DNA of 64,000 nucleotides from Schlesneria paludicola DSM 18645 (GTDB taxonomy: Bacteria > Planctomycetota > Planctomycetia > Planctomycetales > Planctomycetaceae): contig CAMAYU010000010.1 of the NCBI GenBank assembly GCA_945862235.1, positions 1 to 64,000 on the forward strand, given 5' to 3'. The notes below the pieces were generated by a model. That model did not search any database, was not told the origin of the DNA, and saw only the letters and a list, made by a program, of their open reading frames with translations. The position numbers and the translations under genes were made by a program. Shown here in pieces: positions 1 to 64,000 of the stretch (positions within the stretch are counted from its first letter, which is position 1; each line of letters starts with the position of its first letter).

Positions 1-43
1 GCTTCCCAAGCTTTAGACGGGGGTTCGATTCCCCTCACCCGCT
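1..43 (+). tRNA. tRNA-Gly (anticodon CCC), 3' part only
   Basis: The window opens inside a tRNA. The anticodon loop TTCCCAA lies at 3-9, giving anticodon CCC at 5-7. The T-arm follows at 19-35, with a five-pair stem around the loop TTCGATT. The acceptor strand CACCCGC is at 36-42 and the discriminator T at 43. The acceptor strand and anticodon fit tRNA-Gly. CCA is not encoded. The 5' half lies upstream of the window. Confidence 0.88.
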
Positions 44-61
44 TTCGATTGAATCCATCGC

Positions 62-90
62 AACCCGGTCCCTCTCGGCCGGGTTTGTTT
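62..90 (+). terminator. Rho-independent terminator of the tRNA
   Basis: A seven-pair stem (AACCCGG with CCGGGTT) is followed by TGTTT. It starts 19 bases after the tRNA end and precedes the next gene, so it most likely ends tRNA transcription. Confidence 0.6.
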
Positions 91-121
91 CATTAAGAGT
101 GTTCCAAGTTGAGGCCCGATC

Positions 122-1030
122 ATGATCGTTTCGCTCGATGGTGTTGGAACGGTGGGTGCCAAGATCGTTGATGCCCGCTGCGGAACGCGGTTAGTCCACC
201 GGCAATGGGTTGCGATCTTGGGTGTAATGCTCTGTTCGTGCCTCGCCGTTTGTTCGGCCGAAGAGTCGGGCATGAAGTACCCGTTGGCCGCTGCGGTCGG
301 AGGAGATGGCATTGTCTATGTCGCTGACCGTGACCTGCCCGGAGTCTGGAAGTACGCCGACAACAAGTGGTCGGTCTATTTCCAAGGGTCGAAGAAATTT
401 CGGACGCCCTTGAATGCCGTGCGCTGCTTGGCGATCGACCACGAAGGAAAGCTCTTGGCGGGAGATTCGTCCACTCGGGAGATTTACCGGTTTGACGAAG
501 CGGGGCAACCGCAGCCGCTCACAAAGGGCAACATTGGCATCCCGATGGCAATGGCCGTGGCCAAAGACGGGACGATCTACGCCTCCGATATTGAGATTCA
601 GCGGATCGTCAAAATTCCTGCGGCGGGTGGTGAACCGGTTGAAGTCACGGAATTGGCCGCAACACGCGGGTTGACGATGGACACGGAAGGCCGCTTGATT
701 GCCGTCTGTCACGGCAAGAACGCCATCATTCGGCTTTCGGTCGATGGCAAAGAGAAGGAGGTGCTACTGGAGGGGCGTCCGTTCCAATTCTCTCACCATG
801 TGGTCATCGGCACGGCTGGCGAACTCTACGTTGCGGACGGCTATGCCAAGACGATCTGGAAGATTGAAGGCAAGGCCGCACCGGTGGCTGTCCACGCGGG
901 AGAGCCGCTCAAGAACCCGGTTGGCCTCGCGTGGAGAGGAGCGGAACTGCTGGTCGTAGATCCACACGTCAAAGCCGTTTTACGAAGGACCGGCGAAGGA
1001 ATGCTGGAAGTTCTGAGCGACTCAAAATAA
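122..1030 (+). CDS. Secreted NHL/SMP-30-like beta-propeller protein
   Basis: This 302-residue protein is probably exported and folds as a beta-propeller. A hydrophobic stretch at about residues 28-46 (WVAILGVMLCSCLAVCSA) looks like a signal peptide or lipoprotein signal, with an unusually long hydrophilic N-terminus before it. The ATG at 122 has GAGG seven bases upstream, which supports this start. From residue 60 on, blade-like units recur, for example GDGIVYVADRDLPGVWKY, GTIYASDIEIQRIVKI and GELYVADGYAKTIWKI. These match NHL/gluconolactonase-type propellers. Such proteins are abundant in Planctomycetes and their substrates are mostly unknown, so no enzyme activity is assigned. Confidence 0.8.
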   Translation: MIVSLDGVGTVGAKIVDARCGTRLVHRQWVAILGVMLCSCLAVCSAEESGMKYPLAAAVGGDGIVYVADRDLPGVWKYADNKWSVYFQGSKKFRTPLNAVRCLAIDHEGKLLAGDSSTREIYRFDEAGQPQPLTKGNIGIPMAMAVAKDGTIYASDIEIQRIVKIPAAGGEPVEVTELAATRGLTMDTEGRLIAVCHGKNAIIRLSVDGKEKEVLLEGRPFQFSHHVVIGTAGELYVADGYAKTIWKIEGKAAPVAVHAGEPLKNPVGLAWRGAELLVVDPHVKAVLRRTGEGMLEVLSDSK

Positions 1031-1064
1031 AGCGAAACACGAGAATCGCGGTTCGCGAGGCAGT

Positions 1065-1274
1065 TCACTCCGTAGAGCCATCGTCGGGTGATGACAGGTT
1101 GCGGTCTCGCTCGATGTATGGTTCTGCCAGTGCGAGATCAGGTGAGGGACGGGACATCTGCCACGCGGTCTGATGTCCTTCTGCGTATCCCGACTGATAA
1201 CCACTGTGCCAGCAGACGTAGATGCCCCACAGAGCAAACGGGGCCAACCACAACTTCCAACTGTCCACAGTCAT
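1065..1274 (-). CDS. Small single-pass membrane protein, hypothetical
   Basis: This 69-residue protein has one hydrophobic segment near the N-terminus (LWLAPFALWGIYVCW) followed by a polar tail. GGGAG lies six to seven bases before the ATG, better than expected for a random ORF. It converges on the propeller gene to its left. I do not recognise a family. The ribosome binding site and the membrane segment are the only grounds for calling it a gene. Confidence 0.5.
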   Translation of the reverse strand: MTVDSWKLWLAPFALWGIYVCWHSGYQSGYAEGHQTAWQMSRPSPDLALAEPYIERDRNLSSPDDGSTE

Positions 1275-1741
1275 GCTTTACTCCCTCAAGTGCAAGTCGG
1301 GAACAACATCCGAACACAGTGGGGGACTCGGGGCGGTGAGATCGCATCCGAATCGGGCTGAATCTTCACACGATCTTCATCTTGAATGTGATTTGCGTCA
1401 ACGTCTCCTTTTGTGAAATCTCTCACCGCTCGCATGTGGGAGCGTTTGCAGGCTGGTCGCGCGTTCAAAGAGCCTATTCCAACCCACCTCACCCCTCATC
1501 CCCTCCCCCCTGCAAAGCCGGGCTGAAGAGTGAGTTTGCAGATGGAATCAATGCGAGCCCGCATTGATCTTGTGGGTGGCCACGCTTGGGGCCGCGTGGC
1601 CACATCAGGTTCTCTGCGGGGCCTCCTCAGGCATGCGCCGCCCCATCCTCTGACGTACGAAAGATTTGATGCTGCGTGATGTCAACGGCGTCGCATCAAA
1701 CCTGCGGGGCACTCTGGTGCGAGCGGAACATCACAGGCGGC
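1275..1741. other. Intergenic region with two hairpins
   Basis: No convincing gene is seen. Two strong inverted repeats lie at 1547-1568 (nine-pair stem, four-base loop) and 1576-1603 (ten-pair stem GTGGCCACGC, eight-base loop). Neither has a T-tract. They lie about 140 bases beyond the 3' end of the leftward HEPN gene and may end its transcript, or be small palindromic repeats. Confidence 0.5.
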
Positions 1742-2542
1742 TCACGGCTTCACTTCCGTCGGCGCATCGCGGAACGGAGGGAACCTCATGGAAGAACCGC
1801 TGCCTTTGATGATCGACGAAGAAGATCGCGAAGGCGGATCGCAATACGGGCAGACTTCGCTGTAGATGACCTTGCTGCACTTCTGGCATTCATGAACGCC
1901 GTATACTGGCGTTGTCGCGGTCATCCGCTGGTAGATGAAGTAGCCGAACACGAACGCCGTGAAGGCTGCGATGAGTAGAGCAGGCCCGAGGTGCGTCGCA
2001 CCGAACATCAGAAACGTCGTCGAGATGATGGCAATGCCGCAGATGACATACAGCACCACATCGGTCAGCCGAACGTTGTTGAACCGGACACGCGCTTGCT
2101 CTTCATTCACACGGCGTCCGAGCTTGCTGCGGAGTACCTCGATCTTACGGTCTTCGATCTCCTCAACCTCATCGACCGCTCCAGCCGCAAACAGCAATCT
2201 CTGGGCGCTATCGAGTACTCGATAGCTGTCGTCTTCCGTGAAGGTGGCTTGATGGGCCCAGCGATTTCGGAAATCACGCAACTCGCTGACGAGGCTCCGT
2301 TCCGGCAACCCCATCCTGTACCGGAAGACCGCGTTCCAATGCTCCCACATCACGGTCAGGATGGCATGTGCATCCCAGAGATTGTTCTGGGCTGCGCTGG
2401 GGGACTGACCGCGAAAACTGGGCCGCGCCACCTCTTCCCATTTGGAGCCATAGACCGCCAGCAACTCGCGCTCAAAGAACGGGAAGATGCCGCGCGTCAG
2501 CACGTCTAATGCTCCTCCAATTCGCTGATGTTCGTGGTGCAT
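1742..2542 (-). CDS. HEPN (Swt1-like) domain membrane protein with zinc ribbon
   Basis: With the ATG at 2542 (MHHEHQRIGG) the protein has 266 residues; the open frame extends further upstream but in unlikely sequence. The N-terminal half resembles a Swt1-type HEPN domain and holds the HEPN signature RNRWAH at about residues 92-97 (R-x4-H). Two transmembrane segments follow at about 161-181 and 187-204. A C-terminal zinc ribbon has CQKC and CPYC at about 219-222 and 231-234. HEPN domains with an intact R-x4-6-H motif are often RNases in conflict or stress systems. Membrane anchoring plus a zinc ribbon is inferred to link such an activity to the envelope. No toxin-antitoxin partner is adjacent. 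Confidence 0.7.
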   Translation of the reverse strand: MHHEHQRIGGALDVLTRGIFPFFERELLAVYGSKWEEVARPSFRGQSPSAAQNNLWDAHAILTVMWEHWNAVFRYRMGLPERSLVSELRDFRNRWAHQATFTEDDSYRVLDSAQRLLFAAGAVDEVEEIEDRKIEVLRSKLGRRVNEEQARVRFNNVRLTDVVLYVICGIAIISTTFLMFGATHLGPALLIAAFTAFVFGYFIYQRMTATTPVYGVHECQKCSKVIYSEVCPYCDPPSRSSSSIIKGSGSSMRFPPFRDAPTEVKP

Positions 2543-2950
2543 GTAAGACCTTGTTTTTTCGCGGGATGCCCGGTGATGGGCACTGTTGCAGGGGGAAGGC
2601 AATCGGCAGGGTGAACTCGTCGGAGCCACCCCTGCGGTGGCCCCGCCAAGGTGAACCATCTCTCCCGTTGTTCCAGTGGGCAGGAGGTCGTGTTGAGTGT
2701 GTCAAACCACGTTCGCGCGAGTGACTGAAGCAAAGCTGGTTCACAGGCATCACTCGATCACCACGCATACGCCATCGAATGACCGGTCCAGACTAACTAT
2801 TCGATTCAGTCGAAGCGCCAATGTGTTCTTTCGAGTGACACCGGTTTCGACATTAAATCTTCGACGACCGTGCGCGTTCCGTGCAATCAGCACGACCGTC
2901 CGAGTTGCCGTCTTGGATTCAATCGACACAACCAGACTGCTGTCATCGGT
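2543..2950. other. Intergenic region, nothing recognised
   Basis: This stretch lies between two leftward genes. Open frames here have no family resemblance, no good ribosome binding site and overlap one another. I see no repeat or terminator of note. Confidence 0.4.
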
Positions 2951-4414
2951 TCAACCGAGCAGTTCCTGCACCACGCGACCATGCACATCGGTCAGGCGGA
3001 AGTCGCGGCCAGCGTAGCGGTAGGTCAGCTTCTCGTGATCAAAGCCGAGCAGGTGGAGCATCGTGGCGTGGAGATCATGGACGGCGACTTTGTTCTCGAC
3101 GGCGGCGAAACCGAATTCGTCGGTCGCGCCGTGGACTTGGCCTCCCTTCACGCCGCCGCCCGCCAGCCAGCAGGTGAAGCCGTGGTGATTGTGATCGCGG
3201 CCGTTGATCTTGCCGGCGTTGGCTCCCGGAGTGGGAAGCTCGACGGTCGGAGTCCGTCCAAATTCGCCGCCCCACAAGACGAGCGTTTCATCGAGCAGCC
3301 CGCGTTCTTTCAAATCGCCGAGCAACGCGCCGATCGCTTTGTCGCACTCGCCTGCCAAGCGGCGGTGATTGACCTCGATGTCGTCGTGGTTGTCCCACGG
3401 TTGGCCCTCGCCGTGCCAAAGCTGGACGAAGCGAACGCCTCGTTCGATGAGGCGTCTGGCGATCAGAAGCTGCCGCGCCTGAACGCTCGTTCCGTAAGCC
3501 TCTTGCACGTGCTTCGGTTCCTGCTGGATGTCGAAGGCGTCGGTCGCCTCCATCTGCATCCGGTAAGCCAGCTCGAATGAATGGATGCGAGCTTCCAGCG
3601 GGGCTTCGTTCGCGCGGGTCTCGGCGTGACGGCGGTTCAGTTCCTGCAACAGATTGAGCTGCCGCCGCTGCTCGCCCCGTCCGATCTGATCGTTGCGGAT
3701 GTTCTCGATCAGCTGTTCGATCTGCGTGTGCTTGGTGTCGATGTGCGTCCCTTGGAAGACACCGGGCAGGAACGCCGATCGCCAGTTTTGCGTCCCCGTG
3801 ATCGGCAGGCCGTTCGGACACATCGCGATAAAGCCGGGGAGGTTTTGGTTCTCGGTCCCCAGTCCATACGTGACCCACGAACCGAAGCTTGGCCGCACGA
3901 GTCGCCCGTCGCCGCAGTTCATCAGCATGAGCGACGGCTCGTGGTTGGGGACTTCCGCGTGCATCGACCGAATCACGCAGATGTCATCAATGTGCTGAGC
4001 CGTGTGCTGGAAGAGTTCGCTCACCTCGATGCCACTTTGGCCGTACTTCGCGAACTGGTACGGAGACCCCAGCGCGGCCCCGGTCTTGCGTTCGGTCGGC
4101 AGGTTCGTCGTCGGCAGCGTCTGGCCGTGATACTTCGTCAGCGATGGCTTCGGATCGAACGTGTCCACATGCGACGGTCCGCCGTTCAGAAAGATGTGAA
4201 TGACATGCTTCGCCTTCCCGGCGTACTGCGGCGCATGGGCGACCATCGGCGACGTGCCGACCGACGCGGCTTCAACGCTCCCCGTCGAGCCACTCGCGCC
4301 CGCGAACAGACTCGCCAACCCAAGCGACCCCAACCCGGTCCCCGAACGCGACAAAAACTCGCGCCGCGTTGAGGGCATTGTCAGCAACTGATGAAGCGGA
4401 TTCATGTTGGTCAT
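2951..4414 (-). CDS. DUF1501 family protein with Tat signal
   Basis: This 487-residue protein has a twin-arginine signal at about residues 16-22 (STRREFLSRSG) and then a hydrophobic, Gly/Ala-rich stretch. The body is typical DUF1501, a family distantly related to the alkaline phosphatase/sulfatase fold: HVIHIFLNGGPSHVDTFDPK near the start, then VLWGGEFGRTPT and GRDHNHHGFTCWLAGGG near the end. DUF1501 genes usually pair with PSCyt1/DUF1549/DUF1553 genes in Planctomycetes, and one lies just upstream here on the same strand. The pairing suggests a shared periplasmic process; the substrate is unknown. An alternative ATG lies three codons inside. Confidence 0.93.
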   Translation of the reverse strand: MTNMNPLHQLLTMPSTRREFLSRSGTGLGSLGLASLFAGASGSTGSVEAASVGTSPMVAHAPQYAGKAKHVIHIFLNGGPSHVDTFDPKPSLTKYHGQTLPTTNLPTERKTGAALGSPYQFAKYGQSGIEVSELFQHTAQHIDDICVIRSMHAEVPNHEPSLMLMNCGDGRLVRPSFGSWVTYGLGTENQNLPGFIAMCPNGLPITGTQNWRSAFLPGVFQGTHIDTKHTQIEQLIENIRNDQIGRGEQRRQLNLLQELNRRHAETRANEAPLEARIHSFELAYRMQMEATDAFDIQQEPKHVQEAYGTSVQARQLLIARRLIERGVRFVQLWHGEGQPWDNHDDIEVNHRRLAGECDKAIGALLGDLKERGLLDETLVLWGGEFGRTPTVELPTPGANAGKINGRDHNHHGFTCWLAGGGVKGGQVHGATDEFGFAAVENKVAVHDLHATMLHLLGFDHEKLTYRYAGRDFRLTDVHGRVVQELLG

Positions 4415-4423
4415 CTCACCTTC

Positions 4424-4984
4424 TCACACGTGCTGAAAGAACTCGCTGACGGCACATTCAAATCCGGGTAGGACATCCGCGCTCGCCAGCAGTTCGTCAC
4501 CCGTCACACGAATTTGCTTTCGGTCGTTACGAAACACATCGACTGATCGATCGCTGGGGTCCACGACCCAGATCTCTGTCACTCCAACATCGAGATATTC
4601 GCCAACCTTGGCCATGATGTTCCGCCAGCGATCCGAGGGAGATCGCACTTCCACCACGAGGTCGGGAGGGATTTGAAACGCGCCGCTGGGAAGCTCGCGT
4701 CCCGGCAGTTTTTCCCAGCGGGTAAACATCACATCGCAGCCACGAACGGAATCGGGATCGCGTTCGGTCACCACGGCGGAATCGTTCGCAGTCACGGTTC
4801 CCAAGTTGGCGGCGCGCGACCACGTCTCCAACACGAAACCGACGTTCATACAAACCCGGCCGTGAACTCCCCCCGGTGGTGGCATTGGAACGATCTCCCC
4901 CTGAACCAGATCGGTTGGAAATTCAAAGACCATCGCCTCGAACTCTTCCACCGTCACGAGTGTTTGTTGCAAGACGGTTGCCAT
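4424..4984 (-). CDS. Uma2 family (PD-(D/E)XK) endonuclease-like protein
   Basis: This 186-residue protein has the usual Uma2/DUF820 length and motif order: VTVEEFEAM near the start, a central VRGCDVMF, then PPDLVVEVRSPSD with the family Asp and Glu, and KVGEYLDVGVTEIWVVDP. The fold is that of restriction-type nucleases, but cellular roles of the family are unknown. It ends nine bases before the DUF1501 start, so it lies within that transcription unit. An Uma2 gene between PSCyt1 and DUF1501 genes is not the usual arrangement and suggests a later insertion. Confidence 0.88.
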   Translation of the reverse strand: MATVLQQTLVTVEEFEAMVFEFPTDLVQGEIVPMPPPGGVHGRVCMNVGFVLETWSRAANLGTVTANDSAVVTERDPDSVRGCDVMFTRWEKLPGRELPSGAFQIPPDLVVEVRSPSDRWRNIMAKVGEYLDVGVTEIWVVDPSDRSVDVFRNDRKQIRVTGDELLASADVLPGFECAVSEFFQHV

Positions 4985-5082
4985 ACGTGGTCTTTCTCTG
5001 GCGAATGACGATTGGCCAGCAGATGCGATTCAAACTCATCACTGTTTTGATTTCCAACACAGTCCCGCGCCAACATAGCGTC

Positions 5083-7992
5083 TCAATCGACGAACAGAAA
5101 CTCGTTCGTCAGCAGTAGCACTTGCGCCAACCGGTCCCACGGGGTGAGCTTTTCGGTGGGAGTCGTCAGTGCCTCGCTGAGGTATCGCAGCGCCAGTTCG
5201 CGTTCCTCGGATGTCGGCTCGCGGGACAGCACGCGGCGGTAGAGCAGCGCGAGGCGAGTCGGATCGTCGGTGGCTCCGCTCCACGCGACGGCGGCGGATT
5301 GGCGAGCCTGCTCTTGGACGAACGGGGCGTTGAGCGCGAACAGCGCCTGCTGCGGGACCGTGGTTTGAGGCCGATCAGCGGCAGTGGCCTCGGTGTCGGC
5401 GAAGTCGAACGCACGGAACACGCCCGGCAGTTCGTTGCGGTTCACCAAGCCATAGATCGTGCGGCGATGGCTCTTCACGTCCATCTGACTCTCAAACGGA
5501 CGGCCTCCCAGCGAGAGGTCCAACAGACCGGATGCGGCCAGTAACGAATCTCGCATCGCTTCGAAGTCGAGTCGCTGGCGCGGCATCTTCCACAGCAGCC
5601 GGTTCTCAGGATCAACGGCCTTTGCGGCGGGGCTGTCTGCGGACGACTGGCGATAGACGGACGACGTGAGGATCGCGCGATGCAGATGTTTCACCGACCA
5701 GCGCGGACTCGTTTCGATGACTTCGCTCGCCAGCCAGTCGAGCAACTCGGGATGCGACGGTGGGAAGCCGCGCGTGCCGAAGTCGCTTGGCGTTGAGACC
5801 AGTCCCGTGCCGAAGTGATGTTGCCAGACGCGATTCACGAGGACGCGCGGCGTCAGCGGATTCTTGAGGTCGATGATCGCTTGAGCCAACTCCAACCGAC
5901 CGCTCCCTTTGGCGAACGGCTTCCGCTCGGAACCGGCGATGACTTCCAAGAACTGGCGCGGGACTTTGTTTCCGGGACGGCCGGGGTTGCCACGAATTAA
6001 GACGTGCGGATCGTGAAGCCCACCGTCGCGCATGACCATCGCGCGAGGTGGCGCACCGGGCGAAGTCGCCTTGAGACTCTCGATCTCCTTCTTCAATTTC
6101 GTGACCTTGTCGCGGACATCACGTCCGACAAGGCGACGGCTGTCGTCGAGAGTGAGGACCGCTGGTGAACCCTCTCCGAACAGGATCAGCCGCACTTGCT
6201 CGGCCGCTTCGTCGGGAAGTCCCTTCGCATCGGGAGTCCCCTTTTTGTGCGTGTCCCATTCGCCGCGAACAGCATCGAAGACCGCGCCGTACAACTTCGC
6301 GAGGTCAATCAACGTCGCGGGCTTCGTCTCCGTGATGACCTTCCGTATGCGCGCGTTCACGCTCTTGGTCGAGTCCGCGTCGGCGTTCGACCAAGACTCG
6401 ACCAGCTTGTCGATCTCGTGCGAGAACTCAGTGGCGGGAATCTTGGCGAGTGCGTGCCAAGTCCCCAGCACTGGCTGCGGCATCGCGGCGGTTCGCGTGA
6501 GATACTCTTCCCACCGCTTCACGAGTTGCGGTCGCACATCGTTCTTGCTCGCGATCACTGGCGGAATCTTCTCGGCGATCGCGGGGGGAAGAACCAGCCA
6601 GTTATTCGATTGGCGAGCCACTTGTTGCAGGCAGTCTCCCGCTCGTACACGCAACTCGTCTTGAACCTGCGCGAGGCTCTGTTGTTCGAATTCGGTCGCC
6701 GCTTGTTCGCGCTTGGTTAGCTCCGTTTGAAAGACCGCGTAAGCCGCCGCCTCTTTCGGTTCGCCGATGATCGGCAAATCCTCCGGCTCAATCGACGAGG
6801 CGAAAACGCCGTACAGCGAGTAGTAATCGGCGGTCGGCACCGGGTCGAACTTGTGATCGTGACAACGGGCACACGTGACCGTCAGCCCCAGCAGTCCACG
6901 CGAAACCACGTCGATCCGGTCGTCGATGATGTCGTGGTTATTGAACAGAAACCGCCGCCCCACGGTGAGATAGCCCATTGCCGCGTGAGCCTCATCATTC
7001 GCCGCCAGTCCGAGTTGATCGGCCGCGAGCTGCTCCAGCACGAACTGATCGAACGGCTTGTCGGCATTGAAAGCATCGACCACGTAGTCGCGGTACGTGT
7101 ACGAGTACGGATAGCGCGGCTCCTGCGTGAAGACGTAGCCCTTGGTGTCGGCGTAACGAGCCACGTCGAGCCAGTGCCTCGCCCAACGCTGGCCATACAG
7201 CGGCGACGCCAGCAGCCGGTCGATCAGCTTCTCATGCGCATCGGGCGACGAGTCCTCATCGAACTCGCGCACGGCCTCGAACGTCGGCGGGATGCCATGC
7301 AAATCGAGAGTCGCCCTGCGAATGAACGTGTACCGATCCGCAGCCGGCGAGAGGTTGAGACCCTTCGCATCGAGTGCCGCGAGGATGAAGGAGTCGATTG
7401 GCGACGCGACTCTTGTCCCCTCGCTCCGGCTTTGCGGGGAGAGGGCTAGGGTGAGGGGTTCTTTGCCTGCCCCTGCGCCCCCTGCGGTGTTGCTTTCCCG
7501 AAAGACAGACGCGGGCGAGGGGACAAGAGGTCGCTTCACCGGCTGAAACGCCCAATGGTCCTTCGCTGCCGAGCCGCCTCCCGCGCCCGCCGCCTCGGCG
7601 GGCCAAGGCGATCCCAGCTCAAGCCACTTCTTCACGACGGCGATCTTCTCATCGGACAGCTTCCCCTTGGGCGGCATCTGCGTTTCACCGTCGCGATAGT
7701 TGAGTGCCTTCATCAGCTTCGAGCCGTCCACGTTTCCGGCGACGACGATCGGCCCAGTGTCCGAGCCTTTGAGAAAGCCGCTCTTCGTATCGAGCCGCAG
7801 CCCCGCTTCGCTCTTCTTCGCACCGTGGCATTCCGAACAATGTTCGATCAACAGCGGACGGACCTGCTTCTCGAAGAACTCAAGCTGCTCGGGCGGCGGC
7901 GGCTCAGCCCCGTGGACAGCGACTGACACGCCCCACAACACGACCGCTCCAACACAGCCGCTCACAAATGAGAGTCGAAGCAGGGAAATCAT
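5083..7992 (-). CDS. PSCyt1/DUF1549/DUF1553 cytochrome c protein
   Basis: Starting at the ATG at 7992 (MISLLRLSFVSG), the protein has 969 residues with a signal peptide ending near residue 28 (VAVHGA). A Planctomycete cytochrome c domain follows, with heme motif CSECH at about 52-56 and TQMPPKGKLSDE. DUF1549 follows (FILAALDAKGL; GQRWARHWLDVARYADTKGY; CARCHDHKFDPV) and then DUF1553 (RVLVNRVWQHHFGTGLV; RQRLDFEAMRDSLLAASG). The family acts outside the cytoplasm, probably in electron transfer coupled to an unknown oxidation. Residues about 155-193, between the cytochrome domain and DUF1549, come from a palindromic element read in frame. The longer open frame up to 8229 lacks a signal-like start. 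Confidence 0.93.
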   Translation of the reverse strand: MISLLRLSFVSGCVGAVVLWGVSVAVHGAEPPPPEQLEFFEKQVRPLLIEHCSECHGAKKSEAGLRLDTKSGFLKGSDTGPIVVAGNVDGSKLMKALNYRDGETQMPPKGKLSDEKIAVVKKWLELGSPWPAEAAGAGGGSAAKDHWAFQPVKRPLVPSPASVFRESNTAGGAGAGKEPLTLALSPQSRSEGTRVASPIDSFILAALDAKGLNLSPAADRYTFIRRATLDLHGIPPTFEAVREFDEDSSPDAHEKLIDRLLASPLYGQRWARHWLDVARYADTKGYVFTQEPRYPYSYTYRDYVVDAFNADKPFDQFVLEQLAADQLGLAANDEAHAAMGYLTVGRRFLFNNHDIIDDRIDVVSRGLLGLTVTCARCHDHKFDPVPTADYYSLYGVFASSIEPEDLPIIGEPKEAAAYAVFQTELTKREQAATEFEQQSLAQVQDELRVRAGDCLQQVARQSNNWLVLPPAIAEKIPPVIASKNDVRPQLVKRWEEYLTRTAAMPQPVLGTWHALAKIPATEFSHEIDKLVESWSNADADSTKSVNARIRKVITETKPATLIDLAKLYGAVFDAVRGEWDTHKKGTPDAKGLPDEAAEQVRLILFGEGSPAVLTLDDSRRLVGRDVRDKVTKLKKEIESLKATSPGAPPRAMVMRDGGLHDPHVLIRGNPGRPGNKVPRQFLEVIAGSERKPFAKGSGRLELAQAIIDLKNPLTPRVLVNRVWQHHFGTGLVSTPSDFGTRGFPPSHPELLDWLASEVIETSPRWSVKHLHRAILTSSVYRQSSADSPAAKAVDPENRLLWKMPRQRLDFEAMRDSLLAASGLLDLSLGGRPFESQMDVKSHRRTIYGLVNRNELPGVFRAFDFADTEATAADRPQTTVPQQALFALNAPFVQEQARQSAAVAWSGATDDPTRLALLYRRVLSREPTSEERELALRYLSEALTTPTEKLTPWDRLAQVLLLTNEFLFVD
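7412..7527. repeat. Palindromic element inside the PSCyt1 gene
   Basis: The ends form a 13-base inverted repeat (CTTGTCCCCTCGC at 7412 and its complement ending at 7527). The inner part holds the GC-rich motif CCCCGCAAAGCCGGAGCGAG on the coding strand. On the minus strand it reads through without a stop as PLTLALSPQSRSEGTR plus a Gly/Ala-rich stretch. It lies in a domain linker. Related sequence occurs in the FGGY kinase gene and in the FHA pseudokinase gene. Confidence 0.7.
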
Positions 7993-8362
7993 CGTGCGAA
8001 TCCAGTGAATGAGGCGGCGACAGGCGAGGCAAGCGGGGCGGGAACCGTGGGCAGATCCAAGCGGGGGCAGCATTGTGGCAGCAGGCTGGGTCGGGGGCAA
8101 TTGCCGGGTTGATGATCCACGAATCGCGCGGCATTCCCGATCATCGGCGTTGCGACACGTAAGCATGAAGCGATCTGGAATCGACTCCCGTCCCGAGTGT
8201 GGCCGACTCGAAACAGTCGGTGTCGCCAAACGTCACCATGATGTCTGCCCGTCTCAATTCTGCGAAATGCCGCTGGCATCACTTCAATCCTGTTCTACGT
8301 TCCCTGAGTCGAGGGGGCTGAAAGCCAAGCCCGTCCTCGTCTGTGATGAGTGCGAGATTCGT
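7993..8362. other. Intergenic region upstream of the PSCyt1 gene
   Basis: This region should hold the leftward promoter of the PSCyt1 operon and whatever once drove the rightward pseudogene. Open frames on both strands are weak extensions of neighbours. No terminator or recognisable promoter boxes are seen. Confidence 0.4.
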
Positions 8363-8867
8363 TTGAGATGCTGTGCCTTGCGTCGATTGCAAGTGATCGT
8401 TCCCGCAGTGTTGTTTGTGTTGGATTCGGCTTCGTAGAGCGAAGCGCAGACGCTCAATCAGAAAATCGTCACGTTCCTCAGCGGCAAGGCGGGGACACGC
8501 ATCGGTGGCGGCGAGTGTGCTCATGTGGCGACGGAGGCACTGCCGGTGGCCGGTGCCGAGTTCACCTCGACTGATCTCGGAGCCGATTCGCCCTCGGCCG
8601 GTGACTACGTGTGGGAGACGCTCATTAAGACGGTCTCCGTGACCAGTGGCATCCGCACCGAACGACGATCTCTACCTTCAGTTCCGGTATTGCCAACACG
8701 ATACGATGTCGAGCTTTTCCACCGGCTGGTTCACCACGACTTCGACGACCGTTCCGACTCTGGTTCTGCCCAACGGCCAATCCGTGGCGATCATCAAGGG
8801 CGGCGGTTACGAAATCTACAGCAGCACGAGCGGAGTGGTGATGGTCCGCAAGCTGACGCAGTGAGCC
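8363..8867 (+). pseudogene. Broken gene for a small secreted protein
   Basis: A reading frame beginning near the TTG at 8363 encodes a signal-like segment (LQVIVPAVLFVLDSAS). It meets a TAG at 8435 and continues in the same frame as SEAQTLNQKIVTFLSGKAG, GGGECAHVATEALPVAGAEF and SPSAGDYVWETLIKTVSV. Past about 8640 the coding signal moves to another frame, with YLQFRYCQHD and then LPNGQSVAIIKGGGYEIYSS, ending at TGA near 8864. An in-frame stop plus a frame change points to decay. I recall similar secreted proteins in Planctomycetes but cannot name a function. Confidence 0.5.
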
Positions 8868-8889
8868 GGTTCAAGACCGCGCTACCCTA

Positions 8890-9079
8890 GTCCTCAAACA
8901 AGCGGCCCCACCGGGCTTGCCCCGGTAGAAATAGGTTTTTGCACTACTCGCTCCATCACCCGCATCAGTACAGCAACGCATCAGTACAGCAACGCATCAG
9001 TACAGCAATCAGTACAGCAAGTGGTGCAAAAACCCGCGAGCCACCGGGACAAGCCCGGTGGGGTCGCATGTTTGAGGAC
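8890..9079. repeat. Large inverted repeat carrying a tandem repeat in its loop
   Basis: Arms of about 55 bases (8890-8944 and 9024-9079) pair imperfectly, with GTCCTCAAAC, CCACCGGGCTTG and TTTTTGCAC on the left and their complements on the right. The loop holds three copies of a 16-base unit, CGCATCAGTACAGCAA (8961-9008), plus a 12-base partial copy to 9020. A decayed relative lies at about 55386-55557. Confidence 0.8.
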
Positions 9080-9098
9080 GAGAGCCGCGTCGCTCGCA

Positions 9099-10841
9099 TC
9101 ATCGCGTCCAAGCCAGCCACCGCTCGAACAACCGTTTCACGAACGGAGTCAGTCGAGTCTTGTTGTACGCATCGCCGCACTTGCGGATCGCCTCGGCGAC
9201 GGTCGGATAGGGATGAATCACTGAGGCGAGGCGGCCGAGTCCGATGCGGTGCTTCATCGCGAGTACGATCTCACCGATCATCTCACCCGCGTGATCGGCG
9301 ACGATCGTTGCACCGACGATCCGATCGGTTCCCGACTTCACGAGAATCTTTACGAAGCCGTCGGTCGAGCCTTCCAAGATCGCTCGATCGACGTGGCGGA
9401 AGTCCTGCACGAACGCCCGCACTTCCATCCCCTGCTCTGCCGCCGCCCGCTCGGTCAGTCCGACATGCGCGACCTCGGGCGACGTGTAAGTACACCACGG
9501 GATCACGAGCGCACTCGCTTTGGCTCGACCGAAGAAGAGTGCGTTTTGAATGACGACCCGCGCCATGAAGTCGGCCGCGTGCGTGAACTTGAACGGCGAG
9601 CAAACGTCCCCCGCCGCGAAGATGCGCGGGTTTGTTGTTTGTAATCGGTCGTTGACGGCAACCCCCTTCGCTCGGTCGTACTCGATCCCGACCGCTTCCA
9701 GATTGAGGCCCTCAACATTCGGCGTCCGTCCCGCCGCGACGAGGATCTCATCGACCGTCACTTCGATCGTTTCACCGCCTTGCCGCACAACGAGCGTCTT
9801 TTGCGTTGTCCCCACGCTCCCCAGGGCGATGTCTTCCTGAGCGGGGCGGCGTAAGCCCCCCGGTTCTTTGCAAACAGGTTCCGTCCCAACGGCTTCTTGG
9901 CAAACCGCGGGCTGACGCCCAAGAGCCAGGGGGCGGACGCCACCCCGCTCAGAGGTCTCATCGATAGGGGTCTCGACTACAGTGGTCTCATCGAGGGTTG
10001 TGCTGTTTCGAGCTGCTTCGTCTTTCACTCTGGCGTCTGCCTGATCCGTGATCGCGCTTGTCACTCGTTCGACAACCGCGTCTAGCAACACACGCACGCC
10101 GTCTCTTTCGAGCGATGCTTGGACGAGCCGCGCAGCGGCCTCATCTTCGCGACCGAGCAACTGCTGCGACCGTTCAATCAAGGTCACTTCCGCACCGAGT
10201 CGCGCGAACGCCTGAGCCAACTCGCACCCGATCGGGCCTCCTCCGATGACAGCCAGACGCGGCGGTAGCTCCGTCAGATTAAAGACCGTTTCATTGGTGA
10301 GATACCCCGCCTCGGCGAGGCCCGGCGTGTCGGGACGACTCGCCCGCGCACCGGTCGCGATGACCGCCTGCTTGAACCGGAGTGTTTGGCCAGCGACCTC
10401 GATCGTGTCCGGCCCGGTGAAGCGTCCCTCACCAAGAAACACATCGACGCCCAAACTTTGAAACCGCGCGGCCGAATCGTTCGGAGCAATGTCGGCACGG
10501 AGACGACGCACACGCTCCATCACGCGCGGTAATTCGAGCGTTTCGAGTTTCGCACTCACTCCGATCTCGCCCGCCCGTCGGACGCTCGCCGCTGCTCGGG
10601 CCGCGCTGATGAGCGCCTTCGACGGGACACAACCGACATTCAAACAGTCGCCCCCCATCAGATCGCGTTCGATCAGCGCGACCTTCGCGCCGAGGCCCGC
10701 CGCGCCCGCAGCCGTCACCAGCCCAGCCGTTCCCGCTCCGATCACAACCAAGTTGTAGCGCGCGGCCGGAGTCGGATTGACCCACGTCGGCGGATGGACG
10801 TGATCGAGCAAGCGGGCGTTGTGTTCGTCGTGGGGCAGCAT
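9099..10841 (-). CDS. FAD-dependent pyridine nucleotide-disulfide oxidoreductase (mercuric reductase/dihydrolipoyl dehydrogenase-like)
   Basis: This 580-residue protein belongs to the class I flavin disulfide reductases. Visible are the N-terminal FAD-binding motif VVIGAGTAGLVTAAGAAGLG, the redox-active pair in GGDCLNVGCVPSK, a second dinucleotide site LAVIGGGPIGCELAQAFARLG, the FAD motif RIFAAGDVCSP, and a dimerisation domain ending in HPYPTVAEAIRKCGD. The usual length is 450-510. The excess is a segment of roughly 70-80 residues before TLVVRQGGETIEV, much of it encoded by a palindromic element (9837-9952). Substrate choice between mercury, lipoamide and others cannot be decided; no N-terminal heavy-metal domain or C-terminal vicinal Cys pair is seen. 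The ATG at 10841 has GAGG just upstream. Confidence 0.9.
   Translation of the reverse strand: MLPHDEHNARLLDHVHPPTWVNPTPAARYNLVVIGAGTAGLVTAAGAAGLGAKVALIERDLMGGDCLNVGCVPSKALISAARAAASVRRAGEIGVSAKLETLELPRVMERVRRLRADIAPNDSAARFQSLGVDVFLGEGRFTGPDTIEVAGQTLRFKQAVIATGARASRPDTPGLAEAGYLTNETVFNLTELPPRLAVIGGGPIGCELAQAFARLGAEVTLIERSQQLLGREDEAAARLVQASLERDGVRVLLDAVVERVTSAITDQADARVKDEAARNSTTLDETTVVETPIDETSERGGVRPLALGRQPAVCQEAVGTEPVCKEPGGLRRPAQEDIALGSVGTTQKTLVVRQGGETIEVTVDEILVAAGRTPNVEGLNLEAVGIEYDRAKGVAVNDRLQTTNPRIFAAGDVCSPFKFTHAADFMARVVIQNALFFGRAKASALVIPWCTYTSPEVAHVGLTERAAAEQGMEVRAFVQDFRHVDRAILEGSTDGFVKILVKSGTDRIVGATIVADHAGEMIGEIVLAMKHRIGLGRLASVIHPYPTVAEAIRKCGDAYNKTRLTPFVKRLFERWLAWTR
9837..9952. repeat. Palindromic element inside the flavin reductase gene
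   Basis: The element is bounded by CTGAGCGGGG at 9837 and its complement ending at 9952. It contains GGCGTAAGCCCCCCGGTTCT on one side and GGGCTGACGCCC on the other. Read on the minus strand it gives an in-frame Arg/Pro/Gly-rich segment (ERGGVRPLALGRQPA; EPGGLRRPAQED). The same family forms a perfect palindrome at 50361-50456. Confidence 0.75.
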
Positions 10842-10893
10842 CAATCCTCAAACCTCTCGGAAACTTGCGCGGACAGAAGTGAGACATTTTTCA

Positions 10894-10973
10894 GTTTAAC
10901 CGCGACCCTCTGGGGAGCGCGCTGGAGCGGGGCATCCCCAATCAGCGCGCTCCCCAGAGGGTCGCGGTTAAAC
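10894..10973. repeat. Perfect 30-base inverted repeat
   Basis: Arms at 10894-10923 and 10944-10973 are exact complements, starting GTTTAACCGCGACCCTCTGG, around a 20-base loop. It sits between two divergent genes, so it is not a terminator for either. It is most likely a member of a dispersed palindrome family. The rest of the 10842-11163 gap shows no gene. Confidence 0.8.
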
Positions 10974-11163
10974 ATCTCATTCCATACTGCGTGAGGTGGG
11001 AACAGCGGAGACGATGGCAACCACGACCGGCATCGGTCCCATGTCGCCAACATCTTTTGTAGGGTATGCCTCCGACTGGCCCGTGTCTGCTCTCTGATGT
11101 CCCCCCGGAATGAATCGGGCTGCTGGTCGCGAACTTCCCTGGCCCATCATCAAGGATTGCCTG

Positions 11164-12252
11164 ATGCCTGCGTTCGTTCGAGTTTCACTGATGATCGCTG
11201 CGATGCTGTTTCTGCCGCTGCGGGCTGGCACGGCGGGAGATTTCCCGCGCATCGCACTCGATGCCACCACGCGCGAACGGTGCCTGCTCGTTCTCCGCAT
11301 GGGTCTGCACGGCGAGGACTTTTGGCCTGCCATGCACGCGGCGGAAGGGCTGACGCTCGGCGGTCACGGTCGAGAAGTGATCGAGTTCTTGACGCCCAAG
11401 GCCCCGCATGAAACCGACGACCAGAAGCGGTGCGGCCTCGCACGGGAGATCGCTCGCGCCGGGGATCGTTCCACGATTCGCGTGATGCAAGACATCCTCG
11501 CCGGGGAGAACAGCTACGGACACACTCATGCGGCGGAGAGTCTGTTCAAAGTGTTTGAGATCGGCGATGGCCCGGCGATGCGGCGCGCGTTCGATCAGAC
11601 TGGCAACATGAAGTTGAAGCTGATGGCGACGGGAGCCTTGGCGCGTCGAGGCGACACAGCAGCGCTGCAATCTCTGCGTGAACTCTTGGCGACGGACTCG
11701 CCTGTTGACCGAAGCATCGCCGCATGGGTACTCGGTCAGATTGGAGACCGCAGTGACATCGAGCGATTGACCACACAAATGGCCCGCTGCCCGGATGCCT
11801 CAACCCGCGCGAGCTTTGAACACGCGCTGGCCATCATCGGCGATGAGGCCGGACTGAGGGCGCTCGAACGAAACTTGTCGAGCAGCGACGAGGCCATCCG
11901 CACTTACGCGGCGACATTTGCGGGAGACGCGCACGCCGTCGGCACGACGGCTCGTTTGAAGGCGATGTTGGAAGACCCGTTTACCGACGCCCGCATTCGC
12001 GCCGCTCAGTCGCTGCTAGTACTGGCTGGCCCGCACATCGTGCCGTTTGAGACGAAGGCCGATGTCGCCTTCCAAGAACTCAACGCGAAGTCCTGCTGGT
12101 TTCATCCCCGTGTCGCCATGTTCCCCGGTCATGTGACGGAAGGCCGACCGGCGATACGGCGAAAAATGGCTTTACGCCATTTCCGTGGGGGAGGCGGCTC
12201 GCGTCCCCCTTTATGTCATCACGGCTTGGGCAGACGAGCCGCCTGCAATTGA
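11164..12252 (+). CDS. Exported HEAT-repeat protein
   Basis: The ATG at 11164 (MPAFVRVSLMIAAMLFLPL) gives 362 residues with a signal peptide ending near AGTAG. Then come helical repeats of HEAT type, for example MRRAFDQTGNMKLKLMATGA, LLATDSPVDRSIAAWVLGQIG and LSSSDEAIRTYAATFAGDA. HEAT repeats bind proteins; no catalytic motif is seen. The last 40 or so residues lose repeat character (RPAIRRKMALRHFRGGGG) and are encoded by short palindromes, so the C-terminus has probably been replaced by repeat sequence or shifted. The next gene, an FGGY kinase, starts 35 bases later and may be co-transcribed. Confidence 0.75.
   Translation: MPAFVRVSLMIAAMLFLPLRAGTAGDFPRIALDATTRERCLLVLRMGLHGEDFWPAMHAAEGLTLGGHGREVIEFLTPKAPHETDDQKRCGLAREIARAGDRSTIRVMQDILAGENSYGHTHAAESLFKVFEIGDGPAMRRAFDQTGNMKLKLMATGALARRGDTAALQSLRELLATDSPVDRSIAAWVLGQIGDRSDIERLTTQMARCPDASTRASFEHALAIIGDEAGLRALERNLSSSDEAIRTYAATFAGDAHAVGTTARLKAMLEDPFTDARIRAAQSLLVLAGPHIVPFETKADVAFQELNAKSCWFHPRVAMFPGHVTEGRPAIRRKMALRHFRGGGGSRPPLCHHGLGRRAACN
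12192..12244. repeat. Small palindrome in the 3' end of the HEAT-repeat gene
   Basis: AGGCGGCTCG at 12192-12201 pairs with CGAGCCGCCT at 12235-12244. Just upstream, AAATGGC (12164) pairs with GCCATTT (12176). Both are translated in frame and form most of the gene's unusual C-terminal tail. Confidence 0.55.
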
Positions 12253-12287
12253 ATGAACGATGAAGCCCACAGACCGCGAGGAACACC

Positions 12288-13835
12288 ATGCCGATCATCA
12301 TCAGCGTTGACCTGGGAACGACCAAAATCACCAGCCTGGCGATGGACGCCGTGTCCGGCGAAGTACTCGCTGTCGCGACGGAGGTCAGCGAGGCGAACGT
12401 CACCCGCATCGAAGACCGACCGCGCGGACGGTCGGAATGGAACGCGCGGCGGATCGTCGAACATGGTCTCGGGTGTATGAAGTCGGTCGTCCAGAAACTC
12501 GGCCCGCGCGCGAGTGAAGTCGCGGGGATCGGCATGACCGGTCAGCAACATGGCGTCGTGCTGATCGACGCGCGCGGCGAACCCGCGTCACCCCTCATCA
12601 ACTGGCAGGATCGTCGCGCGTTGGATTTGGTGCCAAACTGTTCGATGACATGGCTCGATGCAGCGCGGGCTGCGGTCGGCGAGGACTCGTGGCAGACGAC
12701 GGGCTGCCGTCTGCAACCGGGCTTCATGGCGGTGACACTGTTTTGGTTGAAAGCTCATCAGTTGTTGCCTGCCAACGCGCGAGCCTGCTTCATCATGGAC
12801 TACTTCGGCTCAGTGTTGACCGACCAACCGCCGATCACCGAGCCATCGTGTGCGGGGAGCAGCGGCGTATTGGATGTCCGGACGCGGCAATGGTCCGAGG
12901 CGGCGATCATGGCCCTCGAACTCCCTCGCTCTCTCTTCCCCGAGATCCGTGAGGCCGACCAGCAGATCGGACAACTCACGCACGCCGCAGCATCCGCCAC
13001 GGGGCTACCCGCCGGGACACCCGTCTTCGCACCGATCGGGGATCATCAAGCCAGTTTCCTCGGCAGCGTGACGGATCGCCGCGCGAGTGTCCTCGTCAAT
13101 GTGGGCACGGGCGCTCAAGTGGCCGTCTTCACGGAAAGTGGAGTCGGATTCCAACCTCCCATCGAACTGCGGCCGTTCCCGTGTCGAGGCAACCTGATGT
13201 CGAACGTCGGCTTGGCGGGCGGTTGGTCGTATCAAGTCCTCGAACAGTTCTTCCGCAATGTCGGCGACAAGCTCATCGACGAAGCGCGGACCGTACCAAC
13301 CACGCCATTGGAGCCATCCGACCTTCACTCCCCTCGCCCCGGCCTTGCGGGGCGAGGGGCCGGGGGTGAGGGGGCTTCTGTTCGGCTCTCGGCCCCAGTC
13401 CGGAATGACAACGGGTCTCCTCCGCCGCTCTACGAACTCATGAACCGCCTCGCCGCAAACGTCGCTGCCGGTGCCGACGGCCTACGCTGCGAACCGCACT
13501 TCTCGGGCACGCGACTCGACCCGACCGTGCGCGGTTCGCTGACCGGTTTGACGCCCGGCAACTTCACCCCAGAACACCTCGCACGAGCCGTCTTGGAAGG
13601 GATGGCCCGCTCGCTGCATGACGGCTTCACGGCCATTCACAACATCACCGGCCACAAGCCCACCCAGCTCATTTCGGCGGGAAATGGCCTGCGAGAAAAC
13701 CGCCTCCTCGCCGAAATCGTCTCCCAATCCTTCGGCCTCCCACTGACTTTCACTCCTCACCGAGAAGAGGCCGCCTACGGCGCGGCCCGAATCGCTGCGG
13801 CCGGTTGCGGAGTGCCGCCGACCGGCGACGAGTGA
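12288..13835 (+). CDS. FGGY family carbohydrate kinase (sedoheptulokinase/xylulokinase-like)
   Basis: This 515-residue sugar kinase phosphorylates a pentulose or heptulose with ATP. The N-terminal ATPase motif is VDLGTTKITSLAMD; the FGGY signature region includes GIGMTGQQHGVVLID and PLINWQDRR. The second half has FAPIGDHQASFLGSV with the catalytic Asp, VNVGTGAQVAVF and QLISAGNGLRENRLLAEIVS. GMTGQQHG is close to sedoheptulokinases, so that substrate is favoured but not certain. About 30 residues around SPRPGLAGRGAGGEGASV come from a palindromic element read in frame; normal family sequence resumes at LYELMNRLAANVAAGADGL. The start has GAGGA upstream. Confidence 0.88.
   Translation: MPIIISVDLGTTKITSLAMDAVSGEVLAVATEVSEANVTRIEDRPRGRSEWNARRIVEHGLGCMKSVVQKLGPRASEVAGIGMTGQQHGVVLIDARGEPASPLINWQDRRALDLVPNCSMTWLDAARAAVGEDSWQTTGCRLQPGFMAVTLFWLKAHQLLPANARACFIMDYFGSVLTDQPPITEPSCAGSSGVLDVRTRQWSEAAIMALELPRSLFPEIREADQQIGQLTHAAASATGLPAGTPVFAPIGDHQASFLGSVTDRRASVLVNVGTGAQVAVFTESGVGFQPPIELRPFPCRGNLMSNVGLAGGWSYQVLEQFFRNVGDKLIDEARTVPTTPLEPSDLHSPRPGLAGRGAGGEGASVRLSAPVRNDNGSPPPLYELMNRLAANVAAGADGLRCEPHFSGTRLDPTVRGSLTGLTPGNFTPEHLARAVLEGMARSLHDGFTAIHNITGHKPTQLISAGNGLRENRLLAEIVSQSFGLPLTFTPHREEAAYGAARIAAAGCGVPPTGDE
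13323..13374. repeat. Palindromic element inside the FGGY kinase gene
   Basis: The core is an exact 11-base inverted repeat, CCCCTCGCCCC at 13330-13340 and its complement at 13349-13359, flanked by imperfect complements CACTC and GGGTGAGG. It resembles the element inside the PSCyt1 gene and is translated in frame. Confidence 0.7.
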
Positions 13836-14027
13836 GTGCTTCAAAGCGGTCGCCGCATGCTTCGCGCGAGGAACGCCGAGCATGAGGCCAACGTCCTTCG
13901 GTTCATCCGCAGTTTTGCGAGTGATTCCAGTTAGCCAGATGAAACCAATCCCATCCACGACCACTCGGCAAGCAATGCCTCGCTCACCTGCGGATGAACT
14001 GAGAATCCGTCAGCGACTGGCATCGGG

Positions 14028-14945
14028 CTACGGAACCACTTCGAACTTCTGCACTCGACGGCCGTTGACTTCGGCGACGAAGAGATTGCCTGCGGCGTCG
14101 AACGTCAGCATGTGAGGCAAATCGAATTCGCCGGGGGCGGTTCCTTTGCGGCCCCAACGCTGCTCGACTTCGCCCGTCGGAGTCAGCCGTAGCAGTTGCT
14201 GATCGCGGGCGTCGGCAACGTAGACTCGCCCCGACTTGTCCAGCGCCAAGCCATACGGCGCAAAGCCGGGCCAAGTTGCGAGCCACTTGCCGGCTTGATC
14301 AAACAGTTGAAGGCGATCGTTCTCGCGATCGCCCACCAACAAGCGGCCTTGTCGATCCATCACGATCGCATGGGGCGTGTTGAACTCACCTGCGGCTTTG
14401 CCGGGCTGGCCCCACGACAGAAGTAACTTGCCCGACGAGGAAAACTGCATGACGCGCGTGTTGCCATAACCGTCCGTGATGAAGAACTCGCCCATCGCAC
14501 CGAAGGCGATGTCGGTCGGTTTGTTGAATTGATCGTCGCCCGCCCCCGCTTTGCCGGTCCCGAGCGAAAGCAGCAGCTTGCCTGTGGGATCGTACTTGCA
14601 GACGCGATGCGTACCGACATCCGTCGTCCAGATGTTGTCGTCGCGATCAACACGCAGACCATGAGCCGATTTCACCAGGTCGTCGCCCCATGATCGCAAG
14701 TAGTTTCCTTGATCATCAAACACCAACAGCGGATGGGAGCCGCGATGGAAGACGATGATTTCGCCCTTCGCATTCACGGCCACCGCTGAGCACGCCCCCA
14801 AAGTCCAATCGCCGGGCAGCTTGAAGAAGTTGGCGACCGGACGCAGCTCATCAGCCGACGCGACGAGTGGGGCCAACCACACACACAGGCTCGCAATGAA
14901 ATGGGGCGCCAACCGGGCTCTTCGCGGGGATGGGGCGCACTTCAT
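14028..14945 (-). CDS. Secreted NHL-repeat protein
   Basis: This 305-residue exported propeller has a signal peptide (LAPHFIASLCVWLAPLVASA) and at least five NHL-type blades: GNYLRSWGDDLVKSAHGLRV, DNIWTTDVGTHRVCKYDPTG, EFFITDGYGNTRVMQFSSSG, GRLLVGDRENDRLQLFDQAG and GRVYVADARDQQLLRLTPTG. The blade pattern resembles peptidyl-alpha-hydroxyglycine alpha-amidating lyase propellers, but the amidating activity is not assumed. GGAG precedes the ATG. It lies downstream of the large PQQ-propeller gene on the same strand, about 110 bases away, and may share its transcript. Confidence 0.85.
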   Translation of the reverse strand: MKCAPSPRRARLAPHFIASLCVWLAPLVASADELRPVANFFKLPGDWTLGACSAVAVNAKGEIIVFHRGSHPLLVFDDQGNYLRSWGDDLVKSAHGLRVDRDDNIWTTDVGTHRVCKYDPTGKLLLSLGTGKAGAGDDQFNKPTDIAFGAMGEFFITDGYGNTRVMQFSSSGKLLLSWGQPGKAAGEFNTPHAIVMDRQGRLLVGDRENDRLQLFDQAGKWLATWPGFAPYGLALDKSGRVYVADARDQQLLRLTPTGEVEQRWGRKGTAPGEFDLPHMLTFDAAGNLFVAEVNGRRVQKFEVVP

Positions 14946-15056
14946 GGCAACTCCAAAGTAAAAGTAGAGGGCATTTCAAAACCGTAGCCCTCTCGCTCCG
15001 CGAAAGGTCAGGAGTCAGAGGTCACCTCTTCCTGATTCTTATCTCTTGTGAGACGG

Positions 15057-18000
15057 CTACTTGGCCTCAACGGGCGCATCCGTCGGGACGAGTCTCAGAC
15101 GCAGGTTGTACGACTTGAGTTCGATGGACGGTTCGCTCGCGTTGACTTGGACGCTGTGGAAGCCGCCGTATTGCGAGGGGGTGGTCGAATCGTGGAGCCG
15201 TTTGCCGGTCTGCTTGTGGAGCGCTTGGATGCTGAGTGTACCGTAGTTCAGGTTTCCTTTTTGTTTCCAACTGCGGGAGACGAACAGCATCACCGGCAAC
15301 GAGCGGAAGCGATCGACGACGAGATTTTGGTGCTTCACTTCCTGCTGCCACGCCAGTTTGCCATCGGCGCGGTTCCAAGCGGAGACGGTGCCGTGAACGC
15401 GCACTGACAACAGGCTTTCGCCGTAATGGTGACCGCCGCTGTTGTCAGGCGTGTTGACCACCAAATAGATGTGGTCGTCATCCGCGATGGCAAACGTTTC
15501 GCCCGGGCGGGGCTTCGGAGAATTGGCGGGGAGTTTTTCCAAAGGTGTGCGTCGTCCGGTGGCGACATCGATCCGTTCCAGCGCGCCATCCGGTGGCAAG
15601 ACGAGGATTTCCTCTTCGCCCAACGGTGAGGCCTGCGACAGCGCGGGGAACTCGACCTTCCAGCCTTCAGACTTCGTCACCGGATTGACCAATCGCAGCA
15701 CGGTCTTCGACTGATTGCCAAACAGCTTGCGAGTTTGCGTTGGCTCCAGCACCAGCAGTGAGTCGCCGCGTGTGAGCAGGGCACTCGTGACCAAGGTTCC
15801 CAGCCCGTCCACCTTCAGTGGCTGGCCATCCAGCGCGCGATAGGCCTGCGTCTTGGTGTGGTCTTGCGGCACGAGGAAGAGCGCGTTGTGAGTCCCCAAC
15901 ACCTGCGAGTATTGCGGCAACCCCTCTTTGCGCCAGAGTTCTTCACCGGTACGCGGGTCGAGAACCGTGATCGAACGGCGGCAGTACAGACACAGATAAT
16001 TCGGCTGCACCACCGCGAGTCTGCCGGTGAATTGAGCCGACTGCATCAGCGACATCTGCCGGCCAGAGTCGCGACTGGCGAGGAGCATCATTTGCGGCGG
16101 GGGGCGAGACGCCTGGCGCCACGACGGCCCGCCCTCACCCGCGCCATCCAAAGACTTGGACCAAAGCAGCCGCCGTTCTGTCGGCGAGAACAGTTGCAGC
16201 ACATCTCGATTCACGACCGCCACTTGATGACCCAGAAAATCGGTCGAGACGAACGACTCGCCCTGATTGCGTGATCCGCTGCGCAGGGGAGCGAGCCACG
16301 CGAATGAGCCGTCGAGCAGCGATTCAAACGCGAGACGCTGTTCTTGCGCGTGAACTTCGATCCCCAGTGACCCGAAGTACGGGAGTGGCGACGTGAGCGA
16401 GACCTCTTGATACGGCGGCATGTATTGCATGGTCCCTTGCACGATCTGCAACGGACGGTCATCCCACGGGCGGATCGGCAACCGTTTCGCTGCATCGAGT
16501 CCGCCGTCACGGTTCCATTCTTCGAGCAGCTTTGCGACGGTGCGGCCGTCGCTCAGCGTCACGTCGGCGAACTCGGTCGCCAAACGGCGACGGTAATGAG
16601 CGGCGTCGGCGGGCATTTGGAATTGATCCATCAACCGCGCGAGTCGCTCGACGGCGCGCGCGGCCACGGTGCGGTCGGCATCTTCGGCCCACTTCAACAG
16701 TTCAAGTTGGGCACCGCCAAAGTCGCCCGCAGTGGCGAGGTCGTCGATGATCGCGGCTCGCAGCGTCGCCGTGGCCGGATGGAAGGCGAGCAACCGCGCG
16801 AGTCTCATCGCGGAGGCTGATCGCGTCGTCGCGGTGTCTGGGGCGTTTGTGGCATCGCGATGTTCGCGCAAAGCCTCCGCCAGAACTGCTTCAATTTGGG
16901 AGTCGATTCGGGTTCGCTCCTCGTCGCGCGCGGCGGACCAGATATCGGAGAGTCGTCCGGAAATCCACGGGACTCGCTGAGTGGAGACCTGGCGGTCGTC
17001 GGTGCGAGTGATCACGGCCACGCTCGTGGTGAGATCGCTCAGAGACCAATAAACATCGAACGCCGCTGCGAACCGGCCCTCGGAGACATGCCGATCGGCA
17101 GTCAACTCTTGGACGAGGAGCTTCTCATCGGGGAGAGCAGCGATCTCGGCCAACTCCGTCAGCGCGGCAGCGTTGGATTTGAGATCGAGCCGGATGATCG
17201 CGGCGAGTGTTTCGACGAGCGCCGCGTGATGGCGGACTCGTTCGTCGTCGGTCAGGCTGTCTGTGGCGAGCGAACGCAGGAGCGGCAGTGCCGCCGCGTG
17301 ATGGCGGTTGAGCAGATGGACTTCGGACTCACGCAGCAGCGCCCACGGGTCGATCGGATTGATCGCCTTGCGGCGCTGAATCTCGGCGAGCAACGCTTCA
17401 CGCTGGCCAAATCCGACCGCGCCGAAGGGACCGACCGAGACCAGCTTGCCTCGGTGCATCGCCAAATTTCCGAGCGTGGGATGCTTGGACGGGACGTATG
17501 TTTGCGAGGCGGTCTTGCCGGTCTGGAGGTCGATCGTCCGCAGCTCACCGGTGCTGAGTGGAATGTAAAACTGATCGTCCACCGCGAGGCCGCGTCCCGA
17601 CGGACGAGCCTCGTCACCGAGCGGAACGGTCCAGAGCGGCTTGCCGGTGGCGAGGGCAAGTGCCCCGATCTCATGTCGTCCAACAAGGATCAAACGGTCA
17701 TCGAAAACTCCCGCCAGATAGAGCCACGCCTCTTTCGGCTTCTCCCACAGCTTCTTTCCGTTGAGCGCATTCAGCGCGAGGACGATCGACTCTTCCGGCG
17801 GCGTGTAGACGACAACACTTCCGGAAATGATCGGCGCTGACGGAGACCACTGCGACGCGAGGTCGCGCTGCTGAACGAAACGGGCCCCTGGGTCGCGATC
17901 CGCCGATGCATTCACCGGCTGAAAGCGGTGCGCCCAGAGGACGGATTGCCGCAACCGATCCACCGCCACAAGCCAACCGACCGTCGTCGGACAGATCACG

Positions 18001-19988
18001 ATCCCACCACTGGAAGCCACCGGGGCCGAGTACCATCGTCGGCCGATGTCCTGTTCGATTTTCGTGTCTGAGTACGCGATCAGTTGCGACCAGCGCGGCG
18101 TTCCCGTGGCGCGGTCGAGCGAGGACAACCGAATCTCATCGCCCTTCCCTGCCACCACGAGCAACTCGTCACCATCGACCGCCGGGACACCGAAGAAGTA
18201 CGAACCGGCGAGCGGCAAATCGAACGACTCCAACGATTCGACACCGCCGATGCTCCACAATGGCCGCCCGGTGCGAAGGTCATACGACACGAGCCGATTC
18301 GTTTTCCACGGGACGCCGTTCGGATCGGGCGTCTCGTTCGAGCTATCCCAGCCGAAGTGTTGCCCCGGCTGGTTGCGAGTCAGAATACCGTGGTCCTCGA
18401 TCACGAAGACCTGACGCCCGTCGCTACTGATTTGGTTGTAGTTCCCGTCACGAAACATCAGGTTCATCAGGGGATGGTTCTCGGCGGCTTGGCCTTGGTA
18501 CTCATTGGCATCGACTTGAAACTGATTCGCACGAAACCGCCACGCATCACGCGGCTCAACCTGCTGCGGTGGCAAGCCCGCGATGATCCGCTCGGGTGAG
18601 ACCCCTTCGATGCTCTCCCACTGCGTCTTGCCTGTTTCGAGATTGACGGCACGCACGCCGCGCAGGTCTCGGTAAAGAAGCTGCCCGCCGACGACGAGCG
18701 GCATGGAAGTGAGAATCGGCGCGCGGTCTTGGTCGAGCAAGTCTTGCATCAGCCACTGCACGCGACGACGCACCGAGTGGCTGGTCGTCATCGGAATGGA
18801 CCAGAGCGGCGAAAGAAGCGGCTCACCCCCGATCGCCTTTCCGAGCCGAGCCACCGTCCCGTAGAGCTGTGTCCAATCGGCGAGTGCGATCGCTCGCGTC
18901 GAGGTTTTCCAATCGGAGCCGCTCAACCACGTCATGGCATCCACGGGGCCGGAACCCAGCCGAACCGGCGCGGCGGGAGAATCGTTCGCATCGGCGACCA
19001 GTGCTTGACCGGCTTCGATGTTTCCCGATTGCTTGAACGCAAATGCGGCCTTCAATCGCCAAGTCGGCTGCTTCGCAAACGGAGCGGGCGAACGGGACAA
19101 GTCTTCAAACCACGCGGCCGCCAACCCGAACTCAGCCCGGTCGAAGTGGAGCGAACCCAAATAATTGGCCGCTTCGTAACCGGCGGGTGTGTGAAAGAAT
19201 CGAGTGGCGACGCTGACGTAATCGACGGCGCGACCGCTCCGTTTGGCGGTGGCCAACATCTGTGCAGCCAGCCCCGAATACTGGGTGCGATAGTCGTCGA
19301 GCAATTCGGCGGGAGCCGTGCCAAGCAGTGTATTGGCCGTCCGTCGCACAGACTGCCATCGCCCATCAGGCAACCGTTGGACTGAGTCCTCCGGCAAATC
19401 GAGCAGCCGCTGCAGCAGATCCTGCCCGCTCTTCCAATCCTTGCGTTGGATGGCCGCCTCCGCCGCACGAAAAACTTGCTGAACCTTGGGATCCTGCGGT
19501 GCGCGACTGTCGATGTGATCACGGCCATTTGTCCGGTCACCACCCACGTCGTCGGCCGGTTCTCCCGCGTTCATTCTGCCAGCGGGCCGACCTCTCTGGC
19601 CAAACAGCCCTCGCAACTGCTTCTGCAACCACATGGGGTCCAGTTCGGGCAATTTCTTTTCTTCTGTTGGAGTCGCCTCTTTCTGCTGCTGCTTCTCATC
19701 ACCCTCCACTTTTTTCTCTGCCGGAGCTGTCTCAGGTTTGGCTTTCGGTTTGACCACGTCAGCCTGATGCCACACGAATGGCGTCAACTCTGCCACCAAG
19801 CCGTTGAGTTGCGCGATGTTCGTCACGGGACAGGCATTCGCGCACGGCATTGCCAAGTGCATCAACGCGGTTACGAGAATCAGTCTGACAGACACGGTGA
19901 GCGATCTCGCGTAGAACGTGGGACGGTGCTGAGAGATCGGCCGATGGAAGGCGAACGCACACGATAGAGAATCACGTCTTGCGAGCAT
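15057..19988 (-). CDS. Very large exported PQQ-like beta-propeller protein with helical repeats
   Basis: With the ATG at 19988, which has GAGG upstream, the protein has 1643 residues. A membrane-crossing signal lies at about residues 30-50 (VRLILVTALMHLAMPCANA). A charged low-complexity stretch follows (KPKAKPETAPAEKKVEGDEK), then TPR-like helices. PQQ/PQQ-like blades recur, for example LVAVDRLRQSVLWAHRFQPV, VLALNALNGKKLWEKPKEAW, IGALALATGKPLWTVPLGD, ITVLDPRTGEELWRKEGLP and VSAWNRADGKLAWQQEV. An alpha-helical middle part separates two propellers. No alcohol dehydrogenase active-site residues are evident, so a binding or scaffold role in the envelope is more likely. A GTG at 20048 in the same frame is an alternative start. 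Confidence 0.85.
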   Translation of the reverse strand: MLARRDSLSCAFAFHRPISQHRPTFYARSLTVSVRLILVTALMHLAMPCANACPVTNIAQLNGLVAELTPFVWHQADVVKPKAKPETAPAEKKVEGDEKQQQKEATPTEEKKLPELDPMWLQKQLRGLFGQRGRPAGRMNAGEPADDVGGDRTNGRDHIDSRAPQDPKVQQVFRAAEAAIQRKDWKSGQDLLQRLLDLPEDSVQRLPDGRWQSVRRTANTLLGTAPAELLDDYRTQYSGLAAQMLATAKRSGRAVDYVSVATRFFHTPAGYEAANYLGSLHFDRAEFGLAAAWFEDLSRSPAPFAKQPTWRLKAAFAFKQSGNIEAGQALVADANDSPAAPVRLGSGPVDAMTWLSGSDWKTSTRAIALADWTQLYGTVARLGKAIGGEPLLSPLWSIPMTTSHSVRRRVQWLMQDLLDQDRAPILTSMPLVVGGQLLYRDLRGVRAVNLETGKTQWESIEGVSPERIIAGLPPQQVEPRDAWRFRANQFQVDANEYQGQAAENHPLMNLMFRDGNYNQISSDGRQVFVIEDHGILTRNQPGQHFGWDSSNETPDPNGVPWKTNRLVSYDLRTGRPLWSIGGVESLESFDLPLAGSYFFGVPAVDGDELLVVAGKGDEIRLSSLDRATGTPRWSQLIAYSDTKIEQDIGRRWYSAPVASSGGIVICPTTVGWLVAVDRLRQSVLWAHRFQPVNASADRDPGARFVQQRDLASQWSPSAPIISGSVVVYTPPEESIVLALNALNGKKLWEKPKEAWLYLAGVFDDRLILVGRHEIGALALATGKPLWTVPLGDEARPSGRGLAVDDQFYIPLSTGELRTIDLQTGKTASQTYVPSKHPTLGNLAMHRGKLVSVGPFGAVGFGQREALLAEIQRRKAINPIDPWALLRESEVHLLNRHHAAALPLLRSLATDSLTDDERVRHHAALVETLAAIIRLDLKSNAAALTELAEIAALPDEKLLVQELTADRHVSEGRFAAAFDVYWSLSDLTTSVAVITRTDDRQVSTQRVPWISGRLSDIWSAARDEERTRIDSQIEAVLAEALREHRDATNAPDTATTRSASAMRLARLLAFHPATATLRAAIIDDLATAGDFGGAQLELLKWAEDADRTVAARAVERLARLMDQFQMPADAAHYRRRLATEFADVTLSDGRTVAKLLEEWNRDGGLDAAKRLPIRPWDDRPLQIVQGTMQYMPPYQEVSLTSPLPYFGSLGIEVHAQEQRLAFESLLDGSFAWLAPLRSGSRNQGESFVSTDFLGHQVAVVNRDVLQLFSPTERRLLWSKSLDGAGEGGPSWRQASRPPPQMMLLASRDSGRQMSLMQSAQFTGRLAVVQPNYLCLYCRRSITVLDPRTGEELWRKEGLPQYSQVLGTHNALFLVPQDHTKTQAYRALDGQPLKVDGLGTLVTSALLTRGDSLLVLEPTQTRKLFGNQSKTVLRLVNPVTKSEGWKVEFPALSQASPLGEEEILVLPPDGALERIDVATGRRTPLEKLPANSPKPRPGETFAIADDDHIYLVVNTPDNSGGHHYGESLLSVRVHGTVSAWNRADGKLAWQQEVKHQNLVVDRFRSLPVMLFVSRSWKQKGNLNYGTLSIQALHKQTGKRLHDSTTPSQYGGFHSVQVNASEPSIELKSYNLRLRLVPTDAPVEAK

Positions 19989-20393
19989 GTCATCGTCCTC
20001 GGAAGCGGCCTGAGTCACCTTCGACCTGCGTGAAAGTCGAGCAGTCACACTGCGACATCAGTGGGAAAGTATCCGTTGTTCGGGTGAACCGCCGCAGGGA
20101 AGTCAGGCGATTCTCCGCTTCGTACGCGACATCTGCGGCACAAGAACGACGAACGAAAAGGTGCGGCGGAGTATACCGGTCGGGCCTCGCGAAACCAGAA
20201 ACGATACACTCCCGAGGTTCAATCTGCTGAAAGGTCGGTCGATTCGTTGCAGGCCCCCAAGGCCGTCGCTACACTGCCCGGCTCTCAAAAGGCTTGGATT
20301 TCGGCTGGATTGTGTGAGCAACAGTGGTTTTGCTCGCGTCCGCCCCAGCCGTGTTGGTCTTCGTATTAAGCAACGCGAAAGGCGAAGTACGTC
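19989..20393. other. Divergent intergenic region
   Basis: This spacer separates the leftward PQQ-propeller gene from the rightward rplY. It must hold both promoters, but I cannot pick out convincing -35/-10 boxes. A GAAAGG motif lies about ten bases before the rplY ATG. No other gene is seen. Confidence 0.4.
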
Positions 20394-21044
20394 ATGTCGA
20401 ATGAAGCGAAGCTGGTTGTCGAGCCACGGACCGAAATGGGCTCGGCCGCGTGTCGTCGTCTCCGCAAGCGTGGTCTGGTTCCTGGCAATGTCTACGGTCA
20501 CAACGCCGATCCGCTCGCGGTCGTCGTGGCCTCTGATGTGCTTGGCTTGTTCCTCAAAACGGGATCTCGAGTGGTTGATCTCGAAGTTTCTGGCAAGCAG
20601 GATAAAGCTGTCATTCGCGAGGTGAAGTGGGAAGTCTTCGGCCGTTACGTCGAACACTTCGACCTGCTTCGCGTTGATCCAAACGAACGAGTGACGATCA
20701 CGGTTCCGATCGTCCTCAAGGGATCCGCTCCCGGTGCCGTCGGTGGTGGAATGGTCGAACAGCCCATGCACTCGATCGAGATCGATTGCTTGGCCTACCA
20801 AATCCCCGACTCGATCGTTGTGCGTATCAGCACGCTTGAGATGGGCCAAATAATTCACGTGCGAGAACTGCCATTGCCAGAAGGCAGTCACGCTCACGCG
20901 GCTCCCGATGCCATCGTCGTGCATATCGTTAAGGCTCGCGAGGAGGCGGAAACTGCCGCCACACCGGGAGCTTCAGAGCCGGAAGTCGTCGGCAAGAAGG
21001 TTGCGGATCCCGATGCCGCCAAGGACGACAAGAAGAAAAAATAA
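20394..21044 (+). CDS. rplY: 50S ribosomal protein L25 (general stress protein CTC form)
   Basis: This 216-residue protein is the long CTC form of L25, which binds 5S rRNA in the large subunit. The N-terminal L25 domain has EPRTEMGSAACRRLRKRGLV followed by GNVYGHN, and then VIREVKWEVFGRYVEHFDLL. The C-terminal TL5-type domain has VPIVLKGSAPGAVGGGMVEQ and IPDSIVVRIS. A short Lys/Asp tail ends the protein (DDKKKK), as often in this form. It leads a run of five rightward genes for translation and replication (rplY, pth, rpsF, ssb, rplI). Confidence 0.95.
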   Translation: MSNEAKLVVEPRTEMGSAACRRLRKRGLVPGNVYGHNADPLAVVVASDVLGLFLKTGSRVVDLEVSGKQDKAVIREVKWEVFGRYVEHFDLLRVDPNERVTITVPIVLKGSAPGAVGGGMVEQPMHSIEIDCLAYQIPDSIVVRISTLEMGQIIHVRELPLPEGSHAHAAPDAIVVHIVKAREEAETAATPGASEPEVVGKKVADPDAAKDDKKKK

Positions 21045-21117
21045 TGAGCTTGCCCGGTTTAGCGGAGCGCTGCTGTAGACGCGGGGTGGTTGATCGCAGA
21101 TTCGTCGGAGATGGGCG

Positions 21118-21717
21118 ATGAAGATTGTCGTGGGGTTGGGGAATCCCGGCGACAAGTACGTGGGAACTCGCCACAACATCGGATTTGATGTACTGGCGGA
21201 GCTTGGATGCCGCTGGGGGGCAACCAAGCCCAAGGTTCGGTTCGAAGCAGAAGTGTCCGAAGTCTTGTGTGCCAACGAGCGGCTGCTGCTCGTTGCGCCT
21301 CAAACCTTCATGAATCTCAGCGGTCGCAGTGTTCAACAGTTCGTACGTTTTTTTCAACTGCCGCTGACGGACTTGTTGGTAGTGGGAGACGACCTGAACC
21401 TGAAAGTCGGCCAAATACGCTTGCGACAATCCGGCTCGGCCGGTGGCCAAAAGGGTTTGCTTAGTATTTTAACTTGCCTCGGAACAGAAGCAATTCCGCG
21501 ATTGCGGCTCGGTATCGGTCGCCCTCCAGGAAATGCCGACGCTGTGGATTTTGTTCTTGGGCGGTTCCGTAAAGATGAATTGCAGCGTGTCGATGAGGCG
21601 GTCAGCCGTGCGGTTTCTGCTATTGAAGTGTGGATTCAAGACGGCCTGTTGGCAGCCATGAACCAGTTCAATGCAGATCCAAATAGCGATCAAGGTGCGG
21701 CGCCGACCGAAAACTGA
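21118..21717 (+). CDS. pth: Peptidyl-tRNA hydrolase
   Basis: This 199-residue enzyme hydrolyses peptidyl-tRNA released from stalled ribosomes. It opens with KIVVGLGNPGDKYVGTRHNI, which carries the family Asn and the catalytic His. APQTFMNLSGRSV, VGDDLNLKVGQIRLRQSGSA and GGQKGL follow. Length and motif order are normal. GGAG lies seven bases before the ATG. The gene follows rplY by 73 bases, the usual rplY-pth pairing. Confidence 0.96.
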   Translation: MKIVVGLGNPGDKYVGTRHNIGFDVLAELGCRWGATKPKVRFEAEVSEVLCANERLLLVAPQTFMNLSGRSVQQFVRFFQLPLTDLLVVGDDLNLKVGQIRLRQSGSAGGQKGLLSILTCLGTEAIPRLRLGIGRPPGNADAVDFVLGRFRKDELQRVDEAVSRAVSAIEVWIQDGLLAAMNQFNADPNSDQGAAPTEN

Positions 21718-21994
21718 ATCAAGAGAACGACTGGGGTTGGAGCTCTTTTGGTGGACCCCGCAAGAGGAATTGGCGGGGAGATCAGGTTCGACGATTGAGG
21801 CCGGTTGCAAATCGCGGCGAATCCGGTACAAGGTTGTCCGCACGCTTCCCTGATTTTTGATAATGGTTTGAAATCACGTTAGTCGTGATTGCCAATGATT
21901 CGAGTAGGCCCGTGTTTGGGCTGGCGGATTTAATGACCGGCCGTTTTCGGACAGGTCGGCCCCACGTGGCGACAATTCTCGAAGGGATTTTATT

Positions 21995-22432
21995 TTGGCT
22001 GAGTATCAGTACGAAGGGATGTTCCTGCTGGACAGCAACAAGTTCGCGGCCGATGCCGAGGGGACGCAGCAGGCAGTTCATGGCATTCTGGACCGAGTGG
22101 GTGCCAAGTTGGTGGCATCTCGTCCGTGGCAAGACGGCAAGTTGTGTTACCCCATTGAGAAGCACCGGAAAGGTCTTTACTACCTGACTTGCTTTACGAT
22201 GGAAGGCGACCAAATGGCCGAGTTGAATCGGCTGTGCAAGCTGAATGAGACCGTGCTGCGACAACTGGTGATTCGTCATCCCAAAGTTATTTTCGACGCC
22301 ATGGTCGATGCCTTGACCTCTCATGACGGTGCCCTCCACAGTCCAGAACAACGGCCCGATCCGCGTGATCCCCGTTCGGGTGGCTACGGCGAAAAAGAAC
22401 GTGCTCCCGAAGGGTTTGAAGAGGGTCGATAG
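21995..22432 (+). CDS. rpsF: 30S ribosomal protein S6
   Basis: This 145-residue S6 protein of the small subunit begins at TTG, with GAAGGGA about eight bases upstream. Starting there gives the conserved YQYEGMFLLDSN at the very N-terminus, which decides the start. The middle has KLCYPIEKHRKGLYYLTCF. The tail beyond the S6 fold is extended and charged (RDPRSGGYGEKERAPEG). The preceding 277-base spacer after pth holds no gene I can recognise. Confidence 0.94.
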   Translation: MAEYQYEGMFLLDSNKFAADAEGTQQAVHGILDRVGAKLVASRPWQDGKLCYPIEKHRKGLYYLTCFTMEGDQMAELNRLCKLNETVLRQLVIRHPKVIFDAMVDALTSHDGALHSPEQRPDPRDPRSGGYGEKERAPEGFEEGR

Positions 22433-22508
22433 GCGGCATTACGTCCCGGGGAATGTGTTTTTCAGTTCGGCTTGATTTGTTGGAACCAGCCACTGAAGGA
22501 GTTCAATC

Positions 22509-23030
22509 ATGGCGAGCTACAACAAGGTCATCTTGATTGGCAATCTCACTCGTGACCCGCAGGTTAAGTATCTTCCAAGCGGAACTGCTGTCGCCGAAAT
22601 CGGACTTGCAGTGAATCGAACTTGGTTTGACAAGCAATCCAACTCCAGAAAAGAAGAAGTCACGTTTGTTGATGTGACGCTTTGGGATCGCACTGCTGAA
22701 GTTGCTGGTGAGTACTTGACCAAGGGCAAGCAAGTCCTGATTGAAGGCCGCCTGCAGATGGATTCTTGGGAAGACCGAGAAACCAAACAGAAGCGGACCA
22801 AATTAAAAATCGTCGGCGAAACCATGACTATGCTTGGTAGTCGCAACGATGGTGGCGGTACTCCGGGGGGTGCCGGCTCCAATAGCCGTGGTTCGGCTGC
22901 TCCTTCAAGTCGAGACGGTGGTGGCAGCGAACAAGGTGGGTTCTCTCAGGACATCGGTGACCATCCCAGTTTTGAAGATACATCGAGTGGCTCATCTAAC
23001 GGGCCGTCTGTTGATGAGGTTCCGTTCTAA
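22509..23030 (+). CDS. ssb: Single-stranded DNA-binding protein
   Basis: This 173-residue SSB has an N-terminal OB fold: MASYNKVILIGNLTRDPQVK, then FVDVTLWDRTAEVAGEYLTK and KQVLIEGRLQMDSWEDRET. A Gly/Ser-rich linker follows, and the acidic tip DEVPF at the C-terminus is the conserved protein-interaction tail. GAAGGAG precedes the ATG. It lies between rpsF and rplI, the usual setting. Confidence 0.96.
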   Translation: MASYNKVILIGNLTRDPQVKYLPSGTAVAEIGLAVNRTWFDKQSNSRKEEVTFVDVTLWDRTAEVAGEYLTKGKQVLIEGRLQMDSWEDRETKQKRTKLKIVGETMTMLGSRNDGGGTPGGAGSNSRGSAAPSSRDGGGSEQGGFSQDIGDHPSFEDTSSGSSNGPSVDEVPF

Positions 23031-23176
23031 CGGATCGGTACGGAGTTGATTTCCCAATCCCGCAATTGAAACGATGAGGCCCTGAGTTCGCCCGGTCGCG
23101 AGTTAGCCTCTGTTACACAGAAACCCAATTTGGTTCGGCCCATCGGGGTCGGCATGTTTTCACGGAATCCAGCAAG

Positions 23177-23680
23177 ATGTCACGCGCAACGCATACCGCT
23201 TCCGGTCGTCCACGAATTTCCCGCCAGATCGAACTGCTGTTGGCTGACGATGTCGAATCGCTCGGCAAGCGTGGTGAAGTCGTTCGTGTGCGCCCGGGCT
23301 ACGCCCGCAATTTTCTTCTGCCGAATGGAATGGCAACCCTCGCCACCGAGGACAACAAACGCCGCGTCAAGCGCCATCAAGAGAAGCTGGAAAGCATCGA
23401 AGTCGAGCGAATTAAGCAACTCAAGGTGCGTGCCGAAGCTGTGGGCAAGTACAGCGTGACGCTCGAAGCCAATGCCAACGAAGAAGGCCACTTGTACGGT
23501 TCTATCATGGGGCCAGATATCAGTAAGGCGCTCAAGGCTGCTGGTTACCAGATCGAATCCGAAGATGTACGCTTGGACGGACCTCTCAAGGAACTGGGAA
23601 TGTATACCGTCAAGATTTATCTGCACGCCGATGCCCAGACCGAGGTCAAGGTATGGGTGGTCCCTGCTGCGAAGAAATGA
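23177..23680 (+). CDS. rplI: 50S ribosomal protein L9
   Basis: This 167-residue L9 has the N-terminal RNA-binding domain (IELLLADDVESLGKRGEVVR, then PGYARNFLLPNGMAT), the long connecting helix (KRHQEKLESIEVERIKQL) and the C-terminal domain (GSIMGPDISKALKAAGYQIE). About 18 extra residues precede the conserved start, a modest N-terminal extension. In many bacteria rpsR (S18) sits between ssb and rplI; the 146 bases here contain no S18 gene. A strong terminator follows 28 bases downstream. Confidence 0.95.
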   Translation: MSRATHTASGRPRISRQIELLLADDVESLGKRGEVVRVRPGYARNFLLPNGMATLATEDNKRRVKRHQEKLESIEVERIKQLKVRAEAVGKYSVTLEANANEEGHLYGSIMGPDISKALKAAGYQIESEDVRLDGPLKELGMYTVKIYLHADAQTEVKVWVVPAAKK

Positions 23681-23708
23681 TCCGCAGTTCGGATATTTGT
23701 TGCTCATG

Positions 23709-23749
23709 ATGGCGACGCACCCTGCTTTGGGTGCGTCGCCATTTTTTTT
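23709..23749 (+). terminator. Rho-independent terminator after rplI
   Basis: A perfect 14-pair stem (ATGGCGACGCACCC at 23709-23722, complement at 23729-23742) with a six-base loop is followed by eight T residues. It ends the rplY-pth-rpsF-ssb-rplI unit and separates it from dnaB. Confidence 0.93.
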
Positions 23750-23809
23750 CCAGACGGCGGTGTCGCGGTTCTGGCGTGCGGACTGTTACGCGTTATGGGG
23801 CTGCTTGTC

Positions 23810-25183
23810 ATGGCTGATTCAAATTCTCGCGGCAGCATTGGCGGCGCTCATCTTCCGCCACAAAATCTCGTGGCAGAGCGAAGCGTTCTCGGCAGCGTAT
23901 TGCTTGAAAATCATGCCATCGACGAGATTGCTGACATCCTGCGGCCCGAGCATTTCTACAGCGACATTCACCAGTCAATCTATGCTGCCATTCTCCGTTT
24001 GCACGAATCGAATCGCCGATCGGACATCGTCACGCTGGCCGAAGAACTGGATGCCCGCTTGCAGTTGGAGGACATCGGTGGTGCCCCGTATCTGATCGAA
24101 ATCTTGGAGACGGTTCCACACGCGGCGCACGCGAAGTACTACGCCGAGATCGTTCGTGACAAATGGATTCAACGCAGCCTGACCAACGTCTGCACCGAGA
24201 TCCTCCGCGACTGCTACAGCGGCTCCGATGATACGGCCGAGGTGTTAGATCGAGCCGAGAAAGGCATCTTCCAAATCTTGGCGGATCAAGAGTCCGGAGC
24301 CAAACTGAGCATGGATGAGATCATGCTGGCCACGCTCGACCGCATTAACGCACGAGCTGGCAAGGAAGGCTCGATCAGCGGTCTCTCGACAGGCTTTGAG
24401 GAACTTGACCGCCAGACGAACGGCTTTCAATCCGCCGAGTTCATCATCATTGCCGCCCGTCCTTCGATGGGGAAGACGGCCTTCGTCTGCAACGTGGCCG
24501 AGTATGTGGCCGGGGCGGGCGAGACAGCGACACTGATCTTCAGCCTCGAACAGTCCAAGCTCGAACTGGCCGAACGATTTTTGTGCATCCGAGCCAGACT
24601 CGACGGGCACCGCCTGCGCAAGGGACAGCTCGAACCGGCCGAACGCCATGCGCTGATGCAGGCGTCTTCGGAACTGAGCGAACTGCCGTTGTTCATCGAC
24701 GACCAACCCGGACGAACGGTCGGTCAGATCAGCGCCATCTGTCGGCGACTCAAGCGAAGAAACAATCTTGGTCTCGTCATCATCGACTATCTGCAACTGA
24801 TTGAATCGGACGACAAGCGGGCCAGTCGCGAACAGCAGATCGCTCAGATCACGCGGCGGCTCAAAGGGATCGCCAAGGAGTGCGAGTTACCGGTGATCGC
24901 GCTGTCGCAGCTCAATCGCGGCGTCGAGTTGCGAGAGGACAAGCGGCCTCGCTTGGCCGACCTGCGTGAGAGCGGCGCCATCGAACAGGACGCCGACATC
25001 GTGATGTTCCTGCACCGTCCCGATGCCTATAACCCCGATGACAGACCTGGCCTCGCTGAGATCGTCGTTGCCAAGCACCGCTCGGGGCCAACGGGAATCG
25101 TCAATCTACAATGGAAGCGAGAATCGATGCGGTTTACGAACCACGATGGTGGCATCGACCCCAACATCGTCAGCGGCTTCTGA
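23810..25183 (+). CDS. dnaB: Replicative DNA helicase DnaB
   Basis: This 457-residue hexameric helicase unwinds DNA ahead of the replisome. The N-terminal primase-binding domain is seen in APPQNLVAERSVLGSVLLEN-like sequence. The RecA-type core has Walker A ARPSMGKTAFVCNVAEYV, Walker B LGLVIIDYLQLIE, motif LPVIALSQLNRGVE and the arginine-finger region DLRESGAIEQDADIVMFLHR. The ATG at 23810 (MADSNSRGS) is preferred over one five codons upstream. Its last 52 codons, the following spacer and the start of a sigma factor gene form a segment found again at 36012-36357. Confidence 0.95.
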   Translation: MADSNSRGSIGGAHLPPQNLVAERSVLGSVLLENHAIDEIADILRPEHFYSDIHQSIYAAILRLHESNRRSDIVTLAEELDARLQLEDIGGAPYLIEILETVPHAAHAKYYAEIVRDKWIQRSLTNVCTEILRDCYSGSDDTAEVLDRAEKGIFQILADQESGAKLSMDEIMLATLDRINARAGKEGSISGLSTGFEELDRQTNGFQSAEFIIIAARPSMGKTAFVCNVAEYVAGAGETATLIFSLEQSKLELAERFLCIRARLDGHRLRKGQLEPAERHALMQASSELSELPLFIDDQPGRTVGQISAICRRLKRRNNLGLVIIDYLQLIESDDKRASREQQIAQITRRLKGIAKECELPVIALSQLNRGVELREDKRPRLADLRESGAIEQDADIVMFLHRPDAYNPDDRPGLAEIVVAKHRSGPTGIVNLQWKRESMRFTNHDGGIDPNIVSGF

Positions 25184-25376
25184 CTCGACTCCCCTCTGAT
25201 CGTCGGCGTGAGACTCCAGCAATTCCGACGTGAGTTTTCGCCGTCATGACAGTTGATCTTTCCGGCTCTGTGTCGATCTTGTTCCGACAGATTCGGGCAG
25301 GCGACGCTCTTGCCGTCGGGCGGCTGCGGGATCGCTTCCGTTCTCGGCTGACAGCTCTTGGCGAAGTGGCCCTGCC
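25027..25376 (+). repeat. Long direct repeat, left copy (dnaB end / sigma start)
   Basis: This segment aligns with 36012-36357 over its whole length, at roughly 85 percent identity in the part I compared by eye (the first 90 bases). It contains the 3' end of dnaB, the 62-base spacer and the first ~43 codons of an ECF sigma gene. Here the dnaB part is intact and the sigma part is a remnant; the other copy is the reverse. Confidence 0.88.
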
Positions 25377-25422
25377 TCAGGCGATCCACAATGGGGGGCG
25401 TGCCTCTGCTTGTCCGCTTTGA
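25246..25422 (+). pseudogene. Truncated ECF sigma factor gene
   Basis: The frame encodes DLSGSVSILFRQIRAGDALA and FRSRLTALGEVAL. It matches the N-terminus of the intact sigma factor at 36227 and then diverges after about residue 43 into unrelated codons, ending at TGA as a 58-residue frame. Sigma regions 2 and 4 are almost wholly missing, so it cannot act as a sigma factor. It lies 62 bases after dnaB. Confidence 0.8.
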
Positions 25423-25467
25423 GGCAAGTAGTGCCGCTCGGCACTGGCACGTCCAACGACTGTGACA

Positions 25468-27612
25468 TCATTTGAGTCGGGCCACCCCGCCTGAGTCTCC
25501 GTTCGCCTCTCCGCTGAGGAACTGCCGGAGCGCGACGAGTAACTGTCGCACCTCATCGCGACACGCCGGGAGGAGGGAGCGAGCTTCGTCAAAGTCGCCC
25601 TGTGCGGCGGCGATTTCGAGGCGATCGGCAGCTGAAACGGCGCGTGCTGCGCCCAGATTGTCGGCCGAACCCTTAAGGGTATGGGCCACACGACGCAGGC
25701 TGGACTGGTCGCGTTCGACCAGGTGCTGCTCCAGATCGGCCAGCCAGCCCGGGCAAGCCTCGATCAACAGTTCCGCGATCTCGCACAACAAGACCTCATC
25801 TCCATCGACCCGTTCCAGCGCCCTCTTCCAATTGAAAACGTCGGTAGTTGCGGGGCTGAAATCGTTCGTCGGCTCGGCGGGCGAATCGCTTTCGGAGGTA
25901 GGAGACGACAGCAACTCCTGCACTTGTGCGACCAGCTTCCGTCGGTCGATCGGTTTGGTGGCGAAGTCGTCGCAACCGGCGGCCAGACATTTCTGTCGAT
26001 CACCCGACATCGCGTTGGCGGTCAAAGCCAGAATCGGATGCAACCAGCCATTGCTGCGCAACTCGCGGGTCGCGGCGTAGCCATCCAGCACGGGCATCTG
26101 CATGTCCATGAGGATCATGTCGAACGGAGCCGACCCGGCCAGTGAGGCCAGTGCCCGATCGACCGCCTTGCGCCCGTTATCAACGATGGTCACGTCGGCT
26201 CCACACTTGCGCAGGAACGAGCCAATCAACAACTGATTGTCGGGACCGTCCTCAGCCAGCAGCAGCCGTCCCGTCAGCTTTGTGTCATTCGAGATATTGG
26301 CCATCCGGCGTGATTCAAACCCGACGGGAGGAGTCGATCGCCACTCCACGTCATCCAGAGGACCGGTCTCCAGCACGACGGTGAAGATGCTGCCGCGATC
26401 CAGTTCGCTGGTGACGGCGATATCACCGCCAAGCAACTGTGCTAATCGGCGGCTGATCGACAGTCCCAGTCCTGTCCCGCCAAAGCGTCGCGTCACAGAA
26501 CCGTCGGCCTGACTGAACGGCTCGAACAGTCGCTCCAGTTGCTGGGGCGTCATGCCGATCCCTGTATCGACAATATCGACGCGCAGCATCGGTCGGTCTG
26601 AGCGGACATGTTCCACCGAAACTCCAATTTCAACGTGACCTCGCTCGGTGAACTTGATCGCGTTCCCCACAAGGTTGATGAGAATCTGCCGCAGCCGAGT
26701 CGGATCGCTGTGAATGGTCTCGGGGACGGAGCCGCGATACGACATCAACAGTCCGACCCGCTTGGCATCAGCTTTCACTCGCAACGCCGAGACCACATCG
26801 GCCAGCAGTTCGCCGGGTGAGCAGCTCAGCTTCTCGACCTCCAGCCGTCCCGCTTCAATCTTCGAGAGGTCGAGAATGTCGTTGATGAGCTGCAACAGAT
26901 GGTGCCCGTTCCGCAGGATTGTCTGGAGCGCCGCCGTCCGCTCGACCTCGGGCACCTGCGGTTCGAGCAGGTTTTCGGTGAAGCCGAGGATGGCGGTGAG
27001 CGGCGTCCGAATTTCGTGACTCATGTTGGCGAGGAACTGACTCTTCGCCCGATTGGCCGCCTCGGCCGAGTCCATCTGTTGCTGGACGGTGAGATTCGCC
27101 AGCTTCAAGAGCTGCGACTGTGCGATCAGCAGCGTGTGAACATCGATCAAGCGGAACCGTTTGCCGTCCCACACAACGATCGGTTCATAAACCTGCGAGG
27201 TCGGCCGACCGAGTGCTCGTCCAGCCGCCTCGCCCACGGAGCACTTGACCGGTAGCACCAACGGTTGTTGCTGTTCCGCTTCGAGCAGCAGTCGGACGGG
27301 ACGTTTGAGATACAACTCGATCCCAAACGGGCGGCTGAGTTGTCCGAGCAGCATCTTACGCGAGACCAGTCCCAGCAGCTGCGACTCCGAGGCGATGATC
27401 ACACCCGGCAGATCGGGAGAGCTATGAAATTGCTGGTCTAGCAGGATAGTCAGCGTGTCGGGCGAGGCCGTGGTTTCGAAGGAGGGCAAATGCTCCAACG
27501 TCGCAGTGGGAGTCAATTCGTTCAGCCATGCCCCTCTGGGAGCATCATCGCAGACGGTTGGCGGGGAATGGTCCGACAAGTCGGTGGACGAACCGAGTTG
27601 CATCGTGGTCAT
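25468..27612 (-). CDS. Hybrid sensor histidine kinase with receiver and Hpt domains
   Basis: This 714-residue protein contains a complete phosphorelay in one chain. The N-terminal ~180 residues form a sensing region without transmembrane segments, perhaps CBS-like. Then come HisKA (FLANMSHEIRTPLTAILGF), HATPase (LINLVGNAIKFTERG; VDTGIGM; GTGLGLSISRRLAQLLGG), a receiver (LLLAEDGPDNQLLIGSFLRK; MILMDMQMPVLDGYAATREL; KPIDRRKL) and a C-terminal Hpt domain (RRVAHTLKGSADNLGAARAV). The expected His, Asp and Hpt His are all present. It is probably cytoplasmic. No DNA-binding output is fused. It is the first gene inside the block bounded by the long direct repeats. Confidence 0.93.
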   Translation of the reverse strand: MTTMQLGSSTDLSDHSPPTVCDDAPRGAWLNELTPTATLEHLPSFETTASPDTLTILLDQQFHSSPDLPGVIIASESQLLGLVSRKMLLGQLSRPFGIELYLKRPVRLLLEAEQQQPLVLPVKCSVGEAAGRALGRPTSQVYEPIVVWDGKRFRLIDVHTLLIAQSQLLKLANLTVQQQMDSAEAANRAKSQFLANMSHEIRTPLTAILGFTENLLEPQVPEVERTAALQTILRNGHHLLQLINDILDLSKIEAGRLEVEKLSCSPGELLADVVSALRVKADAKRVGLLMSYRGSVPETIHSDPTRLRQILINLVGNAIKFTERGHVEIGVSVEHVRSDRPMLRVDIVDTGIGMTPQQLERLFEPFSQADGSVTRRFGGTGLGLSISRRLAQLLGGDIAVTSELDRGSIFTVVLETGPLDDVEWRSTPPVGFESRRMANISNDTKLTGRLLLAEDGPDNQLLIGSFLRKCGADVTIVDNGRKAVDRALASLAGSAPFDMILMDMQMPVLDGYAATRELRSNGWLHPILALTANAMSGDRQKCLAAGCDDFATKPIDRRKLVAQVQELLSSPTSESDSPAEPTNDFSPATTDVFNWKRALERVDGDEVLLCEIAELLIEACPGWLADLEQHLVERDQSSLRRVAHTLKGSADNLGAARAVSAADRLEIAAAQGDFDEARSLLPACRDEVRQLLVALRQFLSGEANGDSGGVARLK

Positions 27613-27830
27613 AGCCTGTCATCCTCAAGAGACTTCGCAGGATTGAATTCGCGACGAGCTTTACGTCACGTATCATGCGTCCTCTCGTGAAGATTGGATG
27701 AAGCCTTGGTGACTTGTTGCGGCGGCGGGGAATCCCACCGAGATCGTCCGGGGCATTCTTGTCCCCTCGCCGCCCCCCCGAAGCGGGCAGGAATAAGGAC
27801 CGGACATGCGAACGTTCGCCGTCGTGTTCG

Positions 27831-28904
27831 CTACCGAACGCACAATTGAAACAGATCGCCGGTGTAGATCGCGCTGGGGAGGACTTCGCATTCGGCCCAG
27901 CAGCCGGCGCAGCGGCGGACCCAGTCTCGCTGAGTGTTGGCTTGCTGGCTGTTCCAGATGTCGGCGAACGATTGTTCGCGCAGGTTGCCGACGACGCGGC
28001 TGTTGAACTGGCAGGTCGGGACATCTCCATTGGGGAAGAGGCGCAGATGCGATGTCAGCGCCACGCACTTCGGGTTCGGCGATCCCAACTCGTGCAACAG
28101 CCGGTTGCGGATGCCGCGCAGATAGTAGCGCTTGGCCAGCCGCTGGCCCCACGAGTACTGGTTGATGTCGCGTTCGACTTCATCCAGTAGTTCGCGGATC
28201 TGCACGGGAGTGAACTGGCCGAACGTGGTGAACCGGCCCGCCTCGCGCGGGGCCACGTCCACATCGGTCTGCAAGTTGTAGGTGGCACTCACGTCGTAGG
28301 CCATGACGATCTGGTTGTGGATGCCGAACGGACGCAGCACCTCGCGCAGTTGCTTGTACTGGTCGGCACCCTCGGCATCGACGATCGTCTGGTTGACGGC
28401 GATGCGCAGCTTGAGTTCCCGGCGACGTGGTGCCAACGCCTTGATCGTTTCGAGACAAAGATCATAGGCGCGGCTGTGACCTCGGATCGTGTTGTGTTTC
28501 TCGCCGACACCGTCGATGGAGACGAGCAGGTCGAGCGTCGTCCGCTTCGGCCGCTGCTCGCAGAACTCGACAATGCGTTCCGTCAGGAAGCCGTTGGTCG
28601 TGACGTGCAGACTCAGCGGACGCAGCTTCTCATCGACGAGCTTGGCGAGCTCAACCATGTCTCTCCGCGCGAACGGTTCGCCGCCAGTCAGACGCACGGC
28701 GTCCATGCGGGGAAGCTGGCCGAAGATGCGGGCGATCTCGTCGAGCGTCAGATCGTCCTTGTTGGGCATCTTCCACGAGTCGCACATGATGCAGCGCGCG
28801 TTGCAGCCGAACGTCACGGTGTAGGTCAGAAATCGAGGCCAGTCGAACTGGCGGCGGCGATTGCGGACGATGGCTCTGAGGAATCCGGGCAGTCGAGTCA
28901 GCAT
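27831..28904 (-). CDS. Radical SAM/SPASM domain protein
   Basis: This 357-residue protein carries the radical SAM cluster motif CNARCIMC near residue 34 (TYTVTFGCNARCIMCDSW), then VRLTGGEPFARRDMVELAKL and VSIDGVGEKHNTIRG. A C-terminal SPASM-like region has extra cysteines (CVALTSHLRLFPNGDVPTC; CAGCWAECEVLP). SPASM proteins often modify peptides or bind auxiliary iron-sulfur clusters; the substrate is unknown. The ATG at 28904 overlaps the stop of the upstream glycosyltransferase gene (ATGA), so translation is coupled. The frame runs open much further upstream, but that is a shadow of the glycosyltransferase gene. Confidence 0.9.
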   Translation of the reverse strand: MLTRLPGFLRAIVRNRRRQFDWPRFLTYTVTFGCNARCIMCDSWKMPNKDDLTLDEIARIFGQLPRMDAVRLTGGEPFARRDMVELAKLVDEKLRPLSLHVTTNGFLTERIVEFCEQRPKRTTLDLLVSIDGVGEKHNTIRGHSRAYDLCLETIKALAPRRRELKLRIAVNQTIVDAEGADQYKQLREVLRPFGIHNQIVMAYDVSATYNLQTDVDVAPREAGRFTTFGQFTPVQIRELLDEVERDINQYSWGQRLAKRYYLRGIRNRLLHELGSPNPKCVALTSHLRLFPNGDVPTCQFNSRVVGNLREQSFADIWNSQQANTQRDWVRRCAGCWAECEVLPSAIYTGDLFQLCVR

Positions 28905-30013
28905 CAGGCGACCTTTTGCATGGGGTTGGAATGGACATCGCGAACGGTCGCGGATTGCGGCAGGTGACGTTGAATCGTGGCCAGCACATCGGGCAACCCG
29001 TTGAGTCGCTCGCGAGGGATAGCGCGACGGTACTCTCCGGTCTTGATGAGAAATTTGCGCAGGCTGCTGTCGTCGAACCGATCGACGGGAACCCAGTCTC
29101 CACCTCCGCCCTCGCGGAGGAAGTGGGCGTTGATGAACTGCTCGAAGTTCTTCGCTTCGGGCATGGCGAGGATCGGCTTGCCGAGGTAAAGGGCCTCGCC
29201 CACAAGCTGATTCCCGGCGTTGGAGATCAGCGCGTCGCAGGTGGCGAGGTCTTCGAGGAACGTCTGCTCGTTGATGGCTCGAAAGGTGAGATTGCCGTCG
29301 CGTGGAAGGTTGCCGAGACCGTAAACGAGCACCTCGCGACCGCACCGGTGCAGCGTGTCGAGGACAGGCCGATCGGCGAATCGCCGCAGATAGACGAGCA
29401 GATGGCTGTGCCATTCGGGCCGGGCCTCGTGTACCTCGGGACGCAGCAGCACGCCGGTCTGCACGATGTCGTCGCAGCCCCGTTTCAGCGGCGGAAAGTA
29501 GAACGACGAGACCACGGTCTCGGCCTGCCCGCGGTAATACGCGTTGACGACGGGAGCCATCATCGCCGCCTCGATCCGCAGCGAGCGGGGCAGCGCCGAC
29601 AGGTCGCTGGTGACGAGAAAGTGTTGATGGTCGATGCTGAGGAACGGCACGCCGCACCGCGCGGCGGCTCGCGGAAGAGCGGGTTCAAAATCGGTGATGA
29701 CGAGATCGGGCGACTCAACCCGGATCGCAATTTCGAGTCGCCGGACCAGGTCGCTCAGTCCCCACAGGTATCCGGCCGCGTGACGCAGCGTCTGGAAGTA
29801 GTTCAACCGCCGATCCGTGTAGTGAAACAACAGGCCGGGAATCCGGCTGACTCGCACTTCGGTTCCGGCATAGGCGTCCGACAGTATGTCGAAGGCCGCC
29901 GCCGGGGCGAACAGCGAGAACTCGTGCTCATGCCGCAGCGATTCGACGATCGCCCGCACGCGGGTGGCATGCCCGCGTCCCTCACCGGCCATGCTGTAGA
30001 AGATGCGCGCCAT
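28904..30013 (-). CDS. Glycosyltransferase, MurG-like GT-B fold
   Basis: This 369-residue protein starts RIFYSMAGEGRGHATRVRAI, typical of MurG-like and MJ1255-type glycosyltransferases, with DLVITDFEPALPRAAARCGV in the N-terminal domain. The C-terminal donor site has CDALISNAGNQLVGEALYLG and KPILAMPEAKNFEQFINAHF. AGGAGGCAGGAG precedes the ATG. It lies between a metallophosphatase gene upstream (13-base gap) and the radical SAM gene downstream (four-base overlap), so the three form one operon. A role in making or modifying a surface glycolipid or glycan is inferred. Confidence 0.88.
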   Translation of the reverse strand: MARIFYSMAGEGRGHATRVRAIVESLRHEHEFSLFAPAAAFDILSDAYAGTEVRVSRIPGLLFHYTDRRLNYFQTLRHAAGYLWGLSDLVRRLEIAIRVESPDLVITDFEPALPRAAARCGVPFLSIDHQHFLVTSDLSALPRSLRIEAAMMAPVVNAYYRGQAETVVSSFYFPPLKRGCDDIVQTGVLLRPEVHEARPEWHSHLLVYLRRFADRPVLDTLHRCGREVLVYGLGNLPRDGNLTFRAINEQTFLEDLATCDALISNAGNQLVGEALYLGKPILAMPEAKNFEQFINAHFLREGGGGDWVPVDRFDDSSLRKFLIKTGEYRRAIPRERLNGLPDVLATIQRHLPQSATVRDVHSNPMQKVA

Positions 30014-30026
30014 GACTCCTGCCTCC

Positions 30027-31154
30027 TTACTTGGGGATGGTGCGGGGTAGCTCTCCAGATGCGTTGCGTGCTGGGTGCGCGGTCCAGTCGGCGGTCGTGA
30101 CCGGGTTGGGCCATTCTTCCGACATCGAGTGATCGTGGGGCGAGACGGTGACGGGCTGCTTTGGCTCGTCCTGCTCCGGTGCGGAGATCAGCGGCTGCCA
30201 GGCCGAACCGGGGAATTGCGGTCGGTACGCGAAGAGTTCCAACCGACCGGACTCGTGTTCGACGAGCGCCGTGCAGTTCTCGACCCAATCACCTGTGTTG
30301 CAGTACATCACCTTGTCGCGCTGGACCAGCGCGGGAGTGTGAATGTGACCGCAGATGATTCCGGCACACTGTTGAGCGACGGCGTGATCGACCAGTCGGT
30401 CTTCGAAGCGACTGATATAGGTGACGATGCGTTTGACGCTCCGTTTGACGGCGGCTCCCAACGCGAACGGCTTTCCGCCGCCGCCTCGATCGCGACGCGA
30501 GAACACGCGACCGATGCGAGAGACGAGGGAGTTGGCCGTCAGCAGACCGTCGTAGGCGATGGTGGCGAGTACCGACAGCCATTTGGCTCCGCATTCGACC
30601 GTGTCGAAGCGATCTCCGTGCAGGACGAGGAAGCGACGACCATCTGCTAAACAATGGACAAACTCATCGCGAATCCGTACGAGGCCGCGTGAGACCACTT
30701 CCCGCAGGATCGGCTCGCGCATGAAGTCGTCGTGGTTGCCGGGGGTGAAGAACAGACGTGTGCCGCCGTGCGCCATCTCGCTCAGCCGCAGCAAGATTCG
30801 CGAGTAGATGGGATCCCACCGCCAGCGGCGGCGCAACTTCCAGCCGTCGATGAAATCGCCGACCAGATAGAGTTGACGGGGCTCGACCGATTCGAGGAAT
30901 TCGAGAAAAGCCGCCGCCTGAGCGTGCCGACACCCGAGATGAATATCGCTCACGAAAACCGTCCGGACGCGCCGCCGGGACGAGAGGACCGGATTCAAAG
31001 TCGAAGGGGCTTCAAAAGCATCGGTCGGTGCGAGTTCGGGTGGCGGATATTCGTGGAGCGTGGACCCGTGCGGTCGGTGATCGGGTGGTGCGAGGCTGCT
31101 CAGAGGATGTCTTTCTGAACCGAGCCGTTCCAATCCGTGGGTGTTGGCGATCAA
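30027..31154 (-). CDS. Metallophosphatase, UDP-2,3-diacylglucosamine hydrolase-like
   Basis: This 375-residue calcineurin-like phosphoesterase has the full metal site: VFVSDIHLGCRHAQ, LYLVGDFIDGWK, FFTPGNHDDF, LVLHGDRFD and ICGHIHTPALVQ. WRWDPIYSRILLRLSEM fits the LpxH2-like branch of unknown substrate found in many bacteria. About 60 extra residues precede the domain. The start is TTG with a strong GGAGGAG about nine bases upstream, which supports this long form. It leads the operon with the glycosyltransferase and radical SAM genes. No membrane segment is seen. Confidence 0.88.
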   Translation of the reverse strand: MIANTHGLERLGSERHPLSSLAPPDHRPHGSTLHEYPPPELAPTDAFEAPSTLNPVLSSRRRVRTVFVSDIHLGCRHAQAAAFLEFLESVEPRQLYLVGDFIDGWKLRRRWRWDPIYSRILLRLSEMAHGGTRLFFTPGNHDDFMREPILREVVSRGLVRIRDEFVHCLADGRRFLVLHGDRFDTVECGAKWLSVLATIAYDGLLTANSLVSRIGRVFSRRDRGGGGKPFALGAAVKRSVKRIVTYISRFEDRLVDHAVAQQCAGIICGHIHTPALVQRDKVMYCNTGDWVENCTALVEHESGRLELFAYRPQFPGSAWQPLISAPEQDEPKQPVTVSPHDHSMSEEWPNPVTTADWTAHPARNASGELPRTIPK

Positions 31155-31827
31155 TTGTCCACTCTCCTCCCTGAGTTTGTGGTTTGGTCACGTCAGCCGC
31201 GCACTCGCATCGTCTTCAACTCCCACAGGCAGCGACTGCTCGTCCGATATCTGCGAGGCATTCCAGCACCCCTTGGTGTTCGACTGTCGCCCAGTCCCTG
31301 CCATTCTGCATTGGAGGAAGTATCGAATGCGATGATTGATTTCCGGTGAACACCGGATGAAACCTTGGGGAAGTTCTCAGAGAATCCCGAGTCTGTTCCG
31401 GACGTAACACCGGAACAGATTGGCGTCTGCCATGACGCCATACCTCGCTCGGTGGAAATCGACGGACGGATCGAATTGACGGACGGATCGTTCGGGGCGT
31501 CGCTCACCTACTGTCGGCTTGTCGCTCCACCGACAAGCGTCCGTCGGCAGAGCGCCAGAACAACGGCGACAGCGCACCGCCGAGGACGCACCAACGAACA
31601 TCTCTTGCGGTGGCCATTGGCCTGTCAGAGCGAACACAACCACGACTAGGCCGGCGAAAACAATCGCCCCAGCGAGAGCTTGAGAGAACAAGGACTAGGC
31701 GAGGGACTTCATTGGCTTCTCCGTCGCACTGCTCGCTTGCCGTGGACAACCACACAGTAGGAACTGACGCGTTCCGCATGGCTGCACGCATTCCCAGCGC
31801 TGAAAGACTTTGGCGGAATCCGCGACT
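31155..31827. other. Intergenic region with a possible decayed small membrane protein
   Basis: No confident gene. On the minus strand, near 31691, a TTG-started frame begins FSQALAGAIVFAGLVVVVFA and then GQWPPQEMF, like a small membrane protein. The rest of that frame reads like noise, so any gene is frameshifted or very short. The upstream promoter of the metallophosphatase operon should also lie here. Confidence 0.35.
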
Positions 31828-32058
31828 TCATCTTGCCGATGAGTGCAAGTCCATCTCATCAATATCAAAGAGATCGCCGGTCCGTGGATCCAACAGTCCC
31901 CGTCCGTGAACGGACGCATCGTCACAGCGTTCTAATGGTCGGCGGCTCACCATCAGTGCGTAGAACTCGTCTCGCCCGACACGGTGCTGCTTGACCTCAC
32001 TGGTGAACTGTTGAAGCCTCAATTGACGCCATCGGATGAGCTCGACGTTGCGAATCAT
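31828..32058 (-). CDS. Hypothetical 76-residue protein
   Basis: The protein is hydrophilic, beginning MIRNVELIRWRQLRLQQFTS and ending GLLDPRTGDLFDIDEMDLHS. GGAGG lies seven bases before the ATG, a strong ribosome binding site. I do not recognise the family. Composition is that of a real soluble protein, without signal or membrane segments. Confidence 0.55.
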   Translation of the reverse strand: MIRNVELIRWRQLRLQQFTSEVKQHRVGRDEFYALMVSRRPLERCDDASVHGRGLLDPRTGDLFDIDEMDLHSSAR

Positions 32059-32610
32059 GGGAAGCCTCCAGAAAACGGACTGAAAACGGACTAGTAACGC
32101 ATCACGTTGACTCCGTCACGCCAAGGCTCCCTGCAAGAATGGCGACGCTGAAGCGATTGAGTCCTTCTATCAACACTTCGCGGGTTGTTCGCCGCTCTCG
32201 ACGAAAATTAACATTCGATGAAGTGATCGCTCGACGTGGGCAGATTAGACCTCACGCGGCGGGGCCAGCCCGCGACAACTTTGTGCGGCAGGGTTCATCA
32301 CTAGCCAGACGCGCAAGCGAGGGGCTGCACTTTCTAAGACGGATTAGTCATGAGAGACCACGGATCTTACGAATACGCACGAATCAGAAAAGACATCAGA
32401 ACGGACGAGCGAAAGCCGACCGCAGAGCCATGCCTGATCCGATCGCGCCGTATGTTTCCTCCCCTGCTTGGATTTCGTGAGATTCGTGGTGGATAATCCG
32501 GGTTAAGACGGTTTGCTCTCGCTTGCGAGTCGGACTGAATGTTGAGCAACTCCGCAATCTCAAGTGGTTCGACCACTCAGGCGGTGTCCTGATCTGGCAA
32601 GGCAAACGAC
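32059..32610. other. Intergenic region with repeat fragments
   Basis: No gene is supported. The stretch contains fragments that look repetitive: AGACGCGCAAGCGAGGGG near 32309, related to the hairpin arms at 61079, and phrases such as GAGACCACGGATCTTACGAA near 32351 and GTGAGATTCGTGGTGGATAA near 32478, which resemble the CACGAATCTCACGAATAAC run near 59330. Confidence 0.4.
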
Positions 32611-33507
32611 TCAGGACGCCTCTTGGGTCTTGCTTTTCACCATCGTCACCGTGTTGCCGGCCTTGTTGAAGCGAACCTCGTCCATGAAACTGCGCATCAA
32701 CAGCAAGCCTCGACCGTGCGGCTTTGTCATCGCGGTGGGATCGGTGGGGTCGGGAAGCTTGGAGGTGTCGAAGCCTTTGCCGTCGTCGCTGATCGAGAAA
32801 ACGGCGTGTCCGCGCGAGTAGCGTGCCGACACGCGGATGCGACGTTCTCGATAGGGAGATTGCTCACTGCGTTTCTTCGCCAACTCATAAAATTCGTCCA
32901 AGGATTCCTCGCGCAACGAAGAGGGAACATCCAGATTGCCGTGGTAGTAGGCGTTCAAGAGAGCTTCCGCGAGGGCGACGCCGACACGGACTTCCTCGGC
33001 CGAATCGCAGATTCCCATGCCGCGCATTCCCTGCATCAGGTGGCCAGCCAGACCCATCACCAGTTTCATATCGTTTTCCACGACGAACTCGCTCTCCCAG
33101 CGCAGTTGCCGTTGAAGCACGCGGTATTGAGTCCGATGTTCGTTCGAGATCTCCAGAACGTTGGCGACGGTGTCGCACAGGTCCGCCGCGAGCGATCGTT
33201 TGGAAACGTAACTGGCCGCACCAATCGAGAGTGCTTTGACCGCGATCTCTTCGCTGCCCGCCGCAGTCATCAGAACGACCGGGATCATCGGGTGCTTTTC
33301 CTTCAAGGTGGCGACCAATTTCAAGCCGTCCATGCGTGGCATTTGCATGTCGGTCAACACCAACTCGGGCGCATGCAGGTTGACCTGCTCCAGCGCCTCG
33401 ACGCCGTCTTTCGCGAAAGTCACGTCGGCTTGTAAGTGCTTTCTCAACAGAGAACCTGTCAGTTGTTGATCAATCGGCGAATCATCCACGATCAAAATCC
33501 GAGCCAT
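32611..33507 (-). CDS. Response regulator fused to an RsbW-like anti-sigma kinase domain
   Basis: This 298-residue protein has an N-terminal receiver (RILIVDDSPIDQQLTGSLLR; LVLTDMQMPRMDGLKLVATL; VSKRSL) with the phospho-accepting Asp near residue 53. A HATPase_c_2 domain of the RsbW/SpoIIAB type follows: VGVALAEALLNAYYHGNLD holds the N-box, and ISDDGKGFDTSKLPDP and HGRGLLLMRSFMDEV hold the G-boxes. Such proteins are inferred to gate an anti-sigma or partner-switch kinase by phosphorylation. No STAS antagonist is visible nearby. GGAGG lies eight bases before the ATG. Confidence 0.9.
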   Translation of the reverse strand: MARILIVDDSPIDQQLTGSLLRKHLQADVTFAKDGVEALEQVNLHAPELVLTDMQMPRMDGLKLVATLKEKHPMIPVVLMTAAGSEEIAVKALSIGAASYVSKRSLAADLCDTVANVLEISNEHRTQYRVLQRQLRWESEFVVENDMKLVMGLAGHLMQGMRGMGICDSAEEVRVGVALAEALLNAYYHGNLDVPSSLREESLDEFYELAKKRSEQSPYRERRIRVSARYSRGHAVFSISDDGKGFDTSKLPDPTDPTAMTKPHGRGLLLMRSFMDEVRFNKAGNTVTMVKSKTQEAS

Positions 33508-34442
33508 CTCTACAACCTCCGCTCATCAGAACCGGCCCCTGCCCATTGGCAAATTCGCGACGCACGAATGGGGCTTCGCCGTTTGTAGCGAACGATTGTG
33601 AACGTTTCACAAACGAATGATGAGAGCTTGGTGACGACGAGCACCGACAGACCAATGCAACTCCCGGAAAATGAGTTCCCCGCTCCAACGGCTAGATTTG
33701 TCGGCGGGAGTGGCCCAACGCTTGCCGGACCATTCGACCCCAAAGTCATGGAAGCAAGGTGGCGAGTGATGCTTCTCGCCAGTGGTCGTCGCCATCCGGT
33801 CGCCTTTTTGCTCGATCGCGTTGCCTGGGTGCGATGGCGATTTGCCCGGAATGGCACGCGAGCCGGACTTCTTCCGGGAACAACCGACTTTGCTGTAATT
33901 CCAGTCGGTTCTTTCTCGCGTCAAGCCGCTATTTCATCGCATCACGTCTGTCGGATTGTGAGTTCTTTCGGTCGAGTGGTGATATCAAGCTGCCGGCTCA
34001 TGAGTTCAGCCGCACTGATGGTGAGTCCAGACGGTCGGACGACGAGTTGAGTTCAATGAACCATCTCACGAGCGACTGGAATCGGTATCCGTTCGACTGG
34101 AACCATCATCCTGTCCGCTTGTCTTCACTCAAGATTGAGTGGACTCGTTGTCCGAGTGGATGAACTCGCCATCCGATTCCCTCAGTAAGGCGGCCTCTTC
34201 ACGAAAATTAACGGAAAAGCAAATGCAGAATTCATCATCACGACAACAATGAGTTCCTGATGGCGTCAGGAGACCGTGATGCCTCAAACGCATTTCGCAA
34301 ACAGCAACCTGATCGCTCCGCGACAACAAAAACAAACAGCAGGCATTTCTCGGTTACGAGACCGCGATCGATGTCACTGCCAATCGGCGTGAGATCGCAG
34401 CCCGCACGGACCCAATCTTTTAGGAAATCGTGGATATCAGTC
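33508..34442. other. Long intergenic region, no gene recognised
   Basis: This 935-base gap lies between a leftward and a rightward gene. The longest frame (33598-34050, plus strand) has no family resemblance, is rich in Ser/Arg and shares its span with frames on the other strand. Composition is more AT-rich than the flanks in places (around 34200-34350). I see no tRNA, terminator or strong palindrome. Confidence 0.4.
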
Positions 34443-34685
34443 ATGAAGACGACAGCCAAATCGGTCCAGCGAATTGAAGGTCTGGAATCGCTTGCGGACG
34501 GCATCTACGAGGGACGCTGGGAAAACAACGTCGTGAGATTCGCGATCGGTACGAGCAAGTTTGAGGCGACGACGATCCCCGTCGTCCGTGGACCGTCGTT
34601 GCAGGTCAAGGTGTTGGTCGAGGCTGGAGTGGTCACGGTTCTGACCCTCAATCCGACCGGCAGTAAAAAAGCGGGCGCTCTTTGA
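34443..34685 (+). CDS. Hypothetical 80-residue protein
   Basis: The ATG at 34443 opens MKTTAKSVQRIEGLESLADG, followed by IYEGRWENNVVRFAIG. The chain looks like a small all-beta domain (alternating hydrophobics, LQVKVLVEAGVVTVLTLNP). I recognise no family. The gene lies 116 bases before another unassigned gene on the same strand, and the two may be expressed together. Confidence 0.5.
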   Translation: MKTTAKSVQRIEGLESLADGIYEGRWENNVVRFAIGTSKFEATTIPVVRGPSLQVKVLVEAGVVTVLTLNPTGSKKAGAL

Positions 34686-34801
34686 GCTTTTCGGTGATCG
34701 TCTCGGGCGCACGGTGACGGTGTTTGTTTGCCAACTCTGTCGGGCTTGAAATGCGTTTTTGATGAACGCTTCAAGCCACTCTTTTTCACGAGAAGCATGC
34801 C

Positions 34802-35770
34802 ATGCCGATCTCAGGTCCGTCGTCGTACATTCTGACTCTGGATGAGTCCCTCGCGCACTGGGCCATTGCCGATGCCACGTTGGGGGCGGGTAGCGAGATC
34901 GTTCTGCCCGTCGGCGTGACTCGGGCGATACTGCTCGCCAAGAAGGTCTCGCTGATGGTGAAGCGGGAAGAATTGCAGACGACGTTGAACATGCAGGAAA
35001 CGGCAAAAGGCGAGATCGACATTCTCAAGATCACGCTCCTCGAACGAATCCACCAGTTCAACGACAAGGTCCGAGCATACCTGCCAAACTCGAAGTGGAT
35101 CGCCGCGCTACCGCTGATGCCGAGCTATTCCGATGGCCAGGGAAACTTCACCGAACCGCTGGATGACGCGGCGACACTGTGGCTGCAGTTGAATGCCGAT
35201 CCGGGAACGGTAGCGGCCTTCACCCTCCTTGGAGCTTACACGCAGGCGATGTTTGCCACCGACCTCACAGCGTTGAGGACGGCCTACGCAGCCCTCAATA
35301 CCGCTGGCGTGACCGCGACGGTGGTCCGAAATGAGCGGAACAGCCTGCAGGACGAAATCTATCGCCTGTTGAAGAGCTATCGCATCGTCCTGCCGACCGC
35401 GTTTACCAGAGGTCACGCACTGACTGCCAGCCTGCCGCGTCTCACGCCACTCCCGGGAAGCACTCCCGCTGAAGTGACCGTCACGGTCGTGTGGGATGCT
35501 GCTTTGGAGCAGGCTCGCATCACCTGGACCGCAACGACATCGGCCGATCTCGACCACTACGACGTGCGGTTCTGTTCCGGTCCGAACTACTCGACCGATG
35601 ACGAGTCGATCGTGACCAGCGTGCCCGGCGATGGGAACCGGGAAGTCCTCACCACTGCGGGTCTCATTAACCCCGGCGCGACGGCCAGCTTCAAGGTCTA
35701 CGTCATCACGACGACAGACAACGAAAAGGGGAGCACCGCAGTCTCCCTCACACGGCCGGACGAGGCATAG
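34802..35770 (+). CDS. Hypothetical protein with C-terminal fibronectin type III-like domain
   Basis: This 322-residue protein has a largely helical N-terminal 200 residues (REELQTTLNMQETAKGEIDI; DKVRAYLPNSKW) and a beta-rich C-terminal domain. That domain reads like an Fn3 fold: VTVVWDAALEQARITWTATT, DLDHYDVRFCSGPNYS and ASFKVYVITTTDNEKGS. No signal peptide is seen. I do not recognise the N-terminal part. The ATG lies directly after GAAGCATGCC without a clear binding site. A palindromic element begins five bases after the stop. Confidence 0.7.
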   Translation: MPISGPSSYILTLDESLAHWAIADATLGAGSEIVLPVGVTRAILLAKKVSLMVKREELQTTLNMQETAKGEIDILKITLLERIHQFNDKVRAYLPNSKWIAALPLMPSYSDGQGNFTEPLDDAATLWLQLNADPGTVAAFTLLGAYTQAMFATDLTALRTAYAALNTAGVTATVVRNERNSLQDEIYRLLKSYRIVLPTAFTRGHALTASLPRLTPLPGSTPAEVTVTVVWDAALEQARITWTATTSADLDHYDVRFCSGPNYSTDDESIVTSVPGDGNREVLTTAGLINPGATASFKVYVITTTDNEKGSTAVSLTRPDEA

Positions 35771-35775
35771 CAGCC

Positions 35776-35888
35776 TGTCGGGTGGGACAGCGGCGCTTCG
35801 TCGCGCCGGCCCACCCTAATTTCTCGATGTTTCCTACATGGTGGGCCGGCGCTCGAAGCGAGCTGGCCCCACCCGACATTGAAAAACG
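35776..35888. repeat. Nested palindromic element
   Basis: The outer arms TGTCGGGTGGG (35776-35786) and CCCACCCGACA (35878-35888) are exact complements. Inner arms pair around 35791-35815 and 35839-35860, including GCGCCGGCCCACC and GGTGGGCCGGCGC. A fragment, ACGGCCCACCCTAC, recurs at about 35994. The element follows the hypothetical Fn3-like gene. Confidence 0.75.
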
Positions 35889-36011
35889 CAATCGCCCTGA
35901 CATTGACGCCGTTGGGGCTGTGCTCACCAATTTGGTTTGGTCTGAGTGAGGAGGATGATGGGGATTGCTCGGCAGGTTGAAGGAGATGGTAGGAACGGCC
36001 CACCCTACAAA

Positions 36012-36164
36012 CTATAACCCCGATGACGGCCCTGGACTCGCCGAGATCGTCATCGCCAAGCACCGCTCCGGCCCGACGGGCATCGTCAATCTGCAATGAA
36101 AAAAACGATGCGGTTCACCGAGCACGAGGGCGGCATCGATCCCAACCTTGTCAGTGGCTTCTGA
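36012..36164 (+). pseudogene. dnaB: Remnant of the dnaB 3' end
   Basis: The sequence matches the last 52 codons of dnaB (PGLAEIVIAKHRSGPTGIVN; GGIDPNLVSGF then TGA) but has no upstream gene. A four-base loss and a TGA after the match to GIVNLQ break the frame. It ends 62 bases before the intact ECF sigma factor, the same spacing as between dnaB and the sigma remnant at 25246. Confidence 0.82.
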
Positions 36165-36357
36165 CTTGAGTCCCCTCGGATCGTCCTCGCGAGACTCCAA
36201 CAATTCCGTCGCGAGTTTTCGCCGTCATGACCGACGATCTTTCCGGCTCTGTGTCGATCTTGTTCCAACAGATTCGGGCAGGCGACGCTGCCGCCGTGGC
36301 GCGGCTCTGGGATCGCTTCCGTCTCCGACTGACAGCCCTCGCCGAACAGGCGCTCTC
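36012..36357 (+). repeat. Long direct repeat, right copy (dnaB end / sigma start)
   Basis: This is the partner of 25027-25376. Homology begins sharply at CTATAACCCC in both copies and fades out at about codon 43 of the sigma gene. The two copies bracket about 10.6 kb. Confidence 0.88.
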
Positions 36358-36802
36358 CGGCCGATGGAAGCGGATGGCAGATGCCGAGGATGCGCTGCAG
36401 AGTGCCTTCATCAGCTTCTGGCAACGGGCAGAGCGAGGCGACTTCGGCGATGAGATGACTCGTGACGACCTTTGGAATGTCCTCGGCACGATCACGGTGA
36501 GAAAAGCACTCCGCCAGCAGCGGCGTGAGTCCGCCCAGAAGCGAGGCGGCGGTCGCGTACGCGATGAGGCCGATCTCCATGAAGTGGCTTCGTCAGCGAA
36601 CTCGCCCGAATTCGATGTCGTCTGCGCCGAGATGTTGGAATTGCTTGAACCCGACTTGCGGTCGTACGCCCTGCTCCGCCTGATGGGCCACAAGAACCGT
36701 GAGATCGCTGACCAGTTCAGTTGCACCGAACGCAAGGTCGAACGGAAGCTGCAACTCATCCGAGCCGTCTGGGACGAAGAAGTCGCCCGCTGGACGGAGT
36801 GA
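36227..36802 (+). CDS. ECF-type RNA polymerase sigma factor
   Basis: This 191-residue protein directs RNA polymerase to an alternative promoter set. Sigma region 2 lies at about residues 20-85 (ARLWDRFRLRLTALAEQALS; MADAEDALQSAFISFWQRAE) and region 4 at about 130-185 (LEPDLRSYALLRLMGHKNRE; FSCTERKVERKLQLIRAVW). It is of the Planctomycete type found beside Ser/Thr kinases, and an FHA-kinase gene follows on the same strand. No anti-sigma gene is adjacent, so control by the kinase is an inference from context. The start is shared with the truncated copy at 25246. Confidence 0.9.
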   Translation: MTDDLSGSVSILFQQIRAGDAAAVARLWDRFRLRLTALAEQALSGRWKRMADAEDALQSAFISFWQRAERGDFGDEMTRDDLWNVLGTITVRKALRQQRRESAQKRGGGRVRDEADLHEVASSANSPEFDVVCAEMLELLEPDLRSYALLRLMGHKNREIADQFSCTERKVERKLQLIRAVWDEEVARWTE

Positions 36803-36852
36803 CATCCACATCGCGAGCCTCAACTCGTTCTGATGGCTTTCCGAGCGGGACG

Positions 36853-37029
36853 GCGTCAGCCCAATGGCACTCACTTTGTCAATCACCCCGTGAGCGGCAC
36901 GGCGCTAGCCGCCGGTTCTTTGCTTGGAAACACAACTCCATCCACCGGCGGCTAGCGCCGTGCCGCTCAATGTGAGTGCCATTGGGCGTCAGCCTCCTGG
37001 TTCTTCGTTTGAACAACGAACGGGCTGAC
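36853..37029. repeat. Compound nested palindromes between sigma factor and kinase
   Basis: An exact 25-base inverted repeat (36891-36915 with 36945-36969; starts TGAGCGGCACGGCGCTAGCC) is nested inside an exact 15-base one (36860-36874 with 36972-36986; CCCAATGGCACTCAC). A third, weaker pair around GGCGTCAGCC and GGGCTGACCCC extends to 37029. The phrases GGCGTCAGCC and CGGTTCTT relate it to the elements at 9837 and 50361. The rest of the 36803-37169 gap holds no gene. Confidence 0.8.
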
Positions 37030-37169
37030 CCCAAGTGTCGTCTTTGGTCGCCATTGCGCCCCGCACGCTCAATTCCCCCCGGAATTTTTTAAGATCGTGT
37101 GTCGGGAAACGACCGCCGTTTGGAATCTACTTGGTGAAGCCCTGCATCACCCATGAAGGAGATCGCGCC

Positions 37170-38738
37170 ATGAGTCCACCGCCTGCCCCCGTCGAATCGT
37201 TGCGCCAGATTGATGCCGCCTGCGACCGGTTTGAGGCGGAGTGGCAAGCGGGACACAAGCCGCGTGTCGAGAACTTCCTCGCGCACGCTCCCGCGTCCGA
37301 TTACCAAGCGTGGTTGTCGGCGTTGCTTGATGTGCAGCGCGAGTTGATTCTCCGAAACAACGCGGCGTCACCCATCGCTACCGCCCCGCTCTGCTCAATT
37401 GCTGCGCCGCCGATGTCCGTCGCGATCGTTCGGCTGCGAGTGATCGCGGGTCCCTACACTGGTCGCGAATTCCAATTCGATCAGCACGAGACCCTACTCG
37501 CTGGACGCTCCTCGTTCGCCCAGTTGCGACTGGTCGATGATGTCCATTTCTCTCGCAATCACTTTCGGCTAGAGGTCAATCCGCCCGAGTGCCATCTGAT
37601 CGACCTCGATAGCACCAACGGCACGTTCGTCAACGGGAAGCGGGTTCGCCAGGCGATGCTCAACGACGGTGATGTCATTCAAGTGGGCGACACCGAACTC
37701 ACGCTGACGAGCTTCGATCCAAAGGCAACTCGTAGGACGGGCACTCCTCCCCGTCCGCCCGTACCCCGGCCCACTAGGTCTGGAAGAAACAACTCAAACG
37801 AACAACGGCTTGGTTCAAGCGAGCAACCGCATCCACGCGTGCCGAGCGAGACGCCCCGTCCGGACCAAGGGGTCTGGATTACGAGATTAGCTCAACCGGA
37901 TCGGGTTCCCTCCATCCCCGGATATCAAATCGAGAACGAAGTCGGCTGGGGCCATCTCGGCATGACCTATCGTGCGACGCGACTGGCCACCGGCGAAGCG
38001 TGTGCCTTGAAGCTGCTCACCTCCTCGGATCGGATGAATGAACGCACCGTACAGATCTTTCTGCGGGAAGCCGGTGTGCTCAACCAACTGCATCATCCGC
38101 ACATCGTCCGCCTGCTCGATCTCGGTTCGGCGAACGGCCTGCTCTACATCGCGACCGAATTCGTTCCCGCCGTGAAGTGGGATGCCGTGATGGAACACGC
38201 CACTCCAGCGCATCGCATCCGAGTGGCGTGCGGCGTCATCTGCCAAGTCCTCGACGCGTTGGAGTACGCCCACACGCGGTCGTTCGTCCATCGAGACATC
38301 AAGCCATCCAACGTGCTGGTCCGGCGCGAGGGCCGGCGCTTGGTCGCCAAGCTCAGCGACTTCGGCCTCGCCAAACGCTACGCCGATGCGGGGCTGAGCC
38401 AACTGACGCGCGACGGCGATGTCCTCGGTTCGCTGGCGTACATGTCGCCTGAACAGTTCATCGACTCGCGCCACGCCAAGCCGCCGTGCGACATCTACTC
38501 GACCGGCGCAACGCTCTATCGTTTGCTCACCGGCCACGACCCGTTCGTCTTCGCGAAAGGAACGTGCAAATTCCGCGCGATCCTCGAAGACGAACCGGTC
38601 CCATTACGAAAGAGCTTCCCGCAGGTTCCCGCCGCACTGGCCGACATCGTTCACCGCGCTCTCGCCAAGCAACCGTCCGACCGCTTCGCCTCCGCCGCCG
38701 AGATGCGCCACCAACTCCTCCCGTTCGGGCGGCGGTGA
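37170..38738 (+). CDS. Ser/Thr protein kinase with FHA domain
   Basis: The ATG at 37170 has AAGGAG eight bases upstream and gives 522 residues. A short helical N-terminal domain common in Planctomycete kinases comes first (ACDRFEAEWQAGHKPRVENF). An FHA domain follows at about 82-180 (LLAGRSSFAQLRLVDDVHFS; DLDSTNGTFVNGKRV). The kinase domain runs from about 249: NEVGWGHLGMTYRATR, ACALKLL, FVHRDIKPSNVLV around 373 and LSDFGLAKRY, all with catalytic residues intact. No membrane segment is seen. The linker between FHA and kinase (from 37734, RTGTPPRPPVPRPTRSG) is Pro/Arg-rich and begins with an in-frame repeat motif found in other linkers. It probably acts with the upstream sigma factor. Confidence 0.92.
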   Translation: MSPPPAPVESLRQIDAACDRFEAEWQAGHKPRVENFLAHAPASDYQAWLSALLDVQRELILRNNAASPIATAPLCSIAAPPMSVAIVRLRVIAGPYTGREFQFDQHETLLAGRSSFAQLRLVDDVHFSRNHFRLEVNPPECHLIDLDSTNGTFVNGKRVRQAMLNDGDVIQVGDTELTLTSFDPKATRRTGTPPRPPVPRPTRSGRNNSNEQRLGSSEQPHPRVPSETPRPDQGVWITRLAQPDRVPSIPGYQIENEVGWGHLGMTYRATRLATGEACALKLLTSSDRMNERTVQIFLREAGVLNQLHHPHIVRLLDLGSANGLLYIATEFVPAVKWDAVMEHATPAHRIRVACGVICQVLDALEYAHTRSFVHRDIKPSNVLVRREGRRLVAKLSDFGLAKRYADAGLSQLTRDGDVLGSLAYMSPEQFIDSRHAKPPCDIYSTGATLYRLLTGHDPFVFAKGTCKFRAILEDEPVPLRKSFPQVPAALADIVHRALAKQPSDRFASAAEMRHQLLPFGRR

Positions 38739-38762
38739 GACGTGGCCAACGTCGCACTGTGC

Positions 38763-38861
38763 GGGGTCAGGTGGTTCAAAGTTCATTCTTCGCCGGGTCA
38801 GCATGATCGACTTTCGCGAGCGGGTTCACGGCGAAAAATGAACTTTGAACCACCCGACCCC
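38763..38861. repeat. RAYT-associated palindromic repeat, copy 1
   Basis: The 33-base left arm (GGGGTCAGGTGGTTCAAAG...) and 33-base right arm (...TTTGAACCACCCGACCCC) flank a 33-base spacer; two arm positions mismatch. It lies between two kinase genes. A TTG and an ATG inside the right arm open frames into the next gene, but that kinase is better started at 38929. Confidence 0.92.
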
Positions 38862-38928
38862 TGATTTGTCGAATCACCCCTGTTCTAATCAGTCCATCCA
38901 CGTCCGCTGTCCTGAAAGTCTGCTCCCG

Positions 38929-41919
38929 ATGACTGACCAAGCGCCGCCGAATTCCTCTCAGCCGAACCGAGACGAGTCGAACCAGCAGTCCATGGGCAGT
39001 CGCGAGACGATCGCTCCGAGCGGACTCGAACTCGATCCGAAAAACAGCGGGCCGTTTCCCGCATTGCCCGTGACGTTCGGGCGGTTCGAGGTCCGGAAGC
39101 ATTTGGGCAAGGGAGCGATGGGAACGGTTTATCTCGCGTTCGATCCCGAGCTGAACAAGCCAGAGATCAGCAATCAGGTGGCGATCAAGATTCCGCTGCT
39201 TCAGACGAGCGATGACTCGACGCTGTTGGAACGCTTCTGTCGCGAGGCTCAAGCGACCGGTGCCATGAACCATCCCAACATCTGCAAGCTGTACGAAGTG
39301 GGAGAGATCGCCGGGACGCACTACATCTCGATGGAGTACATCGACGGTCGGCCGCTCGCCGATTACATCGGGCAGGACCAGCAACCGCAGTTGCCGCGAC
39401 AGGTGGCGGGGATCATCCGCAAGCTCGCGCAGGGCTTGGCACACGCTCACGAACGAGGCTTCATCCACCGCGATCTCAAGCCGACCAACGTGATGATCGC
39501 CACGAATGGGCAGCCGAAAATCATGGACTTCGGCCTCGCCCGCCGCTTCGGGGTGACGGGCGATATCCGGCTGACGCAGTCGAACACCATTGTCGGTTCG
39601 CCCGCGTATATGTCCCCCGAACAAGCCCGCAGCGAGAACGATACGCTCACTCCCGCGAGCGATATCTACAGCTTGGGGACTTTGTTCTTTGAACTGCTCA
39701 CATGCGAACTGCCGTTCAAAGGGCCACTGGCCGTTGTGCTGGGAATGGTCGCGCTGAACCGCGTTCCGAAACCGTCGTCGATTCGCCCCGATGTCGATCC
39801 GCGTTTGGAAGTTCTTTGCTTGAAGATGCTGGAAAAGAAAGTTGAGTCTCGCCCGAAGTCGATGACCGAAGTCGCCGACTCGCTGGCCGAGTGGCTCCGC
39901 CCCGCCGCATCGAAGAGCAACCCTGTCATGTCATTGATGGAAGAACCGGTCGCGCTCACACCGAAGAAACCCGCCGCACCGAGCGCCGCCAAGACCGATG
40001 GGATTGAGAATCAAAAGCGTCGCGTCACCGATCTGCTCGACCAGCACGAGTACGGCGCGGCGATCAGTCATTTGGAAAAAATGACCCATCTCAAAGACGC
40101 CCGCTTCGCACCGCTCGTCGCGTGGGCCAAACCGAAGTTGAAGGAGGTCCGCGCCACCGAGCAAGAACTGCGCAAGTCCTCCGCCCCCACCTGCGACACC
40201 GCCGAGCAACTGCTCAAACACTACGACTACGCCGGTGCGGTCGCCTTGCTCACCGCCGTCCCCTTCGCCTACCGCAGCCTCGAACTCCGCGACCTGCTGA
40301 ACAAAGCGACCGAACTCCACGACGAGTGCGAACACCTTCAGCGGAGCATCCAAGAAGCGATCCACACCGGCGACAAAGACGAACTCCCCGGCCTCGTCAA
40401 AGGACTGCTCAAACTCAAGCCCAACAACAAGGCGATCAAACAACTCGCCGCCGAAGTGAAGGAACTCGGAGCCGCCAAAGTCATCGCCCGTAGAAAAGGC
40501 CAGCGGCAAATCTTTGATCCTGCTGGTCGTGTCGTCGAACCGCAACACATCGCGTTGAGCATCGTCCTCGTGGTGGGACTGTTCGCGGGTGTCAGCCTGA
40601 TGGTCAGGAACTATCTTGCGACCAGCCAGCCTCCCAAACCAGTTCTGACACCCGGCCTCATCCAGCCGAAGCCAGTTCCGCCAATGCTTGGACAATCCTC
40701 TGCCAACGACGAACTTCTGAAGCGAGCTCCGGCCGATGTGGTGGCCTTCGAGAAAAAACTGTTCAAGGTATTTCCGGAGCAATTGACGTGGCAGGAAGCA
40801 AAGAAGAGATGCGAAGGAATGGGTGGTCGGTTGGCCCAGGTCAATTCGCAGGCCGAGAACGACTTTCTGATGAAACTCGCCGTCGAACGAAAACTTGCGG
40901 CCATCTGGCTGGGCGCGACAGACGAAGTTGAAGAGCGAACTTGGTTGTGGAGCAATGGCGCTGGATTGGCCTTCAACAACTTCGCCAATGGACAACCCGA
41001 TCGCAGTCGTTCTGGCAAGCGTTACCTGGTGATGATGCTCAAAGGCCAAGTCGGCTGGTGGTGCAATCAGCCATCCCAATCCGACGACTGGTCGCCCGGT
41101 TTTGTTTGTGAGTGGAACGCACCGGCGGTTGCCAATAAACCGGCGATCCAGCCTCCGCCCGTCGCCGGCTTCCAAGGCTGGACGGAGCTGTTCAACGGTC
41201 GTGATCTCACCGGTTGGGTGAAGGCGGATAACCACCTTCCGGCTGCGTGGAAGGTCGCGAACGGCTACATGGAGGTCCTACCGGGAGCCGGACCCATCAT
41301 GACTGCCAAGACGTTTCCCTTGGACTTCAAGCTTTACGTGGAGTTCTGGATTCCCAAGGAAGCCAACAAGTCTGGGCAAGCTCGCGGCAACAGTGGCATC
41401 TTCCTGTTGGGCCGACACGAGATTCAAATACTCGATGTGTTTGAGAATCCCCTGCCGCCGCCCGCAATTACAGGTCTTGGAGCCTTGTACAACGCTGTGC
41501 CATCACAGGGCGTGACGGTTCGTCCGCCAGAAACGTGGCAAACATTTGAGATCACTTTCCACGCGCCGCGCATTGACGCCGTCGTCAAGCGGAATGAACC
41601 GGGTCGTCTGACGGTGATTCATGACGGAAAGGTCATCATCGACAACGCTGCGGTCACCGAGAACTTCAGCCCAGGAAGTCTCAACACCGATTACGGCCAG
41701 CCCGGTCCGCTGGGCCTGCAAGAGCATGGTTCACCGGTGCGATTCCGCAACATCAGTATCCAAGAATTACAGAGTCAGCCGGTCCTGCGGGCGGCCAATT
41801 CCGCGGGTGACCCCGGATGTGTTGTGGCGTTGCGGGGTCGGGTGGTTCAAAGTTCATTTTTCGCCGGGCGGGTTGTCTTGGATGTTGTGAACGGTTCCTC
41901 GGCGAAAAATGAACTTTGA
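38929..41919 (+). CDS. Ser/Thr kinase fused to C-type lectin and DUF1080 domains
   Basis: This 996-residue membrane protein has a cytoplasmic kinase domain at about 50-305 (KHLGKGAMGTVYLAFD; VAIKIPLL; FIHRDLKPTNVMI around 180; IMDFGLARRF; SPAYMSPEQA), complete in its catalytic residues. A helical region leads to one transmembrane segment at about 539-558 (IALSIVLVVGLFAGVSLMV). Outside lie a C-type lectin domain at about 614-730 (LTWQEAKKRCEGMGGRLAQV; WLGATDEVEERTWLW) and a DUF1080 (3-keto-disaccharide hydrolase-like) domain at about 747-947 (WTELFNGRDLTGWVKADN; GNSGIFLLGRHEIQILD). The layout suggests carbohydrate sensing relayed to phosphorylation. The last 28 residues and the stop are encoded by repeat copy 2. 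Confidence 0.92.
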   Translation: MTDQAPPNSSQPNRDESNQQSMGSRETIAPSGLELDPKNSGPFPALPVTFGRFEVRKHLGKGAMGTVYLAFDPELNKPEISNQVAIKIPLLQTSDDSTLLERFCREAQATGAMNHPNICKLYEVGEIAGTHYISMEYIDGRPLADYIGQDQQPQLPRQVAGIIRKLAQGLAHAHERGFIHRDLKPTNVMIATNGQPKIMDFGLARRFGVTGDIRLTQSNTIVGSPAYMSPEQARSENDTLTPASDIYSLGTLFFELLTCELPFKGPLAVVLGMVALNRVPKPSSIRPDVDPRLEVLCLKMLEKKVESRPKSMTEVADSLAEWLRPAASKSNPVMSLMEEPVALTPKKPAAPSAAKTDGIENQKRRVTDLLDQHEYGAAISHLEKMTHLKDARFAPLVAWAKPKLKEVRATEQELRKSSAPTCDTAEQLLKHYDYAGAVALLTAVPFAYRSLELRDLLNKATELHDECEHLQRSIQEAIHTGDKDELPGLVKGLLKLKPNNKAIKQLAAEVKELGAAKVIARRKGQRQIFDPAGRVVEPQHIALSIVLVVGLFAGVSLMVRNYLATSQPPKPVLTPGLIQPKPVPPMLGQSSANDELLKRAPADVVAFEKKLFKVFPEQLTWQEAKKRCEGMGGRLAQVNSQAENDFLMKLAVERKLAAIWLGATDEVEERTWLWSNGAGLAFNNFANGQPDRSRSGKRYLVMMLKGQVGWWCNQPSQSDDWSPGFVCEWNAPAVANKPAIQPPPVAGFQGWTELFNGRDLTGWVKADNHLPAAWKVANGYMEVLPGAGPIMTAKTFPLDFKLYVEFWIPKEANKSGQARGNSGIFLLGRHEIQILDVFENPLPPPAITGLGALYNAVPSQGVTVRPPETWQTFEITFHAPRIDAVVKRNEPGRLTVIHDGKVIIDNAAVTENFSPGSLNTDYGQPGPLGLQEHGSPVRFRNISIQELQSQPVLRAANSAGDPGCVVALRGRVVQSSFFAGRVVLDVVNGSSAKNEL

Positions 41920-41932
41920 ACCACCTGACCCC
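41834..41932. repeat. RAYT-associated palindromic repeat, copy 2
   Basis: Arms of 33 bases flank a 33-base spacer. It overlaps the 3' end of the kinase/lectin gene: its left arm is read as RVVQSSFFAG and its right arm ends the frame as AKNEL-stop. It lies 30 bases before the RAYT start. Its spacer resembles that of copy 6. Confidence 0.92.
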
Positions 41933-41962
41933 TTGGCTTTGTTTAGCGGTGGGGAGTTTGTC

Positions 41963-42997
41963 ATGGCACGCAGCGCTCGTTGGTCGATCACTAATGGGCT
42001 GTACCACGTCATGAACCGGGGTTTAGAGAAACGCGACATCGTGCGTGACGACGTGGACCGTCACGAATGGATGCGGCTGTTGGACCGCGTCGCCACACGC
42101 TGCGGCTGGCGCGTCTTCGCTCATGTGTTGCTCGACAATCACTTTCACCTCTTTCTGCGAACTCCAGATGCCAACCTCTCGGCTGGGATGCACGACCTGC
42201 AAAGCGGCTACGCGACGCTGTTCAACCAACGTCACGAGCGAGTCGGCCCGCTGTTCCAGGGCCGTTTCAACTCAATCCTGATTGAGAGCGAAGGTCACTC
42301 GTGGGAGCTGAGCCGCTACGTGCATCTCAATCCCGTGCGCGCCAACCGCACGCGCGATCCGGCCGCTTATCACTGGAGCAGTTATCGGTTCTTTCTCAAT
42401 CCGAGCGGCTCACCGGCGTGGCTCGATTGGCGAACGGTTTTTGCCGAGTTCAGTCAGCAGGAATCGGCGGCCCGCGTCGCCTACAAACGCTTCGTGGAAG
42501 CCGGCATCGAACAACCACCGTTCAGTCCGCTTCGAGACGTTGTGGATGGCTGGTTGTTGGGAGGTCCGGCGTTTGTCGAACAGATGCGTCAACTTTCTGA
42601 TGACGATGTTCCGAGCGATCAGGGGTCGGGTGGTTCAAAGTTCATTTTTCGCGGTGAGGCGACCAGCGAAGCACACTTAATGCCGCCGCGAAAAATGAAC
42701 TTTGAACCACCTGACCCCGCAGCGATTCTGAACGCGGTGGCGACCGCGTTCAGAATGAGTCCCGTCGCAATTCAACACCGCGGCGGCCAAGATAACGCCG
42801 CTCGTGAAGCGGTCGTGTGGCTGTTGCGTGAGTTGCTGCACGAGCCAGTCACTGCGGTTGGCGAATTGCTCGGCGGCGTCGGCAAAAGTACGGTCTCCGA
42901 AACGTACCGCCGAGCCGTCCATCGCCGGGACCAAGACGAGTCATTCCGGCAGTTGGTCGATGAAGTCCGGGATCGGTTCGTTTCAGAGGGGTCGTAG
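41963..42997 (+). CDS. REP-associated tyrosine transposase (RAYT, Y1/HUH family) with DnaA-like HTH
   Basis: This 344-residue protein belongs to the IS200/IS605-like single-strand transposases that act on REP palindromes. The N-terminus MARSARWSITNGLYHVMNRG is typical. The HUH metal site is H60-F-H62 (LLDNHFHLFLRTP) and the likely catalytic Tyr is Y83 (QSGYATLFNQRHERVGPLFQ). RYVHLNPVRA follows. The C-terminal part (about 255-344) resembles the DnaA-type helix-turn-helix often fused to these proteins (VVWLLRELLHEPVTAVGELL). Between them, residues 220-252 are encoded by a copy of its own presumed target repeat, in frame (GSGGSKFIFRGEA; PRKMNFEPPDP). The ATG at 41963 is preferred over the one inside repeat copy 2; GGTGGGGAG lies upstream. 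Five further repeat copies surround it. Confidence 0.93.
   Translation: MARSARWSITNGLYHVMNRGLEKRDIVRDDVDRHEWMRLLDRVATRCGWRVFAHVLLDNHFHLFLRTPDANLSAGMHDLQSGYATLFNQRHERVGPLFQGRFNSILIESEGHSWELSRYVHLNPVRANRTRDPAAYHWSSYRFFLNPSGSPAWLDWRTVFAEFSQQESAARVAYKRFVEAGIEQPPFSPLRDVVDGWLLGGPAFVEQMRQLSDDDVPSDQGSGGSKFIFRGEATSEAHLMPPRKMNFEPPDPAAILNAVATAFRMSPVAIQHRGGQDNAAREAVVWLLRELLHEPVTAVGELLGGVGKSTVSETYRRAVHRRDQDESFRQLVDEVRDRFVSEGS
42622..42718. repeat. RAYT-associated palindromic repeat, copy 3 (inside the RAYT gene)
   Basis: Both 33-base arms are present, with a 31-base spacer unlike the other copies. It lies within the transposase reading frame between the catalytic domain and the C-terminal HTH domain and leaves the frame open. 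Confidence 0.93.
42725..42756. repeat. Perfect 14-base inverted repeat inside the RAYT gene
   Basis: ATTCTGAACGCGGT pairs exactly with its complement around a four-base loop. It starts six bases after repeat copy 3 and encodes the start of the HTH domain (AILNAVATAFR). It is unrelated in sequence to copies 1-6. Confidence 0.8.
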
Positions 42998-43007
42998 TGA
43001 AGAGGTC

Positions 43008-43106
43008 GGGGTCAGGTGGTTCAAAGTTCATTTTTCGCCGCCAACCCGACCACACCTCTCAATGCACCCTGCCCGGCGAAAGAGGAACTTTGAACCACCT
43101 GACCCC
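43008..43106. repeat. RAYT-associated palindromic repeat, copy 4
   Basis: The left arm is intact (GGGGTCAGGTGGTTCAAAG); the right arm has substitutions near its inner end (GAAAGAGGAAC instead of GAAAAATGAAC). The spacer is similar to that of copy 5. It lies between the RAYT and sulfatase genes. Confidence 0.92.
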
Positions 43107-43128
43107 TTGATTTGGGACTGACGACGAA

Positions 43129-44877
43129 ATGCGAAAACGATGTTGGAATGGGATGCGGATCGTGATGGCGGCGATGGGTGTTTTGAACTCACTCGTCATT
43201 GTCGGCGGTTCGAGCTTAGAAGCGGCGGACAAGCCGAATGTGTTGTTGATCTGTGTGGATGACTTGAAGCCGTTACTCGGTTGTTATGGCGATGCGGTGG
43301 TGAAGTCTCCGAACATGGACCGGCTGGCGGCGCGGGGGGTTCGGTTCGAGCGGGCTTACTGCAATCAGGCGGTTTGCTCGCCGTCTCGCAATGCGTTGCT
43401 CGTGGGGCTGCGGCCGCAGTCACTGGGCATCTACGACCTCGCGACGAACTTTCGGAAGGTCGTGCCTGATGCCGTCACGCTGCCGCAGTACTTCAAGCAG
43501 CACGGCTACCGCACTGAGGCGATGGGCAAACTGTTTCACGTCGGTCACGGTAACACCGAAGACCCGGCGTCGTGGAGCGTCACACATTTCCAAGCGAAGA
43601 GCATCGGCTATGCGTTGAAAGAGAACGCAGCCGAGGAGACGCGCGAGGGGGCCTTCTTCGAGAACAAAAGCCCCACCAACCTGCCGCGCGGGGCGGCGTA
43701 TGAATCGGCCGACGTGGCGGATTCAGTCTATGGAGACGGACTTGTCGCCGATGAGGCGGTCAAACGGTTGCTCGCCGCGAAGCGGCGGCCGGGCGAGCCG
43801 TTCTTTCTCGCGGTCGGGTTCCTCAAGCCGCATCTCCCCTTCTGTGCGCCGAAGAAATATTGGGACATGTATGACCGGTCGCAGTTCTCGCTCGCCACGT
43901 TGAGAGAACCGCCGCAAGCGGCTCCCGGTTATGCGCCTCAGTTCGGCGGTGAACTGCGGAACTACAAGGACATGCCCGCCAAGGGGGCGATCCCCGATGA
44001 GACGCAACGTGCGCTGATCCACGGCTATCACGCCGCCGTCAGTTACATGGATGCCCAACTAGGACGAGTGATCGCGGCTCTCGATGAGACCGGGTTGGCG
44101 AAGAACACAATCATCGTGTTGTGGGGCGACCACGGCTGGCATCTCGGCGATCACGGCATGTGGTGCAAACACACCAACTACGAACAAGCGGCGCGCATCC
44201 CGCTGATCGTCGTTGCGCCGCTAGTCACGTCGGCCCAGCGAAAGACGACCGCCTTGGTCGAGAGTGTCGATCTCTATCCGACGTTGTGCGAACTGGCCGG
44301 GCTACCGGCTCCGCGCGGAGTGAATGGAACGGCACTCGACGGAACGAGCTTCGTCAACGCCCTGCGCGAACCCGGTTCGTCGAGTGGTGTTGATCGCGGG
44401 GAGTCACCGGCCGGATCGAAGGAGTCGATCATTCACGTCTATCCTCGCAGCGGAAAGATCGGCCGCGCGATTCGGACGGCGCGGCATCGACTGGTCGAAT
44501 GGAAGCAACCCGGCGCGCCTGCCGCATCGGCTGAGTTCGAACTCTACGACTATGAAGCCGATCCGCTCGAATCGAAGAACCTCGCCCGCGAGCAACCCGA
44601 GGTCGTCGCTCGTTTGAGAACGCTGCTCGCCCAGCATCCGGAAGCCAAGCCGCAATTCGTCGCGAACGCCAAGCCCGCAGATGCCAAGCCTCCTCAGGAA
44701 CGCGAGGCACTGTTCAAGTCGAAGGACAAGAACAACGACGGCCAACTGACTCGGGCTGAGTTCCTCGCCAATCAGCCCGACGCCGACAAGGCCCCTGCCC
44801 GCTTCACGCGATTCGATGCCGACGGCGATGGCGTCTTGAGCCGCGACGAATTCGTGAACCAAGGGGCGAAGAAGTGA
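43129..44877 (+). CDS. Exported sulfatase (iduronate-2-sulfatase-like) with EF-hands
   Basis: This 582-residue sulfatase removes sulfate esters, probably from polysaccharides, outside the cytoplasm. A signal peptide ends near SLEAA. The metal site appears as NVLLICVDDLKPLLGCYGD. The formylglycine signature CSPSR starts at Cys83 (NQAVCSPSRNALLVGLRP), the type matured by formylglycine-generating enzyme. GDHGWHLGDHGMWCKHTNY near the middle completes the site. The C-terminus carries two EF-hand loops (DKNNDGQLTRAEF and DADGDGVLSRDEF), a frequent addition in Planctomycetes. It is flanked by repeat copies 4 and 5. Confidence 0.94.
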   Translation: MRKRCWNGMRIVMAAMGVLNSLVIVGGSSLEAADKPNVLLICVDDLKPLLGCYGDAVVKSPNMDRLAARGVRFERAYCNQAVCSPSRNALLVGLRPQSLGIYDLATNFRKVVPDAVTLPQYFKQHGYRTEAMGKLFHVGHGNTEDPASWSVTHFQAKSIGYALKENAAEETREGAFFENKSPTNLPRGAAYESADVADSVYGDGLVADEAVKRLLAAKRRPGEPFFLAVGFLKPHLPFCAPKKYWDMYDRSQFSLATLREPPQAAPGYAPQFGGELRNYKDMPAKGAIPDETQRALIHGYHAAVSYMDAQLGRVIAALDETGLAKNTIIVLWGDHGWHLGDHGMWCKHTNYEQAARIPLIVVAPLVTSAQRKTTALVESVDLYPTLCELAGLPAPRGVNGTALDGTSFVNALREPGSSSGVDRGESPAGSKESIIHVYPRSGKIGRAIRTARHRLVEWKQPGAPAASAEFELYDYEADPLESKNLAREQPEVVARLRTLLAQHPEAKPQFVANAKPADAKPPQEREALFKSKDKNNDGQLTRAEFLANQPDADKAPARFTRFDADGDGVLSRDEFVNQGAKK

Positions 44878-44958
44878 CATCACCCCGTAACATTGTTCAC
44901 CGATACCTCGCACGGCTGAAACGGGCGCACCGTTGTTTAACCGCGTGCGAGGCGTTGT

Positions 44959-45056
44959 GGGGTCAGGTGGTTCAAAGTTCATTTTCGCCGCCAACCCGTC
45001 CTCAACTCTCAATGCAATTCACCCGGCGAAAAATGAACTTTGAACCACCTGACCCC
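44959..45056. repeat. RAYT-associated palindromic repeat, copy 5
   Basis: The left arm is one T shorter than in the other copies (98 bases in total). Its spacer shares CCAACCCG and CTCTCAATGCA with copy 4. It lies between the sulfatase and FHA-pseudokinase genes and ends 16 bases before the latter's ATG. Confidence 0.92.
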
Positions 45057-45072
45057 CTGGTTGAGGACCATT

Positions 45073-46467
45073 ATGCAATTGCTCATCACGTCCGGGCCGG
45101 ATGCTTCGCGGGCGATTGCGCTCGGAGACGAAGGTGTGCTGCGCGTCGGGCGTGGGACCGAGTGTGAGGTTCGGTTGAACGATGCTTCGATGTCGCGCGG
45201 GCAGTTTGAGTTGAAGGTCGAAGGCGGGCGCGTGTGGCTGCGGGATGAGAGCAGTCGGTTTGGAACGTTCGTCAACGGCGTGAAGACGGCCGAGTGCGAG
45301 TTGCGGCCGGGGGATCTGATTCGCGCGGGAGAGACCTCGTTTCGTGTCGAGGCTCCGCTGCCGGACAACCGGACGACAATTGCTCCGGCTGACACGCGTG
45401 GGATGGGCACTCCTGCCCGTCCGGAGTGTGAGACGTTCGGCGTCGATTCCATCGAACGGAAGCCCCCTCACGCTCACCCTCTCCCTCTCCCTCTCCCCGC
45501 AAGGCCGGGGCGAGGGGACAAGGCGGACGGGCACGAGTGCCCGTTCTACGGTGAAGAAGAGGACGGACGAGGGCGTCCATCCTACGGGGGCTGCAATCCG
45601 CGACGATTGGCCGGGCAGACTTTTGGGCGGTTCGAAGTGCAGGCGGTTGTTGCCGAGACTCAATCGGGGATTGTGTGGCGGGCGCGGGACACGCACTTGC
45701 AGACGGAGGTCGCTCTCAAAATCTTCTGGCCCGAGCGAATGGCTGATCCGGCGGCGGTGGCTCGGTTTGAACGAGCGGCGCGAACGATGTTGCCGCTCAC
45801 ACATCCAAACCTCGTCGAGTTGTATGACTCGGGACAGGACGAGGGTTTGTGTTGGATGGCCAGTGAGTTTGTGGGAGGTGAGAACGCGGCGCAGCTCATT
45901 CATCGCATCGGGATCGCGGGGATGCTCGACTGGCGGCAGACGCTGAAGATCGCGCTGCACATCGCGCGGGCGTTGGAGTTTGCGGGACAGCATCAGATCG
46001 TGCATCGCAAGATCACGCCGCGTTCCATTCTGGTCCGGCGCGCGGATGGAGTCGCCAAGTTGGGTGGACTCGGCCTAGCGAGGTCGGTCGATGACGACAG
46101 CGCTGCGAAGGTGACTCGCGCGGGGGAGATCGTCGGCGACCTCGGCTATTGCTCGCCCGAACAATCGCTCGGCCTGCGTGTCGATGCGCGGTCCGATCTC
46201 TACAACCTCGGAGCCGCACTTTACGCCCTGCTCACCGGACGGCCTCCCTGCGAGGGCCGCAATTTCATCGAGACGCTCGACAAGATTCAAAGAGAGCCGG
46301 TCCGGCTGCCGACTCATTACCATCTCGCGATCCCGCCGTTGTTGGAGGGCGTGGTATTGCGTTTGTTGGCGAAGCGGCCCAATGATCGGTTCGAGGATGC
46401 GAAGGCGTTGCTGCTCGATCTCGAACGAGTCACGAAGTATCTCGGTGAGACGGAGCTGCTGGAATGA
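45073..46467 (+). CDS. FHA domain protein with degenerate Ser/Thr kinase domain
   Basis: This 464-residue protein has an N-terminal FHA domain at about 1-95 (GVLRVGRGTECEVRLNDASM; DESSRFGTFVNGVKTAE). After a repeat-derived linker comes a kinase-like domain from about 180 to 460. The ATP-anchoring Lys is kept (EVALKIFW, K216), but the Gly loop is degenerate (VVAETQSGIVWRARD). The catalytic Asp is Lys (IVHRKITPRSIL, K313), and the metal-binding DFG is GLG (KLGGLGLAR, G332). It is therefore probably a pseudokinase that binds phosphopeptides rather than a working enzyme. The ATG at 45073 is preferred over a TTG inside repeat copy 5. Confidence 0.9.
   Translation: MQLLITSGPDASRAIALGDEGVLRVGRGTECEVRLNDASMSRGQFELKVEGGRVWLRDESSRFGTFVNGVKTAECELRPGDLIRAGETSFRVEAPLPDNRTTIAPADTRGMGTPARPECETFGVDSIERKPPHAHPLPLPLPARPGRGDKADGHECPFYGEEEDGRGRPSYGGCNPRRLAGQTFGRFEVQAVVAETQSGIVWRARDTHLQTEVALKIFWPERMADPAAVARFERAARTMLPLTHPNLVELYDSGQDEGLCWMASEFVGGENAAQLIHRIGIAGMLDWRQTLKIALHIARALEFAGQHQIVHRKITPRSILVRRADGVAKLGGLGLARSVDDDSAAKVTRAGEIVGDLGYCSPEQSLGLRVDARSDLYNLGAALYALLTGRPPCEGRNFIETLDKIQREPVRLPTHYHLAIPPLLEGVVLRLLAKRPNDRFEDAKALLLDLERVTKYLGETELLE
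45408..45594. repeat. Repeat-derived linker inside the FHA-pseudokinase gene
   Basis: Several short repeats lie head to tail: GGGCACTCCTGCCCGTCC near 45413, a triple CTCTCC run near 45478, CCCCGCAAGGCCGGGGCGAG near 45495, and ACGGGCACGAGTGCCCGT, a palindrome, near 45526. All are read in frame and encode a Pro/Gly/Arg-rich linker between the FHA and kinase-like domains. Related sequence occurs at 7412, 13323, 37734 and 48077. Confidence 0.65.
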
Positions 46468-46483
46468 GATCGGAGAGTGTCGC

Positions 46484-46582
46484 GGGGTCAGGTGGTTCAA
46501 AGTTCATTTTTCGCCAGGTGGGCCGTGTTTAAAGTTGTGAACGGTGTCACGGCGAAAAATTAACTTTGAACCACCTGATCCC
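46484..46582. repeat. RAYT-associated palindromic repeat, copy 6
   Basis: The left arm matches the consensus except near its inner end (TCGCCAGG); the right arm has AATTAAC and GATCCC changes. The spacer resembles copy 2 (GTTGTGAACGGT). It lies 16 bases after the pseudokinase stop. The following 238 bases up to the transglutaminase gene show no gene. Confidence 0.92.
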
Positions 46583-46820
46583 TGGCTTTCATGGCCCGGA
46601 CAACAGAACGATTGCCTGAAAGTTGGCCATGCCTCGCGCGCGAACCGTGCGGTGTGCGCGAGTGTAAAGCGTTCTCAACAGCGAATTCCCCGTGAATGTT
46701 CGGCTCGGGCGACGAAGCCGCTCCACGGCGCGGGAGTTGCGTTGGGCGAACGCGGGACGCATTGCGCCTGATGATCGGACTGAACCAGACGATGTGGAAA
46801 TCTGTGGAGACCTGCACTCA

Positions 46821-49800
46821 ATGACCATTCGCGTTGCGCTCCGGCATGTCACTGAGTACCGCTATGACACGCTGATCAACTTGGGGCCGCAAGAAGTGCG
46901 GTTGAGGCCGGCTCCGCATTGTCGGACGCCGGTCCCGAACTATTCGCTGACGATCGAGCCACCGGATCACTATCTCAATTGGCAGCAGGATCCGCACGGG
47001 AACTTTGTCGCGCGGCTGATGTTTTTGAAGCCGACTCGCAAGTTCCGCGTGGCCGTTGATTTGATCGCCGAGATGACGGTCATCAACCCGTTCGACTTCT
47101 TCATCGAACCGGCTGCGGAACAGTTCCCATTTGAGTACGCCCCCGAGTTGGCGAACGATCTCGTGCCATTCTTGGAGCGATTGCCGGTCGCGCCGCAGTT
47201 GGCGAAGTACCTGCGCACGATTGATACCTCACCGCGCAAGACCGTCGATTTTCTGGTCGATCTGAATTTGAAGCTCCAACGGGACGTGAGCTATCTGATC
47301 CGGATGGAGCCGGGCGTGCAGAGTCCGGAAGAGACACTCACAAAGGGATCGGGGTCGTGCCGCGACTCGGCGTGGTTGATGGTTCAGGTGCTGCGCAGCT
47401 TCGGTCTCGCGGCGCGGTTTGTATCGGGCTATCTGATTCAACTGACGCCCGACCTCAAGCCGCTCGAAGGGGCGGCGGGAGCGACGGAGGACTTCACCGA
47501 TCTCCATGCGTGGGCCGAAGTCTTTCTACCCGGAGCCGGTTGGATCGGGCTGGACCCTACGTCGGGATTGCTCACCGGCGAAGGACACATCCCGCTCGCG
47601 GCAACACCGTCTCCACAGACCGCCGCTCCGATCAGTGGCTGCGTCGATGAGTGCAAGGTTGAGTTCGGGTTCGAGATGACGGTCACTCGCGCGCACGAAG
47701 ACCCGCGCGTGACGAAGCCGTACACCGACGAAGAGTGGGTCGAGATCGACCGGCTCGGGCACGTTGTGGATGAGCGACTGCAACGCGGTGACGTGCGGCT
47801 GACGATGGGGGGCGAGCCGACGTTCGTCTCCATCGACGACATGGAAAGCCCCGAGTGGAACACCGGCGCGGTCGGACTGCACAAGCAACGGCTCTCCGTC
47901 GAGCTGATTCATCGGCTGCGGTCTCGCTTCGGGCCGGGTGGCTTGCTGCACTTCGGTCAGGGGAAGTGGTATCCGGGCGAGTCGTTGCCGCGTTGGGCCT
48001 ACACCTGCCTCTGGCGGAAGGATGGACAACCAATCTGGTCGAATTCGAAATGGCTCGGCGGGGGTGAGCCACCTTGTAGGACGGGGACTCCTGCCCGTCC
48101 TGGTTTGAGTGACAAAAGCGAAGACAAGCAGAACGGGCAGGAGTCCCCGACCTATGAAGCGAGTGTCGATCGCGCGGGACTGTTTCTGACCGAGGTCGCT
48201 CGGAAATTGCAGGTCGAGCCGCGTTGGATTCAATCGGCCTACGAAGACGTTTGGAAAACGGTCGAGCAGGAACACAAACTGCCGGTCGATGTGGACGCTC
48301 GCAAGTTTGATCTTGATGCGGACGAAGACCGCCGCCGCTTGGCGCGGATCGTGGAAAACGGCCCGACGCGCAAAGCGGGCTTCGTGTTGCCGTTGACCCG
48401 CGCGTGGTGGCAGACCCGCGCCGGATGGGTTAGCAGTCCGTGGCCGTTGCGTGCCGAACGGCTCTTCCTGTTGCCGGGTGATTCACCGATCGGGCTGCGT
48501 CTGCCGTTGGACTCACTCCCCATCGGCGGCCCGGTCAGTGCGAGGCTGCTCTACTCGATCGACCCGCTCGCCGAACGACAGCCGTTACCCGCGTACACCG
48601 AGCTGCGAGTTGCCACGCGCGGCCGACAGTTTGAACACGATCAAGTCACGATCACGGAACAGGGACGTGGCAGTGCGGCCCGCGCGTGGAAAACAACGGA
48701 GCGTGATGTCGCTAAAAAGTTGGCAACCGACGACGACGCGAATGATGCCCCCTCCGAACGATCCTCGGACTCACCGCCCAAGGGTGCCGTCCCGGATGTC
48801 GTCCGCACCGCGATGTGCATCGAGCCGCGCAACGGTCGGCTGCACGTCTTCATGCCGCCGGTCGAGTCGCTCGAAGATTATTTAGAGCTGATCGCCGTCG
48901 TCGAAGCGACCGCCGAAGCGATGCAGCAGCCGGTCGTGTTGGAGGGTTATTTGCCTCCGCCCGATCATCGCATTCAAGTGATGAAGGTGACTCCCGATCC
49001 CGGCGTGATCGAAGTGAATGTCCATCCGGCGGGATCGTGGGACGAACTGAAAGAGATCACGACGGGTGTCTATGACGAGGCGCGGCTGACTCGGCTGGGG
49101 ACCGAAAAGTTTCAGCTCGACGGCAAGCACTCGGGGACGGGCGGCGGCAATCACATCGTGCTGGGAGGACCGACTCCCGCCGACAGTCCGTTCCTCAGGC
49201 GGCCCGATCTGCTGCGAAGCTTGGTCTCGTACTGGAACAACCACCCTGCCCTGTCGTACATCTTTTCGGGCCAGTTCATCGGGCCAACGTGTCAGGCTCC
49301 GCGCATCGATGAAGGCCGACGCGACTCGCTCTACGAACTGGAACTGGCGTTCGAGCAAATCCCACAGGAAGGCCCCGTCCCGCCGTGGTTGGTCGATCGC
49401 GTCTTCCGTCATCTGCTGGTGGACATCACGGGCAACACGCATCGGGCTGAGTTCTGCATCGACAAGCTCTACTCGCCCGACCACGCGAACGGACGGCTCG
49501 GGCTGCTGGAGTTCCGCGCGTTTGAAATGCCGCCGCACGCGCGGATGAGTCTCACGCAGCAGTTGCTCGTGCGCGCGTTCGTAGCGTGGTTCTGGGATGA
49601 GCCGTACCGCCAACCGTTGGCTCGCTGGGGAACGGCGCTGCATGACAAGTTCATGCTGCCGCATTACCTCGCCGCCGATCTGCGCGATGTGCTGCGCGAT
49701 CTCAAACAGGCGGGCTTCGTGTTTCGAGACGACTGGTTCGCGCCACACTTGGAGTTCCGCTGCCCGCCGATTGGCGAGATCGCTCGCGACGGCATCACGC

Positions 49801-50306
49801 TCACACTGCGACAAGCCATCGAGCCGTGGTATGTCCTCGGTGAAGAACCGGGAGCGGGCGGCACCGCGCGGTATGTCGATTCGTCGGTCGAGCGTGTCGA
49901 AGTGAAAGTGACCGGCTTTGACGCGAGTCGCTTCGCCGTCACCTGCAATGGACGCAAGGTGCCGTTGCAGGCAACGGGAACATCGGGCGAGTACGTCGCC
50001 GGTGTTCGTTACCGAGCGTGGCAGCCGCCGAGCTGTCTCCACCCGACGATTCCGGTTCACGCGCCGCTCATGATGGATCTCGTCGATCTGTGGCAACGAC
50101 GTTCGTTGGGAGGCTGCCAATATCACGTCGGCCATCCCGGCGGTTTGAACCCCGCCGTCTATCCGATCAACACGCTCGAAGCCGAAAGCCGTCGCGCCGG
50201 TCGCTTCCTCAAGCTGGGTCACACCGGCGGGACAATCACCGTCGCAGACGAATGGCCATCGCCCGACTTTCCGTGTACGCTCGATCTGCGTCAGCCCCAG
50301 CGTTGA
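46821..50306 (+). CDS. Transglutaminase-like/DUF2126 protein
   Basis: The ATG at 46821 (MTIRVALRHVTEYRYD) gives 1161 residues. The N-terminal ~290 residues are a bacterial transglutaminase-like cysteine protease fold: the Cys in GSGSCRDSAWLMVQVLRSFG, His in FTDLHAWAEVFLPGAGW and Asp in GLDPTSG. The DUF2126 region follows (RLTMGGEPTFVSIDDMESPE; WYPGESLPRWAYTCLWRKDG; GTGGGNHIVLGGPTPADSPF; TGNTHRAEFCIDKLYSPD). The two are fused in this way in many bacteria, beside ATP-grasp and alpha-E genes, as here. A role in cutting or cross-linking isopeptide-type bonds is inferred. Residues about 420-445 (CRTGTPARPGLSD) come from an in-frame palindrome. Confidence 0.92.
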   Translation: MTIRVALRHVTEYRYDTLINLGPQEVRLRPAPHCRTPVPNYSLTIEPPDHYLNWQQDPHGNFVARLMFLKPTRKFRVAVDLIAEMTVINPFDFFIEPAAEQFPFEYAPELANDLVPFLERLPVAPQLAKYLRTIDTSPRKTVDFLVDLNLKLQRDVSYLIRMEPGVQSPEETLTKGSGSCRDSAWLMVQVLRSFGLAARFVSGYLIQLTPDLKPLEGAAGATEDFTDLHAWAEVFLPGAGWIGLDPTSGLLTGEGHIPLAATPSPQTAAPISGCVDECKVEFGFEMTVTRAHEDPRVTKPYTDEEWVEIDRLGHVVDERLQRGDVRLTMGGEPTFVSIDDMESPEWNTGAVGLHKQRLSVELIHRLRSRFGPGGLLHFGQGKWYPGESLPRWAYTCLWRKDGQPIWSNSKWLGGGEPPCRTGTPARPGLSDKSEDKQNGQESPTYEASVDRAGLFLTEVARKLQVEPRWIQSAYEDVWKTVEQEHKLPVDVDARKFDLDADEDRRRLARIVENGPTRKAGFVLPLTRAWWQTRAGWVSSPWPLRAERLFLLPGDSPIGLRLPLDSLPIGGPVSARLLYSIDPLAERQPLPAYTELRVATRGRQFEHDQVTITEQGRGSAARAWKTTERDVAKKLATDDDANDAPSERSSDSPPKGAVPDVVRTAMCIEPRNGRLHVFMPPVESLEDYLELIAVVEATAEAMQQPVVLEGYLPPPDHRIQVMKVTPDPGVIEVNVHPAGSWDELKEITTGVYDEARLTRLGTEKFQLDGKHSGTGGGNHIVLGGPTPADSPFLRRPDLLRSLVSYWNNHPALSYIFSGQFIGPTCQAPRIDEGRRDSLYELELAFEQIPQEGPVPPWLVDRVFRHLLVDITGNTHRAEFCIDKLYSPDHANGRLGLLEFRAFEMPPHARMSLTQQLLVRAFVAWFWDEPYRQPLARWGTALHDKFMLPHYLAADLRDVLRDLKQAGFVFRDDWFAPHLEFRCPPIGEIARDGITLTLRQAIEPWYVLGEEPGAGGTARYVDSSVERVEVKVTGFDASRFAVTCNGRKVPLQATGTSGEYVAGVRYRAWQPPSCLHPTIPVHAPLMMDLVDLWQRRSLGGCQYHVGHPGGLNPAVYPINTLEAESRRAGRFLKLGHTGGTITVADEWPSPDFPCTLDLRQPQR
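48077..48154. repeat. Palindromic element inside the transglutaminase/DUF2126 gene
   Basis: CGGGGACTCCTGCCCGT (48082-48098) pairs exactly with its complement (48133-48149), and TAGG/CCTA extend the arms beyond one mismatch. It is translated in frame, in a loop of DUF2126. The motif also occurs in the linkers of both FHA proteins (near 37734 and 45413). Confidence 0.8.
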
Positions 50307-50360
50307 ATTCCAACGGTCGCGAGTTGCTCGTGTTTACCTGCGGTGGCTCACGGTGACACA

Positions 50361-50456
50361 TTTCTGAGCGGGGCGGCGTCAGCCCCCCGGTTCTTCAAGA
50401 CAGGGCTCTAATGCCCAAGTTAAGAACCGGGGGGCTGACGCCGCCCCGCTCAGAAA
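50361..50456. repeat. Perfect 35-base inverted repeat
   Basis: Arms at 50361-50395 and 50422-50456 are exact complements (start TTTCTGAGCGGGGCGGCGTC) around a 26-base loop. It is the cleanest member of the family also found at 9837-9952 and partly at 36853-37029. It lies after the DUF2126 gene; the rest of the 50307-50685 gap contains no gene. Confidence 0.88.
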
Positions 50457-50685
50457 TCTCAGGAACCGCCGCGCGGTGAACTGACGCGGCCAGTGGGCGC
50501 AACAAAGAGCAGGTCACGCTTGCTGCTGTTCCCTCCCCTCGGCGGGGAGGGAGAAAGACAAACTCATTGCGCGCAGGCCGACACGAAACTGCGAACTAGT
50601 AGTACGCAAAACATCAAACTGCTCCACACACACACTTACGAATCGAACGGTGCGCTCCCATCGTTCCGCTCGTACAGACGACGAA

Positions 50686-53226
50686 ATGATGCCGCCGAAT
50701 TCGCCTTCGTTTGATGAACTTTGGAAATCCTATCGCAGCCTCGCCTCGGTCTATGACGAGGCGTTTGCGTCGCTTGGAACGCTGCGTCCACATTGGGCCG
50801 ATCTGCGTGACGGCCTCAACGGCTACACGCTCGACGAGTTCACCCGTCGCACGGCGCAGGCCGAACGGTTTCTCAACGACAACGGCGTGACATTCGATGT
50901 GTTCCGCGAGAAGGAAACGCAGCAGCGACTGTGGCAGCTCGATCTGATCCCGATGATTCTTCCGGCGGCCGAGTGGTCGCAGGTGGAGGCCGGTCTGGAT
51001 CAACGAGGCCGGTTGCTCGAAGCGATCATCGACGACATTCACGGTCGGCAGCGAGTCCTCAAAGAGGGGCTGCTTCCTCCCGGCGTGGTCTTCGGGCATC
51101 CGAGGTTCTCGCGTCCGTTCGTCGGCCTGCATGATCGCAAGACCAGTTCGATGATCGTCTATGCGGCGGAGTTGGCACGCGGGCCGAGCGGTCAGTGGTT
51201 CGTCATGGCCGACCGGGCGGATGCTCCTGTTGGCGCGGGCTTCGCGCTGGAGAACCGCATCGTCACGTCGCGCACCGTGCCGCAGCTCATGCACCATCAG
51301 CCGGTGCAGCGACTCGCCTCGTTCTTCCAGAGATTGCAGAACGCTCTGAAAGAGCTAGCACTGAAGCGTTCGGACAACCCGCGCATCGTGCTGCTCAGCC
51401 CCGGCCCGCACAGCCGCTACTACTTTGAAGATGTCTACTTGGCGGGCTATCTCGGTTACACGCTGGCTCAAGGGGCGGACCTTGCGGTGCGCGATGAGCG
51501 GGTGTTTTTGAAGACGCTCGCGGGGCTGTTGCCGGTCGATGTGATCCTGTCACGCGGGACCGATCGCGGCATCGACCCGCTGGAACTGGGAGGCAACTCG
51601 CTGCACGGCGTCCCCGGCCTGTTGCAAGCTCTGCGTCAGGGAACGGTCAGCCTAGCGAACATGCCCGGCTGCGGACTGGTCGAGGCCCCCGTCTTCATGG
51701 CGTTTCTTCCGGCCCTGTGTCGCGGCCTGTTGGGTGAAGAACTGCAACTGGCCTCCATCGCGACGTGGTGGTGCGGCGATGACGCGGCGCGAAGTTACGT
51801 TGTCGAGCATCTCGATCAGCTTGTCATCAAGCCCGCGTTTGAAGCGAGCGGCAGTGAAGAGATCGTGGGTGAACGGCTCTCGTCGGCCGAACGAGAACAA
51901 CTCCTGATCCGCATCGCCGAGAAGCCTCACGCCTTTGTGGCTCAGGAAAAAATCACTCGTTCCGCCGTCCCGGTGTTTGGTGCAGACGGGAAACTGCATA
52001 GCGGACACGCCGCCGTTCGAACGTTCCTCGTCTCGGACGGGCCGGGCTACCGACTGATGCCGGGGGGACTGACCCGAATCGCGATGACACCCGATCCGAT
52101 GGAACTGTCGATCTCGGCTGGTTTCGGCAGCAAAGACCTGTGGGTCTTGTCGGACGGACCGGTTGATCAAGTGACGCTGCTGCAAGCGATCGACAAACCG
52201 GTGGCGTTGCGGCGGAGCGGGGCCTTGTTCCCGAGTCGCGTCGCTGACGATCTGTTCTGGCTTGGCTGGGCGATGGAACGAGTCGATTTCCTCGCGCGAC
52301 TCATTCGCGCTGTCGCCGAACGGCTCACCGCCGATCCCGAAACGGCCAGCGCGGAACTGCCGACGTTGGTGCGGTCTCTCGTCGAACAGGGACAACTCGA
52401 ACCGGGCTTCGCGGTGGAAGAGTTCTCGTCGCAATTGCCGCACCTCGACAAGGCTCTGCCTCATGCGGTGCTCGATGTCAGCGAGTCGAACGGGTTGGGA
52501 TTCGCCGTCGCCGAGATGCTGCGGATCGGCTCGCTCGTTCGCGACCGGCTGTCCCCCGATACGTGGCTGACCATTCATCAAACCTGCTCCGATTTTCAGA
52601 AAACTCGTTCGTCGGATCGAACTGACGCCTCAAGCCTGCTGGCTCAGATCAACGTGTTGATCGCGGACTTGGCTTCGGTGAGCGGACTGATTCAGGACGG
52701 CATGATTCGCGGCCCGGCATGGCGGTTTCTCGACTTGGGCCGTCGGATTGAACGCGGCCGCGACACGGCCTCGCTGCTGCGCACGGTCTTGTCCGCGGAT
52801 GAGATTCAAAACCGCGCGGTCCTCCGTTCGCTGCTCGAAGTTCTCGACTGCCGCATGACGTATCGGTCGCGTTATCTCGACAACGTGCAGCCCAACGCCG
52901 TCTTGGACCTGTTCATCACGGACGAGACCAATCCGCGCTCGCTGGCCTTTCAAGCGATCGCCATTGCTGACCATGTCGATGCTCTGCCACAAGACTCCTC
53001 CAGCCCGCTGCGCACCGAAGAGAAGCGACTGGCGATGGCCGCACTGCACGCCGTCCGCATGGTCACGCCACAGCAACTCGAAGCGACCGGACTGATCGAC
53101 ATCCAACAGGTGCTGTCTGATGTCGATCGTCACTTCAAGGCGCTGACCGATCTGCTCCAGTTGCGTTACCTGCTGCACTCGGGCACGCCGAGGCAGATCA
53201 CCGGCGAGGGAGATGTCTTCGCATGA
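50686..53226 (+). CDS. Circularly permuted ATP-grasp protein fused to alpha-E domain
   Basis: This 846-residue protein joins two families that are often separate. The first ~500 residues are a circularly permuted type 2 ATP-grasp (DUF404/DUF407) domain: ERFLNDNGVTFDVFREKE, RQRVLKEGLLPPGVVFGHPR, DVILSRGTDRGIDPLELGGN, LDQLVIKPAFEASGSEEIVG and YRLMPGGLTRIAM. The C-terminal ~330 residues are an alpha-E (DUF403) helical domain starting near SRVADDLFWLGWAMERVDFL. ATP-grasp enzymes of this group are predicted carboxylate-amine ligases. The stop overlaps the ATG of the next transglutaminase gene by four bases, so the two are coupled. The ATG at 50686 or 50689 is the likely start. Confidence 0.9.
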   Translation: MMPPNSPSFDELWKSYRSLASVYDEAFASLGTLRPHWADLRDGLNGYTLDEFTRRTAQAERFLNDNGVTFDVFREKETQQRLWQLDLIPMILPAAEWSQVEAGLDQRGRLLEAIIDDIHGRQRVLKEGLLPPGVVFGHPRFSRPFVGLHDRKTSSMIVYAAELARGPSGQWFVMADRADAPVGAGFALENRIVTSRTVPQLMHHQPVQRLASFFQRLQNALKELALKRSDNPRIVLLSPGPHSRYYFEDVYLAGYLGYTLAQGADLAVRDERVFLKTLAGLLPVDVILSRGTDRGIDPLELGGNSLHGVPGLLQALRQGTVSLANMPGCGLVEAPVFMAFLPALCRGLLGEELQLASIATWWCGDDAARSYVVEHLDQLVIKPAFEASGSEEIVGERLSSAEREQLLIRIAEKPHAFVAQEKITRSAVPVFGADGKLHSGHAAVRTFLVSDGPGYRLMPGGLTRIAMTPDPMELSISAGFGSKDLWVLSDGPVDQVTLLQAIDKPVALRRSGALFPSRVADDLFWLGWAMERVDFLARLIRAVAERLTADPETASAELPTLVRSLVEQGQLEPGFAVEEFSSQLPHLDKALPHAVLDVSESNGLGFAVAEMLRIGSLVRDRLSPDTWLTIHQTCSDFQKTRSSDRTDASSLLAQINVLIADLASVSGLIQDGMIRGPAWRFLDLGRRIERGRDTASLLRTVLSADEIQNRAVLRSLLEVLDCRMTYRSRYLDNVQPNAVLDLFITDETNPRSLAFQAIAIADHVDALPQDSSSPLRTEEKRLAMAALHAVRMVTPQQLEATGLIDIQQVLSDVDRHFKALTDLLQLRYLLHSGTPRQITGEGDVFA

Positions 53227-54107
53227 AATACCGCATCACTCACGAGACGACTTATCACGGCGACCAGCCCGTTTCCGTCTGCCACAACGAGGCCTGGCTC
53301 AAGCCGCGGGACACGCCCTTTCAGTGCTTGGAAGATCACCAACTGGAGGCCCATCCTTCGCCAACCAGCCTCAACCATCGCCGCGATTATTTCGGCAATC
53401 ACGTCTGGGCGTTCTCGTTCAACCGAGGCTACGACAAGATGACGGTCACGTCGGTCAGCGAGGTCACACTGTGCGAACGAACGGTGCCGCCCGTCGAACA
53501 AACTCCGGCGTGGGACCAGCTCGCACAGACCTTGCGAACGCCGACGACTCCCGCAGACTTGGCGGCGAGTGAGTTCACGTTTGATTCATCGCGCAGCATC
53601 GGACTCAAGCCACTCACCGAGTACGCGCGCAAATCGTTTCCGCCGGGACGACCACTTCTCGCCGCAGCGACCGAACTGACCGAACGGATTTTTCGAGACT
53701 TCACCTACGACCCACGAGCCACCACCGTGACGACGCCCGTCGATGAAGTCTTTCGATTGAAGAAAGGAGTCTGCCAAGACTTCGCTCATCTTCAGATTGC
53801 CGCGCTCCGCTCGCTGGGTCTCGCCGCGCGGTACGTCAGTGGGTACTTGAGAACTCGCCCCGCCCCCGGCAAGCCGCGACTGGTCGGTGCTGACGCCTCG
53901 CACGCGTGGCTATCGGTCTATCTCGGGGGCGGCGAATGGCTCGACCTCGATCCGACCAACAACGTCGTCCCCAACCTAGAACACATCACGGTCGCATGGG
54001 GCCGCGACTACAGCGATGTCTGCCCCCTGAAGGGAGTCTTCATCGGCGGTGGCCGCCACTCACTGAGCGTCAGCGTCGATGTCGCGCTGATCGACCCTCA
54101 GCCGTAG
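53223..54107 (+). CDS. Transglutaminase-like domain protein
   Basis: This 294-residue protein has the N-terminal beta domain (KYRITHETTYHGDQPVSVCH) and the transglutaminase-like core. The triad shows as Cys in FRLKKGVCQDFAHLQIAALR, His in DASHAWLSVYLGGGEW and Asp in LDLDPTNN. It is normal in length for the family. The stop TAG lies inside the left arm of a palindrome, so the last codons may be element-derived. With the coupled upstream ATP-grasp/alpha-E gene it forms the standard three-part cluster predicted to make and process peptide-like amide linkages. Confidence 0.92.
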   Translation: MKYRITHETTYHGDQPVSVCHNEAWLKPRDTPFQCLEDHQLEAHPSPTSLNHRRDYFGNHVWAFSFNRGYDKMTVTSVSEVTLCERTVPPVEQTPAWDQLAQTLRTPTTPADLAASEFTFDSSRSIGLKPLTEYARKSFPPGRPLLAAATELTERIFRDFTYDPRATTVTTPVDEVFRLKKGVCQDFAHLQIAALRSLGLAARYVSGYLRTRPAPGKPRLVGADASHAWLSVYLGGGEWLDLDPTNNVVPNLEHITVAWGRDYSDVCPLKGVFIGGGRHSLSVSVDVALIDPQP

Positions 54108-54276
54108 GGTAAGCCTCTCGCTTGCCCATGTCCTTGGGCGATCGGCAAGACTTGATTGACCCAACGTAGACGTGTCACTCCGTGACACGAACCGTTCCCG
54201 CCACGGAGTGTCGGGTCTACTTTCTCTTGCCGGTCGCCTTAGAACGGCGACGGGCAAGCGAGACGCTTACCCTACG
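54103..54276. repeat. Nested palindrome between convergent genes, holding both stop codons
   Basis: The outer 25-base arms (54103-54127 and 54252-54276; start CGTAGGGTAAG) differ at one position. An inner pair around TAGACGTGTCACTCCGTG and CACGGAGTGTCGGGTCTA is nested inside. The TAG in the left arm stops the rightward transglutaminase gene, and its mirror image stops the leftward alpha-E gene. It could serve as a two-way terminator. Confidence 0.85.
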
Positions 54277-55264
54277 TTTGCGTCTGGCTCTGTGTCGGCC
54301 CGGATAGCGATTCCAGCGCGAGTGGCTTCACGGCGAAGAACGCTTCAAACACGGCCGCATCCAGATCGTTGAGCTTCGTCTGGAACGAGTCGATGAACTC
54401 GTGCAGCCCGACTTGGATGATGTCGGCCGGTTGGGCGAACTCGAACTCGGCGCGCAGTCGTCCGACGCGGCGTTCGGCCAGCGAACGATAGGTTCCGGCG
54501 GACGAACCGGTGATCGCGCGCAGCGACTCCTCGACCCGATGCAGGCAGTACTTCACCGAGCGCGGAAAGTCATGATCGAGCATTAAAAAACCGACGACAT
54601 TCTCCGGCGTGATCCGCCCGCGCACGCGCCGGTACATTTCCAAAGCACTCGCTGACTTGAGCAGCGCCGACCACTGAATCACATCGAGCGGCGTGCCGAC
54701 TTCGTTCGAGGTCGGCAAGAGGATGAAGTACTTCACGTCCAAGATGCGCGACGTTTTGTCGGCTCGCTCGATGCTGCGGCCCATCCGTGAGAAGTGCCAA
54801 GCTTCATCGCGCGACATCAGCGACTCCATGACGCCGACCAACAACTGACTGAACCGCTTGACTTCGTTCAGAAATTCTCCGGTTCGTTCGGTCGTCTCGG
54901 CCAAGGCCGCTCCACGCACGAACAGATAGAACTTGTTCAGTTCCTCCCAGACTTCCGAGGGTAAGCTACCTCGAATCGTGCGAGCGTTTTCGCGCGCCGA
55001 GTACAGACACGACACGATCGAATTCGAGTTGTCTCGATCAAACGTGAGGAACTGCCACGCACTCTCGCGCGTCGCCGGGCCGTAGCGTTCCGCGAAGACT
55101 TCATGATCGCCAGTGGTCGCCACCAGCGGAGACCACTGCTGGTCGATGCTCTCACCGAGGTCGAGCGTCAGGTGCATATTGACATCGAGAAAACGCGCGA
55201 TGTTCTCGGCCCGCTCGATATAGCGGCTCAACCAAAACATGGAATCGGCAACACGGCTCAGCAT
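54272..55264 (-). CDS. Alpha-E domain protein (DUF403)
   Basis: This 330-residue helical protein starts MLSRVADSMFWLSRYIERAE, the family hallmark, followed by NIARFLDVNMHLTLD. Further on are FDRDNSNSIVSCLYSARENA and RSIERADKTSRILDVKYF. Alpha-E proteins accompany permuted ATP-grasp enzymes and may act with them as a two-part ligase. It is a stand-alone paralogue of the domain fused in the gene at 50686. The ATP-grasp gene upstream on the same strand is about 410 bases away. The C-terminal residues (SGPTQSQTQT) run into the palindrome. Confidence 0.92.
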   Translation of the reverse strand: MLSRVADSMFWLSRYIERAENIARFLDVNMHLTLDLGESIDQQWSPLVATTGDHEVFAERYGPATRESAWQFLTFDRDNSNSIVSCLYSARENARTIRGSLPSEVWEELNKFYLFVRGAALAETTERTGEFLNEVKRFSQLLVGVMESLMSRDEAWHFSRMGRSIERADKTSRILDVKYFILLPTSNEVGTPLDVIQWSALLKSASALEMYRRVRGRITPENVVGFLMLDHDFPRSVKYCLHRVEESLRAITGSSAGTYRSLAERRVGRLRAEFEFAQPADIIQVGLHEFIDSFQTKLNDLDAAVFEAFFAVKPLALESLSGPTQSQTQT

Positions 55265-55385
55265 GGGGGAAGCTCAAGGTTGAAGTCGTTAAGTCGGACA
55301 GCAGCGGAACTCAAGCAAGGAAGAGGGGAACGCTGATCTCCACTGATCGCCCTGATGCAGACAAATCAAATCCGTTCTCAAGCGA

Positions 55386-55557
55386 GGCTTTGTTTTGAAA
55401 CCCCTTCCCACTGGCCGGTGTGGTCGTCAGGCCTTTGCGCTACATCCAAATCCGGTCGTCATCAACAAACAACCGGTCGTCATCAACAAACAAGTAGTGC
55501 AAAAACCGAATTCCACAGGGACAAACCCGGTGGGGTGAGTTTCAAGCCAAAAGACCA
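55386..55557. repeat. Decayed inverted repeat with tandem repeat in the loop
   Basis: The right part (GTAGTGCAAAAACC ... GACAAACCCGGTGGGGTGAG) is clearly related to the right arm of the element at 8890-9079. The left arm is much decayed. The loop carries two exact copies of a 21-base unit (55452-55472 and 55473-55493, starting CCGGTCGTCATCAACAAAC), different from the unit at 8961. The remainder of the 55265-55673 gap shows no gene. Confidence 0.65.
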
Positions 55558-55673
55558 GTTGAAATCAGTGTCGATCAGCGGAGATCAGTGTTCCCATTTC
55601 TTCTGCTGGTACTCCGTGTTTGATCCGCGTTCTCTGTGTCAGCGAGTTCTTCAGTTTTGATTCTGCGGCGTTG

Positions 55674-57176
55674 TCACGCAAGTACGGAGCCGTTCGCAGT
55701 TGAGTCCATAAAGTTCGGGCGACGGGCGAACTCTTCGCGTGCCGGTTCGGCCAAGACCCACGTGTCCTTGCTTCCTCCGCCTTGAGACGAGTTCACGATC
55801 AGCGAGCCTTTGCGAAGTGCGACGCGCGTCAGTCCACCCGGTAGGACGAAGATGTCTTTCCCGTACAGGACGTAAGGCCGCAGATCGACGTGCCGGCCTT
55901 CGAGGTGATCGTCCACGATCGTCGGGACGCGCGAGAGTGACAGCACGGGCTGAGCGATGTAGTTGCGAGGGTTCGCGCGAATCTGCGCGGCGTATTTCTG
56001 AAGCTCGTCCTTCGAGGCACGCGGCCCGATCAGGATGCCGTATCCGCCAGACTCATTCGTCGGCTTGATGACCAGTTCCTGCATGTGTTCGAGGACATAT
56101 TGCAGGTCATCCGGTTCGGAGCAGATGCGCGTCGGGACGTTCTTCAGGATCGGCTCTTCATCGAGATAAAACTTGATGATCTGGGGGACGTAAGCGTAGA
56201 CCGCCTTGTCATCGGCGACGCCTGTTCCCGGCGCATTGGCGAGCGTGACGCGGCCCTTGCGATAGACCTCCATCAAACCGGGAACACCTAACGTCGAGTC
56301 GGCTCGGAACGTGAGCGGATCGAGGAACGTGTCGTCGATGCGGCGGTAGATCACGTCCACGCGCTGCAAGCCTTGAGTCGTCCTCATGCAGACGTAGCCG
56401 TCCGACACCACCAAGTCCGAGCCTTCCACCAGCTCCACGCCCATCTGCTGCGCGAGGAAGCTGTGTTCAAAGTAGGCCGAGTTATAGATGCCCGGCGTCA
56501 GCACAACGGCCTTCGGAGCGTGGCCATTCACCGGCGCGACGTGCTGCAACGTTTCGAGCAATCGTTCGGGATAGTCTTCGACCGGTTGAATCCTGAGACC
56601 ACCGAAGATTTGCGGGAACGTTCGCTTCATCACCTCGCGGTTCTCGATGACGTACGAAACCCCCGACGGGCAGCGGAGATTGTCTTCGAGGACATAGAAC
56701 TCGCCGTCCGCATCGCGCACGAGATCGGTTCCAACGACGTGGCACCAGACTCCCCCCGGCGGCTTCAGCCCAACGCACTGCGGCAGATAACACGGTGCCG
56801 ACAGCAAGAGGTCTCGCGGAACAACGCCCTCGTTGAGAATCCGCTGCTCGCCATAGACATCCGCCACGAACATATTGAGCGCCCGGATGCGCTGCTTCAG
56901 CCCGCGATCAATCTTGTTCCATTCCGTGGCATCGACGATGCGAGGGACAATGTCGAACGGCCAGACTTTCTCAGTCCCCGCCTCGTGCCCATACACGGCA
57001 AACGTGATCCCCATGTTGAGCAACGTCAGGTCTGCCGCCTTCTGCCGTCGGACCAATTCGCCGTCGGACAGCAAAGCCAACCGCTTCGCCAAGGCATCCG
57101 CCCCGCCGCGCGGTTGCCCTGCGGTATCGAACATCTCGTCATAGAAACCGTCGGTGGAATAGTTATCCAAACGCAT
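55674..57176 (-). CDS. Circularly permuted type 2 ATP-grasp protein
   Basis: This 500-residue protein is the stand-alone form of the DUF404/DUF407 ATP-grasp family: [97 protein letters not shown] and [20 protein letters not shown]. It is predicted to ligate a carboxylate to an amine using ATP; substrates are unknown. With the alpha-E gene downstream on the same strand it forms a second ATP-grasp/alpha-E pair facing the fused version. Confidence 0.93.
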
Positions 57177-57611
57177 GAGTTGACCACGCCAAGAGTGAGG
57201 GAAACTCGATCCCGATCAAGCGATGTGTGAAGCAGCCGACCTTCGAGAAACCACAACCAAGCAACCGGCATACCGAAGCGGACTGCGCTTCATTGAGTCG
57301 AGCAGACAACGCACAGCGATGTCCGATGCCACTCAATAACAACTTAGGAATAAGGGTGCCTGCCGCTCGTTGTCGAGCCGTGCAGCGTCCGGCCTCGGTC
57401 CTTCAGCCTCGCAGATTGCCTTTGAAACGGGCACCAGCTTGTGAGGATGAGGCAACTCCGTTCCCGCGACCGTTTCAAACGACATCTGGGGATCGACAAC
57501 AAATTCCGAACCAAGCCGATGTAGCAGGCCCGCCAGAGTCACCCCCCCACGACTCAATCACAAAGTCTGCGTCCTAACCGCCCCATATTTCACCGAGCTG
57601 CTAACCTCAGG
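57177..57611. other. Intergenic region, nothing recognised
   Basis: This spacer lies between the leftward PLP decarboxylase and ATP-grasp genes. Short frames on both strands show no family features. No clear palindrome or terminator is seen. Confidence 0.4.
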
Positions 57612-59264
57612 CTACTTGTGATCCTCCGCCGCGATCTTCACCCTCGCCTTCCACAGCGATTGCAGCACCGCGTCGATGTACTGTTCTTCGGCGAAGGGGC
57701 TGAGGATGTAGCTTTTGAGGGCGGCCATTGGTTCGCCGTAGTCGGTCTCGCGGTAGCAATCGGTGAGCGAGATGACGACGCCTTCGCCCTTCAGTGCGTC
57801 TTCTTGGACGAGATGGAAGATGCGGCGGTTGTAGTCGTTGTGGGCGCGGAGTTGGTCGCGGAACGAGGCATCTTTTTGTTCGCGCTCGAGGACGCCGAAG
57901 GTGTCCACGCCGTCGGGGTAGACGCGGAACAATGTCACCGGCCCGAAGTTGCCTCGATTGCAGACGGTCGTTGCCGCGTGGCCTTCCAAGTGTTCGCGCA
58001 GGACTTCGGCCATCGAGACGACATGGCCGAGCAACGACCTCAATCCGTTCTTGCCGAACAGCCGCAGATTGGCCAACGCGGCGAGTGGCCCGCTGCCGGA
58101 ACGCGAGGTCTCCAGCGTGTAGCGGCCGGGGTGATAGTGCCCGTCGTGGAAGAGGTACGGCGTGTCCGACTGCTTGCGTGAGATCAGCTCCAGATCGTGA
58201 GCGTCCTTCACGAGGAACAGCGTCGAGACGTAGGGACAGAAGCCCGTCTTGTGAAAGTCGACCCCAATCGAATCGGCAAGCGGCAGCTTTTCGATGCGAC
58301 GCTTCGTCCCGGCGAGTGCCCTGACCGTGCGATGCCGGAAGCCGAGCGAGTTCTTATCAAAATCGTAGTCGTTGAAGACGGACCATGCCCAACCGATGAC
58401 GGCGTCCGCGTGAATGTGCGGTCGGTAATCGAGATGGAACTCGTCGATCAGTCGCTCGCGCACATCATGCAACGCGGCGAGATCGTCCAAGCCGAAGTGA
58501 TCGGTCGTTCCCATCGTCGCCACGATCGCCGCGATCTTGCCGCCGCTCTTCAAGATGTCGCGGGCCATCGACTCCAACAGACACGGACGAATCTCGTTCC
58601 GGTCGTCGCAGGGGACTTGAATCACGTTCTCCTGCCCGATGCCGAGCCAGTTGGCCGCGCTCAGACAGGCGTAATGCGCCCGCTCGGAACAGAGGATCAC
58701 AGCTCGCTCACGCAGCCCTGCCCTGCCCGACCCCGGACACGCCTTTTCGAGACCCAGCTTCACGCCATACAGCAGCGTCGCCGTCCCGCCAAACGTGAAG
58801 AGGCCCGCCGAAGTTTGAGCGTCATACCCCACGAGGCTCGCCGTCATCGACGAGACTTCGACCTCGGCGACCGCCACTTGTCGAGACGATTCCTCGCTAC
58901 ACAAGTTCGGGTTGTAGATCGACGGCAACAGCCCGCCGATCACGCTGGCAATCGTCGGCGGCGGGATGACGTTGATCTGCGCACGCGGATGGCCCCAGAT
59001 AAACATCCCCGACAGATGATCCACCAATGTCTGCGTCACCTGTTCGAGCGGCCTCGGCCCGTCATCAACCGTGGACCGTTTGGCCGCGTCGTAGTCCAAG
59101 ACCGCCGGCTCTCCCAACAACGGCGACGCCGACTTCATCTCATCGAGTTGATCGAGCGCCCGCAGAAACGAGAACACGAAGTAAGCATCATGCACCCGAT
59201 CCGACACCGGCTGAGGAAACGCCTGACGCAACGAGGCCACGAGTTCGAGGTAAGGCGAGGTCAT
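57612..59264 (-). CDS. PLP-dependent decarboxylase (glutamate/aromatic amino acid decarboxylase family)
   Basis: This group II decarboxylase has 550 residues from the ATG at 59264 (MTSPYLELVASLRQAF); an earlier frame start adds an unlikely hydrophobic lead. Conserved elements include FIWGHPRAQINVIPPPTIAS, GLFTFGGTATLLYGVKLGLE (PLP phosphate region), IAAIVATMGTTDHFGLDDLA, HIHADAVIGWAWSVF (the Asp that binds the pyridine nitrogen) and SIGVDFHKTGFCPYVSTLF, whose Lys should bind PLP. PGRYTLETSRSGSGPLAALA follows. The substrate cannot be named. The context is not a known pathway. Confidence 0.9.
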   Translation of the reverse strand: MTSPYLELVASLRQAFPQPVSDRVHDAYFVFSFLRALDQLDEMKSASPLLGEPAVLDYDAAKRSTVDDGPRPLEQVTQTLVDHLSGMFIWGHPRAQINVIPPPTIASVIGGLLPSIYNPNLCSEESSRQVAVAEVEVSSMTASLVGYDAQTSAGLFTFGGTATLLYGVKLGLEKACPGSGRAGLRERAVILCSERAHYACLSAANWLGIGQENVIQVPCDDRNEIRPCLLESMARDILKSGGKIAAIVATMGTTDHFGLDDLAALHDVRERLIDEFHLDYRPHIHADAVIGWAWSVFNDYDFDKNSLGFRHRTVRALAGTKRRIEKLPLADSIGVDFHKTGFCPYVSTLFLVKDAHDLELISRKQSDTPYLFHDGHYHPGRYTLETSRSGSGPLAALANLRLFGKNGLRSLLGHVVSMAEVLREHLEGHAATTVCNRGNFGPVTLFRVYPDGVDTFGVLEREQKDASFRDQLRAHNDYNRRIFHLVQEDALKGEGVVISLTDCYRETDYGEPMAALKSYILSPFAEEQYIDAVLQSLWKARVKIAAEDHK

Positions 59265-59400
59265 GAGAGCAACCACTCCGTTGAAGGTCAGACAGGCGGA
59301 CGCGAGGTGAAGGCAGAGGCCAACCACGAATCTCACGAATAACACGAATGAAGAGAGGAACGTTGGTGAGTGAGTTCAGGAGTCAGGGAGCCAATTGCAG

Positions 59401-59769
59401 TCAGCCGATGTACGTGATCGCGTCACGCCACTCGTGCGGATCGCTCAATTGGTCTGCCAAGACCAAAAACTCGATGACCGCAGATAGTTGGCCATGAGGG
59501 CGAATCATGAAGACTCCCGGTGAATGGTGCCCCGCGATGAGATGCTGGTCGAGATGGGTTTTCATCGTCGATTGATCGCGCGTCACCAGAATTCGGTCTT
59601 GGTGTTTGGCCCACAGCAGAATCTCTGAGTCGTCTGTCCCCAATGGAACGCAATCGGGATCCCCGACGCGCACCACATCGAGTAGAGGCTCTGTCGTCGC
59701 ATTATGGCGACAGACCGCTGACCAAGCCGGACCGCGCAAGTGTTCATCGAAAACGAAGGCGAGCGGCAT
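59401..59769 (-). CDS. DUF5615 family PIN-like protein (putative toxin)
   Basis: This 122-residue protein has the PIN-like pattern: FVFDEHLRGPAWSAVCR with an early Asp-Glu, GTDDSEILLWAKHQDRILVT and RDQSTMKTHLDQH. Such DUF5615 proteins are found beside DUF433 genes, as here, and are viewed as toxin-antitoxin-like pairs. The gene starts four bases after the stop of the DUF433 gene, so the pair is co-transcribed. RNase activity is an inference from the fold. Confidence 0.82.
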   Translation of the reverse strand: MPLAFVFDEHLRGPAWSAVCRHNATTEPLLDVVRVGDPDCVPLGTDDSEILLWAKHQDRILVTRDQSTMKTHLDQHLIAGHHSPGVFMIRPHGQLSAVIEFLVLADQLSDPHEWRDAITYIG

Positions 59770-59773
59770 TTGA

Positions 59774-60106
59774 TCAGCCCACCCCAGCGATCTGCTTCAA
59801 GGCCAGCCGTCGTCGTAGCTCAGTGAGATTCGGAGTCGTTGCCGGTTCCGCGGCCTGTTGCGTGATCTCTTCGTGGCACTGTGCGACGTGAGCGTTGCTG
59901 TCGGCGAGGTTGTCCAGATGAAAGGCGATCACTTTGTAGATCGTCGCCAGCGGGAGCGTAGGGAACTCCTCCCACAGCATCTCTGCCGAGCAGCCTTCGT
60001 TAAACCGTGCCAAGACGTGGTGATATCCGATCCGGTGTCCCGTGAACCGAATGAATCCATCCGCATTCGTCGTCAGAAAATCAGGCAATTCTGCTGAAAA
60101 GGCCAT
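59774..60106 (-). CDS. DUF433 family protein (putative antitoxin)
   Basis: This protein of about 110 residues has the DUF433 winged-helix-like sequence: DGFIRFTGHRIGYHHVLARF, NEGCSAEMLWEEFPTLPLAT and IYKVIAFHLDN. The C-terminal tail is likely the part that contacts its PIN-like partner, whose gene follows directly. DUF433 proteins usually act as DNA-binding antitoxins that repress their own operon. A GTG three codons upstream (60115) is an alternative start. Confidence 0.82.
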   Translation of the reverse strand: MAFSAELPDFLTTNADGFIRFTGHRIGYHHVLARFNEGCSAEMLWEEFPTLPLATIYKVIAFHLDNLADSNAHVAQCHEEITQQAAEPATTPNLTELRRRLALKQIAGVG

Positions 60107-60245
60107 CGCACCCACCCCGTCCTCTTTTCTTGTCTGTCAGACATGAGCCACTCTCACTCACAGGTTATCCTGCACCGCCAGTTGATTCCACAAGTGGTTG
60201 GAGTCACCTCATTCCAGCGGACACATTCATTCAGGAGGAAGCAGC

Positions 60246-61040
60246 ATGTTGAAATCAGTGATGTTGGCGGTCGGGTTGTTGGTTCTTGCGGCCTCGGCAG
60301 ACGGAGCGGTCCAGACGAAGAAGATCACGTACAAGCATGGCGACTTGGAGTGTCATGGCTTTCTGGCGTGGGACGATGCGGTGACGGGACCGCGGCCGGG
60401 GGTGTTGGTCGTGCATGAATGGTGGGGACTGGACGGGTATGCCAAACGGCGGGTCGAGATGTTGGCGAAGCTCGGCTACATCGCGTTTGCGGCCGACATG
60501 TATGGCGAGGGGAAGACGGTCGAGCATCCTCAGGACGCGGGAGCGATGGCGGGGAAGGTTCGCATGAACGTCGAGGACTGGCGCAAGCGGGGACTGGCGG
60601 CGCTGGAGGTCTTGAAGTCTCAACCCGAGTGCGACCAGAGCAACCTCGCGGCGATCGGCTACTGCTTCGGCGGCTCGACGGTCCAGCAACTGGCCTTCGC
60701 GGGCACAGACCTCAAGTGCGTCGCGAGCTTTCACGGTGCGTTGGTGACGCCGACACCCGAACAAGTCAAAGCGACAAAGGCTTCGATCCTGATCTGCCAC
60801 GGCGCAGACGACGGCTTCATTCCGGCCGAGGCCGTCAGATCGTTCCGCGACGCGCTCGACAAGGGAGCGGCGAAGTATGAGTTCCACGCATACCCCGGCG
60901 CACGCCACAGCTTCACCGTCGTCGAAGCCGATGCGGTATCGAAGAAGTTCAACCTTCCCGGCCTCCAGTACAACAAGGCTGCCGACGAACAGAGCTGGTC
61001 CGACATGCAGAAGCTCTTCAAGGACAAGCTCGGGAAGTAA
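60246..61040 (+). CDS. Exported dienelactone hydrolase family protein
   Basis: This 264-residue alpha/beta hydrolase is cut from a longer frame by the ATG at 60246, which has AGGAGG eight bases upstream. A signal peptide occupies the first ~19 residues (KSVMLAVGLLVLAASADG). The family motifs follow: GVLVVHEWWGLDGYAKRRVE, the nucleophile Cys in IGYCFGGSTVQQLA, Asp in CHGADDGFIPAEA and His in YPGARHSFTV. The Cys-Asp-His triad is complete. Export suggests action on an external ester or lactone; the substrate is unknown. Confidence 0.93.
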   Translation: MLKSVMLAVGLLVLAASADGAVQTKKITYKHGDLECHGFLAWDDAVTGPRPGVLVVHEWWGLDGYAKRRVEMLAKLGYIAFAADMYGEGKTVEHPQDAGAMAGKVRMNVEDWRKRGLAALEVLKSQPECDQSNLAAIGYCFGGSTVQQLAFAGTDLKCVASFHGALVTPTPEQVKATKASILICHGADDGFIPAEAVRSFRDALDKGAAKYEFHAYPGARHSFTVVEADAVSKKFNLPGLQYNKAADEQSWSDMQKLFKDKLGK

Positions 61041-61078
61041 GTCGAGCGGCATGAGTTGCCGTACCACAGATCAAAGCG

Positions 61079-61129
61079 CTGACGCGCAAGCGAAGACTCG
61101 ACGATCAAGACACTTCGCTTGCGCGTCAG
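61079..61129. terminator. Perfect 17-base hairpin between convergent genes
   Basis: CTGACGCGCAAGCGAAG pairs exactly with its complement around a 17-base loop. It lies between the ends of two convergent genes and may end both transcripts, although no T-tract follows. The motif GACGCGCAAGCGA also occurs near 32310, so it may instead be a dispersed repeat. Confidence 0.6.
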
Positions 61130-61161
61130 GCTTCGATGGGCCGCGATTTCTTGCCGCTTGC

Positions 61162-62511
61162 CTACGGTCTCATCGGCTGCGTCCAAGCCTGTTCCGGTTC
61201 GCCGATCGTGGATGGGTTTGGATGTTTGCGGGACGAAGTGATTCGGGCACGGACGTAGAGTTCGTTGCCGGTGAAGTCGTACTGAGCGGATGTCGCTTGC
61301 CCCGCCTGCAAATTGGAGACGGTCTTCAGCGTGGCTCCGATGGTGTCGGAGTACTTTCTGGTGGCGCGAAGTTCGTTGCCGTCTTTGTCTCGCACCGGTT
61401 CGCTCTTGGGATCGAAGTTCTGGCGGGTGCCGATGAAATCCACGGTGTAGGTGACACCGGTATCGGGACGAACGGTGATTGTGAGCGACTTCGCGTTAGC
61501 TTCAACTTTCTCCAGCGTGACCCCCGACGACGAGTAGAAGCGACCAGACTCCATCGCTTCGATCAGTGATGCGGGCGAAAGCTCCGTGGCGAGCACCATC
61601 ACCCAGCCTCGCCCCGGTTCGGCACTGCGCGAGGGAATGTTGTGGTAGTTGTGACCGTCGTCGGTGGCGAGCCCGTACAGCAGCGGCAGGTCAAGTTCCG
61701 TCAGTCGCTTCGTGTTGACGATGTCCCACATCCGTTCGCACGAGGCATGATTGGGATCGCCGTTGTTGGCGACGCCCGGATGACCGTTGTAGACCTCGAA
61801 GAAGTTTTCACCTCGCACGGGGGCAATGTCTTCGGCCGTCACACCGTAGCCGTAGTTCGGATGATTGAGGTGGACGAACATTGGCTGCTTCGTCCGTTCG
61901 CGCTGAGCGATCACCGCGTTGACATTGTTCTGTATGACCTCGGTCACGCTCTCACCCCCGAGCGGCGGCACGGCGTCGCGCAGGTTGTGAGCGTTCATGT
62001 GAATCGGCAGCTTGCCAAACTTGTCGGTGATCTCTTCCCCTTGCACGAGCAGGAACTTGCCCGGCTCGGCGATCTTCGCGACGACCTCGTCGAACCGCTT
62101 CAGCCGCACGGCCAGCTTCGGTTCTTTCGTCTTCTCGTCGGGCTGCATTCGCTCCTCGACCCAGCCTTCGGGGAACCTGGACTTGAGTTTGTCGAACGCC
62201 GCACGCATCCCCTTCGACTTATCGACCTCAACCCACCGCTCCTTGTTGGCCAGCGTGTTGTGATCGGTGTAGACGAGGAAGTCATACGAGTGCTCGCGGT
62301 ACCACAGTCCGATCATTTCGAGATAGTCGTCGCCGTCACTCCACAGGGAATGCGTGTGCATGTTGCCGCGATACCACTTCAGCGGCCCTGTCGCCTGAAG
62401 TGTCTCGGCCGCATTGGTTGCTGGTTCGACGGATCGCGACAGTCCGACGGTGACCACGATCAGCGACGCGACAACGATTCCCAGCCCGAGCGAACGAAGA
62501 CGAGTTTGCAT
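61162..62511 (-). CDS. Exported PHP domain phosphoesterase-like protein
   Basis: From the ATG at 62511 (MQTRLRSLGLGIVVASLIVV) the protein has 449 residues with an N-terminal signal or anchor. The PHP metal site is visible: WYRGNMHTHSLWSDGDDYLE, FLVYTDHNTLANKERW, EEITDKFGKLPIHMNAHNL and HLNHPNYGYGVTAEDI. YGLATDDGHNYHN follows. The C-terminal ~110 residues form a beta-rich domain (TLEKVEANAKSLTITVRPD). PHP proteins are metal-dependent phosphoesterases or nucleases; exported ones of this type are common in Planctomycetes with unknown substrates. Confidence 0.9.
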   Translation of the reverse strand: MQTRLRSLGLGIVVASLIVVTVGLSRSVEPATNAAETLQATGPLKWYRGNMHTHSLWSDGDDYLEMIGLWYREHSYDFLVYTDHNTLANKERWVEVDKSKGMRAAFDKLKSRFPEGWVEERMQPDEKTKEPKLAVRLKRFDEVVAKIAEPGKFLLVQGEEITDKFGKLPIHMNAHNLRDAVPPLGGESVTEVIQNNVNAVIAQRERTKQPMFVHLNHPNYGYGVTAEDIAPVRGENFFEVYNGHPGVANNGDPNHASCERMWDIVNTKRLTELDLPLLYGLATDDGHNYHNIPSRSAEPGRGWVMVLATELSPASLIEAMESGRFYSSSGVTLEKVEANAKSLTITVRPDTGVTYTVDFIGTRQNFDPKSEPVRDKDGNELRATRKYSDTIGATLKTVSNLQAGQATSAQYDFTGNELYVRARITSSRKHPNPSTIGEPEQAWTQPMRP

Positions 62512-62751
62512 GGAGAGTCCATTGAAAAGGAGAAACACGGATCTGCGAACGAGGGACATCAACTCGATCTAACCCGCACAGCCTATCCGGCCAGAGTCCC
62601 TTGCCTCCAGCGAAGGCGACAACTTTATGAAGCCGATGATCCGGAATGGTCACATGCCAGTTGAGCTTCCTCGCCAACCCGTCCGAGCGTGCGTATAGTT
62701 CGTCTGCACTCGGGTGCGGTCCCTACAGTCCTTACACACAGGAGTTCAGCG

Positions 62752-63504
62752 ATGAGAAGCGGCAACCCAGCACTGAACGATTCTACTTTCAACTCATTCC
62801 GCGACGGCTCCTACGAATCATCGAACGCGATGACGATCTCGGGTGCCGCAACGAAGACGATGATTCTGCTTGGGCTGTGTTTTGGTGCGGCGGCGATGAC
62901 GTGGGGGATGGTGGCTGGTCAGAACATGCAAGGTGCGGTGCCGTGGATGATCGGCGGCGTAGTGGCTGGTCTGATCTTCGGTCTCGCGACCAGCTTTAAG
63001 CCAACTTGGGCACCCGTGACCGCCCCGCTGTACGCGCTGGCCGAGGGGCTGTTCCTCGGCGGGCTGTCTGCCATGTACGAAGCCCAGTTCCACGGGATCG
63101 TCTTCCAAGCCTTGCTGGCCACATTCGGAACGACTTTCTCGTTGCTGATCGCCTACCAGTTCGGCATCATCAAAGCGACCGAGAACTTCAAGCTGGGAGT
63201 CTTCGCTGCGACAGGCGGCATTGCGATGATGTACTTGGCCATGATGCTGATGAGCATGTTCGGCATGAACGTGTCGATCATGTCGATGGGCTGGCTGGGG
63301 ATCGGAATCAGCGTGGTTGTCGTGATCGTGGCGGCGATGAACCTAGTCCTCGACTTCGACTACATCGAGCAGGCCGCGCAGAACGGCGCACCGAAATATT
63401 GTGAGTGGTACGCCGCCTACGGCCTGATGGTGACACTCGTCTGGCTCTACGTTGAAATCCTACGGTTGATTGCCATGCTGGCCGGGCGATCGCGGAACGA
63501 CTGA
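62752..63504 (+). CDS. Bax inhibitor-1/YccA family membrane protein
   Basis: This 250-residue protein has about seven transmembrane segments. The start ATG at 62752 follows CAGGAG. Sequence such as AATKTMILLGLCFGAAAMTW, APLYALAEGLFLGGLSAMYE and MNLVLDFDYIEQAAQNGAPK, with the paired acidic residues near the C-terminus, is typical of the YccA/YetJ-like branch. Related proteins form a pH-sensitive calcium leak. It stands alone, downstream of no clear operon partner. Confidence 0.93.
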   Translation: MRSGNPALNDSTFNSFRDGSYESSNAMTISGAATKTMILLGLCFGAAAMTWGMVAGQNMQGAVPWMIGGVVAGLIFGLATSFKPTWAPVTAPLYALAEGLFLGGLSAMYEAQFHGIVFQALLATFGTTFSLLIAYQFGIIKATENFKLGVFAATGGIAMMYLAMMLMSMFGMNVSIMSMGWLGIGISVVVVIVAAMNLVLDFDYIEQAAQNGAPKYCEWYAAYGLMVTLVWLYVEILRLIAMLAGRSRND

Positions 63505-63639
63505 TCGGAATCGGCGTCAGCAACCGCGAAAACACCATGTGACCCGAACGCCCGCTGTGTTCGGGTCATCTCGTTTCACTGCGTGGACATCACTTGGTTC
63601 GAGCACATTGATGCTCTTATTGGAGAGAGGCGGCGAATT

Positions 63640-64000
63640 GTGATCACGCGACGAATTGCCTCAGGTTGGCCGCAGCGACTGTGTAGCGGCGCTGTCGTTG
63701 CAGCGACTCTGATTGCTGCGCGAGGTCACTCGGACGAAACGCCCTCACCACTCAAGGCTGCAACCGAACAAGCCACCGCAGCCGCCTCGCCCCAAGAACC
63801 GCCTCCCGCCAAGAAGTTGTTCAAGGGGAAAGTGGTCAAGACGCACGAGGCGATTAAGCGGCGTGGGGTAAAGGCGTATCCCGAGGAACTTAAAAACCAA
63901 GTCGCCTTGGAGACGACGGACGAACTGATCCCGATCCTGCCCGACTGGCGGGGCCGCGCGTTTTATCAGGACGAACGGCTGCGCGACCGTGATGTCGAAC
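63640..64000 (+). CDS. Secreted hypothetical protein, cut by the window end
   Basis: A GTG at 63640, with GGAGAG about twelve bases upstream, opens a frame that stays open to the end of the window (120 codons). The start looks like a signal peptide (LCSGAVVAATLIAARGHS), followed by an Ala/Pro-rich stretch. A conserved-looking part then begins: KKLFKGKVVKTHEAIKRRG and LIPILPDWRGRAFYQDERL. I have the impression of a Planctomycete-specific family but cannot name a function. Confidence 0.65.
   Translation, partial: MITRRIASGWPQRLCSGAVVAATLIAARGHSDETPSPLKAATEQATAAASPQEPPPAKKLFKGKVVKTHEAIKRRGVKAYPEELKNQVALETTDELIPILPDWRGRAFYQDERLRDRDVE

Follow-up and report, generated by a model that had tools for sequence, protein, structure and literature searches.

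A dispersed family of long palindromes clustered around a TIRYT-type HUH transposase gene, with a diverged sister pair in another genus

Between an FHA-kinase gene and a transglutaminase gene, the window (the whole 64-kb stretch of DNA analysed here) carries six copies of a palindromic repeat, r1 to r6, all given on the + strand. The copies are 97-99 bp long, with 33-base arms around a loop of 31-33 nt. The first, r1 (38763-38861, 99 bp), occupies the junction between the FHA-kinase gene and a kinase-lectin gene. r2 (41834-41932, 99 bp) lies 30 bp upstream of the ATG, at 41963, of a transposase gene, and overlaps both the open 3′ end of the second (upstream) kinase ORF and an in-frame 5′ extension of the transposase ORF. 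r3 (42622-42718, 97 bp) lies within the transposase ORF itself and r4 (43008-43106, 99 bp) starts 10 bp past its stop codon, while r5 (44959-45056, 98 bp) and r6 (46484-46582, 99 bp) are found at a sulfatase/FHA-kinase junction and an FHA-kinase/transglutaminase-DUF2126 junction, respectively. All except r3 sit at consecutive gene junctions, and the genes at these five junctions share one orientation. A preliminary description of the locus had reported six copies of these dimensions, one at every junction from the FHA kinase to the transglutaminase gene and one intragenic; all were found at the positions above, r3 being the intragenic copy. The repeat had been seen nowhere else in the window, and this holds: the 19-base arm end has 12 matches there (up to three mismatches; chance expectation 0.01), all within r1 to r6. 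Each copy forms a single long hairpin (z from -8.8 to -12.6 relative to shuffled controls). The loops of r5 and r4 are 73% alike, and those of r6 and r2 70%. A second short repeat, a GGACGGGCACTCCTGCCCGTCC-like palindrome, occurs four times in coding regions of the window (37723-37756, 45389-45422, 45513-45546, and 48067-48100).

The transposase gene (41963-42997, + strand) encodes an HUH Y1 transposase of the TIRYT/TnpAREP type, 344 aa in length, and is the only full gene of this type in the window's genome. In the alignment both catalytic motifs are intact: the HUH motif (HFH, residues 60-62) and the catalytic Tyr119 in the Y---NP motif (Y119-V-H-L-N-P). The protein matches Pfam Y1_Tnp at 31 bits, and its predicted structure (mean pLDDT 75.8) has as top structural match 4er8, TnpArep. 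A C-terminal HTH extension (Bac_DnaA_C, HTH_23, or HTH_28) characterises TIRYT/TnpAREP subclass 2.1; here residues 253-316 match Bac_DnaA_C with an E-value of 1e-5 and a score of 25.9 bits, below the Pfam cut-off of 31.5; the domain is present in six of seven relatives, the profile of the transposase family matches DnaA domain IV at 8e-12, and the predicted C-terminal structure matches the DnaA DBD with a TMt of 0.87. An alternative in-frame ATG at 41909, inside r2, would lengthen the protein. From this ATG the right arm of r2 (41909-41932) encodes, in the transposase frame, the peptide MNFEPPDP, and r3 encodes the same peptide.

TIRYT genes have been described as Y1 transposase genes flanked by long inverted repeats with a motif of the GGGGWSAS type (GGGG[AT][CG]A[CG]) (Di Nocera et al. 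2013, PMC3733652). Here the motif is found as GGGGTCAG in the left arm of r4 and the right arm of r2, and as GGGGTCGG in the left arm of r2. The preliminary description had identified the enzyme as a RAYT acting on REP palindromes. Its membership of the TnpAREP superfamily of HUH/Y1 transposases stands, on the Y1_Tnp and 4er8 matches, but its assignment to the canonical RAYTs does not: the NCBIfam RAYT model (REP_Tyr_transpos) scores 60.3 against a cut-off of 80, a GTAG or GTGG tag was found within 6 nt of the hairpin foot at none of 99 feet, and the 33-nt arms, unlike short REPs of 20-40 nt, do not fold alone (minimum free energy of 0). Since these features are joined by GGGGTCAG ends and a DnaA-like C-terminal domain, the class TIRYT (TnpAREP subclass 2.1, RAYT group 1) fits better than that of the canonical GTAG-REP RAYTs. 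The RAYT/REP label should be replaced, and the system regarded as a well-resolved new case of the TIRYT kind. Nor are the arms unusually large, as had been thought; long arms are normal in this class.

The preliminary description had proposed a genome-wide count of the arm. In the window's genome (6.83 Mb in 377 contigs) the arm pattern has 101 matches, and a reversed control pattern none, so the repeat extends well beyond the window. Copies were collected by this pattern and the site sequences then retrieved, giving 38 complete copies (32 dispersed and the six in the window) and 23 partial copies at contig ends; a copy split by a contig break may be counted twice, and the true total is thus about 50-61. 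The copies occur in both orientations and in two forms, one of 97-99 bp with a loop of ~33 nt, which includes all window copies, and one of 62-65 bp with a 3-nt loop, which includes most of the complete dispersed copies. Recent spread is suggested for the 63-bp copies: they are 95% alike, and perfect 30-bp stems are present in 11 of 18. Across copies the arms are 94% alike; the loops, 31-35 nt in length, are ~54% alike, compared with 50% for shuffled loops. Two loops searched through the genome for a source of capture (up to three mismatches) matched only themselves. Joining of flanks, done to reveal disrupted genes, gave only spurious ORFs or positions at gene edges, except for r3, and a search for an empty site at the DNA level found none. 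The orthologous kinase was not found in 14 genomes of the same genus at E 1e-60, so there is no syntenic empty locus for comparison.

Just outside the palindrome, 31 ends carry a TGATCGTC-like tag and 27 a GGCTTCC-like tag, where chance rates would be 0.4% and 1.7%. Both tags together, TGATCGTC at one end and GGCTTCC at the other, are found in 17 dispersed copies, and no dispersed copy has two ends of the same type; this count leaves out two copies (L139 and L143) with mirror-image long flanks, taken as contig-end fold-backs. One end of each type, and never two alike, indicates that the unit has a strand and extends beyond the hairpin. From these sequences it appears to reach about 8 and 7 nt past the hairpin and to be stranded, as an HUH system working on single strands would be. 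A search for the empty target GACGATCA-GGCTTCC, in which the two tags are joined with no hairpin between them, found none. In several of the 63-bp copies (L118, L155, L162, and contig-end copies) the shared sequence continues for another ~20-50 bp beyond the TGATCGTC end, as though adjoining DNA had been copied with the element. The window copies show only degenerate flank tags, except for r3, whose left flank GCGATCA fits.

Copy r3 encodes residues 220-252 of the transposase and keeps its reading frame. In the alignment, relatives lack the segment encoded by r3, which gives an empty site at the protein level, for r3 only. Residues 214-246, which lie between the catalytic domain and the DnaA-like one, have a pLDDT of <50 and are predicted to be a disordered linker. 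An insertion of the 97-bp palindrome by itself would disrupt the frame, and one of 97 bp plus two, five, or eight flanking bases would not; the 8-base tag might be such a flank.

The closest relative of the enzyme is 61% identical over 207 residues and is encoded in a genome of another genus (G044). Its gene too has palindromes on both sides, of a family of its own, at distances of 26 bp (upstream) and 10 bp (downstream); the corresponding distances in the window are 30 and 10 bp. The G044 palindromes have GGGGTCGGG ends, TTCAAANTTCA cores, and loops of 31-35 nt; GGGGTCRGG ends, TTCAAANTTCA cores, and loops of ~31-35 nt are common to both families. There are 110 matches to the G044 arm in that genome, and five copies lie within 5.5 kb around the sister gene. 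The strong local clustering claimed in the preliminary description is far above chance in both genomes: six copies within 8 kb of the window gene (Poisson P ~7e-10) and five near the G044 gene (P ~4e-9). Loops within the two clusters are more alike than those of random subsets (p = 0.011 and 0.002), and similarity among the dispersed loops is close to random; local events thus probably account for the kinship of the copies in a cluster. Given a sister enzyme with its own matching hairpin family, the enzyme and its hairpins seem to co-evolve as a pair, a kind of arrangement that is known but has seldom been so clear. Adjoining the intact G044 gene, between two palindromes, lies a piece of a second TIRYT, from its C-terminal part and with a stop (L196, ~8153-8365; G044:C5:17152-17364).

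We consider it probable that the palindromes are short nonautonomous mobile elements resembling MITEs or REPINs, and that their ends are the TIRs of the TIRYT-class HUH transposase encoded among them. As in MITEs, the same arms bracket a putative autonomous enzyme gene and form dispersed noncoding copies. The strongest support is the G044 sister enzyme bracketed at near-equal distances by its own diverged palindromes. Recognition, cutting, and movement, and a role for the DnaA-like domain, would then proceed as follows. In single-stranded DNA, at replication forks for example, each copy would fold into a hairpin of 30-33 bp; the transposase would recognise this hairpin together with an asymmetric tag beside the foot, GACGATCA to one side and GGCTTCC to the opposite side; Tyr119 would cut beside the hairpin; and the strand would be rejoined elsewhere, often nearby. 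The DnaA-like domain may help in targeting or binding. A further idea, which we hold to be improbable, is that the loop sequence changes during spread while the arms and the loop length persist: each arm may serve to restore the other during copying, the loop being replaceable, and through the in-frame copy the enzyme or its mRNA hairpin may control the enzyme's own synthesis.

Counting against a strict link between enzyme and hairpins, both palindrome types occur in genomes without a detectable intact cognate enzyme. Among 99 relatives, the 16-base arm of the window family is found only in the window's genome, G010, and G028, and among 392 genomes of the phylum only in the window's genome; no close intact enzyme was detected in G010 or in G028, the latter being only 78% complete. 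Arms of the G044 type have 26-81 matches in four genomes of the window's genus, where the best related enzyme is only ~30% identical. The preliminary description had named an even dispersal of the arm in genomes without the transposase as one finding that would undo the link, and this is seen in part, arms being present also in genomes without a close intact enzyme. Further points weigh against the mobile-element reading: the cluster copies may be local duplicates made by other means, no empty site turned up at the DNA level, and the flank tags of the window copies apart from r3 are degenerate. The same distribution gives a small but real probability to another explanation, that the palindromes are mobilised mainly by a different transposase in trans, or are relics, and that the TIRYT gene is one more invaded locus: several other Y1 genes, ~30% identical, are present in those genomes, and r3 lies inside the transposase gene. 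What argues against this is that bracketing at near-equal distances is seen for two diverged enzymes from different genera, each with its own family, and with cluster P-values of <1e-8. Repeated bracketing and clustering in two genera are not expected of a chance target gene.

Stem mismatches per 24 average 4.6 in G010, where copies are few, and 0.7 in the window's genome, which suggests that the G010 copies are decaying relics. Enzyme fragments in contig C247 of the window's genome and beside the G044 gene also fit decaying relics. Those in C247 (L148, 680-1290) are N-terminal TIRYT remnants that appear to come from two broken copies, and the first of these shares 56-58% identity with the enzymes of the window and G044. 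Five arms of the G044 palindrome type are present in the window's genome as well; together with the C247 remnants these suggest a lost second system. In contig C627 of G028 (L045, 3815-4766), a TIRYT gene with an internal deletion over the catalytic Tyr region lies near a different hairpin, with GGTGTCAGG ends. In more distant relatives (L040, L041, L091, and L101) the gene is surrounded by simple inverted repeats with GGGGTCAG or GGGGTCGG ends. Judged from these sequences, this is likely the parent arrangement, and a TIR-loop-TIR element could arise from such loci by internal loss of the gene. Several planctomycete Y1 genes (L082, L084, L085, L087, L089, and L093) have hairpins nearby that end in GGGGACAGG or GGGGACTGG-like sequences, pointing to a widespread TIR-type family.

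The five copies at consecutive junctions of co-oriented genes, each a strong hairpin, would also suit cis-regulatory structures at operon junctions (terminators, attenuators, or mRNA stabilisers), locally duplicated and with the transposase uninvolved. We find this distinctly improbable as the main explanation, since the window's genome has about 50-60 copies in both orientations, the tags track the element and not the genes, one copy is within an ORF, an Rfam search gave no match, and a similar cluster geometry surrounds the sister enzyme in another genus. A regulatory side effect of the hairpins is possible. That the locus is a canonical RAYT system, with REPINs built of ordinary REPs, is scarcely credible, for although a TnpAREP fold, hairpin pairs with variable loops, and clusters beside the enzyme gene have all been described for REPINs, the missing GTAG/GTGG tags, the arms unfolded alone, the RAYT score below cut-off, and the DnaA-like C-terminal domain, typical of subclass 2.1.2, speak against it.

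The locus is of wider interest. Subclass 2.1 (RAYT group 1) is among the commonest groups of domesticated-looking HUH transposases, and a large survey detected no REP-like partner for it. Here there is a clean pair of enzyme and candidate substrate, and a sister pair in which both enzyme and palindrome have diverged. Trying each enzyme on the palindromes of both pairs would show directly whether hairpins of this kind are their substrates and which bases determine specificity, and the polarity tags mark the positions of first interest.

TIR families found elsewhere in the genome are moderately abundant and sometimes self-complementary and clustered, and the same study singles out a planctomycete, R. 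baltica, for its wealth of tyrosine transposase genes and of repeats flanking them (PMC3733652). The present system resembles TIRYTs and TIR families in its Y1 gene, its long inverted repeats, and a family dispersed in the genome. It differs from the TIRYTs of that study in that whole palindromes bracket the gene, with loops of near-constant length (31-35 nt) and variable sequence, and in the polarity tag, the loopless 63-bp form, the in-frame copy in the transposase, and the second, co-diverged pair. Its HUH and Y---NP motifs, the length of the protein, a C-terminal domain resembling Bac_DnaA_C, and a patchy distribution liken it to TnpAREP subclass 2.1.2 (RAYT group 1; PMC6006769), a placement made on these features. 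In that survey the surroundings of subclass 2.1 genes yielded no REP-like sequences, whereas here a dispersed hairpin family brackets the gene. In Pseudomonas, REPINs form hairpin clusters near the enzyme gene, with one family per enzyme (Bertels and Rainey 2011, PMC3116915). The palindromes share with these the dispersed single-strand hairpins of two inverted units, with conserved ends and variable loops of similar length, the clusters adjoining the enzyme gene, and the one family per enzyme; they differ in having no GTAG tag, longer arms without a hairpin of their own, and TIR-type ends. Finally, Rickettsia palindromic elements (RPE; cited in PMC3733652) are likewise palindromic repeats in frame within an ORF, but here the host ORF is that of the presumed mobilising enzyme itself.
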